Part shown: one piece after another, positions 1 through 64,000 of the stretch
Numbering within the stretch: position 1 is the first letter of the stretch
Layout of the letters: every line of letters begins with the position of its first letter
Assembly: GCA_900315155.1 (NCBI GenBank)
Contig: OMYB01000003.1
Span: forward strand, 124,001 to 188,000
DNA from: an uncultured Selenomonadales bacterium
Lineage (GTDB): Bacteria; Bacillota; Negativicutes; Selenomonadales; Selenomonadaceae
DNA: 64,000 bases
Direction of reading: 5' to 3'
Position numbers and translations under genes: made by a program
Notes under the pieces: generated by a model
Database searches by the model: none
What the model was told of the DNA's origin: nothing
The model's input: only the letters and a program-made list of their open reading frames with translations

Positions 1-1485
1 ATCGCCTCGGCCGCCCTTCATCCGCATCTCTACGCGCTCACGCTCGGCATCACGGCCGTGCGCGCCTGTGGTATCGGACGCGCTGCCTTTCGCTACGGTG
101 AGCGCTATCTCACGCACCGCACGGCATTCTCCATTCAGACGCAGCTGCACCTGCGCCTCTACGACCATGCCGCCCGCCTTCTCCCCTTGCGCCGCGGCCC
201 GGCCCGCCAGGGCGAGCTCCTGCACCGCCTGCTCACGGGTACGGCCACACTGCGCGATTTCTATCTACGCGGCCTTCTCCCGCCCCTCACCACAGGCATC
301 TTTACCCTCATCGGCACGGTGGTTCTTTGGCCTTACCTGTCCTTTCCCGCCATCCTTCTCCCCCTATGCTGGCTCATTCACCTGATTCCTCTCGCCACTG
401 TGCATCCTGCTGCGGCTCATACACAGGCCAGGCAGGCGGCCCTTTACCGCAGCACGATCCTCGACTTCCTTACCGGCGGCGACGAACTACGGACGGCAGG
501 ATGCGCGCACCGTGCTGTCTCCTGCCTGGATTTTCGTGCCCAAAGCTGGCAGTCTCTCCTTTGCCGCCAGGAACAACAGCGCGACCTCCACGATATGGCT
601 ATTTCTCTCACAAATCCGTTCACGCTCATCCTGCTCACGGCCCTGCTCATCCCATCCGTGACAAACGGGAGCATGACAGGTATTACCCTTGCCGTTTTCC
701 TTCTTCTGCTCGAATCCCTCCTCGCAGAGTACCGCGCGCTCCCCGCCTCTGCCCGCCAGGCCCGCGAGGCAATATCCACGGCAAGGCAGCTCTTTGCCAC
801 CTCAGATTCCGATGAGCGGATCTCATCCCACGAGGGCCTGGCCGCCATGCCCCCCGACTCATCCAGGCTGGACGCAGCGCCCGGCACATCTTCCCTGCTT
901 TCCGTCCACGGTCTTTCTTTCGGCTATGATGCCAGCCATCCCGTCCTGCAGGATCTCTCGTTCACTGTCCTTCCCGGCCAGCATACGGCCATCATCGGCG
1001 AGAGCGGTGCTGGCAAAACAACGCTCGCGAACCTTCTTGCCGGTGTCTGGCCCCCCGACGCCGGTACCATCACATGCACTTGCCCCATGACGGTTCTCCC
1101 TCAGGGCAGCCATCTTTTTTCTGCCTCCATCCGCACAAACTTCACGTACCTCTACCCCGGCATGCCAGACAAAAAAATACGGGCTGCCCTGCAGGACGCC
1201 CAGTTGGCTTCACTACCTATCGATGCATATCTTGGTGAAAATGCCAGCCATCTTTCCGGTGGTCAGCGCACGCGCCTCATTACGGCTCTCACGATTGCCA
1301 GCGATGCACCGCTCCTTCTCCTCGACGAACCCACGAACGGCCTCGACGCTGCGGCCACTGACGCCCTTCTCGCCGCCTTGTTTGCCCGCGCTGCCTCCAC
1401 AGGCCAGACATTTCTCATCATCACGCACGATCCGAAACCATTGGCATACTGCCATCAGACCATCCGATTTCCGTATATCATATAG
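1..1485 (+). CDS. cydC: Thiol reductant ABC exporter subunit CydC (5' end outside window)
   Basis: The reading frame is open from base 1, so the start lies upstream; 494 residues are visible. The first residues run into RACGIGRAAFRYGERYLTH, the CydC-type start of an ABC membrane domain, followed by hydrophobic segments near residues 95-140 and 195-235. The C-terminal ATPase has Walker A GESGAGKT, signature LSGGQ, Walker B LLLLDEPTNGLD and the H-loop His in IITHD. CydC pairs with CydD in the inner membrane to export glutathione or cysteine, which supports cytochrome bd assembly; cydD would be expected just upstream. The family call rests on the FRYGER region and the overall layout. A generic fused ABC exporter is the alternative. 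Confidence 0.82.
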   Translation: MASAALHPHLYALTLGITAVRACGIGRAAFRYGERYLTHRTAFSIQTQLHLRLYDHAARLLPLRRGPARQGELLHRLLTGTATLRDFYLRGLLPPLTTGIFTLIGTVVLWPYLSFPAILLPLCWLIHLIPLATVHPAAAHTQARQAALYRSTILDFLTGGDELRTAGCAHRAVSCLDFRAQSWQSLLCRQEQQRDLHDMAISLTNPFTLILLTALLIPSVTNGSMTGITLAVFLLLLESLLAEYRALPASARQAREAISTARQLFATSDSDERISSHEGLAAMPPDSSRLDAAPGTSSLLSVHGLSFGYDASHPVLQDLSFTVLPGQHTAIIGESGAGKTTLANLLAGVWPPDAGTITCTCPMTVLPQGSHLFSASIRTNFTYLYPGMPDKKIRAALQDAQLASLPIDAYLGENASHLSGGQRTRLITALTIASDAPLLLLDEPTNGLDAAATDALLAALFARAASTGQTFLIITHDPKPLAYCHQTIRFPYII

Positions 1486-1566
1486 GGAGGACGTTGCTAT
1501 TTGATCCTCCCAATGTGGCAACATATTCCGTTCATCAAAAGATTGATACACAGGAGAAATATTTCT

Positions 1567-2682
1567 ATGTCGATAAAAATAACCATGCCGAGTGATGTTC
1601 AGGTACTCGAACAGATCACCGAGCCCCTGCTGCGCTGGTATCATGCACAGGAAACCGACCGGCAGCTCCCCTGGCGTGAGGATCCTTCCCCCTACCACGT
1701 ATGGCTTTCGGAAATCATGCTGCAGCAGACGCGGGCAGCAGCCGTCATTCCCTATTATGAGGCTTTCCTCGCGGCACTGCCAACGATCGGCAACCTCGCT
1801 GCCTGTGACGATGACCGTCTCATGAAACTCTGGCAGGGACTCGGCTACTACAGCCGTGCGCGCAATCTCAAAAAAGCCGCAGGCGTCATCATGGAGCAGC
1901 ATGATGGCCAGCTCCCTGCCGATTTCAAGGCCCTGCGCGCCCTGCCAGGCATCGGGGACTACACGGCAGGAGCCATTGCCTCAATCGCATTCGGCCTGCC
2001 AGCCCCCGCCGTCGACGGCAACGTGCTGCGCACAGTCACGCGCCTGCTCGCCTGGCCCGCCGACATCCTCGCGGCCTCGACGAAGAAGGCAACAGCCGAA
2101 CTTCTCGCGCCACACTATCCCACCGGGCACGAGGCCGGTGCGCTCAACCAGGCCTTTATGGACCTCGGCGCCACCATCTGCCTGCCGCACGGCACACCAC
2201 ACTGCGCCCGCTGCCCGCTCAGCCGTCTCTGCCTCTCCCACGCGGAGGGCCGTGAGGAGGAGTTCCCTCACAAAAAGCCCAAGAAAGAGCGCCGCAAGGA
2301 AAAACTCACGGTCTTCGTCCTGCATCAGGGGCCTGCCATCGCCCTGCGCCGCCGTCCCGATAGCGGCCTGCTCGCCGGGCTTTGGGAGTTCCCGCATGTC
2401 GATGGCCATCTGAAGAAAGCGGAGGCCCTGCAGCTGCTGCAGAGCAAAGGGTATACGATAGATTGCATGGTCCCCATGCCTGCGGCAAAGCATATCTTTT
2501 CTCACATCGAATGGCAGATGCATGGGTATGAAGTCTGGCTGTCGGATCGGGGAGATCGCATAGCCGAGTCACCCGCAGACAGCACACGGGGAGGCCAGGA
2601 GCTGCGCTGGATTTCTCTCCCGGACGTACATACCTCCTACAGTATTCCCAGTGCGTTTCAGCATTTCCTCCCCGCCGGGTAA
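1567..2682 (+). CDS. mutY: A/G-specific adenine glycosylase MutY
   Basis: Base-excision repair enzyme that removes adenine mispaired with 8-oxoguanine or guanine. I start at the ATG at 1567 because AGGAGA lies nine bases upstream; an in-frame ATG at 1501 has no such site. The 371-residue protein has the glycosylase fold with the catalytic-Glu motif LSEIMLQQT, the helix-hairpin-helix LPGIGDYTA, and the catalytic Asp in VDGNV. A 4Fe-4S cluster motif follows as C-x7-C-x2-C-x5-C, one residue longer in the first gap than the E. coli spacing. The C-terminal third (from about residue 235, with RRPDSGLLAGLWEFP) is the NUDIX-like domain that reads 8-oxoG. It follows cydC by about 80 bases and may be cotranscribed. 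Confidence 0.95.
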   Translation: MSIKITMPSDVQVLEQITEPLLRWYHAQETDRQLPWREDPSPYHVWLSEIMLQQTRAAAVIPYYEAFLAALPTIGNLAACDDDRLMKLWQGLGYYSRARNLKKAAGVIMEQHDGQLPADFKALRALPGIGDYTAGAIASIAFGLPAPAVDGNVLRTVTRLLAWPADILAASTKKATAELLAPHYPTGHEAGALNQAFMDLGATICLPHGTPHCARCPLSRLCLSHAEGREEEFPHKKPKKERRKEKLTVFVLHQGPAIALRRRPDSGLLAGLWEFPHVDGHLKKAEALQLLQSKGYTIDCMVPMPAAKHIFSHIEWQMHGYEVWLSDRGDRIAESPADSTRGGQELRWISLPDVHTSYSIPSAFQHFLPAG

Positions 2683-2842
2683 TTTCCTGCCGATTTCCTT
2701 CTTTTTTTACGGATTTGGCAGGATAAATTTCCTCTTTCTCGAAGTAATATGATGTAAGTATTCTTATGTTTTTTGCATGCAACGATTGCTTGCCCTAACG
2801 GCAATAGAACGCGGTCGTACGATATGATGTGAGGTGTTGTTC

Positions 2843-4939
2843 ATGTTCAGTATTTTTTCCAGCAATAAGGACACGAAACCGGCACAGCCAGCCCCAGCGG
2901 CGGCCGTACCTTCCCCGGCTTCCCGGATTCATCCGGCAGCTCCTGCCGCAGCTGCTCCGGATTCCCGTCCGGATATCCAGACGGCCTATCTCGGTGTTTC
3001 CGAACTGACCGCCGAAAAAATCCGGGATCTCACGAACCTGCCGCAGGGCACGGCTCTCATGCTCGGCTTCGTCTCCCCGGATCTCTCCGTACCGGATGTC
3101 GCCCATACGTTGAAGCAGATCATCCCACCGAATACGAAGCTCATCCTCATGACGACGTCCGGTGAGCTCTGCCGCCGCCCGGGCCACAACACGATCTACT
3201 GCGAGGCTCCCGAGGGACGCGCAAAAGTCCTGCTGCAGACCTTCTCCCACCGCATGATCGAGGATACCTGCACGATCAGCCTGCCTTTGCCGAACGACGA
3301 CCTGCGCAGCGGCGACGTCCAAATGACCGTCGAGGAACGCGTAAAGCAGATGACGGAGGAGATCCAGCGGGCAAAGATTCCGTTCCGCATCAGCGTCAAC
3401 CACACCTTTGCACTCGTCTACGTCGACGGCGTATCGTTATGTGAGACCTTCGTGCTGCAGGCTCTCTATGAGTCCGGCAAGCTCTCCTGCCCCTTCATCG
3501 GTGGCAGTGCCGGCGGCAACATGGATTTCCAGCACACCTACATCTATGATGGCGAGCAGTGCGTCGAGAACCACGCCGTCATCACGCTCGTCCGCCTCGC
3601 AAAGGATTACCGTTACGGCATCCTGAAGACGCAGGCCGTACAACGCACGGGCGATTCGTTCCAGATTGCTACAGCGAACACGTCCCTGCGTTATGTCGAG
3701 ACCATCGCAGACCCGCAGACGGGCGAAGATGTCTCCTTCATCGAGGCGCTCGAAAAGCATTTTGGCATTAGCACGGCAGACGAACTGCAAAAAATCATGC
3801 AGGACTATACGTTTGCTACGAGCATCAATGGCGAAGACTTCATCCGATCCATCGCCTCCATCGATGACGCGAACGACCGCATCTCGTTCTTCTGCGATGT
3901 CGTCACGGGCGAGACGCTCTATCTGATGAAGCGTCAGCCGCTCGGTACCTCCATCCAAAACGATGCCGCCGCCTTCCGCCAGGGCAAGCCGGCCCCAATC
4001 GGCGGTATCCTGAACGACTGCATCCTGCGCCGCCTCGGCTATCCGGAGGAGATCAAGCACGTCGACGAGTTCAAGAATATCCCGGTCGCCGGTTTCTCCA
4101 GCTTCGGCGAGATTGCCGGCCTGCACGTCAACGAGACGCTCACGGCTGTCTTCTTCTATCACGCGCCATCCGGCACGCCGTTCTCCGATGCGTATCTCGA
4201 TAACTTCGCCCGCATCTACTCCGACTGCCGCGCGTTCTTCCTTCATCGCGTCATCGGCCGCCAGCGCCACACGGATGATCTGAAAAACAACATCATCCAG
4301 ATGTTCCAGGATTACCAGGGCAAGATGCCGGCCATCGTCGACACAATCTCCCGCATGTCGAACGACGTCGAAATGATCCAGGACTCCATCAAAAAACTCG
4401 CCTCGGGCATCGATGAACAGAACGGCCTGTTCAACCAACTCATGGACCGCAACAACGAGATCACGCCGAAACTCGACATGCTCTCGCAGAACACGCAGAA
4501 GATCAACGATGTCATGCAGATGATCGATGCCATCGCGTCGCAGATCAACCTGCTCGCCCTGAACGCCGCCATCGAGGCCGCCCGCGCCGGTGAGGCAGGG
4601 CGCGGTTTCTCCGTCGTCGCACAGGAGGTCCGCAAGCTCTCCGAGAATACGCAGAGCAGCCTCGAGACCTCCGATGCCGCCATCCGCGTCCTGCTCGGCG
4701 ACGTCAAGGAAATCGACACGATCCTCGAGGATAATAAGACGTTCGAGGACAAGATCAGCGAGTTTGATGAACATTTCGCCAAAGAGATGAAAGACCTGCA
4801 CAAGAGCCTGAACGAAGGCATCAGCCACATCCAGAACTCCACGAAATCCATCAAGGCACTCGAGGCCATCAACGAGGAGACCCAGCGCCACATGGACCAG
4901 CTCACCACGACGATCCACAACATCGAGATGGGCATCTGA
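2843..4939 (+). CDS. Cytoplasmic FIST-domain methyl-accepting chemotaxis protein
   Basis: A 698-residue chemoreceptor-like protein without any membrane segment. The ATG at 2843 has GAGGTG seven bases upstream; a GTG nine bases earlier overlaps that site. A low-complexity Pro/Ala stretch (about residues 15-45) precedes a FIST N-terminal domain and a FIST C-terminal domain to about residue 420, the family thought to bind small ligands such as amino acids. The C-terminal part is coiled coil with the MCP signalling hairpin tip around residue 571 ([20 protein letters not shown]), which docks CheA/CheW. The protein should therefore sense an internal ligand rather than a periplasmic one. No che or flagellar genes are in the window. 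It converges on the EF-G-like gene across a shared terminator. Confidence 0.88.
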
Positions 4940-4952
4940 TCATCCGATCGCC

Positions 4953-4992
4953 AAAAAACCGCTGCCAGCAAACATGCTGGCAGCGGTTTTTT
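4953..4992. terminator. Bidirectional intrinsic terminator
   Basis: A perfect 17-bp inverted repeat (left arm AAAAAACCGCTGCCAGC, loop AAACAT) gives a GC-rich stem flanked by A and T runs on both strands. It lies between the convergent FIST chemoreceptor and EF-G-like genes, so it can end both transcripts. Confidence 0.93.
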
Positions 4993-5004
4993 ATGCTGCA
5001 AGAT

Positions 5005-7074
5005 TTATTTTGCTTGCTTAGCCGCCTCGATGACAGCCTCCGCCTGACGCTCCGGGACGACCTCGTAGCGCAGGAATGTGCGCGTAAACGTGCCGCGCCC
5101 CTGGGTCTGGGAGCGGAGGTCCGTTGCGTACTGGTAAAGCTCGGCCTCCGGTGCCTCGGCGTGGACGACCATTTCGCCTTTTTCGCCTGCATCTGTGCCG
5201 AGGATACGGGCACGCTTGCTGTTCAGCGTGCCGATGATATTGCCGACGTAGTACTCAGGCGCCGTGACCGTCACGCTGTCGATGGGCTCGAGCAGCACAG
5301 GCTCGGCGTCCATGACGCCTTTCTTCAGCGCGATGGCCGTCGCGGCCTTGAACGACGCTTCCGACGAATCGACGGGATGAGACGAGCCGTCGTAGAGGTT
5401 GACTTTCACATCGACGACGGGATAGCCTGCGAGGATGCCGCCTGCAAGCGTCTCCTGTGTGCCTTTCTCTACGGCGGGGATGAACTGACGCGGCACGCTG
5501 CCGCCGAAGACCGTCTCCGTGAACGCGTTGCCTTCGCCTGCGTTCTGCGGTGATATCTCGAGCAGCACGTGGCCGTATTGGCCGTGGCCGCCGCTTTGCT
5601 TCTTGTACTTGCCCTCGGCCCGGACGGTTTTCCGGATTGTCTCGCGGTAGGCGATACGCGGTTTCGTCAGCGTCAGGCCGACGTGATATTTCGCCTCCAG
5701 CTTTTCCTCAAGCAGCTTCAGCTGCATCTCGCCGATGCCGGCGAGAATCGTTTCCTTCGTGCCCTGATCTTTACGCATGGCAAGCGTCGGGTCAGCTTCT
5801 TCGCATTTCGCGATGGCTGCAAAGAGCTTGTCTTCTTCGCCCTTCTTCTTCGGATGCACGGCCATCTCCAGCATCGGCGTCGGGAACGGCAGGACTTCGT
5901 AGGCAATCGGCGCGCTCTGTGCCGCGAGCGTGTCGCCCGTCTGGACGTTCGCGAGCTTCGCCGTCACGACGATATCGCCCGCATGTGCGACAGCGACGCT
6001 ATGCCCATGTTTGCCGCGCAGCGTCTGGAGCGCGCCGATGCGCTCCGTACGGCCCGTCGTCACGTCCAGCACGCTCGTGTCCGCTTTCAGCGTGCCGGAA
6101 TAAATGCGCAGATACGTCTGGCGTCCTGCGAGCGGGTCAACCGTCGTTTTCCATGCAAATGCCGAGAACGCGTCGTCCACGCTGCGCTCGACGAGATCTT
6201 CCGTGCCCGGCACTGTGCCGAGCGCCGTACGCTCTGCCGGTGACGGCACATAGGCCGCGATGCCATTCAGGAGTTTCTTCACGCCGATGTCCGCTTTCGC
6301 CGAACCGCAGAACACGGGGAACAGCTTGCCCGCAGTGATGCCTTGTTTCAATGCGTCACCGACCTCGTCCTCGCTGAGCTCCTGCCCGTCGAGATATTTT
6401 TCCAAAAGCTCGTTGTTATAGTCTGCGACAGCCTCGATGAGCGTCTGGCGCGCCACCTCCACGTCCGCATCCAGATACTCTGGGATACCTGTCACGACAC
6501 AGTCGTCCTCGTCATGCGGCACGATCTTGCCGTGCATCTTCAGGAGATCAACCACGCCCTGGAACGCCGCTTCCTGGCCGATCGGCAGCTGCACCGGTAC
6601 AACGCCCGCCCCAAAGCGCACGCGAAGTTCGTCGACGACAGCGTGGAAATCCGTGTGCTCACGATCCATCTTGTTGATGAAGAAGAGAATGGGAAGCTCC
6701 CTCTCCTTCGCGAGGTTCCAGAATTTTTCTGTCTCGACCTCGACGCCGGAATGCGCCGAAACGACGAGCACAGCTGCGTCCGCCGCGTTCATGGCCTCTA
6801 TGGCCTCGCCGACGAAATCGGGATACCCTGGCGTGTCGAGGAGATTCAGCTTCCAGTCGCCCCACTCGCAGGCGGCGAGCTTCGCTTCCATCGTGAGCCT
6901 CTTCTCCTGCTCCTCCGGACTGGCGTCCAAAAGGCTCGTGCCCTCGTCAACGCTGCCGCGCCGCTTCTCGTTACCCGCATGATAGAGCGCATCGTCCAAA
7001 AGGCTCGTCTTGCCGCAGTTGCCGTGGCCGAGGAATACGACGTTTCGGATGTCCGTACTGGTAAATTCTTTCAT
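5005..7074 (-). CDS. Elongation factor G-like GTPase
   Basis: A 689-residue translational GTPase in the EF-G superfamily but outside canonical FusA. G1 is GHGNCGKTS, G3 is DTPGYPDF and G4 is NKMD. Domain II, the two alpha/beta domains and domain IV follow at the usual spacing. Canonical EF-G has His after DTPG, the residue that promotes GTP hydrolysis; here it is Tyr, as in the second EF-G-like family of Firmicutes and Thermus. The role of that family is not settled and this gene is unlikely to be the main translocase. Start at 7074 with GGAGGGATC upstream. Monocistronic by context: tRNA-Ala terminates upstream and the gene ends at the shared terminator. Confidence 0.88.
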   Translation of the reverse strand: MKEFTSTDIRNVVFLGHGNCGKTSLLDDALYHAGNEKRRGSVDEGTSLLDASPEEQEKRLTMEAKLAACEWGDWKLNLLDTPGYPDFVGEAIEAMNAADAAVLVVSAHSGVEVETEKFWNLAKERELPILFFINKMDREHTDFHAVVDELRVRFGAGVVPVQLPIGQEAAFQGVVDLLKMHGKIVPHDEDDCVVTGIPEYLDADVEVARQTLIEAVADYNNELLEKYLDGQELSEDEVGDALKQGITAGKLFPVFCGSAKADIGVKKLLNGIAAYVPSPAERTALGTVPGTEDLVERSVDDAFSAFAWKTTVDPLAGRQTYLRIYSGTLKADTSVLDVTTGRTERIGALQTLRGKHGHSVAVAHAGDIVVTAKLANVQTGDTLAAQSAPIAYEVLPFPTPMLEMAVHPKKKGEEDKLFAAIAKCEEADPTLAMRKDQGTKETILAGIGEMQLKLLEEKLEAKYHVGLTLTKPRIAYRETIRKTVRAEGKYKKQSGGHGQYGHVLLEISPQNAGEGNAFTETVFGGSVPRQFIPAVEKGTQETLAGGILAGYPVVDVKVNLYDGSSHPVDSSEASFKAATAIALKKGVMDAEPVLLEPIDSVTVTAPEYYVGNIIGTLNSKRARILGTDAGEKGEMVVHAEAPEAELYQYATDLRSQTQGRGTFTRTFLRYEVVPERQAEAVIEAAKQAK

Positions 7075-7207
7075 TCCGATCCCTCCAGAATACGTTATGA
7101 TACTCTTTGTTTCCTCTTTTTATTTGTTATGATTCGCGCAAGGATAAAAAAGTTCCTGCCGGTGCAACCGTTTTTCGTCAAAAATTGCGAGCCTGGTAAA
7201 TCTGGCA

Positions 7208-7242
7208 ATAAAAAAAGACTAACGCAATGTGCGTTAGTCTTT
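7208..7242 (-). terminator. Intrinsic terminator of tRNA-Ala
   Basis: On the minus strand a 13-bp stem (AAAGACTAACGCA, loop of three) is followed by seven Ts. It lies immediately after the CCA end of the tRNA and upstream of the EF-G-like gene. Confidence 0.9.
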
Positions 7243-7252
7243 GAAATTTCGA

Positions 7253-7328
<76 letters not shown>

Positions 7329-7364
7329 GATGGAAATCTGTTGTTTTGCTTAACAACATAGATT

Positions 7365-7393
7365 ATTATACAGGCTATCGGCGAATCTGTCAA
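7365..7393 (-). promoter_or_regulatory. Sigma-70/A promoter of tRNA-Ala
   Basis: On the minus strand TTGACA (7393-7388) and TATAAT (7370-7365) are separated by 17 bases, a consensus vegetative promoter about 37 bases upstream of the tRNA. It lies just after the stop of the P-type ATPase gene. Confidence 0.9.
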
Positions 7394-7409
7394 CAACTTT
7401 TTTCGTTTT

Positions 7410-9503
7410 TCAGCTGCGGCGGCGCAGGCGCGGCTGAGCCGCACGCAGGATGCGGCAGCTGTTGAGCACGACGGCGAGCGTAGCCGTGTTGTGGATGACG
7501 GCCGCCCAGAGCGGATTGATCTTGCCGAGGGCGCCGAGCATCATGGCGGCTGAATTAACCAGAATCGTCGCGCGGAAATTCTGATGGACGAGCTGCATGG
7601 TCTTGCGGCCGAGCTGCAGCGCCTCCATGATGCGCATGGGTTCCTCGCTGTGGATCGTCACGGCCGAGGACTCCGCGGCGATATCGGTCTGCCGCCCGCC
7701 AAGCGAGACACCGACGTCGGCAAAGGCCAGGGCCGGTGCGTCATTGATGCCGTCGCCGACCATCATGACCGTCCCGCGCTGCTTGAGCTTGTTGACGTAG
7801 TAGGATTTGTCCTCCGGCAGGATTTCCGCATGATAGGAGTCGATATCCATATCGCGCGCCACCTCGGCGGCCACGCTCTTGCTGTCGCCCGTGAGCATGA
7901 CGATTTCGTCGATGCCGTAGCGGCGCATCTGATTCAGCGTCTTTTTCATCTGCGGGCGCACGGGATCCTCGATGCCGATCACGCCGAGCATCTGCTTGTC
8001 GCGGGCCACATAGAGCAGGTTGCGCCCCTTGATGCCCTCGAGCAGGCTCTCATCGACGTGGATGTCGTTCTCGCGCAGGAACTTCTGCGAGCCGACGCGG
8101 ATCGTACCGCCTTTATAGCCCTCGAAATCCGGGACCTCGGCGAGCATGCCGCGCGCGACGACCGTCTTCGAGGATTTGTGCTGCGGTTCCGTCCATTTCT
8201 GCGCCTTGACGTATTTCTTGATTGCCACGGCCAGCGGATGGACGGAATGTTCCTCCGCGGACGCCGCGAGCAGGATCATTTCCTTGTCCTCGACGCCTGG
8301 CGCCGTGCGGATAAAGGAGATCTGCGGGATGCCGATGGTCAGCGTACCCGTCTTGTCCAGGACGACGGTATCGGTCTCGGCCAGCGCCTCGATGTAGTTG
8401 CCGCCCTTGACGAGGATGCCCCGCTTCGCCGCCGCGCTGATGGCTGCGGAGATGGCCGTAGCCGTCGAGAGCTTCAGCCCGCACGAGAAGTCAATGAACA
8501 GCAGGTTCAACACGCGCTGCCAGTCGCGGGTCGCCCCGTAGACGATGCCGGCCGCGATAAAGGAGACCGGTACGAGGAAGTTCGCCATCTGATCGGCAAA
8601 ATTCTGCACCGGCGCTTTGCGGTTCTGCGCCTCTTCGACGAGGTGGACGATGTGCGCGAGGCTCGTATCCTGGCCGACCTTCTCGACGCGGATCACGAGC
8701 TCACCGGCCTCGACGACAGAGCCCGCGTAGACGGGCATGCCCTTCGACTTCATGGCCGGGTTCGACTCGCCCGTGATGGAGGCCTGATTGATCGCAGCAT
8801 CGCCCGAGATCACGCGGCCATCGACGACGATTTTTTCGCCAGTATGCGCGGAAATCGTATCGCCGGCTTTGACCTGCTCCACGGGGACCTGACGCTCGAC
8901 GCCGCCCTCGACGAGCCAGACATAGCGCTGATCGAGCGAGAGCAGACCGGAGATCTGCGTACGCGCGCGCTCTGCGGCATAGCTCGTGAGCATTTCGGCC
9001 ACATTGGACAGCGTGAGCAGCGTGAGGCTGGACTCCGGTTTGCCCGCGAGCACCGAGGCGATCACGGCCGTGGCCGTCAGCGTATCGGCATTGGGCTGAT
9101 GCTTCTGCACGAGCCCCTGCACACCGTTCTGGATGAACTTGCGCGCGATGCCGAACACAACGAGGCTGCGGACGATCTTCAGCGCCGCAAACGTCTGCGG
9201 TGACGTATGCTGCAGGAGCTTCATGCCCGCGAAGCTGACGAGGGAGATGACGGCGTCGCGGCGGTACTCTGCCAGGCGGTCCGCCGGCGTAACCGCGGCT
9301 TCCTTCGCACGCTGCACGGCGGCGATGGCGAGCTGCTGGATCGGCACGATCGGCAGGCTGTGGCGATACCAGATATGGACGCGTTTCTCCTCCACCGTAA
9401 CGGCTGTGACCATGCGGTAACGACGGATCTGCGCCGCGAGCAACGCGCGGTCTTCACGCGGCAGCGGCGCGGCGAGATGGATAAAATATTGCCCGTACAT
9501 CAT
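7410..9503 (-). CDS. P1B-type metal ATPase with atypical TM4 motif (FezB-like candidate)
   Basis: A 697-residue P-type ATPase. It has the actuator motif TGES (about residue 243), phosphorylation motif DKTGTLT (about 382), the P1B-type HP dipeptide in SVHPLAVAI (about 421) and the hinge GDGINDAP (about 581). Transmembrane pairs flank these, so it moves a transition metal across the inner membrane. TM4 reads FSCGLKLSTATA instead of CPC, CPH or SPC, and no N-terminal CxxC metal-binding domain is present; the last TM has HNTATLAVVLNS. These features point away from Cu and Zn/Cd pumps toward the poorly studied branch that includes ferrosome FezB (P1B-6). Last gene of a tight operon behind two HMA2-type genes. 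Substrate iron is inferred from context only. Confidence 0.85.
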   Translation of the reverse strand: MMYGQYFIHLAAPLPREDRALLAAQIRRYRMVTAVTVEEKRVHIWYRHSLPIVPIQQLAIAAVQRAKEAAVTPADRLAEYRRDAVISLVSFAGMKLLQHTSPQTFAALKIVRSLVVFGIARKFIQNGVQGLVQKHQPNADTLTATAVIASVLAGKPESSLTLLTLSNVAEMLTSYAAERARTQISGLLSLDQRYVWLVEGGVERQVPVEQVKAGDTISAHTGEKIVVDGRVISGDAAINQASITGESNPAMKSKGMPVYAGSVVEAGELVIRVEKVGQDTSLAHIVHLVEEAQNRKAPVQNFADQMANFLVPVSFIAAGIVYGATRDWQRVLNLLFIDFSCGLKLSTATAISAAISAAAKRGILVKGGNYIEALAETDTVVLDKTGTLTIGIPQISFIRTAPGVEDKEMILLAASAEEHSVHPLAVAIKKYVKAQKWTEPQHKSSKTVVARGMLAEVPDFEGYKGGTIRVGSQKFLRENDIHVDESLLEGIKGRNLLYVARDKQMLGVIGIEDPVRPQMKKTLNQMRRYGIDEIVMLTGDSKSVAAEVARDMDIDSYHAEILPEDKSYYVNKLKQRGTVMMVGDGINDAPALAFADVGVSLGGRQTDIAAESSAVTIHSEEPMRIMEALQLGRKTMQLVHQNFRATILVNSAAMMLGALGKINPLWAAVIHNTATLAVVLNSCRILRAAQPRLRRRS

Positions 9504-9504
9504 A

Positions 9505-10143
9505 TTATTTTCGCCATCCTCTCATGAGCGAAACAGCCCACCAGAAAAGCTGCGGGCCCGTCGGGTAGTCACGATACAGGATCACCCTGCGGAGGCCGCG
9601 GATGGCGAACCAGAGCGCAAAGGCAACGTTCATATCCAGAGCGCCATTGGTCTGCGCTTTCAGCCAGGCGGAACCGCGCTGGCAGGTATCGACGATACTG
9701 CGTGAGAGTGCACCGACCGCAGCCTCACGCGGCGTCTTGCTCCAGTCGGCATCCGCAGACTGTGCTTTCTGCTGTGCGCAGGCGGCTTTCGGGGCAAAGA
9801 AGACCAGGTCGAGCCACTTCCCGAGTGCCTCGGCACGCCGCTCCGCTGCGGGGTCGTACGTCAGCAGGACGCTCCCCGTCGCGGGATTCGCCTGCACGCA
9901 CTCGATAAAAGACAGCCGCTGAAGCTGAGCCGTCAGCAAATCCGCCTGTGTCTGCGTCAGATGCGCAGCGCGGTAGCGGCGGCGTCCCGGCACGGCGAGC
10001 ACGAGGCTCAGGGGAGCCTGCTGCGCCTTTTGCGCACGCTGGGCACGGGGCGCCTGTGCCGGTGCCGCAGGACCACCTGTCAGGAACTGATGGATGCTCT
10101 TGCCGATCGCTGCTCCCATCATAAAACCGGATACGTAGGACAT
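9505..10143 (-). CDS. HMA2-type domain membrane protein
   Basis: 212 residues. The N-terminus (VSGFMMGAAIGKSIHQFL) is glycine-rich and may insert in or pack on a membrane. An Ala/Gln-rich linker leads to a ferredoxin-like HMA2 domain starting AVPGRRRYRAAHL, which carries the PGRxR signature and lacks CxxC. Another hydrophobic stretch lies near the C-terminus (MNVAFALWFAIRGLRRVIL). One base separates its stop region from the ATPase start and the upstream gene ends one base before it, so translation is probably coupled. AAGGAGG stands seven bases before the ATG. In ferrosome clusters HMA2-type accessory proteins accompany the ATPase; an exact FezA or FezC assignment cannot be made by eye. Confidence 0.75.
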   Translation of the reverse strand: MSYVSGFMMGAAIGKSIHQFLTGGPAAPAQAPRAQRAQKAQQAPLSLVLAVPGRRRYRAAHLTQTQADLLTAQLQRLSFIECVQANPATGSVLLTYDPAAERRAEALGKWLDLVFFAPKAACAQQKAQSADADWSKTPREAAVGALSRSIVDTCQRGSAWLKAQTNGALDMNVAFALWFAIRGLRRVILYRDYPTGPQLFWWAVSLMRGWRK

Positions 10144-10144
10144 G

Positions 10145-10444
10145 TCATTTCCTCCTTACATGGGTCATGATATACTGTTCCACCTTGGCGAGCTCCGGAT
10201 TGCGGCGCAGCGTCTCCGGTACATACTGGATGAGAATGGATCCCGTGATCGTGCTCGTCTTGACGCTATCGATCTCCGGGAATGCCCCCAGCTGCTCCTG
10301 CACCTGACGCTCGAGCGCGGCATTGCCGACCAGGTTTCGGCTGTAGAGACGCACGCGTCCCGGCAGGTATGCGTGAATATCGACAGAACGGATGAACAGG
10401 TCCAGCGTGTTCGTCGGAACCTGTAATTTATCCAAGAGGCTCAC
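10145..10444 (-). CDS. Small HMA2-domain protein
   Basis: A 99-residue soluble protein that is almost entirely one HMA2-like ferredoxin fold. The diagnostic segment is YLPGRVRLYSRNLVGN, followed by a typical second strand and helix (SIDSV-type turn, then TGSILIQYVP). There is no CxxC, so metal binding, if any, is not by the classic HMA pair. The start is GTG with AGGAGG seven bases upstream. It lies between the membrane-protein gene, from which a terminator-like hairpin separates it, and the 212-residue HMA2 protein. It probably acts as a partner or scaffold for the P-type ATPase. Confidence 0.75.
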   Translation of the reverse strand: MSLLDKLQVPTNTLDLFIRSVDIHAYLPGRVRLYSRNLVGNAALERQVQEQLGAFPEIDSVKTSTITGSILIQYVPETLRRNPELAKVEQYIMTHVRRK

Positions 10445-10467
10445 TCTATTTCCTCCTCTGATTTCAG

Positions 10468-10493
10468 AAAAAGGGGACTGCCACGCAGTCCCC
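10468..10493 (-). terminator. Intrinsic terminator or attenuator inside the ATPase operon
   Basis: On the minus strand GGGGACTGC, a three-base loop and GCAGTCCCC are followed by five Ts. It lies after the first small gene and before the HMA2 gene, so only part of the transcripts would reach the ATPase and the first gene would be expressed more strongly. Confidence 0.8.
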
Positions 10494-10514
10494 CACCGGG
10501 AAAGATCGGTTCAA

Positions 10515-10721
10515 TCAGCCTTTCTTGGCTTCCTGAGCAGCAATCAGATCCTCGAGCTCCTCTTTCTGGCGCTGAAGCTCAGCGACAGAAAGCTCCGTCG
10601 TCGGAGCAGCCGGCTGCATGGCAGCCATCTGCTGCTCACGCTCCTGCATGAAGCGATAACCGAAAATACCGGCAACAGCACCGACTGCAAGGCCGATCCA
10701 AAAATCCGTCTTCTGGAACAT
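10515..10721 (-). CDS. Small single-pass membrane protein heading the ATPase operon
   Basis: 68 residues. One hydrophobic helix (FWIGLAVGAVAGIFGYRF, about residues 7-24) is followed by Met-rich, Ala/Pro-rich and then charged coiled-coil sequence (ELSVAELQRQKEELEDLI). I choose the ATG at 10721 because AGGAGG is nine bases upstream. An in-frame start at 10748 would coincide with the predicted transcription start and the ATG at 10730 sits directly on the ribosome site. First gene behind the consensus promoter at 10757-10785. Function not recognised; the TM plus coiled-coil design could suit an organelle or complex scaffold. Confidence 0.7.
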   Translation of the reverse strand: MFQKTDFWIGLAVGAVAGIFGYRFMQEREQQMAAMQPAAPTTELSVAELQRQKEELEDLIAAQEAKKG

Positions 10722-10756
10722 GTAACTCATCCTCCTTACTTCTTTCAATATAGTTT

Positions 10757-10785
10757 ATATTATCATAAATGGGAATCACTGTCAA
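10757..10785 (-). promoter_or_regulatory. Consensus promoter of the ATPase/HMA2 operon
   Basis: On the minus strand TTGACA (10785-10780), a 17-base spacer and TATAAT-like TAATAT (10762-10757) predict initiation near 10750. The -10 overlaps TGATAAT, identical to one half of a canonical Fur 7-1-7 site, but the other half matches poorly. Iron control is thus only a suggestion. Confidence 0.75.
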
Positions 10786-10819
10786 TATCATCTATGAAGA
10801 ACAACACACTATTTTATCC

Positions 10820-12472
10820 TTACCGAATCTCTGTATCATAGTCTTTGCCGTGCACCACGCGATGGCGCGCCGCATCGAATGCCGCGTTGATGACGCTTTT
10901 GGCCGGGTTGTACTCCGGCGTGCGGATATCGAGGAGGTCCAGCAGCGTGTGGATCATGTCGTCCGTCATGTACGGGCGGTTCACGGCCGCGCAGATGACC
11001 TGCCATTTCTCTGGATGATGCGCGCGGTAGGCTGGCGATGCCCAGAAAATCAGCGGCACGTCGCAGGTCGGCCGCGTCGGGTTCTCCTCCACGTGACCGG
11101 CAAAGCTGCTGCCGTTATCGTAGAGATCCTCGCCGTGGTCCGGCAGATAGATGACGATCGCCTCTTTATCCTGGAACTTCCCCATGATGGAGCTCACGAC
11201 GAAATCGTTATAGTAGATCGCATTGGCATACTGCGCGACCTCGAGCCTACGGTCATCCGGCAGCGCATCCTGCGGGGCAGGCACGTCGGCCGGCGTGAAC
11301 TTCGAAAAGAGATAGGGATAGCGCATATAGTACTGCCCATGCGTCCCCATGAGGTGCACGACGTAGAAATTTTTCTCCGCGGGATTTTCCAGTGCTTCAT
11401 CGACGAGCGGGAAAAGCATCTCATCGAGACTGCCGTTATCCTCATGCGACTCACGCAGCTGCGCAAACCGGGTCACATCGGCCCGGCGTGCAAAGAGCTG
11501 GGCCACGTTGCCCCATATCCCCGAGCTCTCCTGATTCGACAGCCAGTACGTGCGGTACCCCGCGGCCTTCATGACATCGATGAGGTTGTTGTACGTATAC
11601 CAGGGCTGCTCCGCCTCGAGGTCCGAAAACGTGAACAGACGGCGCAGCACGGCCACGGTCGCCGACGCCGGTGCGATCGCATCGCGGTATACGGCGATAT
11701 CCCCTTTCGCCGCGAGCTCGTCGAGGTTCGGGGTATTGTCCAGCGGATAGCCGTAGAGATGCATGCGGTCGCGTGTCGTGGACTCCCCGAGGATGAACAC
11801 GACGTAGGGCACCTCGCTCCCATTTTCCGTGATCGTCACGTCAGCGGACGCTTCCTGCTCCAGTTCCTCATAGGCGCGGATATTCGTGATGGCCGTATCG
11901 GATGCGAGAGCCACGCGCACGACGGGGATATCGAGGTTATCGTTGACGACAAAGGAATGATACTGCGTCCAGAGCCCCCATCCGCAAGCGCCGCATAGGA
12001 TCGCGAGCAGGACGGGAATCCACCGCGGCATAGAAAACGGCGGCTGCTGCAGATGCACATCCGCCCGATGGGCGCACCGCCAGCCAGCGGCACCGACCAC
12101 AGCCAGCAGGATGAGCAGCAGTGCTCCTTTCCAGCCCACGTACATGCGCAGATACTCGACGGCCTCGTGCGGATTCGTCTGCAGGATGGCCGTCACGATG
12201 CCCGCGCCGACGGGAGCCTGATACACCCATATGGTAAAGGCCTCCAGTCCGAACAGCAGGCCGCACACGAGGAAGGACAGGCCAATCAAAACCTTTCTCG
12301 TCCTCCGCCACGGCACAGCATCCAGCAGCCACCCGTAAAGCAGAGAACCAGCCAGCACAAAAAGGAAATCCACGCCCAGCACGCCGAGCTGCGTCGTCTG
12401 GAACATGTGGATATTCAGCCAGGCAATGGGCAGGAAATTCAGCAGGAACAGTGGGATCCCCCATCGGAACAT
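10820..12472 (-). CDS. Phosphoethanolamine transferase (EptA/CptA-like sulfatase fold)
   Basis: About 550 residues. Five hydrophobic segments fill the first 190 residues, then a periplasmic alkaline-phosphatase-fold domain begins. The catalytic nucleophile region is GESTTRDRMHLYGY followed by DNTPNLD, and the metal-site motifs YLPDHGEDLYD and GHVEEN come later, as in lipid A or LPS-core phosphoethanolamine transferases. It moves phosphoethanolamine from phosphatidylethanolamine to LPS at the outer face of the inner membrane, altering charge and peptide resistance. I prefer the ATG at 12472, six bases after GAGGTG. It fits a diderm organism. The acceptor sugar or lipid cannot be read from sequence, and a related phosphoglycerol transferase is less likely. 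Confidence 0.87.
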   Translation of the reverse strand: MFRWGIPLFLLNFLPIAWLNIHMFQTTQLGVLGVDFLFVLAGSLLYGWLLDAVPWRRTRKVLIGLSFLVCGLLFGLEAFTIWVYQAPVGAGIVTAILQTNPHEAVEYLRMYVGWKGALLLILLAVVGAAGWRCAHRADVHLQQPPFSMPRWIPVLLAILCGACGWGLWTQYHSFVVNDNLDIPVVRVALASDTAITNIRAYEELEQEASADVTITENGSEVPYVVFILGESTTRDRMHLYGYPLDNTPNLDELAAKGDIAVYRDAIAPASATVAVLRRLFTFSDLEAEQPWYTYNNLIDVMKAAGYRTYWLSNQESSGIWGNVAQLFARRADVTRFAQLRESHEDNGSLDEMLFPLVDEALENPAEKNFYVVHLMGTHGQYYMRYPYLFSKFTPADVPAPQDALPDDRRLEVAQYANAIYYNDFVVSSIMGKFQDKEAIVIYLPDHGEDLYDNGSSFAGHVEENPTRPTCDVPLIFWASPAYRAHHPEKWQVICAAVNRPYMTDDMIHTLLDLLDIRTPEYNPAKSVINAAFDAARHRVVHGKDYDTEIR

Positions 12473-12494
12473 CGGTAACACCTCATCGGATGAA

Positions 12495-12523
12495 TTGCAA
12501 CGAAAAACAAAATCGCATATAAT
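12495..12523 (+). promoter_or_regulatory. Promoter of the TPR-like gene
   Basis: TTGCAA (12495-12500) and TATAAT (12518-12523) are 17 bases apart. The resulting leader of about 80 bases holds an inverted repeat GCATAGC/GCTATGC (12555-12561 with 12581-12587) ahead of the ribosome site TGGAGG, so the leader may be structured. Confidence 0.8.
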
Positions 12524-12608
12524 AAAACACAGGCATTATAGCACAGACCGATTGGCATAGCAATGTACCCTGCGTGCATGGCTATGCTTTCTGTATGGAG
12601 GTAAAAAC

Positions 12609-13313
12609 ATGACCCAGGATACATTCCATAAACTCGTTCATTTCGTGATGGACTCCCCCGCGCATCCGCCCGAGACGCTGTTCGTCGGCGGCATGGACAA
12701 CTGGCATGCGCGCGCCCGTCTCGCCCACTTCCTCGCGATGAAAGGCATCGACAAAAAAGACGAGGCACTCGAGCTGTTCCGCAGCGTCGTCGACCAGGAT
12801 GTCGACGACGAGGTGGCCGAGGATGTCGAGGAGAAAGTCTTCGCCCTGCAGCGCCTGAGCTCGCTGGAAAAAGAGCTCAACCAGGATGAGGAAGCGCTGA
12901 AGCACATCGACATGGCCATCGAGCTCGCCGAGTCCACGGACTTCCTCTACAAATACATCCTGCGTGGCGAACTCTGGGGCGACCGCTGGAACCTCATGCA
13001 CAAGATGGACATGACGCAGGACGCCGAAGCCGAGGTCGACGAGCGCATCGAGGCCTACAAGGACATCCCCATCGCGCACAACAGCTACCTCTACTACGGC
13101 TACCGCTTCAAAGCTCAGCTCGCCGCTGAGCGCCACGTCACGCTCGTTGCGAAGGATTACATGCACATGGCCCTCCATTCCATGGAAATCCCCGAGGAAT
13201 ACAAAGACGGCCTCGAAATCGCCTTTTCCGCCACGCACGACAACGCGTCCTGGATCCTCAACGAAGTCGACCGCGCCACGCCGAACCCGGATAACCTGCA
13301 CTGGGATATCTGA
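12609..13313 (+). CDS. TPR-like helical repeat protein of unknown function
   Basis: A 234-residue acidic, soluble protein. Tetratricopeptide-like helices are visible (HARARLAHFLAMKGIDKKDEALELF, then EEALKHIDMAIELAESTDF, then a repeat around AYKDIPIAHNSYLYYGYRF). These suggest a protein-interaction scaffold rather than an enzyme. It has a good ribosome site (TGGAGG) and its own promoter. It is divergent from the phosphoethanolamine transferase and convergent with the RelE-UvrD gene 15 bases downstream. I do not recognise the specific family. Confidence 0.75.
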   Translation: MTQDTFHKLVHFVMDSPAHPPETLFVGGMDNWHARARLAHFLAMKGIDKKDEALELFRSVVDQDVDDEVAEDVEEKVFALQRLSSLEKELNQDEEALKHIDMAIELAESTDFLYKYILRGELWGDRWNLMHKMDMTQDAEAEVDERIEAYKDIPIAHNSYLYYGYRFKAQLAAERHVTLVAKDYMHMALHSMEIPEEYKDGLEIAFSATHDNASWILNEVDRATPNPDNLHWDI

Positions 13314-13328
13314 TTCCCGATAGACTGG

Positions 13329-15416
13329 TTACTGCAGATAATGCGATTGTTTTCCGTAGCTAGTGACATACGCAGCCTCGCGGGCACGCGTCAGAGCTAC
13401 ATAGAGCAGACACCTCTCACTGGTGTCTGCTTCTTTTTTTGCCATTGGATCACTGACACTAACAACCGCCTTCAACGGGATCACGTTCTCATTTGCTCCT
13501 GCCACAAAGATATAACGGAATTCCAATCCCTTGACGCGGTGCATCGTCGCAAAACGGATGCCCGGCAGTGCACGGTCATCATCCTTCTTCAGCTCATAGC
13601 ATCGGAACCCACGGTCTGTGAGTGCATGCAGATAGTTGTCCAGCATATTATGCGTGCGTGCCGTGATGCAGATATCCTGCAACGGGACGCCAGCCTTCTG
13701 CATTTCCCCGATCTTATCGACGATAAAATCGATCTCCTCATTGGCAGTCCGGAAATTCTGTACGGTTGGATTGCTACCATGTGTCAGCGATTGACATGCA
13801 TCCTTCGTCAGCGTATCGCCATCCAGGTCATCAAAAGCAATCCCCTTCAGGACCGCCATAGCGAATGCACGCGTCTCTTCCGTTGTACGATAGTTGATAT
13901 GGAGGATGCTGCTGCGCCCCTGGATCCTGATGCCGCACTGTTTCAGTACGGTTTTATTGCGATAGATACGCTGATGCGAGTCACCAACGATAAAGATATC
14001 ATTCGGATGCTCCTCGCCAGCGATACTGCGGATGAGCTTCATCGCAGCCGGACTGAAATCCTGGCCTTCATCCACGATAATGTAAGGATAGAGCGTGCGA
14101 TTTTCCTTCTGGAGGAGCACGGCGCATTCATCCATAGCCCACTGGATATCGCGCCATCCGCGCTTGCGCATTTCCTGCTGATAGGCCTCAAATACCTTCC
14201 ACACAGCAGCTCGTTTCCTGCGGTCCAAAGATGTGCCACGTCCGTTGCGGGAGCAGCGGGCATAGAGCGGAGCCGTCATCGCATGCTGTGGAATGACGAC
14301 GCGATCCCATTCTTCCATATAGAACGATGCTGGCAGGCCCAGCTCATCAGCCAGTGCACCGGCAATAGCATCTTCCCAGACCTTATCCAGCTCCTTCTGC
14401 TGGTACTGCACCATTGCTCCATATCCTTCATTCCGCATATAGCGAGCCACCCAAGCATCCAGGTTGATGACGTCAATGTGACTGAGTTCCTCCGTGGTGC
14501 AGATCTTCTTCAGATTCTCCTGGATATCCGTGGCCAGGTTTGCCGTATACGTCGTGAACAGCAGTTTATCCCGCCCTGAAAGCTTCCCAGCCAGCCGCTT
14601 TGCCCGATGCATCGCTACGACCGTCTTGCCCGTGCCAGCGCCGCCCATCACGCGGGCAGAACCGGAATAGTCCTTAGTAACGGCTGCGCGCTGCGTCGGA
14701 TGCAGGAATACACGCCACTTATCCAGTGGCCACTCGAGGATATTACGCATCTCCTCCTCGCCCTCGACAACATGGAAAAATCTCTGATTGGAAGAAGTCT
14801 CCAATGCGTCCCGAAGATTCTCACTGCTATGTCTTTCCTTCTCCGAATGGCTATAATCCAAGACCTCACTGAACGGGATTCCCTCAGAAAGCCAAAACAG
14901 GCTCTCATACACATCCGGTGAAAGATCGCTTTGGAACTTTTTCAGATCCTCCTTCGAAATAAACGAGCGAATCAACGGCATTTGCTCCTCCGGCACACCG
15001 AGCCGCAGCATATCACTATCTGAAATCGACTGGAACAGTCCTGGTGCAGTGACCGTCTCGACCTCTTCCTGTACCGTATAAACCTGAATGGCTCCCGTAT
15101 AGGGATTCACCTTGCAGCTTTTGCGGCGGGCCCAGGCATAGGCCTCATCATGATGATCGACCCAGAGCAGGACATATACCCCCTGATTATCGCGCACAAC
15201 GATGCCGCGATAGGTATCATTGATACGTACCGACCATACCTTATCATCAATCTCGCTGGCAATTTTCTCATAGTGGATGGCCGATGAGGCTGGATTGGCG
15301 CGGAACTTGATCAGGAAAGCCTGCACGTGGCGCTGTTCCTGCTTGGGCAATTGAATAAACGAAGTCAAAAATTTCTCCCCGAATGCTACTTTCGGTATTG
15401 CTGTTGCTTCCATCAT
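13329..15416 (-). CDS. RelE-like/UvrD-family helicase fusion, last gene of the defence operon
   Basis: 695 residues. Residues 5-105 resemble the RelE/ParE toxin fold: an N-terminal helical hairpin, KVWSVRINDTYRGIVV and VYVLLWVDHHDEAYAW in the positions of the RelE sheet. From about residue 240 it is a superfamily 1 helicase with Walker A GGAGTGKTV (about 260), Walker B VDEGQDFSP (about 447), NYRTTEETR, MHRVKGLEF and VALTRAR. The ATG overlaps the stop of the giant upstream helicase gene as ATGA, with GGAGG inside that gene, so the two are translationally coupled. It occupies the slot where DISARM carries drmC (phospholipase D fold). Whether the RelE-like part still cuts RNA is unknown. Confidence 0.85.
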   Translation of the reverse strand: MMEATAIPKVAFGEKFLTSFIQLPKQEQRHVQAFLIKFRANPASSAIHYEKIASEIDDKVWSVRINDTYRGIVVRDNQGVYVLLWVDHHDEAYAWARRKSCKVNPYTGAIQVYTVQEEVETVTAPGLFQSISDSDMLRLGVPEEQMPLIRSFISKEDLKKFQSDLSPDVYESLFWLSEGIPFSEVLDYSHSEKERHSSENLRDALETSSNQRFFHVVEGEEEMRNILEWPLDKWRVFLHPTQRAAVTKDYSGSARVMGGAGTGKTVVAMHRAKRLAGKLSGRDKLLFTTYTANLATDIQENLKKICTTEELSHIDVINLDAWVARYMRNEGYGAMVQYQQKELDKVWEDAIAGALADELGLPASFYMEEWDRVVIPQHAMTAPLYARCSRNGRGTSLDRRKRAAVWKVFEAYQQEMRKRGWRDIQWAMDECAVLLQKENRTLYPYIIVDEGQDFSPAAMKLIRSIAGEEHPNDIFIVGDSHQRIYRNKTVLKQCGIRIQGRSSILHINYRTTEETRAFAMAVLKGIAFDDLDGDTLTKDACQSLTHGSNPTVQNFRTANEEIDFIVDKIGEMQKAGVPLQDICITARTHNMLDNYLHALTDRGFRCYELKKDDDRALPGIRFATMHRVKGLEFRYIFVAGANENVIPLKAVVSVSDPMAKKEADTSERCLLYVALTRAREAAYVTSYGKQSHYLQ

Positions 15417-18400
15417 ACTTTATTGCCTCCAAAAAATTGCATGTAATCTTCGACATTTTCATCAAAGACCGTCCACCTTTTTTTTATAAAGTTCTTCCTG
15501 GGCTGTTCGCTATCCTTCATGATGAACGCCACTTTTCTTTTTTCCCACGCCAATTCGACGCCATCAATGACACCTTCATCATCACGGACCTCGTCAAAGA
15601 CATAATCCGGCACGGGTACACCAGATGCTGCCATCCGGTATAAAAGCCTTCGCTCCGTCTCCTCTACCATACCAAAATCCTCTGCATCCTTCAGGATCTG
15701 TTTCCACTCCGGTGCGATTGCTTCCTCCGCTGCCAACGCAGCGTCATCATCCTTCGCCATGCCAACTGGCTGTGGAACGGGCCATGGCGTATAGTCCTGA
15801 TGCTCGATGCCCTTCTGGGACACTGCCGTAAACTGCTCCGCAAACTGCAGAACGTTGCAGAAATGCCAAAATCCATTCCAATCGCGGGCATACGACTCTG
15901 GCGCAGCATCCCTGTCGTCAAAGCAGATAGCGACGGCGGGTGGATAGCTGCGGTCTTTCCGCTGCTGATCGGCATCGAGGCCGACCAGACAGGTCACACA
16001 TGCGTCCTCTGCCAAATTGGGACGCCAGAGGCCGAAATAGCAGTGCCCAAATTGGAAGGAATCCATCGTGAAATTCGTCTCCTCCTGGATTTTTCGTTCC
16101 ATGGTATACCATGTCTTGAATGCGTCCTTTTTATTTGCTTTAACGACATCCAAGAGTGCCATCCCATAGGCTTTAGCGTGTGCCCGAAAAACCGCCTCTG
16201 CCGACGGCATCGACAGATAATCTATCAGCAGATCAAAAGCACTCTCTTTTGCAGGATTCACGGCCTCTGCCTGTCCGGCCCGAACCATCGGGGCATAGGC
16301 CTTTCCGCCCGGCATGCGTGCAGCGTCCAACATGTCCGTCGCATAGGGATCGACCGCCCGATAGCAGGATATGACATCGTTATAGCTCAGCGACCAGACA
16401 CGGTAGCTGCCACTGCGCGCAATGGCACCGCGTTTCAGTGTGTCATCGGCTACGATATCCTTATGATAGAGATAGCCATCTGTGAACACAACGACAGGCA
16501 GATGCTGATGATTATCTGCCCTGGTATCGAAATTCGGCCACAGCACAAAATCCGCCCGACTCTGCACCGATACGCCCTGCGGCTTCCCCATCGATACCTG
16601 CGGCTCTATTGACCAGGAGAAGCTGTGCTCGCCATCAGCATCACGCGATGTGATGTTGAGGATATAGCCTGGCTTATCATGAACGATATCCTGACGAATT
16701 TCCACATGGCGGTTCTCCCGCTCGAAATACCGGCCCAGGACATGGATGAACTCCATCTCCAGTTCGCTGTCAAAGAGATGGTTAACCGGAACGTCGCCCA
16801 GTTTCTTGATCCGCTGGATGTTCTCACGGCCGCTGAGGATTGAGCGGAGCAGCTGGATGGCTGTACGACGGGAAATATCCCCGATATTGCGGCTTTGCCG
16901 ATAGGCATAAAGGCAATGATAGCAGCCATCCTTGTTCGGATCGTCCTTGCACGAGCAGGTTTCCAGCACATGCAGAGCTTTCTCGAAAATCTGGATAAGC
17001 GCATCATCGTGCTGCATCAACTGTTTCAGATAGCCCGTACCGCCCGGCACCGAGTCATAAACGACCAGATACTGCTTGCGGTAGTCTGCATTGGGCAGCG
17101 GAACGCTGCAGATTGTCGCACGCAGATGATCCACGTTGCCGAAATACTCCTTCATGCCGAGCATGAACGCCGCCGTAAAAGACTCCGTCTTGACGCTTGT
17201 CCCCACAGCTGTGGTCTCTGGGATGAGGATGCGCAAGACTTCCGTCTGGAACTCGCGGTACAAAAACAGGCAATCCTCAACAGCCTCATTCAACAGCGCT
17301 TCGTTCTTCTTCACGGGGCAGTAGGGAGCATGATGGATTTTCCCATCCTCTTCCTGAATGCGGCCGCAGTATTGGCAGATCTGAAATCCCTTGCGGGCCT
17401 CCTCCTCGCCATTGACATACATGCGGTCCGTGCGGGAGACATCTGCCTCGCCGAAATTGATTTCCCGCAACGTCGCCTTGCGCACGAACTCGTAGCCAAA
17501 AGGAAAGTCATCATTTGCCATGCTGTAGGCTTCCTCGACATCCTGATCCTCGTTGACATCGACGAGCAGCTGCTTTGTATAGAACTTCACCGTACGGCTG
17601 TCGCTGCCGTCGTCGATAAGGCTCTTTCGCATATCCATATTCGAGTAGACCATTTTGACCTGCAGCATATCACGCAGCTGGCCAGCATCGGCCCATCCTG
17701 GATCGCCGCAGTTCGGGCAGGCCGCCCGATTCATGCTCTCCGTCTCCCGCTCGGCATGTGCACAGTTCGGACAAAGGCGCCAGCGCTCCGGCTTCGCCGA
17801 GTTGACATCCACCTGGTCGATTGTGAACTCGTGCCCGCCTGCATAAAAGCTGTTGTTCGGGGCGAACTCGCTGATGGCGCTCGATGCCGCGCGCTGATAT
17901 TCATAAACATGATTCTCGAATTTATCCTTTGTCTTTTCGTCCGCGTTCTCCTTTTTGCGGAAAAGCACCGCCTTCAACGTGATGCCCTCCTCCGGGAACG
18001 CGTAGTTCGGCAGCAGTCCCTCATCCGAAAGGAAATTAAATGTGTCCTTTTTCTTGATGCTCTTCTTGACGTTCAGCAGAGCCTGCCGCTCCGATTCCAG
18101 TTCCTTTAGCTCATCCTCATAAGAGGAATCCTGTGGCCTGGCGTGGATATCCGCAATCATGTGGTCGATCGTGCGGATGTTTTCATTGATGCTCTGGATT
18201 TCCTCCTCAATGTCACTAAAAGCCGTCAGGACCTTCTCGTGCATCGGCGACTGCTGCAGTCCATCGCCCATGACGAACCGGCTCAGTTCATCCTTCGCCC
18301 GCTCATCGAGCTGCTGTCCACCACCGTCAAAGCAACGGATAAACATCTGGAACAGGCTGTTGAGCTGTTTCTGCACATAATGGAGATAGTTGAACGGGAA

Positions 18401-21400
18401 CTCATCCTGCCCAGCCTGATGCAGGTTCAGGATCACCTGGCCCAGCCGCTTGGGGATGGCCTCCTCGGGGATGCCAGTCCGCACCCAGTTATCCATGCAG
18501 AACGCAACGAACTGGCGCTGAAGCACCGCCGATGCCCGTAAGAAAATATGCGGAGCCGTGGCACTGCCCTGCATCATATCGAGCGGATCCGTGTAGAAAT
18601 ACAGATCATGCGGCCGCGTATTCGCGACAACGAAGACGAGCGAGTTGCCATCCGTACGGCCTGCACGGCCCACGCGCTGCAGGAACTGTGCCTGTCCCGG
18701 TGGAACGCTGCAGAGAATGACCGAGGACAGGTCGCCGATATCGATACCGAGCTCAAGCGTCGGCGTACACGAGAGTACATTGGGGTCCCAGTCCCGGCGT
18801 TCCTCATGCTCACTGCGTTTGAAATCATTCTCAATATGCTCGCGGTTCTCGCGCTCGAGCAAGCCTGTATGCTCATAGGCATGGATGCGCACGAGATCGC
18901 CCTTGCTGTAGAGGCGTCCATAGTATCCCAGCCCGTCCACCTCCGTCTTCTGGAGGTATCCATCGCAGTTCCGGCGGATACACTTCGCCCCCTGCATACG
19001 GTCTGTCAGATTCTCCGCATAGGAGTACTGCGAGCCGCAGCTATCGCAGCGGAACGAGCATACAGCATCCGACACAAAGAGCTTTTCCTTGCTCAGACCA
19101 TAGACCGTAATGGTCGGCGTGCTGACACACTCCTGAAGGAATCCAGCCTCCACGGCCTCCTGCAGGATCACCTTGCTGATCTCAGCGGCGAGGTCTGGCC
19201 GACGCAGCAGGTCATCGATGGAGTCGATGCATGCCTCGACCCAGCGCGTATAGTAGTTTGCATAGTACGCATCAAAAGCGTTGGGACACTTCCCCTTTCC
19301 ACGATAGTCACAGACAAAACGTGGATTGTTGCGCCCAGACTGCAGACCTGGCATCCAGTAGCGCCCAGTTCCTGGAATGAGAAAATGCGGTTTATAGCCA
19401 CGCCCTTCAACATTATCCTGACAGAAGGGCAGCAGCTCCTCATGAAAGATAGCGCCATGATATCTTGCCAGTGTCAGCCATCCTGCCACCATACGCTCAA
19501 AATCCGGAAGCGGCATCGTATTCAGCACATTGATTTTGTTGACCACGCTGGTCTGCACGCGCTCTGCGAGGGCGCGGATCTCCTCACGGTCGAACGTCAG
19601 GCAGGAGCAGTTCGATTTCTCAAGTGTGCGTCCAATACGGCTCGTCACACCGTATTCAAGCTGAATCTCATAGGAAAGACGTTTCTCGATATCCTTCCAA
19701 AGACGATTGGCAGCCGCATTACTGCCCCATTTGCGTTTTTCACGCAGATCCTTGTAGGCCTGCATCCACACCATATTCGGCGCGATAAAGCGGCTCACGA
19801 ACTGCTCCTTCGTCAGCCGGGTCTCCGCTTCCCAATACCGCAGGAATCCCGTGATAAAGGCCTCCAGGCTCTGGCCGGCACCACCATCCTGCACATAGTG
19901 CTGGATGGCACCGCGCAGGCCGAACCGCCATGTACGCGAATTAAAAAATCCCGCCCGATGCGCCGCATCCTGCACGCTGTCCGAAAAGGCCAGGGCCTTC
20001 TTATCATCATTGAACTTCGACGCCATCATCTGCGACAGACTCGCACTGATCTCCGTCGTGCTGCGCATACCCATGAGGGAAAGGCCTCGTTTGCTCCCGC
20101 AGAAGGGGCACTCGAACTGATGCTTACGAGAGCTCATGCCCGTTGAACTCATCTTCGGAATGACGATGGGGATATACGCACCATGGTCATCCGGGCAGTA
20201 TTTCTCATCATCCTCATCGCCGCGCCGCGGAACGATATGATGGCAGGTCGGGCAGATCTTGTAGGGGGCGAAATCCGCTGACTCCTTTTCCTCGAATCCT
20301 GGGAACATCAGCGTAATCTTGTCGCTCGCATGGAAGTAGAGATTATAGAATGACTCCAGCGTATGGATATGCGAGTAATGCTTTTCATCCTGAATCGTCG
20401 CCCAGCCCGTCGCACCGCAGTCGCGGCAGTTCACGACCGGCAGATAGTTTTTCTGCTGCTGGCTGTTGAGGTCCGGTGCCAGCATATAGTTGACATCCGC
20501 CCCACTGACGCGTCCGAGCAGGCGGCGCAGCTCGCGCATCCAAAGCTGGACCTGTACAAAAAGGAACGGCATCGGATGCTCAGCCGTCCCCGTGCGGGCA
20601 TAGGAAACCAGTGCCATAAGTGAGTCGAGGCCCGCCTCCTGCGGCTGCCAGGACTGGATCTGTGGATAGCGGCCGGACAGTTCCTTCGCGAGCGCATCAT
20701 CCTGCCAGTAATTCCCCTTCATCGTGGCAATGGCATCCTGAAAGAACCCATGCTGCTTCAGTGCCCGGCCGAGGCGGATGCGCTCCTCCATATTCTCTCC
20801 GACGAAATGGAACGAGGCCTTTGGAAACCAGCTGTCTGCGGCACGCTGCAGGTAAGCCATCTCATCCGTTTCATCTGAGAGATGGTCCAGCGCCGCGACG
20901 TCCTCCTCCGTGGGCAGGCTGAGATAGGTACGCTCCTCCCCCGCAAAGAACTCCTCTGGAAGCAGACGGTCCTCCGTAATCAAGGCATGATCATCAAAGT
21001 GCTCGCCAAAGACATCCTGGGCGTATTTCAGGATGCTCTTGGCGCTCCCTTTACTGCCCATGGTCGCTGACGTACCGATACAGCAGAGATAGCCCGGCTG
21101 GATGTAGAGACGCGATTTCAGGCGGCGCAGCAGGCAGGCGAGATCCGTTCCCTGTGCGCCGTCGAACGTATGGAACTCATCGACAACGATGTATCGGAGC
21201 GTATCCGGACGATTATCCCGCCACAGCCCGGCATCCTTTGGACGGACGAGCAGGTAGTCGAGCATCTTGTAGTTCGTGAGCAGGATATCCGGCGGCGTAT
21301 GGATCATCGTCTCGTGATCCGTGATGATACCGAGGATATTCTTCTCCTTGTCCGGAGCCGACATCAGCGTCGCGCCTTTGCCGCGGCCGCCGCCGATGTA

Positions 21401-21883
21401 CATGCCCGCCGTGATACCAGCCTTCGCGAGTTTCTCGTTCGAAGCGATGGCCTTCGCCAGACGCGAGGCCTGATCGGTGGCCAGGGCGTTCATCGGATAG
21501 ATGAGCAGCGCCTTGATGCCAGGATTGCGGTGATGGTAACAGTACTCGAGGACCGGATTCAAAAAACATTCTGTTTTACCAGAGCCGGTACCCGTCGCGA
21601 CCAGCGTTGAGCAGCAGTCATCCCCTACGAGCCGCGCATAGGCCTTCTCCTGATGCACGTAGGGCATAAAGGGCAGCTCCACCCCATCAAAGCAGCCGGG
21701 CATGTGCTCCGCTTTGCGGAACGGCAGCTTCACCGAGAGATACGGCTTATGAAACACCGCATCCCCCTGCTCAAACATCGCCTCAACCGAACCCGCAAAT
21801 GGTTCATTCGTCATGGGGAACGTCGTCTCGACATAGTCCTCAATGCCCTGCTGCAGCTGCTTGGCCAGTATCGATGGCAGCAT
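15413..21883 (-). CDS. Giant DEAD/DEAH helicase fused to DUF1998 (DrmA-DrmB-like / DruE-like)
   Basis: 2156 residues. The superfamily 2 helicase has Walker A TGTGSGKTE (about 97), DEFH box (about 235), GTSATM (about 270) and QRVGRAGR (about 1069). Cys-rich zinc ribbons lie between (CRDCGATGW, CPTCHH, CPFCGS, CDSCGS). DUF1998 follows with YDSVPGGTGYLKQ (about 1611) and CxC...CYHC (about 1648). Near 1775-1800 SRADFVLWP and VVVFTDGYLYHKD resemble a VSR/PD-(D/E)XK-like fold. The last 300 residues are not recognised. In DISARM the helicase and DUF1998 are separate proteins (DrmA, DrmB); in Druantia a DruE protein of similar size combines them. The gene order here favours a DISARM-like role in restricting incoming DNA. 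Confidence 0.88.
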   Translation of the reverse strand: MLPSILAKQLQQGIEDYVETTFPMTNEPFAGSVEAMFEQGDAVFHKPYLSVKLPFRKAEHMPGCFDGVELPFMPYVHQEKAYARLVGDDCCSTLVATGTGSGKTECFLNPVLEYCYHHRNPGIKALLIYPMNALATDQASRLAKAIASNEKLAKAGITAGMYIGGGRGKGATLMSAPDKEKNILGIITDHETMIHTPPDILLTNYKMLDYLLVRPKDAGLWRDNRPDTLRYIVVDEFHTFDGAQGTDLACLLRRLKSRLYIQPGYLCCIGTSATMGSKGSAKSILKYAQDVFGEHFDDHALITEDRLLPEEFFAGEERTYLSLPTEEDVAALDHLSDETDEMAYLQRAADSWFPKASFHFVGENMEERIRLGRALKQHGFFQDAIATMKGNYWQDDALAKELSGRYPQIQSWQPQEAGLDSLMALVSYARTGTAEHPMPFLFVQVQLWMRELRRLLGRVSGADVNYMLAPDLNSQQQKNYLPVVNCRDCGATGWATIQDEKHYSHIHTLESFYNLYFHASDKITLMFPGFEEKESADFAPYKICPTCHHIVPRRGDEDDEKYCPDDHGAYIPIVIPKMSSTGMSSRKHQFECPFCGSKRGLSLMGMRSTTEISASLSQMMASKFNDDKKALAFSDSVQDAAHRAGFFNSRTWRFGLRGAIQHYVQDGGAGQSLEAFITGFLRYWEAETRLTKEQFVSRFIAPNMVWMQAYKDLREKRKWGSNAAANRLWKDIEKRLSYEIQLEYGVTSRIGRTLEKSNCSCLTFDREEIRALAERVQTSVVNKINVLNTMPLPDFERMVAGWLTLARYHGAIFHEELLPFCQDNVEGRGYKPHFLIPGTGRYWMPGLQSGRNNPRFVCDYRGKGKCPNAFDAYYANYYTRWVEACIDSIDDLLRRPDLAAEISKVILQEAVEAGFLQECVSTPTITVYGLSKEKLFVSDAVCSFRCDSCGSQYSYAENLTDRMQGAKCIRRNCDGYLQKTEVDGLGYYGRLYSKGDLVRIHAYEHTGLLERENREHIENDFKRSEHEERRDWDPNVLSCTPTLELGIDIGDLSSVILCSVPPGQAQFLQRVGRAGRTDGNSLVFVVANTRPHDLYFYTDPLDMMQGSATAPHIFLRASAVLQRQFVAFCMDNWVRTGIPEEAIPKRLGQVILNLHQAGQDEFPFNYLHYVQKQLNSLFQMFIRCFDGGGQQLDERAKDELSRFVMGDGLQQSPMHEKVLTAFSDIEEEIQSINENIRTIDHMIADIHARPQDSSYEDELKELESERQALLNVKKSIKKKDTFNFLSDEGLLPNYAFPEEGITLKAVLFRKKENADEKTKDKFENHVYEYQRAASSAISEFAPNNSFYAGGHEFTIDQVDVNSAKPERWRLCPNCAHAERETESMNRAACPNCGDPGWADAGQLRDMLQVKMVYSNMDMRKSLIDDGSDSRTVKFYTKQLLVDVNEDQDVEEAYSMANDDFPFGYEFVRKATLREINFGEADVSRTDRMYVNGEEEARKGFQICQYCGRIQEEDGKIHHAPYCPVKKNEALLNEAVEDCLFLYREFQTEVLRILIPETTAVGTSVKTESFTAAFMLGMKEYFGNVDHLRATICSVPLPNADYRKQYLVVYDSVPGGTGYLKQLMQHDDALIQIFEKALHVLETCSCKDDPNKDGCYHCLYAYRQSRNIGDISRRTAIQLLRSILSGRENIQRIKKLGDVPVNHLFDSELEMEFIHVLGRYFERENRHVEIRQDIVHDKPGYILNITSRDADGEHSFSWSIEPQVSMGKPQGVSVQSRADFVLWPNFDTRADNHQHLPVVVFTDGYLYHKDIVADDTLKRGAIARSGSYRVWSLSYNDVISCYRAVDPYATDMLDAARMPGGKAYAPMVRAGQAEAVNPAKESAFDLLIDYLSMPSAEAVFRAHAKAYGMALLDVVKANKKDAFKTWYTMERKIQEETNFTMDSFQFGHCYFGLWRPNLAEDACVTCLVGLDADQQRKDRSYPPAVAICFDDRDAAPESYARDWNGFWHFCNVLQFAEQFTAVSQKGIEHQDYTPWPVPQPVGMAKDDDAALAAEEAIAPEWKQILKDAEDFGMVEETERRLLYRMAASGVPVPDYVFDEVRDDEGVIDGVELAWEKRKVAFIMKDSEQPRKNFIKKRWTVFDENVEDYMQFFGGNKV

Positions 21884-21896
21884 GTTTACTCCTCCT

Positions 21897-21922
21897 CAAA
21901 AGCCCTGCTCATCGGCAGGGCT
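21897..21922 (-). terminator. Terminator-like hairpin between the toxin-antitoxin insert and the giant helicase
   Basis: On the minus strand AGCCCTGC, a six-base loop and GCAGGGCT are followed by four Ts and then directly by the ribosome site GAGGAGG of the helicase gene. It may attenuate read-through or sequester the ribosome site. Confidence 0.6.
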
Positions 21923-21927
21923 TAGAT

Positions 21928-22140
21928 TTATGCGTTGTTTTGATTCATTAGCTCTCTCACCAGATCCTCCATCGGAGTATCCGGCACAAGATATTTCTCC
22001 TTGGTGTAATCACCATAACCATTATCGAATTGCTGGATAAAGCGGGCGCAGCCCACAGGTCCCAGCGCAGCAACCAACGCCTGCATCCCCGCATTGCGGA
22101 CATCCATAGGACTGTTTACATTAACATTCATCATGTTCAA
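21928..22140 (-). CDS. Small putative antitoxin paired with PIN protein
   Basis: 70 residues starting MNMMNVNVNSP, with a helical core (NAGMQALVAALGPVGCARFIQQF) and an acidic C-terminal tail ending ELMNQNNA. Its start lies 20 bases inside the end of the PIN-domain gene, the coupling typical of toxin-antitoxin pairs, although the usual order is antitoxin first. The short start alternatives (Met1, Met3 or Met4) cannot be separated. No DNA-binding motif is obvious. The antitoxin role is inferred from position and size. Confidence 0.6.
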   Translation of the reverse strand: MNMMNVNVNSPMDVRNAGMQALVAALGPVGCARFIQQFDNGYGDYTKEKYLVPDTPMEDLVRELMNQNNA

Positions 22141-22573
22141 TCACCTCTGCAAGATACGAGACAGGATTCATCACACGAACATGCAAGTCAAGCTTTTGAC
22201 ATGCACGAACCAGCTTATCATCCGTGGAAAGAAACACATCCGCATGACCGGCTTCAGCGCTGGCAATATGCAAACTATCCATGCTGTGAATAGCACTCGC
22301 CTGCTGAATCCTCTGTGCGCGTGAATGAATATCCGCCGTAAACGGGATTTCTTCACTGCTCTGCTGATAAAGCATCTGAACCTTTGCTTTCTTCGCCAGA
22401 TCGGATATCTTTTGAATCTCCATCTTCAACACCTGACTCCCAAGAATCACAGAACCATTTGTCTGGCTCCTGTTCAGGATAGAGAGGATCGCATCACTCT
22501 CATCGTGAATCCGGTTTTGAGTCAGATCATCAAAGGGACGGTTATAACAGCAGCAATCCAAATATAATCGCAT
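22121..22573 (-). CDS. PIN-domain ribonuclease (VapC-like toxin candidate)
   Basis: 150 residues with the PIN fold signature: an N-terminal strand with acidic residue (RLYLDCCCYNRPFDD), a central acidic helix (SQVLKMEIQKI), SMDSLHIASAE and LSTDDKLVRAC. These supply the usual metal-binding acids of a Mg-dependent RNase. AGGAAGGA precedes the ATG. It lies 44 bases after the methyltransferase gene on the same strand and overlaps the small gene that follows. Its place inside the defence operon suggests either a toxin-antitoxin stabiliser of the cluster or an abortive-infection effector. A non-toxic RNA-processing PIN protein is the alternative. Confidence 0.8.
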   Translation of the reverse strand: MRLYLDCCCYNRPFDDLTQNRIHDESDAILSILNRSQTNGSVILGSQVLKMEIQKISDLAKKAKVQMLYQQSSEEIPFTADIHSRAQRIQQASAIHSMDSLHIASAEAGHADVFLSTDDKLVRACQKLDLHVRVMNPVSYLAEVIEHDEC

Positions 22574-22617
22574 TGGGCACGATCCTTCCTTTCTATTCTA
22601 TTCGACCAAAATGAAAA

Positions 22618-25600
22618 TCACACGTTCTTTCCGTATTTCTTCTCAAAGAAGGCCCAGACCGTCTCGTAGTCCTTCTCACGGTCGCAGCGATCGAAGGGAG
22701 CCACGTAGGTTACCGTACGCTCGACAGGGCCGCCTGGCTGCGTGTCGTCTGTGAAAGAGTGGTCATATGTTTTGCCCGCTGGATAATCGCAGATTAATTT
22801 CCATTCATCCGGATTAACACCAACTAGTTTTCGTCCCTTTTTATCAGACCCTGTATAGCTTCTGGCTACAGAAAAAACAATTTTTCCATTTGCATCATAC
22901 CATGTATTTCTTTCGTTGTTGTTTAACACAGAAAATTGAATTCGGTAAATTGTTTTCAGCTCATCCAAACTCATTCCTAACGCCATTGATGATAGCACAT
23001 CAATTTCAACAAGTGCTTGTCTACGAGAAAAATCCGAACGAATTGGAGTATCCCACAACCATTTTGGAGTTAATTTCTCATAAACTTCATTAGAAAGTCT
23101 ATTATCAGCTTTAGCCCATCTAAAATATCTAAACTCATCCTTATAGCTATCTTTCCATAACTTCGAGTAATTTTTCGTTAAACAGTTTAAAAGTAGTGTT
23201 CTAGCTATTATTTCACCATCAAATCGACTATCGATGATTGGTAATAAACTAATATTTTCCGTTCCAAGATTCTGTTTTCCTGTCAGTTTTACAAAAAAAT
23301 CATACGATAGCGATGAACAATATCCACTAAACTTTACAACATCTAGTTCCTTTTTTAGAGAAATGCCTAGGATAGCATGAATGTGAGCAGTATTTGGAGG
23401 TAGTATACAGCTAATTAATGTGCGTTCACCACTTGGACTCAGCATCTCTCGGGCAGCAAATCTATACTCTTCTGTTATTTTGCTCCCCCATGGAGTTTTT
23501 GGAATTCTCCTTATATATGTATTTCTATCGCATCTTGGTTGATAATTTGTTCTTTGAAAATAATCCTCACAGATATTCGTTAAATCTATATTATCGAAAT
23601 TGGTGTTGTTTTTGTACTCTCTCTGCGTACATTTAAAAATCGGATTTGCTACGCCTATATGCGAACCTGAATATATCATTGCAGATATCGACTCAGGAAA
23701 ATCCACTTTGGCGTAAATCGTTCCATCTTTTTTAGCGTTCGTCTCGTTCCAGAACTGCGTTATATATACATCATCTTTATAATCAAATAGATTATGTTTC
23801 TGACCATTTAATATTCTTAGTACATCCAGTAATTCGGTACAATGAATAATTGGTAATTTTGCCTCTTGCCAAGTAGTTCCTCTGTCAAATAAATCAGAAA
23901 ATAATTTTAATTCGTTCCTGGTTATTTTAATAATTCGATGCGGATGGCCATCTAATATCCACTGATTGTCTTTACTCTTATTAGATGGAACAGCCTCATT
24001 TTCTTTTTCCGATGAATTGTAGCAATCATCTATCGTTGATGGGGCATATAAATGATTAATTACATCAAATTTTATTTCATGTTTATTCCCAAACACATTC
24101 AGTGAAAAAGTTCTTTCATGGTGAATTTCCTTGAACAACTTCTTTTCATTTACAAAAGAGAATCTGTAAAAAAGCCTTTCATACATCAACTTTCTTAAAG
24201 CTCCACCATTTGGATCATCATAAACGCCTTCTGGGCAAATCAATGATACAGTTCCATTTCTTTGAGATGAAATTACAGTTAGAGATAATACAATAAAGCA
24301 CTTATACAAATTCGTTTTCTGTTTTTTTAATGTTGGATAAGCGCATATGGAATTTAAGAAATTTTGTTCGCCAGAAATGGATTGATACTCTTTAAAATAA
24401 GCTTTCTTTGCCCCAGGAACGCTCAGTACAATCTCTCGGAAATCTTGGACTTTCTTTGCATTCAAAGACTTAATAATCAATAAAGGATTTTCATCAGACA
24501 GTGTATTCTGCTCTTTCCATTCAAGTTTAATCCAAGGAGGGTTACCAACAACCAATGACATCCCCCCCTTACGAGCAAACACATCCGCAAACTCGAGTTC
24601 CCAGTGCATAAATCGGTCCTGTTTGGCGATTTTGCGCACAAGTGCCAATCGTGGGAAGATTTGACAGAGCTGGTCGATGTCTACGCTACTATTGCTAGGG
24701 AAGCAATTGTGGATTTTCTCTGCCATGGCATCCTGCAGTTCTTCGCGTTCAGAGGCAAATAGGTTCAGCTGCTCGTCATGACTGAAGAGATTTATTTCGC
24801 CCCCCAACATATCCTCACCTGTGCTGGACACTGCCGTGCCTTCAAGGATAAAATCCATTTCAGAGAGGAACTCGGTGCGCGATGGCAGCAGATCGGCCTG
24901 TTCTATAGGCCAGAACCAGAGCGCACACCAGTAATCCATGGCGAAGCGCAGACGCGCGTATGGGCCTGCATTTTTCATGTGTTCAGACTTGTAGTATTTG
25001 CGATAGATTTCATCCTTGCGGCGAATCGTCATGTGGTTCTCGGGGATATCATCCTCGTAGCCATAGATGGAGAGCTTGTCCCGCGTCTCGCGGTCGATGG
25101 TTTCGCGCAGCTCGACCTGCTGATGCCAGAGTTCGTCGATCTTAGCCGAGAGCGCAAGCATGACCCGGATTTCATCGTCGGTATATGGCTTTTTCGTGAA
25201 TTCTTCCTGCCATGCCTTGATCCTCTTGGTATTTTCTGGCTCAAGTCCTTTGATGACATCATCCGTGTAGTTGGCCATGCCCGGGTCACCAGTGAGGAAG
25301 TGATAGATTTTCGTATCTTTCTTTCCGCGTACCTTGCGTGCTTTATCCGGGGCGATGCGCGTTGGCGGCATTTCGTACCAGTGCAGGCCCTTACTCGTGG
25401 CCTGCAGGTTCACGATGTCGTAGCATTCGCGGCGTGCGCCGATGAGGGAGTTTCCGTTGACGAGCTGCGTGCCGAACCAGGGAACGAAGCCGCCCTCATA
25501 AATCGTATTGAGCCAGAGAGAGACCTCAGCCAGCTCAACGGCCGTTGGGTTGAGGTCGACACCGTAGACGTTGCGGTCAGCGAGGAACATCTTGACCTTC

Positions 25601-27492
25601 TGGAGTTCTTTCGGACGCTGATCGTAGGGAATCGACTCGCCAAGTTCCTCCTGCCGTTTCATGAGGTAGGCATCTGCCAGCTGGTTGATGGTTTCGTTCA
25701 GGAATGCCGCGGATCCCATGGCCGGCTCACAGACCGTTATCTTTAGAATGTCGTCAGCGGTCTTGTCTTTCAGGAGTTCCTTCAGCGCGTATTTCACGAG
25801 GCATTTCGTCAGGACCTCCGGCGTATAGTAGGAGGCAGACTTCTCCCGTTCACGGCCAGCCAGACGATAGATGAACGTGCCCTTCTCATAGCAGCGCGGC
25901 TTCCCCTTCATCTCCCCACTCGTATAGCGGACGCGCTCGGACTCCTTGTACTGGTCGAGCTGCGACTCAGGGACGAAATAGCCGACCGCGAGCTCATCGT
26001 ATTTCTTGTCGTCGGCTTTCTTGACCTCGTAAAGCTTTTCCTGTGCAATGAAGCCACGGTAGGAAAGCAGAGCCTCGTAGACGGCACCCATCTGGTTGAT
26101 GCCAAGGTTGGCATACGAAATACGCCCCCGGCGTTCGTTCTTTTTGCCCGTGGCCCGCGTGATGCTCATGAGTTCGATGATGCGCAGCATCGTCTTGTTG
26201 CGCAGTTTCGCCGCATGGAGGAGTGCCGTGCGCTCGGGGTCGAAGATATGCGCTTTCAGCGGCGGCAGGACAAACATATCATGCTGGCTCTCTGCTTTGC
26301 TGTATTTTTCCTGCTCCTCCTCCATCTCCGGATAACCCGTGTAGATGAGGTCAAAGAGCCGCTGCAGGCTGTCTCCGAGGTACGTGCCCTCCTGCATGCT
26401 CTCGGTCGGCTCGCTGGAGATATGGCCGGCGACCTTCCGCAGGTTTTCGATGGAGTAGCCCGTCGCGTAGACCTCGTTCTTCATTGGGGCATAGCCGAGA
26501 TCCGTGCGCGACTCGATGAACAGCACGAACAACATGCGGTACATATAGCGCAGGCACTGCAGCGTGAGGTCTGAGGCATCCACATCCGCCGTAGTGAGAG
26601 TCTTGATTCCCTTCTGCTTTGCGATGTCCGCAAAATGCTCCGGATGATGTGCGACATCATAGAGGACTTCGTTGCCGAGCAGTTCGATGCTCTCACGCAG
26701 GGCGTATTTCAGATCCTCCGAGACCCCCTCTGCATTTTGTTCTGACTCCTCACCGAGACGGTCGAGGACATTCTCCCCGTGATCCGGACAGATGCTGTCA
26801 TGATGCAGCAGGATGGCCATAGCCTGCCACGTCGAGCTGTCATTCCGGCTGAAAATTGTCTCGAGGTCAAAGGACAAATACTGCTTTCTATCCCATTTCT
26901 GGCGGTCGATGAGGGCAATCTCCTCCATACCGATATAAAGCAGCCAGCGCGGAGGCTCTTGCTGGCCAAAGAAAATCGCATTTGTCAGGTCTTCATTGGC
27001 GCCCCCCCCCGTCTGGAGGTCTGCCAGAGAGACATCCTCCGGGGCAAAGACATGGCTCTCCATGATGCCTGTCGTGAACTCCTGATTGCGCGTCGGCGCA
27101 GCCAGCAGGACCCATAGCAACGGACTGCCGTCCTCTTTCGTGAGTTCGAGCGCCACTGGGATTTCCTGGTCATCCTCAAGCGTGATGCGCACTGGTTTCA
27201 TCGCCGGATAGCCGAGAGCATCCAGATATTTCGCTGCCATATCGACAATGGCGTCGAGCGTGTCCTCGTTCACGACCTGCTTTTGGAACTGTGCATGCGC
27301 AGCGTAATAAGAGCGGGCACAGGCCTGCAGGCGCGACCATGGTGCCTGGGTATCCGCATTTTCCTTTACCGCATTCTTCCATGCCGTGATGTCCGTCTGG
27401 ATGCTATTCGCGAACATGGTGTGCAGGTAATGATTCGTATAGTACTCGTTGACGTTATCGATGCCCGTCAAATCGGCTTCTTTCACTGCCAT
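22618..27492 (-). CDS. Large N6-adenine DNA methyltransferase (DrmMI/PglX/Eco57I-like)
   Basis: 1624 residues. The methyltransferase core has the AdoMet-binding motif CEPAMGSAAFLNE (about 592) and the N6-adenine catalytic motif GNPPWIKLEW (about 982). The N-terminal 550 residues are helical and partly resemble degenerate nuclease or type I-like sequence. Codons for about residues 980-1567 are strikingly AT-rich compared with both flanks, marking the target recognition region as an exchanged segment. A nine-G run at about residue 162 lies in frame. It overlaps the SNF2 gene start-to-stop by ten bases. In DISARM the corresponding enzyme marks self DNA. Methylation sequence cannot be deduced. 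Confidence 0.88.
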   Translation of the reverse strand: MAVKEADLTGIDNVNEYYTNHYLHTMFANSIQTDITAWKNAVKENADTQAPWSRLQACARSYYAAHAQFQKQVVNEDTLDAIVDMAAKYLDALGYPAMKPVRITLEDDQEIPVALELTKEDGSPLLWVLLAAPTRNQEFTTGIMESHVFAPEDVSLADLQTGGGANEDLTNAIFFGQQEPPRWLLYIGMEEIALIDRQKWDRKQYLSFDLETIFSRNDSSTWQAMAILLHHDSICPDHGENVLDRLGEESEQNAEGVSEDLKYALRESIELLGNEVLYDVAHHPEHFADIAKQKGIKTLTTADVDASDLTLQCLRYMYRMLFVLFIESRTDLGYAPMKNEVYATGYSIENLRKVAGHISSEPTESMQEGTYLGDSLQRLFDLIYTGYPEMEEEQEKYSKAESQHDMFVLPPLKAHIFDPERTALLHAAKLRNKTMLRIIELMSITRATGKKNERRGRISYANLGINQMGAVYEALLSYRGFIAQEKLYEVKKADDKKYDELAVGYFVPESQLDQYKESERVRYTSGEMKGKPRCYEKGTFIYRLAGREREKSASYYTPEVLTKCLVKYALKELLKDKTADDILKITVCEPAMGSAAFLNETINQLADAYLMKRQEELGESIPYDQRPKELQKVKMFLADRNVYGVDLNPTAVELAEVSLWLNTIYEGGFVPWFGTQLVNGNSLIGARRECYDIVNLQATSKGLHWYEMPPTRIAPDKARKVRGKKDTKIYHFLTGDPGMANYTDDVIKGLEPENTKRIKAWQEEFTKKPYTDDEIRVMLALSAKIDELWHQQVELRETIDRETRDKLSIYGYEDDIPENHMTIRRKDEIYRKYYKSEHMKNAGPYARLRFAMDYWCALWFWPIEQADLLPSRTEFLSEMDFILEGTAVSSTGEDMLGGEINLFSHDEQLNLFASEREELQDAMAEKIHNCFPSNSSVDIDQLCQIFPRLALVRKIAKQDRFMHWELEFADVFARKGGMSLVVGNPPWIKLEWKEQNTLSDENPLLIIKSLNAKKVQDFREIVLSVPGAKKAYFKEYQSISGEQNFLNSICAYPTLKKQKTNLYKCFIVLSLTVISSQRNGTVSLICPEGVYDDPNGGALRKLMYERLFYRFSFVNEKKLFKEIHHERTFSLNVFGNKHEIKFDVINHLYAPSTIDDCYNSSEKENEAVPSNKSKDNQWILDGHPHRIIKITRNELKLFSDLFDRGTTWQEAKLPIIHCTELLDVLRILNGQKHNLFDYKDDVYITQFWNETNAKKDGTIYAKVDFPESISAMIYSGSHIGVANPIFKCTQREYKNNTNFDNIDLTNICEDYFQRTNYQPRCDRNTYIRRIPKTPWGSKITEEYRFAAREMLSPSGERTLISCILPPNTAHIHAILGISLKKELDVVKFSGYCSSLSYDFFVKLTGKQNLGTENISLLPIIDSRFDGEIIARTLLLNCLTKNYSKLWKDSYKDEFRYFRWAKADNRLSNEVYEKLTPKWLWDTPIRSDFSRRQALVEIDVLSSMALGMSLDELKTIYRIQFSVLNNNERNTWYDANGKIVFSVARSYTGSDKKGRKLVGVNPDEWKLICDYPAGKTYDHSFTDDTQPGGPVERTVTYVAPFDRCDREKDYETVWAFFEKKYGKNV
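27002..27010 (-). repeat. Nine-base poly-G tract in the methyltransferase coding sequence
   Basis: Nine consecutive Cs on the plus strand (Gs in the gene) encode Gly-Gly-Gly at about residue 162 of 1624. The frame is open at this length. Addition or loss of one base would truncate the protein before its catalytic domain, the arrangement of contingency loci in phase-variable methyltransferases. Confidence 0.8.
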
Positions 27493-30359
27493 TCCTTGTG
27501 ACCTCCCTCTGGTTTGCCCGTGAATACAGCCAGGACGCGGATATAGGGATTGTCCTGGATCACCATCGTGTCTTGAACCCAGTTGACAAACTCCCCAAAG
27601 ATCGTCTCCACTTCACGCACGCCAGCATCCTGCCTGCGCTTGCCCTGCCGCTCAAGGGTGCGCCGCTGATAGGCGATATGCTTCTCCTGCAGGGCTATCA
27701 GCTTATCCACCTCTGCATCAATCTGCGGATGGGCCTGCTTCTCGTACGCCTCGTAACGCTGATGCAGATAGTCCCGAGCTCGGTCGATGACGTCGGAGAG
27801 ATAGGACTGGCAGTGCTCCTGCAAATCATGGTAGTGGCTCTGGCGGTCGACCATATTCGGCAGATCGAGCTTACCATGCAGTCCTGCCTTGCGAATCACC
27901 TCAGACAGTGGCAGGATGCGTACGAACTGCCCCTTCTCGTAGAGCAGGCCAAACCAGGCATCGACGAGCGGTGTGGATTTCCGGTTTGGGATGCTGCCGC
28001 TGAGGACGTACACACAGGTATCGGCATCCCATTCCGGCAGCACAGCCAATGGAGCCTGGTCCCGTTCGTAGATCAGGCTGGTCTTGTCGTTCACCCAGTC
28101 AAAAATCGGGTTCAACGGCCAAAGATACTGAACGTCCGGCCATGCATTCTCCGACTGGCCCTCCTGACTCTCCACAACGGCATCCATACAGAACTGCTTA
28201 TCGCTGACAAGCCGCAGGTAGCTCTTGTCCTTCAGCTGCTCATAGACCTCACGCGGAAGCTTATTGCGCATGCGCCGCCGGATGGTATCATCGATCTGAA
28301 TGTCGAGCCCCTTCGTCCGCGTCAGACGTTCGACAGGATGCTCCTCCGTGCGATTGAAATACGTCATAGCCTCATAGAGATAGTCAGTATCGCTGAACAG
28401 TGTATGGTCCTCGACTGTGACTGGCTCGTCTTCTTTCTCCTCCTGCTCGGCATCTGCCTGTCCCAACAGGAAGGCCAGCGGATCGTCGGCGATGTGCTGG
28501 TCCAGTTCAGCCTGAATCTCCTCCGGAGAGCAGTCCTTCTCCATGAGTCCGGCGACATGCTCCTGCTCGCCGTCGATGGAGTAATCCGCAAGGAGCTGAG
28601 CCGGGTCTCCGATATTCTTCTGCGCCTGCTCCTCTTTCTCGACCAGGATCTCGAGCAGACGCAGGTCGCCACGGATTTTCGGGTTCTGTGCCTCCGTCAC
28701 GAGGTAACGGATGTCCGGCTGTTTCTTCTGCCCATAACGGTCGATGCGGCCATTGCGCTGCTGGAATACCATGAGCGACCACGGCAGGTCGAAATGGATC
28801 AGGCGGTGGCTGAGGTAGTGCAGGTTCAAGCCCTCAGAAGCGACATCCGATGCCACGAGGATGCGGACCTTCGCCTCAAGACGCCCAAAATCTTCAACGA
28901 TTTTCTGCTGCTCCTCATCGCTCATCGAACCAGATATCTGCGCAATCTCTGCCTTCTTGAGATTCATGTCTTTTTTCAGCTGCGCATAGAGGAAATGCAT
29001 CGTATCGACGCGTTCGGTAAAGATGACGATACGGTCATCCTTGGCCTTGCGATTCCATGCATAATCCTCACTCTGCAACAGGGAAAGGAGTCTCTGATAG
29101 CGCGAAAATTTCTTGGGCGTAATCTCCGCCACGGCATCGCGGAACTGCTGAAGCGTATGGATATCGTCAATCTCATCGTCAGCATATCTCTTGCGGAGCC
29201 GTTTGAGACGGTTCTCCACCGTGCTCACACAGGCTGCAGGGCTGGAGAACAACGCCTTTTCCAGAGACGTCTGGAAAAGCTGGCCCGTCCCCTTTTTATG
29301 CCGCAGATCCATATCGAGGTGCATATGCGTCAGAAGGTCATAGGCATACTCCTCGGCCTCCGTCGAGGGGCAGCGTTCCTCCAGCATGCGGCGCTCACCC
29401 GCCGTTCCCTGCATCTGGTGGATGACGTCCTTTTTGAATCGACGCACAAAAAGGCCTTGAATGTCTTCCTTCGTATAATCCGACGGATTGGCGATGGCCG
29501 TCGGGTCAAGCATATTCATCAGCGAGGCAAAGCTTTCCGGACGACCATCATGCGGCGTTGCCGAGAGCATGATCATCGTGTCGGACTGCTTGGACAGCAC
29601 CTCGGCCAGTTTCGCACGCTGAGCCTTTTTACTGCCACGCGTCGCCACGTTCTGTGCCTCATCGATGACGATGATATCCCAATGTGCATGCTCGAGATGA
29701 TTCCGATAAGCTACATCATTCTTCAGCGTATCGATGGAAATAATCGTCTTATCGTAGTAAAAGAATGGGTTATCATTCACAGGCAGCTGGCTGCGGATCT
29801 GACGGATCTTATTTGAGTCCAGGCGGATGAGCGGTATCGTGAAACGGTTCCACATTTCCTTTTGGAACTGGACCATCATGGATTTCCCTGTGACCACGAG
29901 GATACGCTTGCCCTTGCCGCGAAGGATAAGTTCGCTCATGAGGATGCCTGCCTCCAGCGTCTTGCCGAGGCCGACAGCATCGGCGATGAGGATGCGCTGA
30001 CGTGGCTGACTCAGTGCTACCTGCGTTGGTTTCAGCTGAAATGGCATGAGATTCATGGCTGCTTTCTGGCCGACGTGGATTTGCGTGTCCGTCGGGATTC
30101 TCTGCCGCCACTGACTCTCCAGGTACAACAAAGAGTCCCTGTAGTGCGGGGACTCATCAACAATCAGATTTACTTTTTTCGGATCAACCGGAATGGGATG
30201 GTCGATATCATCGAGAAACACCGACTCGCATTCCCTGACCAGCGGTGTCACACCGATGCAATAGAGCGCATGATGCTTCATGTCATTGGTCTCGACCTTC
30301 TTAATCATCCATTCTTCATCGCGAACCATCACGCGCATGCCCGGTGCAAAATCGATCAT
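27483..30359 (-). CDS. SNF2-family helicase (DrmD-like), first gene of the defence operon
   Basis: 958 residues from the ATG at 30359, one base after the stop of the upstream small membrane gene. A longer start at 30407 would overlap that gene. Superfamily 2 SNF2 motifs are complete: Walker A IADAVGLGKT (about 126), DEAQ (about 233), LSATPHDGR, ASDVASEGLNL and QQRNGRIDRYGQ (about 535). A long charged C-terminal part holds acidic stretches and a coiled coil (IDAEVDKLIALQEKHIAY). It is the DrmD equivalent by position: SNF2, then N6-adenine methyltransferase, then helicase plus DUF1998, as in class 1 DISARM. Likely a DNA translocase that remodels or tracks on unmodified phage DNA. Confidence 0.87.
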   Translation of the reverse strand: MIDFAPGMRVMVRDEEWMIKKVETNDMKHHALYCIGVTPLVRECESVFLDDIDHPIPVDPKKVNLIVDESPHYRDSLLYLESQWRQRIPTDTQIHVGQKAAMNLMPFQLKPTQVALSQPRQRILIADAVGLGKTLEAGILMSELILRGKGKRILVVTGKSMMVQFQKEMWNRFTIPLIRLDSNKIRQIRSQLPVNDNPFFYYDKTIISIDTLKNDVAYRNHLEHAHWDIIVIDEAQNVATRGSKKAQRAKLAEVLSKQSDTMIMLSATPHDGRPESFASLMNMLDPTAIANPSDYTKEDIQGLFVRRFKKDVIHQMQGTAGERRMLEERCPSTEAEEYAYDLLTHMHLDMDLRHKKGTGQLFQTSLEKALFSSPAACVSTVENRLKRLRKRYADDEIDDIHTLQQFRDAVAEITPKKFSRYQRLLSLLQSEDYAWNRKAKDDRIVIFTERVDTMHFLYAQLKKDMNLKKAEIAQISGSMSDEEQQKIVEDFGRLEAKVRILVASDVASEGLNLHYLSHRLIHFDLPWSLMVFQQRNGRIDRYGQKKQPDIRYLVTEAQNPKIRGDLRLLEILVEKEEQAQKNIGDPAQLLADYSIDGEQEHVAGLMEKDCSPEEIQAELDQHIADDPLAFLLGQADAEQEEKEDEPVTVEDHTLFSDTDYLYEAMTYFNRTEEHPVERLTRTKGLDIQIDDTIRRRMRNKLPREVYEQLKDKSYLRLVSDKQFCMDAVVESQEGQSENAWPDVQYLWPLNPIFDWVNDKTSLIYERDQAPLAVLPEWDADTCVYVLSGSIPNRKSTPLVDAWFGLLYEKGQFVRILPLSEVIRKAGLHGKLDLPNMVDRQSHYHDLQEHCQSYLSDVIDRARDYLHQRYEAYEKQAHPQIDAEVDKLIALQEKHIAYQRRTLERQGKRRQDAGVREVETIFGEFVNWVQDTMVIQDNPYIRVLAVFTGKPEGGHKEWQ

Positions 30360-30360
30360 C

Positions 30361-30639
30361 TTACTTCGCCTCTTGCTGTTCTTTTGCCTTTTCTTTCTCC
30401 TCTTCACTCACGATGAGCTTGAGCTGTTTGCAGCAGAAGTAGGCGCCGCCGAGGCCGAGGAGGACGAGGACGGGGCCGAGGATAATGTGCTCCGTGTGGA
30501 GGAGCAGGTAGACGCCGCCCGCCGCAGCAGCGACGAAGCAGAGCATGCTCCACGCCTGGATGAGCTGGTTATAGAGATACGAGAACTTCGTACTCTTCGC
30601 ATTTTTCGGATCGAGATGCAGGTTCAGATTCAGTTTCAT
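30361..30639 (-). CDS. Small two-helix membrane protein
   Basis: 92 residues. A polar N-terminus is followed by two hydrophobic helices (AWSMLCFVAAAAGGVYLLL and IILGPVLVLLGLGGAYFCC) and a highly charged Glu/Lys tail, so both termini are probably cytoplasmic. GGGGAGAAAATC precedes the ATG. Its stop lies one base before the SNF2 helicase start, so it could be translated with the defence operon, or simply be the last core gene before it. Function not recognised. Confidence 0.65.
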   Translation of the reverse strand: MKLNLNLHLDPKNAKSTKFSYLYNQLIQAWSMLCFVAAAAGGVYLLLHTEHIILGPVLVLLGLGGAYFCCKQLKLIVSEEEKEKAKEQQEAK

Positions 30640-30689
30640 GATTTTCTCCCCTATGTATGATTCCCTATAATTCTGTCCAACGGACCTCT

Positions 30690-31997
30690 TTAGTATAGCG
30701 CAGTTACCTGCAGGATGGCAAACAGGACGAGGCCGATGATCGAGCCGACGATGGAGCCGTTCATGCGGATCCAGAGCAGATCCGGCTCGACCTTGTCATA
30801 GACGAGGTGGTTGAGCTGGTCGTCGGTCAGGCGCGAAAGCACGTTCTGGATGATGACACCGATGAGCGTCTGCGCATGCAGGGCGCTGCGCGCGATGAGA
30901 TCGTACAGGAAATGGCCGACAGCGCGGCGGAGCTGCTCATCGGTCTGGATGAGCTGAATCGTGCGCTCGTACTCGGCCCGCAGGATTGCGAGCAGCTGTG
31001 AATGCAGTTTGGGTAGATGTTCCTCGACCGGGTCGACGGAGCGTGCTTTATCCTCCGCAAAGTGTTTCCGCACATGCGTGAGCGTATCGTGGATGACCTT
31101 CTCAAACGGGAGGTCATCCAGCAGGCTGTCTTTGAGCTCATGCACGAGCTGGTGGAACTCCGGATCCCGGTTCAGCACAACGGCCTTCTCGTAAAACAGG
31201 GCCAGCATTTCGCGCTGCATGTCGCTGTCCGCCGTGCCCAGTTTATCGAGCATATCGACGATCTGCTTTTGCAGGAGTCCCGCGGCCTCATCGTAGTCGA
31301 TGACGCCCGTGGCCTCAGCGATGCCCTCAAAGAACTGCGCCCAGCCGCCCTGCGCGCGTTCCTTGCCGTAGTTCTCGAACAGCGTGCGGATACCGGCCCG
31401 CGCCTCGTCGGTCAGGACGAGCGGGCGCAGATACGTGCAGAGGTACTGCACCATCTCCTTATCCCGCCCGCTGCGGCGCAGCCAGCCGCCGAGCGCTGCA
31501 AAGAAATCCTCGGGCTCGACACGCGCGATGCTCTGCTGGATGCGGTGTGCGAGCTCTTTGGATTGCCCGTCGATATCCTGCTTCATGACGATATCGCGCA
31601 CGTAATGCTGCAGCCGGTGCGTGAGCTGCTCCTCCGTCTCCGGCTTGGCCAGCCACTCGAGCAGCATCGGCATGATATGCCATTTCTCCAGATGATGGAA
31701 AATCTTGCGCCGCGAGAAAAACTCCGTCTGGATCATCTGCACGGACGCATGGATGAACGCATCCCGGCGCCGCGGCAGGATCGCCGTATGATACGGGAAG
31801 CCCAAAGGCTTGCGGAACAGGGCCGTCACGGCAAACCAGTCCGCGATGCCGCCGACGAGCGCGGCCTCCGCGCAGAAGAGAAACGCATCCGCGACGAGCC
31901 GGTCGGGGAACTCTAAATGCACACAGAGCGCAAAGAGGAATACGACAAAGGCAAACAGCAGGGTTTTATCGGCCTTGTTCCAGTTCGACCAGATCAC
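30690..31997 (-). CDS. DUF445 family membrane protein
   Basis: About 435 residues of the DUF445 (YjiN-like) family. An N-terminal membrane segment (LLFAFVVFLFALCVHL) is followed by the family motif LVGGIADWFAVTALFRKPLG. A long helical, probably cytoplasmic or periplasmic, middle region leads to a C-terminal glycine-rich membrane anchor (GSIVGSIIGLVLFAILQV). The GTG start at 31997 overlaps the stop of the other DUF445 gene as GTGA, so the pair is translationally coupled. A longer frame from 32024 is possible. The family lacks a firm function; a membrane-organising or nucleotide-stress role has been suggested for relatives. Confidence 0.82.
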   Translation of the reverse strand: MIWSNWNKADKTLLFAFVVFLFALCVHLEFPDRLVADAFLFCAEAALVGGIADWFAVTALFRKPLGFPYHTAILPRRRDAFIHASVQMIQTEFFSRRKIFHHLEKWHIMPMLLEWLAKPETEEQLTHRLQHYVRDIVMKQDIDGQSKELAHRIQQSIARVEPEDFFAALGGWLRRSGRDKEMVQYLCTYLRPLVLTDEARAGIRTLFENYGKERAQGGWAQFFEGIAEATGVIDYDEAAGLLQKQIVDMLDKLGTADSDMQREMLALFYEKAVVLNRDPEFHQLVHELKDSLLDDLPFEKVIHDTLTHVRKHFAEDKARSVDPVEEHLPKLHSQLLAILRAEYERTIQLIQTDEQLRRAVGHFLYDLIARSALHAQTLIGVIIQNVLSRLTDDQLNHLVYDKVEPDLLWIRMNGSIVGSIIGLVLFAILQVTALY

Positions 31998-33226
31998 AAT
32001 CCCCACATCCTTTCTGCCACACACACCACGAGGTACAGCCCCATGCCGACGAGCGAGCCCACGACGGCTCCGTTGATGCGGATCATCTGCAGGTCATCCT
32101 GAACCTTTCCCTCGACGAGATCCACGAGCTGGTCATCGCTGAGTTCATTGAGCCGCTCGCGAATGAGATCCGGGATGAGTACGTGGTGTTTTTCGAGCTC
32201 ATCCTGCAGGAACTGCTTCAGGAAATGATCGAAATGGCGCTGCATGACCGCCGACGTGCAGAAATGATCGATCTGCTGATCGACGAAATAGTGCAAAGGC
32301 TCCAGCCAGAACGGATTCTCCCCTTTCAGGTTGCCGTCCATCCAACTCACGAGGAAGCCCTCGATATCCATCTGATTCAGGTAATACGCCTTGCCGCGCG
32401 CGAACATGCGGCGCAGGCTGTCATCGTACGAGAGATTCCGCAGAATCGTCTCGAGACCGGCCTTGACGCCCGCATACGACTGTGTCTCGCCGCCGAGCAT
32501 CTTTTCCATCCACGTCAGCAGCCGGTGGTTGAAAATCTCGAGGATCTTTTCATCGCTCAGGTCCAGATACCCGAGCAGGAAGTTGCGCGTAAAGGAATCC
32601 CTTTCATACGCGACGCGGAGCGTGTGGATGTTATCGAGCAGCACCTGCTGCATCGCAGGTGAGTTGAGGACCTGCTGCCCGATCGTGAGCAGGCTGTGCA
32701 GGATGCGGCGGGAGTGCTTTTCCTCCGCGAGCAGCTGCAGGGCATCGGTCGCAATGTCCTCGAGGGCAAAGCCCGCAAGGCCTTCGCGCACGGAGGGAGC
32801 CAGCTCTTTCGCGATGGCCCGGGTATCCATATCCGAGACCGTGCGCAGCATGACCTCCTCCACGACCGCCTGCACGCGCTCGCGCCCGCCGCGGTGCTGC
32901 AGGTAGTCGGCCATGAGTCTGCCCGTGTCCTGCTGGTTCACGATCGTCATGATATGATCCACGCTCAGCAGGTCGTCACTCGCAAACGTCACGATGGCAT
33001 CCATGATGCGCCCGCGGTTGCGGCGCAGGATATCCGTGCGGTACGAGATGCCAAGCGGTTTATGGAAAATCGCCGTCACCGCGAACCAGTCCGCCATGCC
33101 GCCGATCGTCGCGGCGAGGAATCCATGATGGACGAGCCCCGGCACGAATCCGCCCCAGCCCATCGTGCCGAGAAATCCTGCTGCACTGATGCCCAGCGCG
33201 AGATTCGCCTTGTTCTTCTTCTGCAA
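31994..33226 (-). CDS. DUF445 family membrane protein (upstream paralogue)
   Basis: 410 residues, a paralogue of the following gene. It has the same plan: N-terminal glycine-rich hydrophobic stretch, IGGMADWFAVTAIFHKPLGI, a long helical body and a C-terminal membrane anchor (INGAVVGSLVGMGLYLVVCVA). The start is TTG with AGAGGTG and GAAGG upstream. The two proteins probably form a hetero-oligomer since their genes are coupled. The gene is followed by its partner and preceded by the tRNA-Leu terminator. Confidence 0.82.
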   Translation of the reverse strand: MQKKNKANLALGISAAGFLGTMGWGGFVPGLVHHGFLAATIGGMADWFAVTAIFHKPLGISYRTDILRRNRGRIMDAIVTFASDDLLSVDHIMTIVNQQDTGRLMADYLQHRGGRERVQAVVEEVMLRTVSDMDTRAIAKELAPSVREGLAGFALEDIATDALQLLAEEKHSRRILHSLLTIGQQVLNSPAMQQVLLDNIHTLRVAYERDSFTRNFLLGYLDLSDEKILEIFNHRLLTWMEKMLGGETQSYAGVKAGLETILRNLSYDDSLRRMFARGKAYYLNQMDIEGFLVSWMDGNLKGENPFWLEPLHYFVDQQIDHFCTSAVMQRHFDHFLKQFLQDELEKHHVLIPDLIRERLNELSDDQLVDLVEGKVQDDLQMIRINGAVVGSLVGMGLYLVVCVAERMWGL

Positions 33227-33291
33227 CCTTCACACCTCTTCTTCGAAAAATATTCTCAATCTATTATACAATAGATTCCTGTTTTCTGCAC

Positions 33292-33318
33292 AAAAAAGGC
33301 CGCACCACCGTGCAGCCT
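33292..33318 (-). terminator. Intrinsic terminator of tRNA-Leu
   Basis: On the minus strand AGGCTGCAC and GTGCGGCCT pair with one U-G wobble around a four-base loop, followed by six Ts. It sits about a dozen bases after the tRNA CCA end. Confidence 0.85.
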
Positions 33319-33329
33319 GAAGATTCATA

Positions 33330-33414
<85 letters not shown>

Positions 33415-33424
33415 ATACCCAAAT

Positions 33425-33454
33425 ATTTTAGCACAGAGAAAACAAACCTGTCAA
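33425..33454 (-). promoter_or_regulatory. Promoter of tRNA-Leu
   Basis: On the minus strand TTGACA (33454-33449) and TAAAAT (33430-33425) are separated by 18 bases, ending ten bases before the tRNA 5' end. Confidence 0.82.
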
Positions 33455-33474
33455 TTTTTGGGGTTCTAAAAAAG

Positions 33475-34419
33475 TTACCACGGCTGTGGGGTCATGGGGG
33501 TGATGACGCCGAACGTGTAGCCTTTGGCCTGCAGCAGGCGGATGATCTCGGGCAGGGCCTTGACCGTCTCCTCGTGCCCCTCGGACGAGTGCATGAGGAT
33601 GATCGCCGTGTGCGCCGTGGCCTCGCCCTCCGTCTGTCCCGCGATGTTGTCGATGAAATCCTGTGCGATCGGGTGGTTCGGCGCGGCGTCGGCGGAGCTG
33701 ACGTTCCAATCGTGCTCGACGTAGCCGCTCTCTTGCAGTGCAGGCACGTAGGCCGCCGTAAAGTGCAAGATCCTTCCGCCGGGGGCGCGCAGGATGAGCG
33801 GGCGCACGCCGATGATGCCTTTGATGATCTCGTCCGTCTTCGCCATCTCGGCGAGGAAGCCGTTGACATCGGGATAGAGCTTTTCGTAGCGGTGGTCATA
33901 GCTGTGGTTGCCGATGGCGTGCCCCTCGTCGTAGATGCGCTGCAGCACCTCGGGATGTGCCTGTGCCTGCCGTCCCGTCACGTAAAACGTCGCATGCACA
34001 CCGGCATCCCGCAGGATGTCGAGGACGGCCGATGTATTCTGCACGTCCGGGCCATCATCAAACGTCAGGTAGGCCACCTTGCCCTCGCGGTAGGGCGCGA
34101 TCTCCGGCAAAGCCGTCGGCAGTCCCGCCGCGCGCCGCTCGGCAATCGTATAGCGGTCGTACACGGGGATATCGGGTGCCGTGAGCGCCAGGTTCGACAA
34201 ATCGTCCGCCACGAGCACGCGCACGGGCGCGTTTTCTGCCGCATCAGCGGGTGCCTCCGCCGTCCCTGCCTCAGATGCCCCGGTGGCTTGCCCGGTGGCA
34301 GGAGACGCCCCGCTTTCCGACGGTCTGCCCGCATCCGGCACGCCCTGCGCCATGCTCCCCGCCAGCAGCGCTGCCCCCAAGGCCACGCTTCCGATGATCT
34401 TGACCCACTCTTTTGCCAT
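33475..34419 (-). CDS. Secreted polysaccharide deacetylase (NodB family)
   Basis: 314 residues from the ATG at 34419, eight bases after AAAGGA. An N-terminal hydrophobic segment (IIGSVALGAALLAGSMAQG) is a signal peptide or anchor. It is followed by an Ala/Ser/Glu-rich linker to about residue 75. The catalytic NodB domain has motif 1 TFDDGPD (base and metal Asp), motif 2 HSYDH (metal-binding His pair) and motif 3 RAPGG, with LMHSSEGHEE near the end. The enzyme removes N- or O-acetyl groups from a cell-envelope glycan, most plausibly peptidoglycan. It is the last gene after the YdjI- and YdjG-like genes, spaced 24 bases from the latter. Confidence 0.9.
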   Translation of the reverse strand: MAKEWVKIIGSVALGAALLAGSMAQGVPDAGRPSESGASPATGQATGASEAGTAEAPADAAENAPVRVLVADDLSNLALTAPDIPVYDRYTIAERRAAGLPTALPEIAPYREGKVAYLTFDDGPDVQNTSAVLDILRDAGVHATFYVTGRQAQAHPEVLQRIYDEGHAIGNHSYDHRYEKLYPDVNGFLAEMAKTDEIIKGIIGVRPLILRAPGGRILHFTAAYVPALQESGYVEHDWNVSSADAAPNHPIAQDFIDNIAGQTEGEATAHTAIILMHSSEGHEETVKALPEIIRLLQAKGYTFGVITPMTPQPW

Positions 34420-34443
34420 ATCCCATTTCCTTTCACAAAACAT

Positions 34444-35793
34444 TTAGTCGTCGCTCTTTCGCTTGCCTTTCGGGCGGTTTTTCTTGTGCGTGTAAAGGTA
34501 AGTATCATCCTCGGCCGTCAGCTTGAAGCTGCCTTCTTTCAGGTACTCCGTCGCATCCTCGGCTGGGTGGACGTTGCTCATCTGATCGATGAGGTAGCTA
34601 CGCACAAGGTAGCCGCTGAAGATCGCACAAAGCAGGGCGATGAAAAACACGAGCATGGAAAATCCGTGGCCGCTGATCAGGTCCTCCATCACGCTGATGA
34701 AGTAGATCACGTAGTACCAGATCGGCAGGGAGACGATCGAGGATACAGCCATATAAATATAGGATTTCGTATTGTCGTACGGCAGGCTGCCGGCGAGCTT
34801 GCCGGTCTGGCCGTTCATGAGGAACATGTACGGCGTGTCCTCGTAGCGCGTCGTGAGGATCCAGACGGGCGCCATCGCGTAGATGATGTCCCCCTTTTTC
34901 TTGTGCACGGTCGGCTCGCCCTGAATCTCGACGGTGTCGTAGCCCTCCACCGTATCCTTCAGCAGCGCGGCCGCACTCCCGGCGATGCGCTCGTCGGCGC
35001 GCGGTACGGCGGCCTCGGCATCGACATCGTAGCGGTCCGCGAGCGCACCCGTGAGGTACGCGGGCGTAAAGGGCTCCAGCTGCGAATAGTCGAATGGCTC
35101 GATGCTCTCCATGAACGTATCGTCCATCTTGACGCTGCCGTCGACGGGGATGCGCTCAAAAGCCATCTTGCCTGCGCGGTAACATTCGTATACCTCCGTC
35201 TCCTCCACGGTCGTATCGCCGTTTTCATACGTGGTCGTCTCCTCAGCGCGGAACGTCGCCTCGGCCTTGACCTTCGCGTCGAACAGCCAATAGGGTACAT
35301 ACATCGGCTGTACGGCCTCGACGCGGTTGCCTGTCTTGAACGCGGCGGGCAGCAGCGTCTTGCCCTCGTAAAATTGTTTCAACGCCGCGACCGCATCCTT
35401 TTTCGTCTTTTGGAACGGGATAATCTCGTCCGGCTTCAGCGCGCCGTCAAAACGCGCGGGCAGCATGGTCGGGTTGCCGCAGTAGCAGCACTCCGTCGCC
35501 ATCGTGTTCCCATCCGTGACGAGCTCGGCGCCACAGGACGAGCAGTGAAAGACCTGCAGGCCGGCCAGTTCCTCCTCGCTCCAGTCCTTGCCTGCGGCGG
35601 CGGTCTCCCATTTTTCCTCCTGCTCCTGCTCCGCCGCAGCCGCGCGCTCCTGTGCCTTGGCAAAGAGCTTCTCGATCGTCTCCGTCGCAAACTCCGTGCC
35701 GCAGTACTCGCACGTGACGTGATCCTTGCCGGGCAGGTACGAGAGTGGCGCCCCGCAGTTCGGACAGGTATAGCTGACAGATGTATCGGCCAT
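34444..35793 (-). CDS. Zinc-ribbon membrane protein (YdjG-like)
   Basis: 449 residues. Two N-terminal CxxC zinc ribbons (YTCPNCGAPL with CEYCGTEF; later HCSSCGAEL with CCYCGNP) precede a soluble middle domain containing PMYVPYWLFDAKV. Two or three membrane helices follow near residues 345-400 and the tail is basic. This matches the TFIIB-type zinc-ribbon membrane proteins exemplified by Bacillus YdjG, which with YdjH and YdjI cooperates with PspA at stressed membranes. The SPFH-domain YdjI-like gene lies 40 bases upstream. No pspA or ydjH is present in the window. Confidence 0.78.
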   Translation of the reverse strand: MADTSVSYTCPNCGAPLSYLPGKDHVTCEYCGTEFATETIEKLFAKAQERAAAAEQEQEEKWETAAAGKDWSEEELAGLQVFHCSSCGAELVTDGNTMATECCYCGNPTMLPARFDGALKPDEIIPFQKTKKDAVAALKQFYEGKTLLPAAFKTGNRVEAVQPMYVPYWLFDAKVKAEATFRAEETTTYENGDTTVEETEVYECYRAGKMAFERIPVDGSVKMDDTFMESIEPFDYSQLEPFTPAYLTGALADRYDVDAEAAVPRADERIAGSAAALLKDTVEGYDTVEIQGEPTVHKKKGDIIYAMAPVWILTTRYEDTPYMFLMNGQTGKLAGSLPYDNTKSYIYMAVSSIVSLPIWYYVIYFISVMEDLISGHGFSMLVFFIALLCAIFSGYLVRSYLIDQMSNVHPAEDATEYLKEGSFKLTAEDDTYLYTHKKNRPKGKRKSDD

Positions 35794-35833
35794 AGGCTCA
35801 CCTCATTTCTCTATGTGGAGTGGCACGTGCCGC

Positions 35834-37177
35834 TCACTGCTGGTCATTTTCATCAAACGGGTCACCGCAGTTCGGGCAGAACTTGGGCGGATGGTGCGGG
35901 TCCTCGGGCTGCCAACCGCATTTGTCGCAGCGGTAGAGCGGAGCGCCCGCCGGTTTCGGCTTACCGCATTCCGTGCAGAACTTGCCCTGGTTGACCGCGC
36001 CGCAGCTGCAGGTCCAGCCCTGCGCGGGCGCGGGCTTCGGCTTGCCGCACTCGCGGCAGAATTTGCCCGTGTTGCCCGTCGTGCCGCACGCGCACGTCCA
36101 GCCAGCCGCAGCAGGCTGTGGCGCAGGTGCTGCCTGTGGTGCCGCTGCGGCCTGGTGCGCCATCTGCTGCGCCGCCTGCTGATAGATGCCCGCGCCCGCC
36201 TGGCCGGCCATCTGCATGCCGAACAGGCCCATGGCAGCGCCGGCACCGCCCTCGTTGGATGCCGCCATGCGCAGCGCATCCGCCGAGGCTTCGGCCGCCA
36301 TGCCCATCGCGATGTCTGGGCGTGCGCCGATGGCCTGGCCCATCTGGATTTTCTGTAGCTTCTCCTCGTCTTCCTCGTTGGCGCGCACGCTGCTCACGCC
36401 GAAGGAGACGATTTCGAGGCCGCGCAGATCCCGCCACTTTTTCGAGAGCACATCATTGAGCGCATCCGCGAGCTCCATGGTGCGTCCCGGCAGTTCCGTA
36501 TAGTCGATATGCTGCGCGGAGATTTTCGCGAAGGCCGGCTGCAGCGCCGTCAGCAGTTCCGTTTTCAGCTGGCTGTCCAGCGTGTCGCGCGTGTAGACAT
36601 CCTCCGCGTTGCCCACGACGTTCGTATAGAAGAGAATCGGGTTCGTGATGCGGTAGCTGTACTCACCGAAGCAGCGCAGGCGCACGAGCAGGCGCAGCCC
36701 CGAGGCCGCATCGACGACGCTGAACGGCACATCGTTCGGCGTACCGTATTTGTTGCCCGTGATTTCCTTCGTATTGATGTAGTAGACGCGCTGATCCTTG
36801 CCCGCGTCACCGCCGAACGTGAAACGGCGGCCGATCTGCGTGAAGATGTCCTTGACGCCCTGCCCGAGGTCGCCCGTAAAGATGGACGGCTCCGTGGAGT
36901 TGTTGTAGGTATAGGCACCCGGCTCGGCCGTAAGCTCCACGACCTTGCCCGACTCCACGATGAGCGCGCACTGGCCGTCCGCCACAGAGATGACGGAGCC
37001 GTTGGAAATGACGTTGTCCTCGCCGCTCGTGTTCGAGCTGCGGCCGCGGCTGCTCGTGCGCTTCTCGCCCTTCGCGAGCAGCGTGTCCGCATCCAGGCTC
37101 TCACAGACGAAAAATTCTTTCCACTGATCCGCGAGCACCCCTCCCGCCGCACCGATTGCTGCTTTGATGAGTCCCAT
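35834..37177 (-). CDS. SPFH-domain protein with C-terminal zinc ribbons (YdjI-like)
   Basis: 447 residues. The N-terminal 300 residues form an SPFH/band-7-like domain (starting GLIKAAIGAAGGVLADQWKE, with SVISVADGQCALIVESGKV), which assembles on membranes. An Ala/Gln/Met-rich hinge follows, then three zinc-ribbon modules (CACGTTG...CRECG; CSCGAVN...CTECG; CDKCGW...CPNCG). Bacillus YdjI has the same order and recruits PspA. It is the first gene of a run with the YdjG-like gene and a deacetylase, suggesting a membrane or envelope stress unit. Start at 37177 with GGAGGGATTTTT upstream. Confidence 0.82.
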   Translation of the reverse strand: MGLIKAAIGAAGGVLADQWKEFFVCESLDADTLLAKGEKRTSSRGRSSNTSGEDNVISNGSVISVADGQCALIVESGKVVELTAEPGAYTYNNSTEPSIFTGDLGQGVKDIFTQIGRRFTFGGDAGKDQRVYYINTKEITGNKYGTPNDVPFSVVDAASGLRLLVRLRCFGEYSYRITNPILFYTNVVGNAEDVYTRDTLDSQLKTELLTALQPAFAKISAQHIDYTELPGRTMELADALNDVLSKKWRDLRGLEIVSFGVSSVRANEEDEEKLQKIQMGQAIGARPDIAMGMAAEASADALRMAASNEGGAGAAMGLFGMQMAGQAGAGIYQQAAQQMAHQAAAAPQAAPAPQPAAAGWTCACGTTGNTGKFCRECGKPKPAPAQGWTCSCGAVNQGKFCTECGKPKPAGAPLYRCDKCGWQPEDPHHPPKFCPNCGDPFDENDQQ

Positions 37178-37213
37178 AAAAATCCCTCCTGTAGGTTAAA
37201 AAAACTTCTGGTA

Positions 37214-38143
37214 TCAATGCCCGTCTGATGGGGGCTTCTCCTCCACGGGAGACGCGATTCCATCGGCCAGCAGTTGCTGCGCCTCGGCCGCCAGCGCGGC
37301 GTAGGCGGCCATGAGCGGATCCTGCCCCGCGCGGATCTGCGCCAGGGCAGCCTCGCGCTCCGCTTCAGGCGTTTCGGGGGCACGGACGGCTTTCGCGGCC
37401 AGTTCCAGTGCCTTGGCCTGTGCCGAGAGCGCCCGGCCGCCGATGGAGAGCGCGGTCGATTTCAGCGCGTGCACCTCGATGGTGTAGTTCTCCCAGTCCT
37501 CCGCCGCATAAAAGGCCGCGATTTTCGCCGCCTTCTCCGGCTGCAGCTGCGCGAACATGCCGAGTACGCGCCGGTATAGGTCTTCGAGGCCGCCCGTATA
37601 CATGAGGCCGAGCTTCGTATCGATGCCGCCATCCGCCGGGGCATCGGATTCCGCTGCAGGCGCCGCGGACGGAGCAGCGGACACTGGCTCTGGTTCTGCA
37701 TGGGCCGCAGCTGGCTCCACGGCAGGGGCCGGCGGTCCGGCTGGAGCCGTTTCCGCTGGCTTTTCCTGCGGCGTCTCCTGCATCTCCGGCGGCAGCCGGC
37801 GGCGCAGCAGTTCCGTGAGTTCCTTCGTACTCATAGGTTTCGCCAAATAGTCGTCAAATCCCTGCGCCAGATATTTTTCCCGCGCGCCGTTGATGGCGTT
37901 CGCGGTCAGCGCGACGACCGGCGTCCCCTCTGCGAGGTGTTCGCGCCGGATGACAGCCAGCGTCTCCGTGCCGCTGAGCTCGGGCATCATATCGTCGAGC
38001 AGGACGAGATCGTAATGCCCTGCCCGCAGTTTCTCCAGGCACTCCCCGCCACTCTGCAGCAGTACGCCGACGAGCACGAGCAGCGCGACGAGCAGCGCGG
38101 GGAACAGCAGCAGGACCTTTTTTCTTTTGGACCCCTTGCTCAT
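37214..38143 (-). CDS. TM-REC(partial)-HPt protein, apparent internal-deletion product of a hybrid histidine kinase
   Basis: 309 residues. A basic N-terminus and one TM helix (VLLLFPALLVALLVLVGVLL, residues 10-29) run straight into the second half of a receiver domain at [27 protein letters not shown]. The receiver keeps the phospho-accepting Asp, the Thr in ALTANA and Lys in AKPMS, but lacks the first strand with the acidic pair. A Pro/Ala linker leads to an HPt domain with VHALKSTALSIGG, whose His can carry phosphate. The sensor, kinase core and 5' third of the receiver are absent, although the frame is open. The start overlaps the upstream stop as ATGA. The intact relative at 58621-60792 shows what is missing. 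Confidence 0.75.
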   Translation of the reverse strand: MSKGSKRKKVLLLFPALLVALLVLVGVLLQSGGECLEKLRAGHYDLVLLDDMMPELSGTETLAVIRREHLAEGTPVVALTANAINGAREKYLAQGFDDYLAKPMSTKELTELLRRRLPPEMQETPQEKPAETAPAGPPAPAVEPAAAHAEPEPVSAAPSAAPAAESDAPADGGIDTKLGLMYTGGLEDLYRRVLGMFAQLQPEKAAKIAAFYAAEDWENYTIEVHALKSTALSIGGRALSAQAKALELAAKAVRAPETPEAEREAALAQIRAGQDPLMAAYAALAAEAQQLLADGIASPVEEKPPSDGH

Positions 38144-38562
38144 AGGAACTGCACCCCCTCTGCATACCAGCTCAGATTGATGAGGACGTCATCCGACAGG
38201 GTCTCCCCTGCGGCCACACGCAGCTCTCCTGTCGTATCCGTGATGGGACCGGAGAACACGCTGCCGTTCTCCTGCAGCAGCTGCTGTGCGTCCTGCCCAT
38301 CGCTCGCGACCTTGTCGATGACGGTCAGGTCGATGCCCGCCCGCCGCGCCGCCGCACTCGCGCCGATGTACTGCTGATGGTTCCAGCCCGCCTCCTCGCG
38401 GTCGCCGAGCAGCATCATGGCAATGTGGGGCTTCGTGCGCTCAGCAACCTCGTCATCCAGCTGCGGCAGGGAAAACAGGATGGCGAAGATACCCACAAGC
38501 AGCAGTGCGCCGAGCACGTTCAGCACAATGACGAGTGGGGATTTGCCAAACGGGTTTTTCAT
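38140..38562 (-). CDS. Truncated BMP-family binding-protein-like membrane protein
   Basis: 140 residues. One N-terminal TM helix (LVIVLNVLGALLLVGIFAIL) is followed by the first strand region of a BMP/PnrA-type periplasmic binding protein (KPHIAMMLLGDREEAGWNHQQYIG). This jumps to its C-terminal end (FSGPITDTTGELRV...LINLSWYAEGVQFL). Compared with the full-length relative at 60782-61897, more than 200 central residues are missing in frame. It cannot form the two-lobed ligand pocket. Start and stop each overlap the neighbours as ATGA, so the reduced gene still sits in a coupled operon. Confidence 0.72.
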   Translation of the reverse strand: MKNPFGKSPLVIVLNVLGALLLVGIFAILFSLPQLDDEVAERTKPHIAMMLLGDREEAGWNHQQYIGASAAARRAGIDLTVIDKVASDGQDAQQLLQENGSVFSGPITDTTGELRVAAGETLSDDVLINLSWYAEGVQFL

Positions 38563-39425
38563 CGCATCTCCACCCCCTCCACATACCAGTTCAGGTGGTC
38601 AAAGAGCTCGCGGTCCGACATGCTCTCGTCCTGCGGCAAGGCGTTGCGGTAACTGCGCCGCGACGTCATGGCGTCGTAGGCATCGGCGACGGCGATGATG
38701 CGCGCCATGCGCGGGATCGCCTTTCCCGCGAGGCCGTCGGGATAGCCCTTGCCATCCCAGCGTTCGTGATGCGAGCGCGCGCCGACCGAAAGCTCCGGGA
38801 ACTCCTTGACCATATCCAGGATGTCCGCGCCCATGGTGGTATGCGCCTTGATGACGGCATACTCCTCATCCGTGAGACGCGTGGTCTTGTTGATGATGGT
38901 CACGGGGATGCCGATCTTGCCGATATCGTGCAACAGGCCCACGGAGTAGATGCTATCCAGCCTCTCCCCCGTATCCCCTGCGCGCCGCGCCATCTCGCGC
39001 GAGTACTGCGCCACGCGCTCCGAATGGCCACGCGTATAGGCATCCTTGACATCGACGGCCTTGGCCAGGGCAAACACGAGCTCATCAAACAGCCGGAGGG
39101 TCGCCGCCAGGCGCTCCGCCGCCATATCGCCCGTCAGCATGATGATGGGCAGCTGCTCCGTCGCGGGATTCGCGCGGAGGAGCGCCAGCACCTCCATGCC
39201 ATTCATCCCCGGCATCATGTAGTCGAGCAGCACGATATCCGCCGTATGGTCGGCTAGATACGCGAGTGCCGACGGTCCATCCGCCACCTTTATGACCTTG
39301 TATTTATCCCCGAGAATTTGCTCGATGAGCATGAGATTCATCTCATCATCATCGATGGCCAGCACGCACGGCGTAAAGCCCAATGCCAGGGAACGCATCG
39401 CCATTTTCGTCCTATCCACTACCAT
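38559..39425 (-). CDS. REC/HD-GYP response regulator with fused foreign C-terminal tail
   Basis: 288 residues from the ATG at 39425, nine bases after AAAGGGG. The receiver (residues 15-130) has VLAIDDDEMN, phospho-Asp in IVLLDYMMPG and IMLTGD. The HD-GYP phosphodiesterase has HDIGKIGIP (about 165) and HHERWDGKGYP (about 226), so it should hydrolyse cyclic di-GMP. After ADAYDAMTSRRSYRNALP the usual last helices of HD-GYP are missing. The protein ends instead in SDRELFDHLNWYVEGVEMR, a match to the C-terminus of the BMP-like proteins here. An in-frame deletion joining two genes is the simplest reading. Whether the shortened domain is active is uncertain. Confidence 0.8.
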   Translation of the reverse strand: MVVDRTKMAMRSLALGFTPCVLAIDDDEMNLMLIEQILGDKYKVIKVADGPSALAYLADHTADIVLLDYMMPGMNGMEVLALLRANPATEQLPIIMLTGDMAAERLAATLRLFDELVFALAKAVDVKDAYTRGHSERVAQYSREMARRAGDTGERLDSIYSVGLLHDIGKIGIPVTIINKTTRLTDEEYAVIKAHTTMGADILDMVKEFPELSVGARSHHERWDGKGYPDGLAGKAIPRMARIIAVADAYDAMTSRRSYRNALPQDESMSDRELFDHLNWYVEGVEMR

Positions 39426-39468
39426 GAATCTCAGCCCCTTTCTGCAGAGATTGTCACTTTTTCCCACT

Positions 39469-41064
39469 TTATTTCAAAATCGTAATCCGCCCCTGCGGCG
39501 TGCGGTAGCTGTCCGGCACCGTGCCGTTCAGCCCCTCGCGCAGGTAGTTCACGATGGCCTGCTTATCGGCGTAGCCGATGCTCACAGACTCCACGACGCC
39601 CGGCTCCACGGCGTGACCGTAGGCATCACCGCCGCGCAGCACGAACTCGACCGTCGCGACGCGGTATGTCTTTTCGGGATCGAACGGCTGCCCGCCGACC
39701 TCCGTGATCTGCACGCGGCTGCCCGGCTTCTGCGGCGCGAAATACGTGCTGCCCGGATACTGGCGGCCATTCGTGTAGGGCACGCGCGTATCGAGCGTGT
39801 ATTTCAGCCCCGCGACCTGTGGGAAAGCGCCGATGGCTTTCGGCGCAGCGCAGGTGGCGGCCTCCAGCATCTCGAGCAAATCCTTGCCCTTGAGCGTCAT
39901 GACATAAAGCACGTTGTTGTAGGGCACGGCGCGCGCGATGCTGCCGAGCGTCACCGTACCGGCAGGGATGCTCGCGCGGATGCCGCCGCCGTTGAGGATG
40001 GCCGCATCGACTTTCACGCCATCGATGACCATGGCCTGGTTCGCCTGCCAGAGGAATGCGTCCGCGACGAAATCGCCCGCGTTCATCTCCTGCGTGCGCA
40101 CGCCGGGGTCACGGCTGCCGTCCAGCGTAAACGCCACCTTGCCGATGGGCTCGGATAACTTCGCGTCGACATCGGCCGCGACTTTATCGATGAGCTGCTG
40201 CACCTGCGCGTTCTGCGGACGGTTTGCATCGAACGCCAACAGATCCTCCTGCCATTTGCCATCTTTCCAGACGACCTGTCCGATGTTTTTCGTGTAGCTG
40301 CCCGTCTCCGTCAGCATCGTACCGCCGATGTAGCGATTCTTTACCTGATGGTCATGCCCGTCGATGAAGACGTCGATGCCGTGGACATGCTTCAGCACAT
40401 CATCCGAGCGGTTGCCCTCGTTAAAGTTCTCGCTGCCCATATGGCCGACAGCTACGATGAGGTCGCAGTGCTGGCGTTTGAGCTTGTCCACCTCGCACTG
40501 CACGGCGGTGTAGAGCACCTCTCCCTGCAGGAACTCGAGGCCCGCGACGGCCATCGGAGACGCGCTCGTCGCGGCCTCCGGCGTCGTGATGCCGACGATA
40601 CCGATTTTGTGCTTCCCTTTTTTCACGACAGTCGAAGGCTTTACGAACAGCTTATTCGTCGCCTTGACGACGATGTTGCAGGCCAGCATGGGGAAATGCG
40701 CCTCGCTGACGCGCTGCAGCGTCACGTCCTGCCCATAGTCGAACTCGTGGTTGCCGAGGCACATGGCATCGTAGCCGACCGCGTTCATGAACTGCATGGC
40801 CGAGGCGCCTTTGCTGAAATTCACGAGGTTGTTGTCCTGAATCGCATCGCCCGCGTCGACGAGCAGCACCTGCTTGCCCTGTGCGAGCAGATCCTGACGG
40901 ATCGCCGCGACCGTCGCCATGCCATTGATGCCGTCCGCACGCTGGTCATAGCCATGCGTATCGTTCGTATGTAAAATCACTAAATCCGAGAAATCCGCCG
41001 CCAGCGCCGTACCGGTCAAAAGACTCAGCACCAGCAGCAGGCTGCATAAGAAACGTTTCAGCAT
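39469..41064 (-). CDS. Periplasmic 5'-nucleotidase / UshA-like metallophosphatase
   Basis: 531 residues with a clear signal peptide (FLCSLLLVLSLLTGTALA, cleavage after about residue 22). The N-terminal metallophosphatase domain has LHTNDTHGY, VDAGDAIQ, LGNHEFDYG and GHDHQ, the dinuclear metal ligands. The C-terminal substrate-binding domain has GGGIRASIPAG and FVADA. It hydrolyses nucleotides, and possibly UDP-sugars, in the periplasm to recover nucleosides and phosphate. AGGAGGTAAAGGAG precedes the ATG. No lipid or sortase anchor is seen. It lies upstream of the HD-GYP gene with 43 bases between. Confidence 0.92.
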   Translation of the reverse strand: MLKRFLCSLLLVLSLLTGTALAADFSDLVILHTNDTHGYDQRADGINGMATVAAIRQDLLAQGKQVLLVDAGDAIQDNNLVNFSKGASAMQFMNAVGYDAMCLGNHEFDYGQDVTLQRVSEAHFPMLACNIVVKATNKLFVKPSTVVKKGKHKIGIVGITTPEAATSASPMAVAGLEFLQGEVLYTAVQCEVDKLKRQHCDLIVAVGHMGSENFNEGNRSDDVLKHVHGIDVFIDGHDHQVKNRYIGGTMLTETGSYTKNIGQVVWKDGKWQEDLLAFDANRPQNAQVQQLIDKVAADVDAKLSEPIGKVAFTLDGSRDPGVRTQEMNAGDFVADAFLWQANQAMVIDGVKVDAAILNGGGIRASIPAGTVTLGSIARAVPYNNVLYVMTLKGKDLLEMLEAATCAAPKAIGAFPQVAGLKYTLDTRVPYTNGRQYPGSTYFAPQKPGSRVQITEVGGQPFDPEKTYRVATVEFVLRGGDAYGHAVEPGVVESVSIGYADKQAIVNYLREGLNGTVPDSYRTPQGRITILK

Positions 41065-41101
41065 CTCCTTTACCTCCTCATCGGTAGGATTCTCCCCTGT
41101 C

Positions 41102-41662
41102 TCACATCAGCATGAGCGTAGAGAAGAAATAATACGCGCCCACAGCGCCTACGGCCAGGCCGGCATACCAGAACAGGAGCTGTTTGATGAGCGCCGTCAG
41201 CGACGTGAGCAGGATGGCGATCTGCAGATAGGTCAGGCCGTTGGCAAAGCCCACGCGCAATTCAAGGGAGCGGTCACGCTTGGCTTCCAGTGCCTTCGCC
41301 TTTTCGCTGATCTCCTTTTCCTCCTGCTTATAGGTCGCAATCTGCTCCTGATAGCCGGCCGCGACTTTCTCCGCTTCCTCGCCGTTGAACTGCCCCTGGT
41401 GCAGCTTGATGGCATCGAGCTGTACCTTATACGTGTTCTCCTTCAGGCTCTTGGCCTGATAGTAGGCCCACTGATCCGAGGCCTGCGCCTGCGCCAGGAT
41501 GGCCTGGTTCGTGAGACCGCCCGCTTTCAGCGAGGAGAACGTCGCACATATAGCGAGCAGCAGGGCGGTCAGCGCTACGAGTTTCGTCGTGCGCGGCGAC
41601 CACTTTTCTTCGCCGTCTGCTTTTTCCTTCTCTTTATCTTTGTCTTTTACTTCTTCAGCCAT
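41102..41662 (-). CDS. DUF4337-like membrane protein
   Basis: 186 residues from the ATG at 41662, eight bases after AAGGAG. The frame continues upstream but without a better start. It has a Lys/Glu-rich N-terminus, a hydrophobic segment (LVALTALLLAICATFSSLKAGG), a coiled-coil region with DQWAYYQAKSLKENTY, and two hydrophobic segments at the C-terminus. The SDQWAYYQAKSIK-type motif is characteristic of DUF4337 proteins. Function unknown. It follows a 219-residue unknown gene with a terminator-like hairpin in between. Confidence 0.78.
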   Translation of the reverse strand: MAEEVKDKDKEKEKADGEEKWSPRTTKLVALTALLLAICATFSSLKAGGLTNQAILAQAQASDQWAYYQAKSLKENTYKVQLDAIKLHQGQFNGEEAEKVAAGYQEQIATYKQEEKEISEKAKALEAKRDRSLELRVGFANGLTYLQIAILLTSLTALIKQLLFWYAGLAVGAVGAYYFFSTLMLM

Positions 41663-41684
41663 AAGATTTACTCCTTCATCATAA

Positions 41685-41738
41685 TAAAAAAGGCAAAAGG
41701 GACTGGGCCGTAGCGAAACCGCTGCCTGCCACAGCCCC
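41685..41738 (-). terminator. Probable terminator upstream of the DUF4337 gene
   Basis: On the minus strand GGGGCTG pairs imperfectly with CAGTCCC, with an inner AGCG/CGCT hairpin, followed after a short gap by six Ts. It would end transcripts of the 219-residue gene. Confidence 0.45.
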
Positions 41739-41753
41739 CGTTGCTGTAACATG

Positions 41754-42413
41754 TTAATCGTCTTTTTTACGCGCCTCGATGACGGCCGCCGCACCCGCGC
41801 GCCGGGCCAGGGAACTGTCCTTGTCGTCGCGGATGGCCACGAGCTCCTCGTCGCTCAGATCTTTGAATTCAGCGGCATACGCATCGATGGAATCGCTGTA
41901 TTCATCCACCTTTGCGCTGAGCTCGTCCATATAATCGCTAAAGTTGCTCAGCATGCCCTTCGTGGCTTTCTGCCCGTTGCGCGAGGCCTTGGGGGCATGA
42001 GCGCCGCTGGACTTGCCGACCGTTTTCTTGTCCTTGCCGAGATGGCGGTTCAGCTTGTCGGCGAGACGGGAGGCCTTGTCGCCCGCCCCCGAGCCGCCAG
42101 CGATTTCGATGACCATGCCTTCCTCATCCTCGAGGCTCACATGGGACAGGTCTCTTACACCCGCATAGGCGATATAGACCTTGTTTCCATCCTCGTCCCT
42201 GCCCTTGACGACTTTCGGGCGTTCAGCATCGCTGAAGGACTCATCCAGATCCGGTTTCTCATCGAAGGCTACGAGCACATGCTCCGAATCCTCATCGCCG
42301 ATGGCAAACCAGCTGAATTCATCGACATCGTCATCCGGCAGATAGATGCGGATCTTACTCTCTTTTCCATCCTGGTCCGTGAAACGGAATTTCAATTCGT
42401 GCTTGCTCATCAT
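41754..42413 (-). CDS. Acidic protein of unknown function
   Basis: 219 residues, strongly charged and soluble. The N-terminal half looks like a small beta-rich domain (KHELKFRFTDQDGKESKIRIYL then DEFSWFAIGDEDSEHVLVAF). A basic linker (KASRLADKLNRHLGKDKK) leads to a helical C-terminus (SDYMDELSAKVDEYSDSIDAYAAEFKDLS). AAAGGA is six bases before the first of two adjacent ATGs. I do not recognise the family. It lies between the clostripain-like gene upstream and the DUF4337 gene downstream, all on the minus strand. Confidence 0.65.
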   Translation of the reverse strand: MMSKHELKFRFTDQDGKESKIRIYLPDDDVDEFSWFAIGDEDSEHVLVAFDEKPDLDESFSDAERPKVVKGRDEDGNKVYIAYAGVRDLSHVSLEDEEGMVIEIAGGSGAGDKASRLADKLNRHLGKDKKTVGKSSGAHAPKASRNGQKATKGMLSNFSDYMDELSAKVDEYSDSIDAYAAEFKDLSDEELVAIRDDKDSSLARRAGAAAVIEARKKDD

Positions 42414-42481
42414 GTATCATCCTTTCGTTACTAAAAAAATCGCGTATGTGAGCCCTTACGGGATATGCCTCAGAAAACATT

Positions 42482-44266
42482 TTATTCGGTTGCGACACTC
42501 GTCGTGATGTTGCCGCCTTTCAGCTCGTACGAAGCCATATCCGACATCGAGTAGTCGCCGTTCGGCGCGATGAAGTCGAAGACGTAGGCGTACGTGCCAT
42601 CAGCGAGCGGCTCATCCGTCACGGCGAAGTTCTCACCCAGCTGGAACGTCGCGACATCCACGAGCTGCGCGTCTTTGCCGGCCTTATCGATGCTCATCGC
42701 GTACTGCTGCGTCGTCACCTTGTCGCCTGGCTTAAGCTTCACGAGGTTGCGGTCGCCGGCGCCCTGCTCATTGATGGCCGCGCGCGCACCGAGGATGCGG
42801 TACGCCTGCTTTGCATCCTCATAGACGACGAACAGGTTCATCTGCTCCCCGTTCAGCTTGATGGGGATGGCGTATGTGATATGGTCATCCGTCTGCTCCG
42901 TCACATCGGTGTAGAGCGGATGCTTGTCCAGCATCATCCACGTACCGTCGAAATTATCCTTGCAGGTACCTTTTTCCCAATCGACATCGACATTCGCGTC
43001 GTTGCCGAACATATACATGAGGTTCTTATCCGCATCGTACCAGATGAGGTCGCAACGGATAGCCGAGAGGTTCTCCATCTGCTGCTCGAGCTGATACGGA
43101 TAGTAGCAGGACAGACCCTGCGAGTCTTCCTTCAGCGCGCCGCTCACCTTGTAGAGCACGGCCGCCGACAGTGCCTGCTGCACTTTCTTTGCCGTGTCCG
43201 GCAGCAGGTCCTCCGTGCGTTTCGCGAAGTCGCCCATATCGATCATGTTCGTGTAGCCGGTGTCGCGCGTGTTGCCGCCGAAGTTCGCCGATTTTTTCGC
43301 CTGACGCGCATAGCGGGAGAAGAACTTCTTCGGATTTTTCTCCGCCGCCTTGATGGCCTCGACGCCCATCTGCTCGTAGGCCTCGCGCAGCTGCGGCAGC
43401 TTGCTGAGATCGGTGACGGACAGCGTAGCCTGGTCGTCCGTACCGACGTCCTCGCAGCCTTTCATGTAGGAGTCACACATCACCTTGGCCAGCACGAGCG
43501 GGTCGCTGCCGACGCCCTCGTTGAAGCCGTTGACGATGCCGGTATAGTACCAGCCGTTGCCCGGCTCGAGCTCCTGCGACGCCACGAGGTAGCGGCCGTA
43601 GCCCTCGAAGTTGTTTGCTACGCCGTACGTCGCCATGAGGCAGCAGTCAAAGCCCACGATGTCAAACGGCGGTTTGTCCCGGTCTTTGTTATAGGTGCTG
43701 GCGAGCGCATCCTGCATCTGGTTCAGGCTCATGATGTGCTGCGTGCGCTCATCGTAGCAGGCGCCGCCCACCGTGCCGCCGCCGTGGTTCCACATAATGA
43801 GGATGCGGTGATCCGCCTCGAACTTATCCTGCGCGAATTTCAGGAAGCTCGCGAGCGTGTCCGGCGAAGCCATGTCCGCATCCGGCAGCTTGTCCAGACG
43901 GCGCAGGCCGTCCTTGTCGTAGACAAAGCGGTCGATTTCCTTGCGTTTGACCTCATCGTTGTGCCATTTTTTCGCGCCGCCCGTCTGGATGACGAACGTC
44001 ACGCCCTCCGGCGGCAGATTCTCCGTGAGCTCGGCGAGGTCGTTCGTCGCCGCTCCGCCCTCGGACTCGAGATCCGTGCCGCACATATAGAGTTCCACGA
44101 CCCACTTGCCTGTGGTCTTTTCTCCCGTGCCCTTGATGCCCGAGTCATCGGCGGACTTGCTGTCGCCGCAGCCCAGGCACGCGAACAGGACGCACAGGCA
44201 GGTGATGAGCACCATCGCTATCCTCAGCGTGCCTGCCCATGTTCCATGCCTCTTGATCCTATCCAT
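42482..44266 (-). CDS. Clostripain-like (C11) peptidase, probable lipoprotein
   Basis: 594 residues. A long n-region and hydrophobic core end in LFACLGCGDSK, where LFAC fits a lipobox, so the protein is probably lipid-anchored outside the inner membrane. The C11 catalytic His is in MWNHGGG and the Cys in GFDCCLMATYG, with the typical N-terminal strand VVELYMCGTDLES. Family members cleave after basic residues and can process themselves; no obvious internal processing site was identified. The last 150 residues form a separate beta-rich domain. TAAGGAGG precedes the ATG. It is divergent from the decayed LytTR system, across a 176-base intergenic region. Confidence 0.87.
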   Translation of the reverse strand: MDRIKRHGTWAGTLRIAMVLITCLCVLFACLGCGDSKSADDSGIKGTGEKTTGKWVVELYMCGTDLESEGGAATNDLAELTENLPPEGVTFVIQTGGAKKWHNDEVKRKEIDRFVYDKDGLRRLDKLPDADMASPDTLASFLKFAQDKFEADHRILIMWNHGGGTVGGACYDERTQHIMSLNQMQDALASTYNKDRDKPPFDIVGFDCCLMATYGVANNFEGYGRYLVASQELEPGNGWYYTGIVNGFNEGVGSDPLVLAKVMCDSYMKGCEDVGTDDQATLSVTDLSKLPQLREAYEQMGVEAIKAAEKNPKKFFSRYARQAKKSANFGGNTRDTGYTNMIDMGDFAKRTEDLLPDTAKKVQQALSAAVLYKVSGALKEDSQGLSCYYPYQLEQQMENLSAIRCDLIWYDADKNLMYMFGNDANVDVDWEKGTCKDNFDGTWMMLDKHPLYTDVTEQTDDHITYAIPIKLNGEQMNLFVVYEDAKQAYRILGARAAINEQGAGDRNLVKLKPGDKVTTQQYAMSIDKAGKDAQLVDVATFQLGENFAVTDEPLADGTYAYVFDFIAPNGDYSMSDMASYELKGGNITTSVATE

Positions 44267-44355
44267 ACAAACCTCCTTACCTTCACAACCTTCCTACAAA
44301 CCATCAAAACTCATTGTTCCACTCTCATGGTACCGTACTTTACAGGAAAGCAAAA

Positions 44356-44381
44356 CACCAAAAAATGTACAAAATTGGGTA
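44356..44381. repeat. Imperfect copy of a palindromic operator-like repeat
   Basis: The right half ACAAAATTGGGTA matches the right half of the perfect palindrome at 51571-51596, and the match continues into TTGACAAA. The left half is degenerate (CACCAAAAAATGT). After a gap TTCTCAT plus an A run also recurs. It lies just upstream of the LytTR promoter and may be a regulator site. Confidence 0.6.
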
Positions 44382-44397
44382 TTGACAAAATTTATAA

Positions 44398-44425
44398 TTG
44401 CGTTCTCATAAAAAATGACTATAAT
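44398..44425 (+). promoter_or_regulatory. Promoter of the LytTR/GHKL remnant
   Basis: TTGCGT (44398-44403) and TATAAT (44420-44425) are 16 bases apart. Initiation near 44432 would fall ahead of the truncated response-regulator frame. The palindromic repeat lies just upstream. Confidence 0.6.
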
Positions 44426-44442
44426 AGAAATAGTTAATTTGA

Positions 44443-44958
44443 ACAAGCTCCATCCTGAAGCAAATCCGCCAGCGCGCGCCGGATCTGCCCGTAGCCCTTG
44501 CGAGCTCCAGCAAGGAATTTGCCCTGGACGGCTACCGCCTGCACGCGCTGCGCTACCTCGAGAAGCCTGTCCAGCCGGAGGACGTGCACGAGATGCTGCT
44601 GTGCCTGCGCCAGCAGCACCACAATCGCCCCGTTCTCCATATCGGCAAAGAGACCGTCATCCCCCTGTCTGCCATCGCCTATCTGGAGCAGCAGGGGCAC
44701 AATATCGTCGTCCATCTGGCGAATGGAGAGCAAAAAAGCTATTACGGTCAGCTCGACAGCCTGGCACCGCTCGGCACGTCGTTCGTGCGCAGCCATAAAA
44801 GCTATATCGTCAATCTCGACTACGTACAGCGTATCGACGAGGAGTTCTCCATTTTCCGCCTCGTAAATGACGGCGTGGCACACATCAAAAAGGGCTTACT
44901 GCCAAGGATGAAGCGCCGCTATGAAGACCGGCTCATAGAACGCGTGAGACTCGCATGA
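44443..44958 (+). pseudogene. LytTR response regulator lacking the first half of its receiver domain
   Basis: After an in-frame stop at 44440 the frame reads SILKQIRQRAPDLPVALASSSKEFALDGY... then YLEKPVQPED, the second half of a receiver domain with the Lys of LEKP but without the phospho-accepting Asp. An intact LytTR DNA-binding domain follows (LSAIAYLEQQGHNIVVH, SFVRSHKSYIVNLDYVQRI). There is no ATG before the truncated receiver; translation could begin at the GTG at 44584, giving a 124-residue LytTR-only protein. The 5' third of the gene is lost, joined directly to the promoter region. The stop overlaps the sensor gene as ATGA. A free LytTR domain could still bind DNA. Confidence 0.75.
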
Positions 44959-46399
44959 GGATATGCAATACCCGCACATATGGGTCAATACTGGCAGCAG
45001 GGACCATATGCCTGCTGCTTTTGCTTTTTGCCTGGGCGCTGCCATTCGGCCTCCGCGTGCTCCCCGGCGGCGCCACGCGCGTCGAACACGTGCGTGAAGC
45101 CATTGCGACCATCGACGGCCGGCAGGAGCTCGTCACGCTGCCGCACACGTTCCGCGGCCTGGAACCGGGCACCGACATCCGGCTCACATTCCAGGTCTAC
45201 GAGGCTGAGCCTTTCTCCATGCTCGTCAAGGGCGTCTACTCGCCATTTACCGTCACCTGCAACGGCGCACGCCTCAGCACGTACGGCGAACCGGGCACGT
45301 ACCCTGCCTTTCTCACCGACCCGCCGACGAGCCTGCAGGTCGTGAACCTGCCCGCCGTGCCGTATACGGACAAACTGCGCACGATCACCGTCACCTACAA
45401 AATGCCGCAGACACGCGCCTCACTGCCCGTGGTGCCGTTCGCTGTCAGCAATATGGCCGGCGTCTTCCGCGGCGAGTTTCGCTGGCTCATCCTCGGCTTT
45501 CTGCTCGAGTGCACGCTCGTGCTCGTAGGCATCCTGCTCCTGCTGCTCGCCGGCCTCAGCCACCACGTAGCACACAGCCAGAAAATGCTGCTCTACCTCG
45601 GGCTGTTCTTTCTCGCGGTCGGGTTATGGAACGTCGGTGAGAATGACTTTTCCATCTTCGTATTCCGGAATCCGACATTCCTGTACCTCCTGACGTTCAG
45701 CGGCCTGTTCTTCATTGTGGCACCACTGTACGGCTTTGCGCTGCAGGCTGTCACGTTCCGCTGGCATCGCGTGCCTGCTCACGACGGCCCCGCTCGAGCT
45801 CGCGAACTACCATCTTTTCCACTGGTTTGATTTCTCGCTGGGATTCCTCAGCGGCACGATCCTGTTCCTGCTCCTGCTGCTCGTGCTGACGGCAGCCATC
45901 ATCCGCCGCAACGCGCGGATACAGGAGGCCTATATCGCGCAGCAGCACCAAACCGAGCTCATGGGCGTACGCCTCGATGCGGAGAAGACGCGCCACGATA
46001 TGATCCTGCAGGAGGAACAGCGTCTCGCCAGACTCCGCCACGATATGAAGCACCATGTCGCGCTCGTCGCCGAGCTGGCGGCACGCGGAGCTGGCCGTCG
46101 TGTTCGGCAATCTGCTGGAAAATGCCCTGGAGTCGTGCCGCCGCGCACCATCCGGCACGGCGACGTTCATCCGGATCAAAGCGCGCGTCCTGAGCGGCCA
46201 TCTCGTCATCGTGCAGGACAACACGATAACAGAGCCACCACGCCGCAAGGACGCAGCATTTCTCTCCAGCAAGCGCGAAGGAGCACAGCCCGGTCTCGGC
46301 CTGCGTTCCATCGCCGACCTCGCGGCTGCACACGGTGGCCGCGCCGAATTCACCTACGACACAGAAGCGTTCCACTCCTCCGTCATTTTGGAACTATAA
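44955..46399 (+). pseudogene. Broken GHKL sensor histidine kinase (7TM type)
   Basis: Partner of the LytTR gene. The first frame (from 44955) has a signal anchor, a beta-rich extracellular domain (about residues 40-170) and several TM helices. Near 45770-45790 the coding frame jumps by one and continues as IACLLTTAPLELANYHLFHW with another TM and the kinase dimerisation helix LARLRHDMKHHVALVAELA, which contains the phospho-accepting His. Near 46080 it jumps again to ELAVVFGNLLENALESC, the N-box of the ATPase domain, ending GLGLRSIADLAAAHGG. The segment between His box and N-box is too short, so both joints are deletions that also shift frame. GAGCTGGC is repeated at the second joint. Confidence 0.8.
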
Positions 46400-46421
46400 T
46401 GGGGAACGAGCCGATAGAAAA

Positions 46422-46456
46422 AGAGCCCGGCAGGCAAATGATACCTGCCGGGCTCT
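46422..46456. terminator. Bidirectional terminator
   Basis: AGAGCCCGGCAGG and its complement pair perfectly (13 bp) around a nine-base loop, with A-rich sequence on the left and CTTTCT/T-rich sequence on the right. It separates the convergent GHKL remnant and the carboxypeptidase gene. Confidence 0.85.
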
Positions 46457-46517
46457 CTTTCTATGTTTTTGTACTTTCGTAAGGACGTGATTGATCTGCC
46501 ACGAGAGGCAGCGGGGC

Positions 46518-47678
46518 TTAAAACAACTCGAGGATCGGCGCGAACAGCCGGACCAGGGCACCGCCGAAGCTGAAGCCGGGCGCCACGCCATCGGCCATGA
46601 GGTCGATCGTCCCGACGGGCTCCCCGTCATAGGTCACGGTCAGATGGCCGACGACCTGCCCATCCTTGATGGGACCCGTGAGGACCTTCGGGAGGTCGTA
46701 CGTGACGGTATAATGCTGCTCGGACTCGTCGTCGATGATGGGATAGTTGACATCGGACGCCGGCCGCACCATCGTCGTCGCCCGGCTCGCGCCGCGCACC
46801 CAGACCTTGCGCGTGAGCTCGGCCTGCGTCATGCCGCGCACCATGCGCACATGGGCAAAACCGTAGTCGAGCATGGCGCGCGCATCGGAAAAGCGGGATT
46901 TCTCATCGGGCGCATGCATGATGACGGCGATGAGCTCCAGGCCGCTGCGCCGCGCCGAGGCAGCGAGGCAGCCGCCCGCCGCCTGCGTCCATCCCGTCTT
47001 GATTCCCGTCATGCCCGCGTAGCTCGTGAGCAGCTCGTTCGTGTTCGTCGCGACGAGGAATTTCGCCTTGGGCACCTCCCAGCGGATGACGCGCTTCGGC
47101 TGGTTCACGATGGCGCGAAAATTCGGCTGCTCCATCGCGTAGCGCGCGAGCATCGCCATGTCTCGTGCCGTGGAATAATGCTCCGGGTCCGTGAGGCCGT
47201 TCGGGTTGTGGAAATGCGTATGCTTCATACCGATTTCTGCCGCTTTGGCATTCATGCGGTCCGTAAAAGCCGGCACGGAGCCGCTGATTTTCTCCGCCAG
47301 CGCGACAGCTGCGCCGTTGTCCGACTCGAGCATCATGCCGTTGATGAGCTCGTCCGCCTCCAGCGCCTCGCCCGCCATGATGCCGAGCGGCGTATCCTCC
47401 GTGCCCGCCGCGTTGGCCGAAATCGGCACAAGCTCGTGCATGCGCAGAGACTGCAGGGCGAGCAGGCAGGTCATCATTTTCGTCATGGAGGCCGGATAGC
47501 GCTGCTCATCCGGGTTCTTCGCCCAGATCACGCGCCCCGTCGAGCCGTCGATGAGGATCGCCGAGTCCGCCGTGATGACGGGCTCCCCCTCCGCCGCATG
47601 TGCAGCCGGCAGAGGGAGGAAAAACAGAAACAAAAAAAGCGGCAGCCAAACAAGGCCCAGCCGCCGTAACAGATACAT
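46518..47678 (-). CDS. D-alanyl-D-alanine carboxypeptidase (S11 family)
   Basis: 386 residues from the ATG at 47678. The signal peptide is LVWLPLFLFLFFLPLPAAHA with cleavage at AHA-AE. The S11 catalytic motifs are SMTK (Ser nucleophile and Lys, about residue 64), SDN (about 118) and KTG (about 225). A C-terminal beta domain typical of PBP5-type enzymes follows, ending in an amphipathic helix (FGGALVRLFAPILELF) that can hold it at the membrane. It trims the terminal D-Ala from peptidoglycan stem peptides. AAGGAG is upstream. A sporulation-specific DacF role cannot be distinguished from DacA by sequence alone. Confidence 0.92.
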   Translation of the reverse strand: MYLLRRLGLVWLPLFLFLFFLPLPAAHAAEGEPVITADSAILIDGSTGRVIWAKNPDEQRYPASMTKMMTCLLALQSLRMHELVPISANAAGTEDTPLGIMAGEALEADELINGMMLESDNGAAVALAEKISGSVPAFTDRMNAKAAEIGMKHTHFHNPNGLTDPEHYSTARDMAMLARYAMEQPNFRAIVNQPKRVIRWEVPKAKFLVATNTNELLTSYAGMTGIKTGWTQAAGGCLAASARRSGLELIAVIMHAPDEKSRFSDARAMLDYGFAHVRMVRGMTQAELTRKVWVRGASRATTMVRPASDVNYPIIDDESEQHYTVTYDLPKVLTGPIKDGQVVGHLTVTYDGEPVGTIDLMADGVAPGFSFGGALVRLFAPILELF

Positions 47679-47767
47679 CAAAAGCCAAGCTCCTTCTTCG
47701 TAAAGTCTTTCCCATTATAACACCAAAACTGCGCCCTGAATAGCACCCGCAGGCAAGAAAGCCACAC

Positions 47768-47798
47768 AAAAAGGGAGCCGCCCGCCATGGACGGCTCC
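47768..47798 (-). terminator. Terminator downstream of the autotransporter
   Basis: On the minus strand GGAGCCG and CGGCTCC pair, extended by an inner GG/CC after one mismatch, with five Ts following. It lies 55 bases after the autotransporter stop. Confidence 0.8.
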
Positions 47799-47852
47799 TT
47801 CAGGAGTGGTTGCAAAAATTTGGCTTGCAGGCGGTGTTGAGCCCCGCCCAGC

Positions 47853-50800
47853 TTAGAACGCGTAGTTCAGGCCCGCGTGGAACGCTACGCCGCGCTGTTT
47901 GCCTGCGCTGCCGCTGATGCCCAGGTCCAGGCCGATGGGCGTGGTCGCGGTCGGTTTAAAGGACCAGCCGGCCTCAAAGCGTACGCTGTCGCCCTGCGTG
48001 GACGGGCTGGCCAGGTCGTAGGTCTGCCAGTGTGCGTGAGCGTCGCCGCTGAATTCGTACGCCGCGTGACGCGCCCGAAACCGAGGTGTCCGCCGAAGTA
48101 GTTCGAAGAAGTGCTGTAGCTCGTCTGCCCCAGGAGCAGCTTGCCGCTGTAGTCCGCCTTCGTGCGGCCGTAGCGCAGCGAGCCCTCCACGTAGCTGCCA
48201 TTCGTGTATTCCTGCCGTGCGAGCAGGCCGCCGCCCGTGTAGTGGGTGTCGCCGCTGCCATGCGTGCCGTCATCGAGGTAGCTGTCGTAGTTGGCGCTGC
48301 CCGTCTCAAAGAACGGTCCCCAGGTGAAGGCGCCGTGACGGTTCACGTTTTTCTTCGCGATGCCGGCGTTGAAGGCGACGCCGTTCAGATCCACGTAGGT
48401 GCACGTAGCCCTTGATACCGGCGGAGACGCCAATCTGGCCAGTGACTTCCGTGACTGCATCGGTGCTGGTGGTATCCGCCACTGTCGTGCTGGCCGCATT
48501 GGTGCTCAGGGTACTCACGGTCTGGACCGGTGTACTGCTGGTGCCCGTGCTGCTGGTGTCCGTTGTGTTGGCCCCGCCGCTGACGGTCGCGCCCGTCGTA
48601 ATCAGCTGGCCGCCGTCTTTCTCAATGAGGTTGATGGTATCGCCTTTGATCACGCTCAGCGCGCCGTTGGCCGTGATATAGATTTTACTGTTGCTGAGGT
48701 CGGTATCTTCCGTCGTGGACGTGAGGTGCAGGATAGTATCGCCACCCTGCGTCCCCTGCGGGAGATAGAAGTTATAGTTGTCATAGCCCACGACATTGGC
48801 GAGCTTAATCCCTTTCTCCCCGTTGATTTCCAGCGTGTTACCGCTGTGTTCCGCGACCGTGCCGCCATAGGCGTAGAGGTGCACGCCGTCCGCAAAGGCA
48901 TTTGCCGAGCCTGCGAGCAGGATGTACGTGTTGTCATTCGCGACGGTAGTGTCCGTACTGCTGGCTGCAGCCTTGGCAAGGGCGCGCCGCATGACTTTCT
49001 TCGCCGATTGCGTGCTGCTGCTTGCCTGGCTGGCATAGCTGACATAGCCGCCGTACAGGTCACTCTCTATCTTGCCGCCGGAAATGATAATCTTGTTGCG
49101 GCTGGCCGACGGCGCACCATAGCCGCCATAGACGTTATCGTTGTACGTACCACCGGAGATAATCACCGTATTGTCGTCCGCCGATTTCGCCGTAGACAGG
49201 CCACCGTAGACCGCGCCGTTGACCGTACCACTGGAGAGGTTCAGCGTGTTCGCATTGGCGTCGCCCGAGGCCGTGCTGCCGCCCGTGACCGAGCCTTCGA
49301 CGACCGTATTGCCAGAGAGGTTCAGCGTGTTGCCGTTGGCGTTGCTCGAGACGGAGCTGCCGCCCGTGACCGACGCTTTGACCGTGCCGCCCGTGAGCGT
49401 CACCGTGTTTTCGTCGGCGTTGCCCGTGACGGAGCTCGCGCCGATGGCGCTGCCGACGGTGCCACCCGTGATGGTGGCGGTGTTCTTGGTGACGTTGCCG
49501 TTGTAGGTGGTGGCACCGGCCACGCGGCCCGATACGTCGCCCGCCGAGGTAGCCGTGTTGCCCGTCATGTCGTGCGTCGTGGTCTTGTCATCCGAGTAGG
49601 CTGCCACGACGTTCTGGGCGGTCGTGCCCGCCGCTGCGGTAGAGGTCTTGCTGCTGGCCGTCGTCTCCGTGGCCGCGACGGTGTTCACCGTCGATGCCGA
49701 ATCCGTCGCGAGGGAGGTCTCGCCGTCAATCAGGATATAGACGGACGTGCCGTCGCTGGTCAGTTTGCCCGTCAGGTTGGAGACAGCGCTGCTCAGGCTA
49801 TACGTCTGCGTGGCGGCCGTTCCGCCGACGGCTGTGCTGCCCGCACCCGAGAGCTTGAGCAGATAAATCTTGTCGCCCTGGTTGAGGTTCAGAATACCGT
49901 TGGTGTTCACGGTCACTTCATCCAGCTCGGTCGTCCCGTATTCGCAGAGGTAACGATGGCCTCCCCCGCCTTGGTGGCAGAGTTAAGCGTGAACGTGTAC
50001 TTGACCTTATCGACGCCCAGCACGAGGTCGTTGTCCTGCGCCGCCACCGTGCCCGTCGTCGTCACGGTCGCACTGCCGCCGTGATCGCTCGTCGTCGTGT
50101 ACTCGTGGCTCAGCTTATTCGTCCCCGTATACGTAAGCGTGCCTGCGGTGTCGTTCTGCAGCAGATACACGTTATCGCCTTTGCTCAGATGGAGCAGGTT
50201 GCCCTGCAGGGCGCTGTCGTTCAGCGTCACATCGCCGGCATCAATCTTCGTCGTCCCCGTGTTCGTGGACGTGAGGAACGTGTCCCCATTCTTCACATCA
50301 CTAGCGAGGTCGAACGTGTACTTCACGTCGTCGATGTTCAGATTCAGCGCGTCGCCGTCCTGTGCCACCTTGCCCGTCGTCTGGACGGTCGCCTGACCAG
50401 CGTTCGTAGTACTGGTATAGGTGCGGTCCAGCGTTTTCGTACCGGTATATTTGAGCATGCCAGCTGTGTTCTTCTTCAGCAGGGTGACCTTATCGTCCTT
50501 GTTGAAGGAGAGCATGTTGCTGGTATCGTCCTCAAAGCCCAGCGCGGTGCCGTCAATCTGCGTTTCTGCCGTGTCCGTGAGCGTGAGGGAGTCCGCCGTG
50601 ATGGTTTTGGCCGACGCGTCGTTGCCCGTGACATTTTTCGCCTTGAGGTTGTTCGTCACCGTGACATTTCCCTTCGCCGTGACGTTGCCCGTTGCGTCGA
50701 TGGAGCCCGCCGTGATTTTGCCGCCGTCCGCACTATTATTGGTGTTTTGCGCATCGACATTGTTTGCCACGAGGTTGCCCCCCACCGTGATGCCTTTTCT

Positions 50801-51373
50801 CAGCGCTGTGACATTTTTCGCCGTGAGGTCGCCGTTCACAGTGACACGATCATACACTCTGACATCGCCCGATGCGATGAGATTCTTCGCCACAGTGATG
50901 TCTAATCCCTTGACATTCCTCGCCTCGAGGTTGCCGGTCGTCGCTTTGATACGATCATCCAAATAATCTCTGCCGATGTCGCCATCTGTTATGATGGTTC
51001 CAGCCGTGAGTTGTGAAGCAAACAACTGGATATTACCCGCCGTGAGGGTATCCGCCACGTTAACAATACCACTACTGTTTACAACGAGCGTGTTCACGGT
51101 GAGTTTATTCGCCGTGAAGTTTGTTACCACGAGCTTATCCGCCTCGAGTTCGTTTACATTTTGTGACGGTCTGATTTCCAGCGACTTTCCCATCCCACGT
51201 CGAAACATCAATCTGCGCAGCTTCCGCCGCATACGCGATGCTGCTGCCGATTTCCACACCGGTCACGCTCATGTCTACGTAGGGGGGCAGGCGAACACCG
51301 CCGACATGCCGAGCGTGCCGGCGATGAGCAGCGCCAGGCGGCGGTCATTCCTTTGTGATATCCACGTCTTCAT
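47853..51373 (-). pseudogene. Autotransporter adhesin-like protein, disrupted by frameshifts and barrel deletions
   Basis: The ATG at 51373, nine bases after AAGGAG, begins a long signal peptide (DRRLALLIAGTLGMSAVFA). The frame is lost at a C6 run (near 51286), changes again at a short A run (near 51169) and again at GGG near 49930, where a paralogous repeat in the same gene has GGGG. The passenger has repeats of the form LTVNGDLTAKNVT and GDNVYLLQNDTAGTLTYTGT, then Thr/Ser/Gly beta-helix repeats to about 48450. The barrel resumes in other frames (VDLNGVAFNAGIAKKN..., then AYEFSGDAHAHWQ...) and ends HAGLNYAF with terminal Phe, the outer-membrane assembly signal. Two barrel segments are missing, near 48410 and 48065. 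Confidence 0.85.
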
Positions 51374-51570
51374 GATCATGCACTCCTTTATACCAGCGCG
51401 TCAGCCCACCGGACCAACGCCCATCCGCGCCGCGCAGACCCAACCACGCCGCGCCTGGCGTCTATTCGCATAACGAAAATCCTTCTTTTCCTCCAGGGAG
51501 TGCCGGTCATCATCCTCGGTGCCCACACTACCTCAGCTTCATTTTACCATTTTGTCAACCACTTTTAGAG

Positions 51571-51596
51571 CACCCAATTTTGTACAAAATTGGGTG
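51571..51596. repeat. Perfect 26-bp palindrome, operator-like
   Basis: The half CACCCAATTTTGT is followed by its exact complement, centred on GTAC. TTGACAAA flanks it on the right immediately and also on the left, in the opposite direction after 13 bases. An imperfect copy with the same right-hand context precedes the LytTR remnant at 44356. It lies between the autotransporter start and hicAB. Confidence 0.8.
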
Positions 51597-51626
51597 TTGA
51601 CAAATTCCGCAGGGTTGTTCTCATGC

Positions 51627-51653
51627 AAAAAAGCCGCCCGCAACCGGACGGCT
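51627..51653 (-). terminator. Terminator of hicAB
   Basis: On the minus strand AGCCGTCCG and CGGGCGGCT pair (one U-G wobble) around a four-base loop and are followed by six Ts, 22 bases after the hicB stop. Confidence 0.85.
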
Positions 51654-51674
51654 CTCTTACGATATTTCATACGT

Positions 51675-52067
51675 TTAGACGGCATGCAGTTCACGCAACA
51701 GCGCATTCTGCAGGACATTGGAGAAATTGATGTTGTGCTCCACGGCCAGCTGGTTGAGCCAGCTTGGGATGGAGACATTCTTGCGCACGGTTTTCGTGTC
51801 CACCTTTTTACGATACGCTGTCGTATCCGCCGCAATCATGCCGATAAAGCCATGCTCCGGCTTCTGTATGCCGCGGATGTCAACGGGTGCGGGAATCGTC
51901 TCACCGTGGTTTTCCCGCGACATCAATTCAAGATTCAAGACATCTTCCGCGTTCTCGAATGCCTCTTTCTCGTCTACGCCATCCGTATAACATCCGTCCA
52001 GCCCCGGAAAATCGACGAGAATCGCGTCGTCCTCATAGGTAAACACCGCCGGATATTGATATTTCAT
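51675..52067 (-). CDS. hicB: HicB family antitoxin
   Basis: 130 residues. The N-terminal partial RNase H-like fold has YPAVFTYEDDAILVDFPGL, DGCYTDG and a helix EAFENAEDVL, the HicB signature. The C-terminal part (VSIPSWLNQLAVEHNINFSNVLQNAL) is a ribbon-helix-helix or related DNA-binding domain, so it can both neutralise HicA and repress the operon. GAGGAGG precedes the ATG. It lies 12 bases after hicA, the usual hicA-hicB order. Confidence 0.92.
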   Translation of the reverse strand: MKYQYPAVFTYEDDAILVDFPGLDGCYTDGVDEKEAFENAEDVLNLELMSRENHGETIPAPVDIRGIQKPEHGFIGMIAADTTAYRKKVDTKTVRKNVSIPSWLNQLAVEHNINFSNVLQNALLRELHAV

Positions 52068-52079
52068 GACACGTCCTCC

Positions 52080-52271
52080 TCACTGCTGCTCAATGCCAGC
52101 GTCCTGCAAAATCTTTTTCAGTGTTCCTTTAGGCACGTCCTCTTTCGCATGACGCCCGACGGAAAAGGTATGCCCCGTATGCGGGCTGCGCCAACGGTCA
52201 TGGCGTGCGCCATGCTCATAAAGATAGCAGCCATGGGCTTTCAATAAACGAACCAGCTCCGCCGTAGTCAT
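52080..52271 (-). CDS. hicA: HicA family toxin (mRNA interferase)
   Basis: 63 residues of the double-stranded RNA-binding-like HicA fold: an N-terminal helix with TTAELVRLLKAHGC, then the diagnostic GARHDRWRSPHTGHTFSVGRH containing the active His, and KGTLKKILQDAGI. HicA cleaves mRNA when not bound by HicB. GAGGTG is upstream of the ATG. The pair lies between the broken autotransporter and radA. Confidence 0.93.
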   Translation of the reverse strand: MTTAELVRLLKAHGCYLYEHGARHDRWRSPHTGHTFSVGRHAKEDVPKGTLKKILQDAGIEQQ

Positions 52272-52332
52272 CTTATCACCTCATACAGTTATTATACACA
52301 ACATTGCGCATATTGGCAAGGAAATTTCCCCG

Positions 52333-53727
52333 TTATTGCTTCGGCATGGCGAGCTTTAGCGCCTCGCCGATGGTGGCGGCGCCGTAGAGCTGCATGCCGC
52401 TCAGCGCCTGGCGCGTCGCCGCGTCCTCCATGAGCTGGCGGTAGTTCTTTGCGGGCAGCACCACCGAGGTGAAGCCCAGGCGCTGCGCCTCGCGCACGCG
52501 GCTCTCCGCCTGGCTCACGGCGCGCACCTCACCCGAGAGCCCCACCTCACCGAACACGATGGTCTGCGGCCGGAGCAGCCGGTTCGCGAAACTCGACGCC
52601 ATCGCCACGCAAATGCCGAGATCCGCCGCTGGCTCGTCGATATGAATGCCGCCCGCGACCTTCACATAGACATCACAGGCACCGATGGAGAGGTGCACGC
52701 GCTTCTCCAGCACAGCGAGCAGCAGCTGAATGCGCTTGATGTCCACGCTGTCCGCCGTGCGGCGCGGTGGCACATACGGCGTCGGCGCGACGAGTGCCTG
52801 CACCTCCACGAGCAGGGGGCGCGTCCCCTCCATCGTGGGGATAATCACCGTGCCGCTGTCCTCGCGCCGGTCCGACAGGAACAGTTTCGACGCGTCCGGC
52901 ACATCCACGAGCCCCGCCTCGCGCATTTCAAACAAGCCCAGCTCATTCGTGCTGCCAAAACGGTTCTTGATCGCGCGCAGCACACGGTACTCCGCACTGC
53001 GCTCTCCCTCGAAAAACAGCACCGTGTCCACAATATGCTCCAGCACGCGTGGCCCCGCGAGGCTGCCGTCCTTCGTCACATGCCCGATAATAAACGCCGC
53101 GATGCCATTCACCTTCGCAATGCGCAGCAGCTCCACCGCGCACTCCCGCACCTGCGACACACTGCCCGGCGCCGACGTGATATCCGGCTTGAACATCGTC
53201 TGGATCGAGTCGATGACCAGCAGCTCCGGTTTCACATTCGCGATATGCGTGGCGATCGTCTCCAGATTCGTCTCGCTCACCACATAGAGCGACTCCGCCA
53301 GTGCATGCAGACGGTCCGCGCGCATGCGCACCTGCCGCGCGCTCTCCTCGCCCGTCACATACAAAACGCGCTTGCCCGTGCGCGCCACCTCCGCGCACAC
53401 GCGGATCGTCAGGCTCGACTTGCCCACACCCGGGTCGCCGACAATCAGCACCAACGAGCCAGGAATCACGCCGCCGCCCAGCACGCGGTCGAGCTCCCCC
53501 GAGCCCGTGCCATAGCGCGGCAAATCCTCCGTCTCGATCTCGCCAATCGGCCGCGGCGGCTGTGACTCCGCCAGTCCTACGCTGCCGCCGACCGACCGCG
53601 TCTCCGGCGCCACGACCTCCTCGACCATCGTGTTCCACGCACCGCACCCCGGACATCTGCCCATCCATTTTGGCGTATCGTAGCCGCACTGCTGGCAGAC
53701 ATACATCGTCTTTTTCTTTTTCGCCAT
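52333..53727 (-). CDS. radA: DNA repair protein RadA (Sms)
   Basis: 464 residues. The zinc finger has Cys at about 11, 14, 25 and 28. The RecA-like ATPase has Walker A GDPGVGKS near residue 100 and the RadA-specific KNRFG motif (IKNRFGSTNELG). The C-terminal Lon-like domain has IHIDEPAADLG and VFGEVGLSGEVR. RadA promotes branch migration during recombinational repair and transformation. Its ribosome site AGGAGG lies inside the end of the preceding 46-residue ORF, whose stop abuts the radA ATG, so it is coupled to the clpC operon as in many Firmicutes. Confidence 0.96.
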   Translation of the reverse strand: MAKKKKTMYVCQQCGYDTPKWMGRCPGCGAWNTMVEEVVAPETRSVGGSVGLAESQPPRPIGEIETEDLPRYGTGSGELDRVLGGGVIPGSLVLIVGDPGVGKSSLTIRVCAEVARTGKRVLYVTGEESARQVRMRADRLHALAESLYVVSETNLETIATHIANVKPELLVIDSIQTMFKPDITSAPGSVSQVRECAVELLRIAKVNGIAAFIIGHVTKDGSLAGPRVLEHIVDTVLFFEGERSAEYRVLRAIKNRFGSTNELGLFEMREAGLVDVPDASKLFLSDRREDSGTVIIPTMEGTRPLLVEVQALVAPTPYVPPRRTADSVDIKRIQLLLAVLEKRVHLSIGACDVYVKVAGGIHIDEPAADLGICVAMASSFANRLLRPQTIVFGEVGLSGEVRAVSQAESRVREAQRLGFTSVVLPAKNYRQLMEDAATRQALSGMQLYGAATIGEALKLAMPKQ

Positions 53728-53854
53728 CTATGTCCTCCTGTGAAAAATCCGTTTAAGCAGACGGATAGTCCACCGCCCGAGCCAGACGATGGACCATGCC
53801 AAATTTTGGATAAAATTTTTCAGTTTTCCGCCTTTGCCTTCCGGCGCGAGATAA

Positions 53855-53868
<14 letters not shown>
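53728..53868 (-). CDS. Small basic membrane-associated ORF between clpC and radA
   Basis: 46 residues starting MSRHDYLAPEGKGGKL, then an amphipathic or membrane helix (NFIQNLAWSIVWLGRWTIRLL) and a basic tail. The ATG overlaps the last 14 bases of clpC with AAGGGG about ten bases upstream. The stop abuts the radA ATG and the ORF contains the radA ribosome site. These overlaps argue for translation and coupling, but no family is recognised and it could be a spacer without function. Confidence 0.5.
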
Positions 53869-56346
<2,478 letters not shown>

Positions 56347-56350
<4 letters not shown>

Positions 56351-57432
56351 AGGGGTTCCTCCGGTGCCCTGCAATGCTGCAGGACCTCCCTGACCCGCTG
56401 CGCACGCAGCCGGTCGATTTCGTTCTTGGACAGGTTTTCGTTCTCGACGTAGTTCTGCAGGTAGCTCCGGCGGCTCCCGATGAGGATGCGCGGGAAACAC
56501 GCCGACGTGACTTCGTCGATCATGCGGAGGTCGATGCCGAGGCGGACCTTCGACAGCAGCGCCAGCGTTTCCTTTTCGGAAAGGGAGCGCGCATAGCGCA
56601 ACGTGCCATAGGCGCGCCAAACGTCATCCTCCAGCGTATCTTTCATATAGGCGCAGATCCCCTTGCGGGCCTCGCGCTCGTGCGTCACGATTTCCTCGAC
56701 GGCCGTCTTCAGGTTCGCGAGGATCTCCTCCTCGCTGAATCCCAGCGTGAGCTGGTTCGAGATCTGGAACAGGCAGCCGACGTTCTCCTTCTCGTCGCCA
56801 TACAGCGGGCGCACGGCCAGTCCGAGCTGCGGGGAGATATTCACGATGCCCGAGATGCTGCGCGTCGCGACGAGTCCCGGCAGATGCAGGAGTACGCTTG
56901 CGCGCAGACCGGTGCCGAGATTCGTCGGGCACGAGGTCAGATAGCCCATTTTCTCATCAAAAGCCCAGTCCAGCTGCGACTCAAACAGGTCATCGATCTT
57001 CGAAGCCAGGACGAACAAATTCTCCAGGTCGAGGCCGGATGTCATGCACTGGATGCGCAGATGATCCTCCTCGTTGACCATGAGGCTCACGCGCTGATCC
57101 GCGCTGATGAACGCCACGCGGTGCTGCGTATTGCGGATGAAGTTCCGGCTGATCAGCCGCTTCTCGATGAGGACTTCTTTCTGCAGCGGCGTCAGGCGCT
57201 CCATATCGACGCGGTCAAACGGGCAGCCGAGCGACTGCTCCAGCCCCGACAGGATGTTTTCCACCTCGTGCTGGACGTTTGCGAGCTGGTTGAGATTGGC
57301 GCGGTTCGGGAATGGGAACGCGCGGAAATTGCGCGCGAGACGGATGCGGCTCGAGAACACGACATCGCCTTCATCCCCGGTCGTATTGAGCCAGGAAAGC
57401 GCATCGCTGCGCAAAAGATCATTCAGTGGCAT
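56347..57432 (-). CDS. mcsB: Protein arginine kinase McsB
   Basis: 361 residues from the ATG at 57432, with the frame upstream rejected as it overlaps all of mcsA. It has the phosphagen kinase-like fold: VVFSSRIRLARNFRAFPFP for ATP binding, NEEDHLRIQ for the catalytic loop, YLTSCPTNLGTGLRASVLLHLP with the conserved Cys, and a C-terminal part containing RSYLQNYVENENLS. It phosphorylates arginines on CtsR and misfolded proteins, which then go to ClpCP. It overlaps mcsA by 14 bases and clpC by four. Confidence 0.97.
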
Positions 57433-57988
57433 CGACGGCACCCCCTTCCTGTTCCGCCAGCTGCTGTTCGAGCGAGCGGATGCGGTCGCGGCACTCCGCG
57501 GCCTCCTCGTAGGCTTCTTTCGCGACGGCCTCCTGCTGGCGTGCGCGCAGCAGCTCGATCTCGTGCTTGAGCTCCAGCGTGCCGCCCGTGCGGTGCGGGA
57601 TCTTGCCGCTGTGTGTACTCGACCCGTGAATGCGGCGCAGCAGCGGCTCGAGCTGGCCGCGGAACGTCTCATAGCAGACGCTGCAGCCGATTTTGCCCGT
57701 CTGCTGGAAATCGCGGTAGCTCATGCCGCAGCTCGGGCACACGAGCTCCTGCTGGCGCGGCGTCTCCTCTTTCCTCTGCTCCTCCTCGGCAGGATGCTCC
57801 GGCGCGTGGCTGAACACGCCCTTGAGGAAGTCGTTCACCGCCGTATCATCCAGCTGCTCCGGATGGAACATGAAATTGCCATACTTTGCCGCACAACGCT
57901 GGCAGAGGTTCTTTTCTACACGGCCATTCGGTCCGATCTGGGTGATATGCACCACCGCCTCGTTCCGGCCGCAATCATCACATAGCAT
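57419..57988 (-). CDS. mcsA: McsA, zinc-binding activator of McsB
   Basis: 189 residues. Two treble-clef-like CxxC pairs (CDDCG with CQRC; CPSCG with CSVC) bind zinc. The C-terminal UVR domain (ELLRARQQEAVAKEAYEEAAECRDRI) binds partners. McsA activates the McsB arginine kinase and connects it to ClpC. It follows ctsR and overlaps mcsB. Start at 57988 with GGGAGGTACGGTT upstream. Confidence 0.94.
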   Translation of the reverse strand: MLCDDCGRNEAVVHITQIGPNGRVEKNLCQRCAAKYGNFMFHPEQLDDTAVNDFLKGVFSHAPEHPAEEEQRKEETPRQQELVCPSCGMSYRDFQQTGKIGCSVCYETFRGQLEPLLRRIHGSSTHSGKIPHRTGGTLELKHEIELLRARQQEAVAKEAYEEAAECRDRIRSLEQQLAEQEGGAVDATE

Positions 57989-58057
57989 AACCGTACCTCC
58001 CGATACTCATCTTACGCGGCAGTCCGCACCCTGCTGGACAGGCATACATAGGGCTGT

Positions 58058-58510
58058 CTAGGAAAAATTCGCCACCGTCATCAGCATGGCCTTCAACATG
58101 CGTACGCGCTCGTCCTCCGCGAGCGTCGGCGACTGGTAAAGCCCCGTCACGAACTGCATCATGAGTGCGGCCTCGCGCGTCGTCACCATCTCGTGCTTGA
58201 GCAGGTAATGCACCATGGACTGAACCGTGACCATCGGCGTATCGACGTCGATTTTCGAGAGCATATCCTGATAGACCAGGCTCTTATCCGGTACCTGCAC
58301 GATGCGGATGTAGCCACCGAGCCCGCGGCGGGACTCGACGTTAAAGCCTTTCGCCGGGGTAAAGCGCGTACTCAGGACATAGGAAATCTGGGATGGGGCG
58401 CAGGAAATCTTATCCGCGATATCCGTGCGGCGCAGCTCGACGGTGCCGTCCTGCTGGGCGGCCAGCTGGCGCAGGATATAGGCTTCGATCAAATCGGCAA
58501 TATTGCTCAT
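58058..58510 (-). CDS. ctsR: CtsR transcriptional repressor of class III heat-shock genes
   Basis: 150 residues from the ATG at 58510, six bases after AAGGTG; an upstream in-frame start at 58525 overlaps that site. The winged-helix DNA-binding domain has ADKISCAPSQISYVLSTRF and the glycine-rich wing ESRRGLGGYIRI, where the target of McsB arginine phosphorylation lies. The C-terminal domain contains the dimerisation helices. It represses its own operon through GTCAAA-type repeats; such repeats overlap and follow the promoter just upstream. Confidence 0.96.
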   Translation of the reverse strand: MSNIADLIEAYILRQLAAQQDGTVELRRTDIADKISCAPSQISYVLSTRFTPAKGFNVESRRGLGGYIRIVQVPDKSLVYQDMLSKIDVDTPMVTVQSMVHYLLKHEMVTTREAALMMQFVTGLYQSPTLAEDERVRMLKAMLMTVANFS

Positions 58511-58531
58511 CTTACTCACCTTCATTGTCTG

Positions 58532-58596
58532 CTGACAGTATTGACTATTTGACTATTCTGCACCTCTATTATATTTGATTTTTTGACATTATGCAA
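58532..58596 (-). promoter_or_regulatory. ctsR operon promoter with CtsR operator repeats
   Basis: On the minus strand TTGCAT (58596-58591) and TATAAT (58573-58568) are 17 bases apart. TGTCAAAAAATCAAA fills the spacer. Downstream of the -10, AGTCAAA, AGTCAAT and a third partial TGTCAG follow in direct repeat with one or two bases between heptads, closer than the three of the usual CtsR box. Confidence 0.82.
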
Positions 58597-58620
58597 GCCC
58601 TTTTCCCGGGTTCCACAGGC

Positions 58621-60792
58621 TCACGACTCGGCATCCGGATGATGCACCAGGCGCGTCGGCAGGTATTTTTCGACGACTTCTTCCAGTTTCCGGCCATCGA
58701 CCGGCTTGCTGAGGTAGTCCGAGAAACCAGCTGCGACGAACTTCTCGCGCGAGCCGGCGATGGCATCCGCCGTGAGGATGACAAACGGTGTATCGGCGCA
58801 GGGCGAGCCCTTCTGCGTCCGCGCTTTCTGCAGCGTCTCGATACCGCTCATGCCCGGCATCATCTGATCGAGGAGCACGAGATCGTAGTGATGTGCCCGC
58901 GTGAGCTTCAGGCATTCCTCTCCATTTTCCGCCATGTCGATGTGCACGAGCGTCTGCTTGAGCAGGTTGGCGACGACGAAGCGGTTGATTTCGTTGTCGT
59001 CGACGACGAGCACGTTTGCCTCCGGTGCCACGAAACGCGGCCGATAGGCATCCGCCTCATTGTCCTCCGGACTGGCCAGATAATCCCCGACCAGCTCATC
59101 GTCCTGCCGCTGTTGCGGGAGGACGGCCGTAAAGCTACTGCCCTGCCCGTAAATACTTTGCAGCGTGATCGTTCCCTGCATGGCCTCGACGAGCCGTTTC
59201 GTGATGGCCATGCCGAGACCCGTGCCCTGGATATTGCGGTTGCGGATGAGGTCGACGCGCTTGAAGCCCTCGAAGATTTTTCCCTGGTCCTCGGGACGGA
59301 TGCCGATTCCCGTATCCTGCACGGTAAACTGCATTTCTACTTCCGTACCGCCCTTCTTCTCGCCGCGCACGATCAGCATGACCTTGCCCGTCGGCGTATA
59401 TTTCACGGCGTTGGAAAGGAAATTGATCAGGACCTGGCGGAGGCGCATGACATCCCCGATGAGATTTTCCGGCAGTTCCTTATCGACATCGACGATGAAC
59501 TCGAGCCCCTTTTTCTCGGCACGTGGCCGGATCATGAGCACGACTTCATGGATGAGCTGGCTCAGCTGATAGGGAGCGTGCACGATCTGCAGTTCCCCCG
59601 ACTCGATCTTCGAGAAATCGAGGATATCGTTGATCAGCCCCATGAGGGTGCTGCTCGCGTTGCGGACCTCCGAGGCATAGCGGCGGATGCCCTTTTCCCC
59701 GCTCTCACGCAGGATCATCTCGTTCAGGCCGGCAATCGAGTTGAGCGGTGTACGGATTTCGTGGCTCATATTCGCGAGGAAATCGCTCTTCGCGTGGTTC
59801 GCTCGCTCAGCGACAATGCGCAGCCTCTCGGCCTCATCACGGGCCCGGCGCAGGGCATCGCTCTCCGTGGCCTTGGCCTGCACGTAAAACAGGTACGTCC
59901 CCACGATGGCGAACAACAGCAGGAGCAGGTAGAATATCACGATGATCGTCTGATAGATATACGTGATCTCGCCGGCCACCTCGTGCCATGGCACAAAGCC
60001 GAACAGCACGCCATTTGTACCGGAGAGGTTCGCCCCGAACAGATAGTACCGGCCATCCGGCGAAAACGTCGTATCTTCGGTCTCTACGTAAATCACAGCG
60101 GAGCGGTTCGTCTTGAGCTTCTTTTCCAGCACCTCAAAGCCGTCCCGTACCGATGGGGACCCGAGGAATTTCTCATCCCGCTCGCTGTAGCCGCGATACG
60201 GGACCATGATGCCGCCCGCGCGCTCGCGGATGAGGAACCGGGCCTGGGAGCCCAGCGCCTCCATAGTAAACGAGTCCGTCATGACGGATTCCGGGTAAAG
60301 CCGACACAGGATGCCCGTCACGGCATTGCCCTTGCGCATGGGCACGGCAAATAGCAAGCCCTTGCCAGCGCAGTAATCCACGATATTCTGCCCCTGGAAC
60401 GCATCCTCGAGCTGCCGGTAATCCTGATAATTGATGACATCGGCCTGCGTGAGCTCATCGTGCGCCCGGATATGCAGGACACGCGCCCCCGGGGTCTCGG
60501 ACTCCAGCGCCGACAGCATGGCCTGCTCCTGTTCCGGATGGCCCACAATCAGTTTGGCCGCCGTATGCAATGCCTCATGCTCATGCTTGAACCGTTCCTC
60601 AGCCAGCGCATCTATATCCGCTGCTTGACGCGAGACGCTGACCTCGACCGTGTTGTTCAGCAGTCCCTCGACGCGGGACTGCAGCAGGAGGCCGAACCCA
60701 TACAGGACGATGAGCAGGACGGCAATCTCGATGCCGATCTGCCAATACGTATTCGGCAGCCATCTGCGGCTGTTCCGTTTTTCATTCTCCAA
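58621..60792 (-). CDS. Membrane hybrid sensor histidine kinase with receiver domain
   Basis: 723 residues. TM1 ([18 protein letters not shown], about 18-36) and TM2 ([20 protein letters not shown], about 278-298) flank a periplasmic sensor of about 240 residues. The kinase has the H-box [19 protein letters not shown] (about 342), the N-box, DTGIGI and GTGLGMAI. The C-terminal receiver has [11 protein letters not shown] and phospho-Asp in [12 protein letters not shown] (about 637) and ends KPVDG. No HPt is present, so phosphate must pass to another protein. The start is TTG, within the last codons of the upstream BMP-like gene. Tight coupling suggests that protein presents a ligand to this sensor. 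Confidence 0.9.
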
Positions 60793-61897
60793 GGACCTCT
60801 ACCCCCTTTACGAGCCAGTCCATATCGTGTAAAACGGTATCATCCGCCAGGATCTCGCCTTCGTTGCAGCGGAGATTTCCCTGGTTATCCACGATAGGTC
60901 CCATGAAGATGTGGCGTGCCCCGGAGAGTTCCCCCGCATACGTCTCCACCGCGCGGCGCATCCACGGCTCGACTTTCTGGTTATACGGAGTGAGGTAGAC
61001 CGCGCCATCGCGCATGCTCAGCCAGTGGATCCGCTCTCCATGCAGGGCGCCCCTGCGGTAACGTTCCAGGATATCCCGGTAATAAACATCCCAGTGGCAG
61101 CCCACGGATGTGAGCGCATACCGGTGCAGCGGCAGGGGCTGGAAGGCGCCGATGAAGTCGATTCCCCACCGTTCGCACTGGTCGGCGACAACGGTATCAT
61201 CGAGATTATAGGTGATGATATCCACGCCGGCCTGGTCCGCGAGACGGTTGACGGCCTGAATTTCTTTTTCCTTGTCCGCCCAGCTTCCGGTCCAGACGAC
61301 CTTGACCTGAGCCTCCGGATTCGTCACGTGCAGCCCGATCGTGAACGCGTTGATATTGCGGTTGTTCTCGGGATTCGGGAACGAGCAGATATAGCCGATG
61401 GTCCCCGTTTTCGTCACCATGCCGGCGAGAATCCCGGATAAATACCGCCCGGAGTACATGCGGACAAGTTCAAAGGCGACATTGGGCGCATCTACCTCGG
61501 CAAAACTCGTCGTAAACTGGATATTCTCATGCTGTTTAGCCATCTGCCTGACGGCCGGCAGATACTCCGAGCTCGTCAGCGCAATGACCTGGACGCCTTT
61601 ATCGGCCAGCCGGTCGACAGCCTCCACACAGTCTTTCGCCGTGAGGACATTCTCCTCGATATGGAGGATGGCACCCCCCTCCTCACAGGCCTTTTTCATG
61701 CCCTGATAGTGGCTCTGGTTCCAATTATCTCCCGCCGCTTCCCCATAGAGCACAAGCCCGACGCGCAGCGGCGGTTCCTGCTGCGGTGCTAACTTGCTCG
61801 TGAGCAGCCCGACCAGCACAATGAGCGAGAGCACGCCGATAAACAGCAGGAGCGTGGCTTTATTGCGATAAAATCTGCCAGCAGGTTTATCTTTCAT
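60782..61897 (-). CDS. Membrane-anchored BMP-family (PnrA/Med-like) substrate-binding protein
   Basis: 371 residues from the ATG at 61897, nine bases after GGAGG. A single TM anchor (LLLFIGVLSLIVLVGLL) replaces the usual lipoprotein signal. The two-lobed BMP domain follows: LRVGLVLYGEAAGDNWNQSHYQG, ALTSSEYLPAVRQM, GTIGYICSFPNPENNRNINAF, and the C-terminal signature ADDTVLHDMDWLVKGVEV. Relatives bind nucleosides or purines. No permease or ATPase accompanies it; instead its stop overlaps a hybrid histidine kinase, so it is probably an extracytoplasmic ligand sensor for that kinase. It is the intact relative of the truncated gene at 38140. Confidence 0.85.
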   Translation of the reverse strand: MKDKPAGRFYRNKATLLLFIGVLSLIVLVGLLTSKLAPQQEPPLRVGLVLYGEAAGDNWNQSHYQGMKKACEEGGAILHIEENVLTAKDCVEAVDRLADKGVQVIALTSSEYLPAVRQMAKQHENIQFTTSFAEVDAPNVAFELVRMYSGRYLSGILAGMVTKTGTIGYICSFPNPENNRNINAFTIGLHVTNPEAQVKVVWTGSWADKEKEIQAVNRLADQAGVDIITYNLDDTVVADQCERWGIDFIGAFQPLPLHRYALTSVGCHWDVYYRDILERYRRGALHGERIHWLSMRDGAVYLTPYNQKVEPWMRRAVETYAGELSGARHIFMGPIVDNQGNLRCNEGEILADDTVLHDMDWLVKGVEVLGE

Positions 61898-61991
61898 AAC
61901 CGCTTCCCTCCTGAAACCCATCCTTGTGAAAAAGAGAATACTTCCCCATATTTAAATACGTTTTTCAGAAGGAAAAATCCTTCCCAAAAAC

Positions 61992-62021
61992 GAAAAAAAG
62001 ACCTCCCTGTGCGGGAAAGCC
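61992..62021 (-). terminator. Probable terminator of the mmd operon segment
   Basis: On the minus strand TTTCCC and GGGAGG pair (two U-G wobbles) around a short loop and are followed after three bases by seven Ts, 35 bases past the mmdC stop. It implies that mmdB is not in this operon. Confidence 0.5.
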
Positions 62022-62055
62022 TTTCATTCCTGTGTACCGGTATAAAACAGGCAGA

Positions 62056-62481
62056 TCAGCCGAGAATCACGAGCGTCTCTTTTGCCTTGACATTCTGTCC
62101 CGGGATGACATTATACGCTTTGACGACGCCATCGGCATCGGCCTTGATCTCGTTCTGCATCTTCATGGCCTCGAGGATCAGGAGGACATCGCCCTTCTTG
62201 ACGGACTGGCCTTCCTCGGCGTTAAGCTTCACGATCTTGCCCGGCATCGGAGCCTGGATCGTGTGCTCACCAGCGGCAGCCTCGACCGGTGCCTTGGCCG
62301 CAGGCGCCGGAGCAGCAGCGGGAGCCGCTGCCGGTTTGACGACAGGTTTCACGGCCGGTTTGGCAACCGTCTTCGTTACCTGGACGGCCGGCTTGGCCGC
62401 CGGAGCAGCAGCTTCGCCCTTGACTTCTTCGATTTCGACTTCATAGCTCTTGCCATTGACCGTTACGTTGAACTTCTTCAT
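62056..62481 (-). CDS. mmdC: Biotin carboxyl carrier subunit of methylmalonyl-CoA decarboxylase
   Basis: 141 residues from the ATG at 62481, behind GGAGAAACGC. A short N-terminal domain (KKFNVTVNGKSYEVEIEEV) and a flexible Ala/Pro/Lys-rich linker (about residues 30-70) lead to a biotinyl domain with the modified Lys in ILEAMKMQNEI. It carries CO2 as carboxybiotin from the MmdA transferase to the membrane decarboxylase MmdB, which pumps sodium. The same architecture is found in glutaconyl-CoA decarboxylase GcdC. Assignment to mmd follows from the MmdA neighbour. Confidence 0.9.
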   Translation of the reverse strand: MKKFNVTVNGKSYEVEIEEVKGEAAAPAAKPAVQVTKTVAKPAVKPVVKPAAAPAAAPAPAAKAPVEAAAGEHTIQAPMPGKIVKLNAEEGQSVKKGDVLLILEAMKMQNEIKADADGVVKAYNVIPGQNVKAKETLVILG

Positions 62482-62547
62482 GCGTTTCTCCTCCAAAATC
62501 TATGCTCACGTTCTCACGAAAACTGACGTTATCCTGTGCCTGCGCAC

Positions 62548-62703
62548 TCAGCGGCGGCCGCCGCGGGCGGACAGGGACCATTCATTGCTGCTCCGGCGGA
62601 TGCGGACCGCAACGACTTTGTTCTTCGCCATCATCTGTACGGCAGCCATGATGGCAGCGACGATCTCCGGCGTGACTTCGCCTTTTTTGACCTCTATCTT
62701 CAT
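62548..62703 (-). CDS. Small MmdE-like subunit of the sodium-pump decarboxylase
   Basis: 51 residues, starting at the ATG at 62703 about ten bases after AAAGGA. It has VTPEIVAAIMAAVQMMAKNK followed by VVAVRIRRSSNEWSLSARG. This resembles the C-terminal part of OadG/MmdD-type delta subunits and the 55-residue epsilon subunit MmdE of Veillonella, including the Trp and Arg-rich end. It lies between mmdA and mmdC, 17 bases after the mmdA stop. No TM helix is present, so it is a soluble stabilising subunit rather than a full delta subunit. Confidence 0.7.
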   Translation of the reverse strand: MKIEVKKGEVTPEIVAAIMAAVQMMAKNKVVAVRIRRSSNEWSLSARGGRR

Positions 62704-62720
62704 CTGCAGCCTGTCCTTTC

Positions 62721-64000
62721 TTATAACGGGATATTCGCGTGCTTGCGGGCCGGGCGCGTCTCGCGCTTATTCGCGAGGGCGTTGAACGCCGTGACGACCA
62801 TCGGACGCGTCTCCGACGGCTCGATGACCATGTCCACGTAGCCGCGCTCTGCTGCGATATACGGGTTCGCGAAATCGCGCTTATACTCCTCCGTACGGGC
62901 TTCCTTGTCCGGGTCCTTGCGGAAGATGATGTTTGCGGCACCGGACGGGCCCATGACGGCGATCTCTGCCGTCGGCCAGGCCATGACCTGATCGGCGCCG
63001 AGCTCGCGGCAGCACATGGCGATATAGGCACCGCCATACGCCTTGCGCGTGATAACCGTCACCTTCGGCACCGTGGCCTCACTGTAGGCAAACAGCATCT
63101 TCGCGCCGTGGCGGATGATGCCCGTGTGCTCCTGATCGACACCCGGCAGAAAGCCCGGTACATCGACGAGCGTCAAGAGCGGGATGTTGAACGAATCACA
63201 GAAGCGCACGAAGCGTGCAGCCTTGTCCGAAGCGTTGACATCGAGGCAGCCGGCCATGACCTTCGGCTGGTTCGCGACGACGCCGACGACGCGGCCATCG
63301 ACGCGGGCATAGCCGATGATGATGTTCGTCGCATAGAGCTCCTGGATCTCAAAGAACGCGCCGTTATCGACGATATGGCGGATGACATCCTTCATATCGT
63401 ACGGCATGTTCGGATTGTCCGGGATGATGCTGTCGAGTTCCTCGTCCTGACGGCTCGGATCGTCCGTCGGCTCCGTTTCCGGTGCGGTCTCTAGGTTGTT
63501 GGACGGCAGGAACGAGAGTAGCTCGCGGATCTTCTCGAAGCACTCTTCCTCGTTCTCGCACGCGAAATGCGCGACACCGGATTTCTCGTTGTGCGCGACA
63601 GCGCCGCCGAGTTCCTCCTGCGTGACTTTCTCGCCCGTGACCGTCTCGATGACGGCCGGGCCCGTGATGAACATCTGGCTCGTTTCCTTCACCATGAAGA
63701 TGAAATCCGTGATGGCCGGGCTGTAGACGGCGCCGCCTGCGCACGGTCCCATGATGACGGAAATCTGCGGGACGACGCCCGAGGCAGCCGTATTGCGGAA
63801 AAAGATGCCGCCGAAACCGGAGAGCGCATCGATGCCCTCCTGGATGCGCGCACCGCCCGAGTCGTTGATGCCGATGCACGGTGCGCCGTTCTTCAGCGCG
63901 AGATCCTGCACTTTCCAGATCTTGTGTGCATGGGCCTGGCCGAGCGAACCGCCCGAAACCGTGAAATCCTGCGCATAAGCATAGACGAGGCGTCCGTTCA
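62721..64000 (-). CDS. mmdA: Methylmalonyl-CoA decarboxylase carboxyltransferase subunit MmdA (5' end outside window)
   Basis: The frame is open to the window edge; 425 C-terminal residues are visible, of about 510 expected. Two crotonase-fold acyl-CoA carboxyltransferase halves are seen: [20 protein letters not shown] and [17 protein letters not shown] in the first; [26 protein letters not shown] and [13 protein letters not shown] in the second. It moves the carboxyl group of methylmalonyl-CoA to biotin on MmdC, the first step in sodium-pumping decarboxylation in succinate or lactate fermenters. Propionyl-CoA carboxylase beta subunits are close relatives, but the following mmdE- and mmdC-like genes favour the decarboxylase. 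Confidence 0.92.

Follow-up and report, generated by a model that had tools for sequence, protein, structure and literature searches.

Four minus-strand genes in the window (the whole 64,000-nucleotide stretch of DNA analyzed here) encode a small protein with a transmembrane (TM) helix and a coiled coil, two HMA_2 proteins and a P1B ATPase (Table 1). The initial annotation described them as a tight four-gene array and proposed a candidate ferrosome (fez-like) operon. Number, strand and place of the genes agree with that description, and the ATPase start codon lies 1 nt past the stop of the 212-aa HMA_2 gene, but the array is interrupted after gene 1 by a terminator-like hairpin. The sigma-70-like promoter candidate agrees with the consensus at 10 of 12 bases and carries TG ahead of its second hexamer.

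Table 1. Features of the four-gene locus, with positions counted from the first letter of the window.
Feature	Position	Strand	Remarks
Promoter candidate, sigma-70-like	10757..10785	-	TTGACA-17-TAATAT, upstream of gene 1; consensus match only
68-aa TM + coiled-coil protein (gene 1)	10515..10721	-	found in 30/30 loci
Intrinsic terminator-like hairpin, between genes 1 and 2	10472..10494	-	22/27 loci
99-aa HMA_2 protein	10145..10444	-	PGRVR; GTG start; PF19991 E 7.1e-13
212-aa HMA_2 protein	9505..10143	-	PGRRR; PF19991 E 7.7e-19, two stretches
697-aa P1B ATPase	7410..9503	-	TM4 DFSCGLKLSTA, TM6 HN

The four genes were found together in every one of the 30 ortholog regions examined, which comprise the window and 29 of 31 further orthologs (the two left out lie on short contigs); ATPase identity across these loci is 54-81%. 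In loci L117, L119 and L121 gene 1 sits downstream of the ATPase gene, with the four genes still grouped. Since all 30 loci keep all four, the grouping is more than chance. The hairpin after gene 1 recurs with varying stem sequences; it was counted in 22 of 27 loci against 0.9 expected from dinucleotide shuffles with a counter that allows sub-stems and longer loops, and in 10 of 27 with a stricter one.

Both HMA2-type proteins carry the PGRxR signature first noticed in them, at residue 52 of the large protein and residue 28 of the small one. The signature is kept in 29 of 30 orthologs of the 99-aa protein, and the C-terminal part of the 212-aa protein is also conserved. Each protein matches the N-terminal domain of FezB at 98% (hhalign), and the N-terminal domain of the window ATPase matches it at 93% in profile comparison. 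Shuffle controls were clean for comparisons with the FezB domain; the control for the small-versus-large HMA_2 pair was not clean, with one column-shuffle (131) exceeding the real score (96). GRxR is present in the ATPase N-terminal domain of none of the 30 window orthologs vs all 12 other ATPases. The motif has been lost from the ATPase and is carried instead by the two accessory HMA_2 proteins.

The ATPase has only two cysteines, 341 in TM4 and 683 in TM6, and contains neither CxxC nor CPC, as the initial annotation had it. Its TM6 motif is IHN. HN in TM6 is given as a P1B6 feature in PMC9374683; it is not specific to P1B-6, being present in some CPC ATPases too. The TM4 sequence DFSCGLKLS corresponds to DFSCALKLS in the Clostridioides difficile ATPase, the gene of which lies directly downstream of the sole DUF6110 gene in that genome. 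A phylogeny with P1B-6/FezB had been proposed as a check. In a tree of 41 rows, 26 ATPases with SC[GA] in TM4, including those of the window and C. difficile FezB, separate from the CPC types with support of 99/95, and the alternative that unites the window's group with CPC ATPases of the CtpC-like kind is rejected (p-AU 0.019). Within the SC[GA] clade, the window, Fusobacterium and Priestia form a separate sub-clade (100/99), sister to that of C. difficile FezB. The window ATPase is only 33% identical to C. difficile FezB, and CPC ATPases are at least as close to it by this measure. We know of no demonstrated ferrosome for any member of the window's sub-clade.

The 68-aa protein is likewise the small TM/coiled-coil protein it was first taken to be. 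It consists of a single GxxxG-type TM helix followed by a coiled coil and ends with an LEDLIA motif. Its profile matches the YtxH-like proteins of Vibrio and Arcobacter P1B-6 clusters at 75%, C. difficile FezA/DUF6110 at 11% and PacL at 1.4%. We propose that it serves as a scaffold in place of FezA/YtxH-type proteins. Direct homology to FezA was not supported, the 11% profile match being equaled by one of 60 shuffles. A ZapG-like Pfam match fell under the cut-off. A profile search for FezA and FezC, also suggested at the outset, gave no DUF6110 protein above cut-off in the genomes of 60 relatives and no FezC-like gene in the cluster; the two DUF4405 genes above cut-off in this genome lie on other contigs. 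The C. difficile operon is not known to include FezC, a DUF4405-like cytochrome.

The fezAB ferrosome operon of C. difficile is CD630_05910-05920 (PMC11651100). It shares with the window an ATPase of the same SC[GA]-TM4, HN-TM6 clade, an HMA_2-type N-terminal domain and an adjoining gene for a small TM/helical partner. In C. difficile, however, that partner is the DUF6110 protein FezA, which the window lacks, the ATPase keeps the GRxR that the window ATPase is without, and no separate HMA_2 proteins were seen adjoining the ATPase, whereas the window has two. Rhodopseudomonas palustris has a six-gene fez operon, RPA2333-2338 (PMC12016538); our comparison with it rests on the clusters of Vibrio sp. 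THAF190c and Arcobacter sp. AZ-2023, the nearest sequences read. These resemble the window in having a separate PGRxR HMA_2-like protein and the YtxH-like TM/coiled-coil protein, here with an SCA-type ATPase, and differ in additional TM proteins, a DUF2202 gene in Arcobacter, and ATPases that belong to the FezB sub-clade rather than the window's. P1B clusters of Fusobacterium vincentii and Priestia megaterium share the window's sub-clade and have several HMA_2 proteins and a TM/coiled-coil protein around the ATPase. Unlike the window, they keep GRxR in the ATPase and have an extra gene downstream of it; Pfam assigns the product to HMA_2 in Priestia, and in Fusobacterium it looks HMA_2-like by eye.

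The surroundings of the operon were compared with those of 20 CopA-type P1B loci from the same genomes. Within about 6 kb, FeoB was found in seven of the 30 loci, flavodoxin with DUF3793 in seven, and FecCD/binding protein in two. At least one of these occurs at 13 of 30 loci vs 0 of 20 controls (Fisher p 0.0006), although p-values in these comparisons are optimistic, the rows being related by ancestry. Because the positions and orientations of the iron genes vary between loci, repeated association of the operon with them is suggested, and their proximity points to iron as the operon's context. One clostridial locus has a ferritin gene directly upstream of its DUF6110/P1B-6 pair.

In the window's family, classical ferritin (E under 1e-30) was detected in none of 28 genomes with the operon vs three of nine without it, a difference significant only at that strict cut-off (p 0.011). 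When Dps-like proteins are counted too, the figures become three of 28 vs three of nine (p 0.14). Six of the nine operon-free members are likewise without ferritin, so operon and ferritin are not strict alternatives; outside the family, all four operon carriers have ferritin. By eye, the weak PF00210 matches in the window's own genome are rubrerythrin-like, and matches of E-16 to E-23 in three relatives are Dps-like.

These genes appear to be a variant form of a fez-like P1B-6 system. The proposal of a ferrosome (fez-like) operon thus holds for the P1B-6 clade of the ATPase, the homology of the HMA_2 proteins to FezB and the iron context; it does not hold for FezA, not found above cut-off, and FezC, absent from the cluster, and the ATPase falls in a sister sub-clade. 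We consider it reasonably probable that the four genes make up a sister type of fez-like module for iron storage. Iron is the likely substrate of the pump, and formation of an organelle by the operon is plausible.

One alternative is a plasma-membrane efflux platform like Mycobacterium CtpC/PacL1, in which the TM/coiled-coil protein would assemble the ATPase into foci, the pump would export Fe(II) or some other metal from the cell, and no organelle would exist. The build is the same, a small TM and helical scaffold with a P1B ATPase having HN in TM6 (PMC9374683), and PacL is a relative of DUF6110/FezA (profile 92%; PMC9374683 and PMC13043812). We nevertheless judge such a platform unlikely. 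CtpC has CPC in TM4 where the window has SCG, and CtpC-like ATPases lie in another clade, a grouping with which was rejected as described above. PacL has a metal-binding tail, whereas the 68-aa protein has no Cys or His, hence no tail of that kind, and its match to the PacL profile is minimal. The neighboring genes, moreover, are uptake and starvation genes.

A pump for some other metal (Mn, Zn or Co), with the HMA_2 proteins as metallochaperones and FeoB nearby only incidentally, seems to us quite improbable: sequence cannot fix the substrate with certainty, and SCG in TM4 instead of the SCA of C. difficile FezB could alter specificity, but iron genes were near 13 loci and no control locus, in varying positions and orientations that suggest repeated association. 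That the genes are chance neighbors or a decaying remnant with no working unit is very improbable indeed; the hairpin does part gene 1 from genes 2-4, yet all four persist in every locus, even with gene 1 downstream of the ATPase, and the DKTGT and GDGxND motifs of the ATPase are intact.

If the locus is a fez-like storage module, iron limitation would switch the operon on along with Fe(II) import. The small TM/coiled-coil protein, in excess owing to the internal terminator, could then form a membrane scaffold and collect the ATPase. At the membrane, the two HMA_2 proteins, which are related to the ATPase's own N-terminal domain and keep PGRxR, might bind or deliver iron or iron-phosphate, taking over a task that this domain has abandoned. 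By analogy with the P1B-6 family, the ATPase would pump Fe(II) from the cytosol, the most likely destination being membrane compartments or invaginations, for ferrosome-like storage. A bolder reading, which we hold only tentatively and regard as somewhat doubtful, is that the operon is the family's main iron store, replacing ferritin, and represents a second, independently shaped class of ferrosome. In it, the iron-handling PGRxR domains would have passed from the ATPase to two separate proteins, and the internal terminator would keep scaffold high relative to pump and so give the organelle its form.

If a largely ferritin-free family has a conserved sister form of ferrosome, this would reveal how the family stores iron. 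It would also offer a simpler four-gene model and let the parts needed for a compartment (ATPase, PGRxR domains, TM/coiled-coil scaffold) be tested. Research on ferrosomes, which are iron and phosphorus granules enclosed by a membrane, has to our knowledge covered few bacteria so far. FezB homologues have reportedly been described in many phyla by one earlier study, and we are therefore unsure whether the window extends ferrosomes to a new lineage. A literature search returned no paper linking ferrosome with Selenomonas, an earlier description still being possible, and none pairing "HMA2 domain" with "P-type ATPase"; "ferrosome" appeared in none among the matches listed for Veillonella, Megasphaera, Selenomonadaceae, Negativicutes and DUF6110.

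Scanning with the E. coli 19-mer Fur-box consensus gave a weak best site of 13/19 in the window promoter and a mean of 12.84 over 25 loci vs 11.03 in shuffles, which were the sole control. The scan is too weak to claim Fur regulation of the operon. Of the feoB genes in the same genome, one has a single site of 14 and the other has no site of at least 14/19. For C. difficile fezA and fezB, Fur-controlled expression is reported in PMC12574912.

The four minus-strand genes proposed by the initial annotation were all found in place, the ATPase starting 1 base from the stop of the large HMA_2 gene, and its reading of an ATPase without CxxC or CPC and of HMA_2 proteins bearing PGRxR was borne out (see table). 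Judged from sequence, this operon is a fez-like module of a sister type, which may form an organelle. ATPase matches of at least 56% identity were found in 32 of the 60 genomes searched, the source genome included (next best 37%), and, with the genomes sorted by kinship, they fall in 28/37 from the window's family and 4/23 from the rest of the class. Since the four genes stand together in all 30 loci compared (the window and 29 of the remaining 31 orthologs; the two left out lie on short contigs), the small TM/coiled-coil protein belongs to the module. Its gene lies downstream of the ATPase in three of these loci, all from other families. Two loci, L095 and L104, have an extra gene right downstream of the ATPase, whose product is 33-37% identical to the small HMA_2 protein.

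Features of the operon and its flanks in the window
Feature	Position	Strand	Length	Remarks
Promoter-like site	10785-10757	minus		ahead of gene 1
TM/coiled-coil protein (gene 1)	ATG at 10721	minus	68 aa	AAGGAGG ahead of start
Hairpin followed by T's	10494-10472	minus		between gene 1 and gene 2
Small HMA_2 protein (gene 2)		minus	99 aa	one PGRxR
Large HMA_2 protein		minus	212 aa	one PGRxR
P1B ATPase		minus	697 aa	two Cys only, without CxxC or CPC
tRNA-Ala(GGC)	7253-7393	minus		just past ATPase stop; own 12/12 sigma-70-like promoter
Phosphoethanolamine transferase, CptA/EptA-like	10820-12481	minus		adjoins operon upstream; under curated NCBIfam cut-offs
UvrD-type helicase	13329-15416	minus		N-terminal extension RelE/ParE-like by eye

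In two C. difficile genomes, located through a 16S pattern, the sole DUF6110 gene lies immediately upstream of the best-matching ATPase, a pair that fits fezA-fezB. Passages of PMC12574912 describe FezA and FezB as needed for C. difficile ferrosomes and as repressed by Fur; passages of PMC9374683 give P1B6 ATPases as typical partners of DUF6110 proteins and HN in TM6 as a P1B6 feature. The TM4 sequence is DFSCALKLS for the C. difficile ATPase and DFSCGLKLS for the window's. Pairwise, the window's ATPase shares only 33% identity with FezB of C. difficile, so the placement is carried by tree and motifs. In a tree of 41 rows, the 26 SC[GA] ATPases, among them the window's and C. difficile FezB, are set apart from the rest by a branch with 99/95 support. 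Within this set, one sub-clade (100/99) holds C. difficile, other clostridia, Deinococcus, Vibrio and Arcobacter, and another (100/99) Fusobacterium, Priestia and the window's group. The main rival reading is an efflux platform in the membrane that resembles CtpC/PacL and forms no organelle; a grouping of the window's sequences with CtpC-like CPC ATPases was, however, rejected (p-AU 0.019). The ATPase placement is good evidence for a fez-like module. Loci L122 and L123, from another family of the same class, encode a CtpC-like ATPase with CPC plus HN; that of L122 has PGRIR in its N-terminus and PacL-like small TM proteins upstream.

The FezB-type N-terminal domain is matched in profile comparison by both HMA_2 proteins (98% each) and by the N-terminus of the window's ATPase (93%; score 40.9, shuffled maximum 11.9). 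GRxR is kept in 12/12 FezB-type, Priestia and Fusobacterium ATPases, whereas it is absent from the ATPase N-terminus in 30/30 orthologs of the window's ATPase. PGRxR is present in 29/30 small and 24/30 large HMA_2 proteins (first 105 residues scanned in the latter), and its role may have moved from the ATPase to separate HMA_2 proteins.

Neither a DUF6110 FezA gene nor a FezC gene was found in the cluster. The small protein has a profile match of only 11% to FezA of C. difficile and related DUF6110 proteins, in contrast to 75% to YtxH-like proteins of Vibrio and Arcobacter clusters (0/60 shuffles as high), and is best called a putative functional counterpart of FezA rather than a proven descendant. 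Its gene is followed by a terminator-like hairpin in 22/27 loci (10/27 in a stricter first count), where dinucleotide shuffles would give 0.9, and the stems differ; the three loci in which the gene comes after the ATPase are not among these 27. From this hairpin, the majority of transcripts would stop past gene 1, giving scaffold in excess of pump. No terminator-like site for the operon was found between the ATPase stop and tRNA-Ala(GGC), and evidence for a Fur box is weak.

Within about 6 kb on each side, contig permitting, FeoB was found near 7/30 loci, flavodoxin with DUF3793 near 7/30 and FecCD with a binding protein near 2/30; all are absent from the window's own flanks. Any of these accompanies 13/30 loci versus 0/20 CopA-type P1B loci of the same genomes (Fisher p 0.0006, the loci sharing ancestry), and Pfam upheld 9/9 neighbours tested. 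At the clostridial locus L208, a Pfam-confirmed ferritin gene lies immediately upstream of a DUF6110/P1B-6 pair. The iron context of the module is good. In the window's family, 0/28 carriers but 3/9 operon-free members have a classical ferritin, defined as a PF00210 match with E under 1e-30 (p 0.011), so the operon may serve as this family's main store of iron. With Dps-like proteins included the counts are 3/28 versus 3/9 (p 0.14). Six operon-free members also have no ferritin, and outside the family 4/4 carriers have it; the source genome has rubrerythrin-like matches only, as judged by eye.

Two plasmid loci hold related clusters. L213 (Arcobacter sp., 2636-7110) has a P1B-6 cluster that includes genes for DUF2202, PGRxR and YtxH-like proteins, adjoined by TonB receptors and a ChaN-like lipoprotein, and L088 (Priestia megaterium, 2820-6670) a five-gene HMA_2/P1B cluster of the window's sub-clade. 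As for the UvrD-type helicase near the operon, its best PADLOC model is NERD+UvrD (E 1.5e-33), and its many GajB matches are all confined to the helicase part.

Follow-up and report, generated by a model that had tools for sequence, protein, structure and literature searches.

An ARMADA type II operon with PIN-domain cargo between armB and armC in a Selenomonas-related bacterium

RESULTS AND DISCUSSION

Four large genes in the order of ARMADA type II

Does the long minus-strand operon of this Selenomonas-related bacterium (host genome 2.49 Mb) encode an undescribed hybrid of known defense types, or a system that already has a name? In the window (the whole 64,000-nucleotide stretch of DNA analyzed), four large co-directional ORFs, each open at the coordinates given here, occupy the minus strand from 30359 down to 13329. 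They encode an SNF2 helicase resembling BrxHII, RapA, and DrmD (ArmA, 27483–30359, 958 aa), a PglX-like N6-adenine DNA methyltransferase (ArmB, 22618–27492, 1624 aa), a YprA-family DEAD helicase with an MZB/DUF1998 region (ArmC, 15413–21883, 2156 aa), and a RelE-like domain fused to a GajB-like UvrD helicase (ArmD, 13329–15416, 695 aa), the last overlapping the ArmC ORF by 4 nt. ArmA starts at the ATG at 30359; a GTG at 30407 in the ORF list falls within the upstream gene. A preliminary description had counted five large minus-strand genes, of which the strand and common direction stand, but the large genes number four, accompanied by two small ones in the interval 21884–22617. Its gene order of SNF2 helicase, N6-adenine methyltransferase, helicase plus DUF1998, and UvrD helicase agrees with the ORFs and with Pfam (ArmA, SNF2-rel_dom and Helicase_C; ArmB, Eco57I/N6_Mtase; ArmC, DEAD, Helicase_C, and MZB; ArmD, UvrD N and C), and helicase and DUF1998 do form one 2156-residue protein encoded by a single ORF.

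ARMADA was described in September 2025 in a study of YprA-family helicases (Bell et al. 2025, PMC12458937). According to that account, type II has the strict order BrxHII-like helicase, PglX-like methyltransferase, YprA-like helicase, and RelE-GajB-like fusion; it protects E. coli against phages in a non-abortive manner, infected cells surviving, and protection depends on every one of the four genes and on most of the active sites, helicase and methyltransferase motifs included (PMC12458937). With the ARMADA island of E. coli ATCC 8739 (L065) as reference, all four window proteins aligned end to end with ArmA–D at 34%–46% identity (ArmA, 46% over 963 columns; ArmB, 39% over 1692; ArmC, 34% over 2217; ArmD, 46% over 701). 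All eight residues reported as mutated in E. coli (ArmA K136 and D236, ArmB G605 and N971, ArmC K110 and D234, ArmD K266 and D454; PMC12458937) were conserved when located through the alignments with ATCC 8739 ArmA–D, the window residues being the Walker A K133 and Walker B D233 of ArmA, the SAM-motif G593 and NPPW N984 of ArmB, K103 and D235 of ArmC, and the Walker A K264 and Walker B D449 of ArmD. The 4-nt armC/armD overlap is likewise common to both loci, and ArmC grouped with E. coli ArmC rather than with one Druantia III DruE in a tree built without ARMADA I or DISARM references. Across the 45 named and 6 same-family loci surveyed, the A-B-C-D order held wherever the genes were present.

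Sequence comparison thus leaves membership in ARMADA II well supported, and the system itself is not new, as its gene content, order, and fusions have already been described under that name. We read the locus as ARMADA type II, armA-armB-[cargo]-armC-armD, and assign a probability of roughly 93% to this reading together with the mechanism proposed below, the Bacillota insertion slot, and the PIN-domain passenger. The four genes, their order, fusions, and catalytic residues are as in E. coli ATCC 8739 and NCTC 12900; however, armB and armC overlap by 1 nt in E. coli, whereas 734 bp of cargo with a PIN gene pair separate them here, and the host belongs to the Selenomonadaceae (Bacillota). In contrast to E. 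coli ARMADA II, no Zorya II or Druantia III was found directly beside the window operon. Its nearest ARMADA relative belongs to Selenomonas ruminantium GACV-9 (63%), and the locus brings into ARMADA II a Bacillota lineage in which a clear set of orthologs is present.

Why the locus resembles a hybrid of DISARM and Druantia

Searches with PADLOC-DB 2023, Pfam, and NCBIfam by themselves fail to identify the system. In PADLOC, ArmA matched DrmD (6e-102), ArmB matched type IIG (8e-262) and DrmMI (1e-58), ArmC matched DruE1 (7e-110), and ArmD matched GajB and other UvrD models, while no operon gene had a curated-level NCBIfam match. Because the 2023 profiles predate ARMADA, they distribute the genes among DrmD, type IIG, DruE, and GajB, and it is this scatter that makes the locus look like a hybrid; a locus spread over four unrelated systems can now be placed in a single validated one. 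A clean assignment to a described system, which would have told against the preliminary interpretation, was therefore not obtained from the 2023 set; the literature supplies it, with exactly this gene set (PMC12458937). A stand-alone type IIG restriction-methyltransferase fusion was also considered for armB, whose product matches PDLC03614 end to end, and was rejected, as the gene belongs to a four-gene operon that is conserved across the surveyed loci.

The locus had been interpreted as an undescribed DISARM subtype with fused DrmA-DrmB and a RelE-UvrD protein replacing DrmC. As in class 1 DISARM, a DrmD-like SNF2 helicase and a DrmMI-like, PglX-like methyltransferase precede a YprA-family helicase, and ArmA and ArmB match the corresponding profiles in a class 1-like order. 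The ArmA match to DrmD (NF038317) nonetheless reaches only 353 bits against a cut-off of 610, and ArmC matches DrmA at only 3e-13 over about 105 residues, compared with 7e-110 for the DruE models and an end-to-end alignment for E. coli ArmC. Class 1 DISARM has separate drmA and drmB genes and the PLD nuclease DrmC, whereas here helicase and DUF1998 are fused, a RelE-UvrD gene is added, and, as had been noted, drmC is missing (no PLD domain in any operon protein at E ≤ 0.1 in Pfam). With the same gene set already described as ARMADA II (PMC12458937), a new DISARM subtype is very improbable; what survives of that interpretation is an antiphage operon sharing parts with class 1 DISARM and Druantia. 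A Druantia variant, DruE with accessory genes, is less probable still: DruE1/DruE3 models do match across helicase and MZB (up to 7e-110), but no DruH, DruA-D/M/F/G, or other Druantia partner was found among the scanned operon proteins, and E. coli Druantia III DruE aligned only in two parts, of 255 and 745 columns (21%–33% identity), against 2217 columns for ArmC of the same strain. The likeness to Druantia III (DruH-DruE) lies in a large helicase of the YprA family that carries DUF1998 and a nuclease region at its C-terminus; Druantia III has DruH and a PLD nuclease, whereas this operon has no DruH, a predicted Vsr-like nuclease, a methyltransferase, and two further helicases.

A juxtaposition that is DISARM-like in look occurs on a Tsukamurella plasmid (NZ_LR134452, L096), where ARMADA II adjoins split helicase and DUF1998 genes and armC itself is annotated as two genes.

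A predicted nuclease, a RelE-like domain, and a proposed mechanism

A Vsr-like PD-(D/E)XK nuclease region is predicted near the C-terminus of ArmC (16376–16768, minus strand; approximately residues 1706–1836, with D1778, D1802, and H1807). A D...TDG...H pattern within residues 1690–2156 is conserved in 40 homologs including E. coli, and hhalign against an alignment of 22 Vsr proteins aligned this motif to the catalytic stretch of Vsr (E 4e-4, probability 36%, a short match), the DUF559 and RelE controls giving probabilities near 1% and below. Foldseek with a model of the 467 C-terminal residues, the part of the giant helicase for which a structure search had been proposed, returned no significant match, so the Vsr claim draws on the motif, on the short profile match, and on the published analysis (PMC12458937), with which a Vsr assignment, likely on these grounds, is in line. 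Sequence searches of the PDB with profiles of the ArmC C-terminus and the ArmD N-terminus gave nothing significant.

Structure predictions used window and fetched contig proteins only as input. The model of ArmD residues 1–235, built with 34 sequences, reached a pLDDT of 90, and its Foldseek matches were RelE, YoeB, YafQ, and HigB toxins (best E 3e-4); the modeled structure confirms a RelE-like fold, and with it the RelE-UvrD fusion of the preliminary description. The suggestion that this protein stands in for DrmC fails, since the predicted nuclease sits at the C-terminus of ArmC.

In the mechanism that we consider most likely, ArmB would methylate host DNA as a self mark, and ArmA, ArmC, and ArmD would act as ATP-driven DNA translocases or helicases on incoming or replicating phage DNA, which we infer to be their substrate. 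The C-terminal Vsr-like nuclease of ArmC would then destroy phage DNA without killing the cell, with the RelE domain of ArmD in a presumed role. It has been reported that DruE of Druantia III loads on 3' single-stranded DNA and has a helicase-nuclease role (PMC13192584), which by analogy makes replication intermediates a plausible substrate for ARMADA. In the same reading, the armB-armC junction of Bacillota also takes up independent defense or toxin genes, and in the window it holds the PIN pair.

The armB-armC junction as an insertion slot

The armB-armC junction varied among the 45 named and 6 same-family loci, a set seeded by ArmC peptides and consisting mostly of MAGs. Further genome surveys added almost no new loci, four of the five regions retrieved in them being on contigs equal in length to those of loci already included. 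In none of 32 loci did the spacing between armA and armB exceed 200 bp, compared with 14 of 32 for armB and armC, where 0.9–4.7 kb of foreign genes (up to 4658 bp) were found (Fisher p 2e-5). Two large armC-armD gaps among 39 loci (L016 and L061) were both artefacts, caused by a match to ArmD that was short and by an ArmC ORF that was split, and no genuine insertion at that junction survived their inspection.

By Pfam and PADLOC, the cargo comprises Abi_2 with a nuclease-like protein (L014), DUF3644-EC042_2821 (L015), PDDEXK_2 (L016), Schlafen AlbA (L020 and L022), DEAD/ResIII (L021), GajA and GajB of Gabija (L022 and L030), a PHP-domain PDC-M49A protein with a HigB-like/HTH pair (L026), an M78 peptidase (L058), GmrSD (L033 and L052), and an AAA-ATPase with PDDEXK_9 (L045), the second copies of Schlafen and Gabija being assigned by comparison. 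Slot proteins in L040 (8281–9959), L056 (2275–4257), and L046 (8596–9978) had no Pfam or PADLOC assignment and are candidate defense genes; cargo lacking a Pfam family also occurs in L014 (listed as L046/L014).

On a quick ArmC tree, the root of which is unsure, the filled or empty state of the junction switches at least nine times. Two close relatives, one empty (L034) and one filled (L052), share approximately 90% identity on both flanks of a 1.7-kb insert starting at the armB stop codon, and an empty/filled comparison of L023 with L040 gave a like result; together with the spacing survey, such comparisons delimit the filled slot in the window (21884–22617, 734 bp). One locus carries two stacked modules (L022, 7278–11816), in which Gabija is followed by a 74-bp copy of the armC start and a Schlafen gene, and copies of the armB tail lie inside the slot in L032 and L026. 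These scars in L022, L026, and L032 suggest repeated recombination in the flanking armB and armC genes. In our reading, the armB-armC junction in Bacillota is an insertion slot at which unrelated bacteria carry different additional defense or toxin-like genes. Elsewhere, the junction is spanned without a large insert in the E. coli loci, among the matches listed, is tight in plasmid loci of E. coli, Klebsiella, Gemmobacter, and Tsukamurella, and measures 206 bp in Pseudanabaena.

An alternative is that these inserts reflect random gene gain in operons, noticed through ArmC-based sampling. The cargo is indeed heterogeneous, no shared integrase or repeat was found, and the loci are mostly from MAGs and were gathered with ArmC peptides. 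Nevertheless, sampling through ArmC should not favor one junction over its neighbors, and random gain sits poorly with 14 of 32 insertions at B-C against 0 of 32 at A-B and no real one at C-D, with the common insertion point in filled and empty pairs of close relatives, and with the armC-head or armB-tail scars within the slot. We consider random gain unlikely. Beyond the insertion slot itself, we tentatively raise the possibility, doubtful as it is at present, that the Bacillota junction is dedicated to exchange, with second-line modules (toxin pairs, Gabija, GmrSD, and Schlafen RNases) swapped through recombination in flanking armB and armC and working with ARMADA, for example, as an abortive backup when phages disable it. 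If the slot is functional, reading between armB and armC would offer an easy route to unknown defense genes.

The published account stresses strict gene order in ARMADA, and no description of the slot was found in the passages of its main text consulted (PMC12458937). Embedded PIN, Schlafen, OLD/TOPRIM (Gabija), and GmrSD nucleases have been reported within core operons of BREX and BREX-related loci (PMC12839542). The kinds of nuclease are the same as those found here, although that report concerns BREX and related loci, not ARMADA (PMC12839542), and the insertions described here are confined to one junction.

The PIN-domain pair and the setting of the operon

Within the window slot lie, on the minus strand, a gene for a toxin-like PIN-domain protein of 150 aa (22121–22573), which barely passes its Pfam threshold (PF01850, 24.7 bits against a cut-off of 23.6), and an overlapping gene for a 68-aa protein (21928–22134), a putative partner or antitoxin for which Pfam returned no match. 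Among 189 genomes of the bacterial family, 21 have the 68-aa family, and a PIN ORF, intact or partial, accompanied 20 of 22 copies of its gene. Since the pair occurs mostly in genomes without an ArmB match and the 68-aa family is scattered in this way, we regard the pair, which is the cargo in the window, as mobile in its own right. It shares with type II PIN-domain toxin-antitoxin modules a PIN gene overlapping a small gene, a scattered occurrence in the family, and a hairpin that often follows; unlike them, it has the putative toxin gene first and a partner without a Pfam family. We consider the pair most likely to be a passenger of toxin-antitoxin type that is transcribed together with ARMADA, possibly providing a second, abortive layer.

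After the cargo, just before the armC ribosome-binding site, lies a strong minus-strand stem-loop (21900–21923; AAGCCCTGC-CGATGA-GCAGGGCTT, about −18 kcal/mol) with a short T run, too short for a scan for consensus terminators to call it. A hairpin also closes many of the free-standing PIN pairs in the family, so this one may have arrived with the cassette and may be a terminator left over within the operon, which might reduce armC-armD transcription here.

At the other end of the operon, armA begins one base past the point at which the gene for a small membrane protein stops, the latter belonging to a DUF445-DUF445 operon (30359–30363, minus strand), and because of this spacing the ARMADA genes may be transcribed from the promoter of that host operon. 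The DUF445-DUF445-membrane gene trio is present in three genomes of the same genus without an ArmB match. A tRNA-Leu gene (33330–33414) was considered as an attachment site because it lies 3 kb upstream of the operon, and was set aside as its 3' end does not recur in the window, where no tRNA-type repeat marking an element boundary was found either.

One surveyed ARMADA locus is in decay (L018, G167:C9, 550–12458): armA and armB are broken and armC is lost, and in the place of armC lie approximately 12 kb whose encoded products include a cytosine methyltransferase, a Vsr protein, and a GmrSD-like (DUF262) protein.
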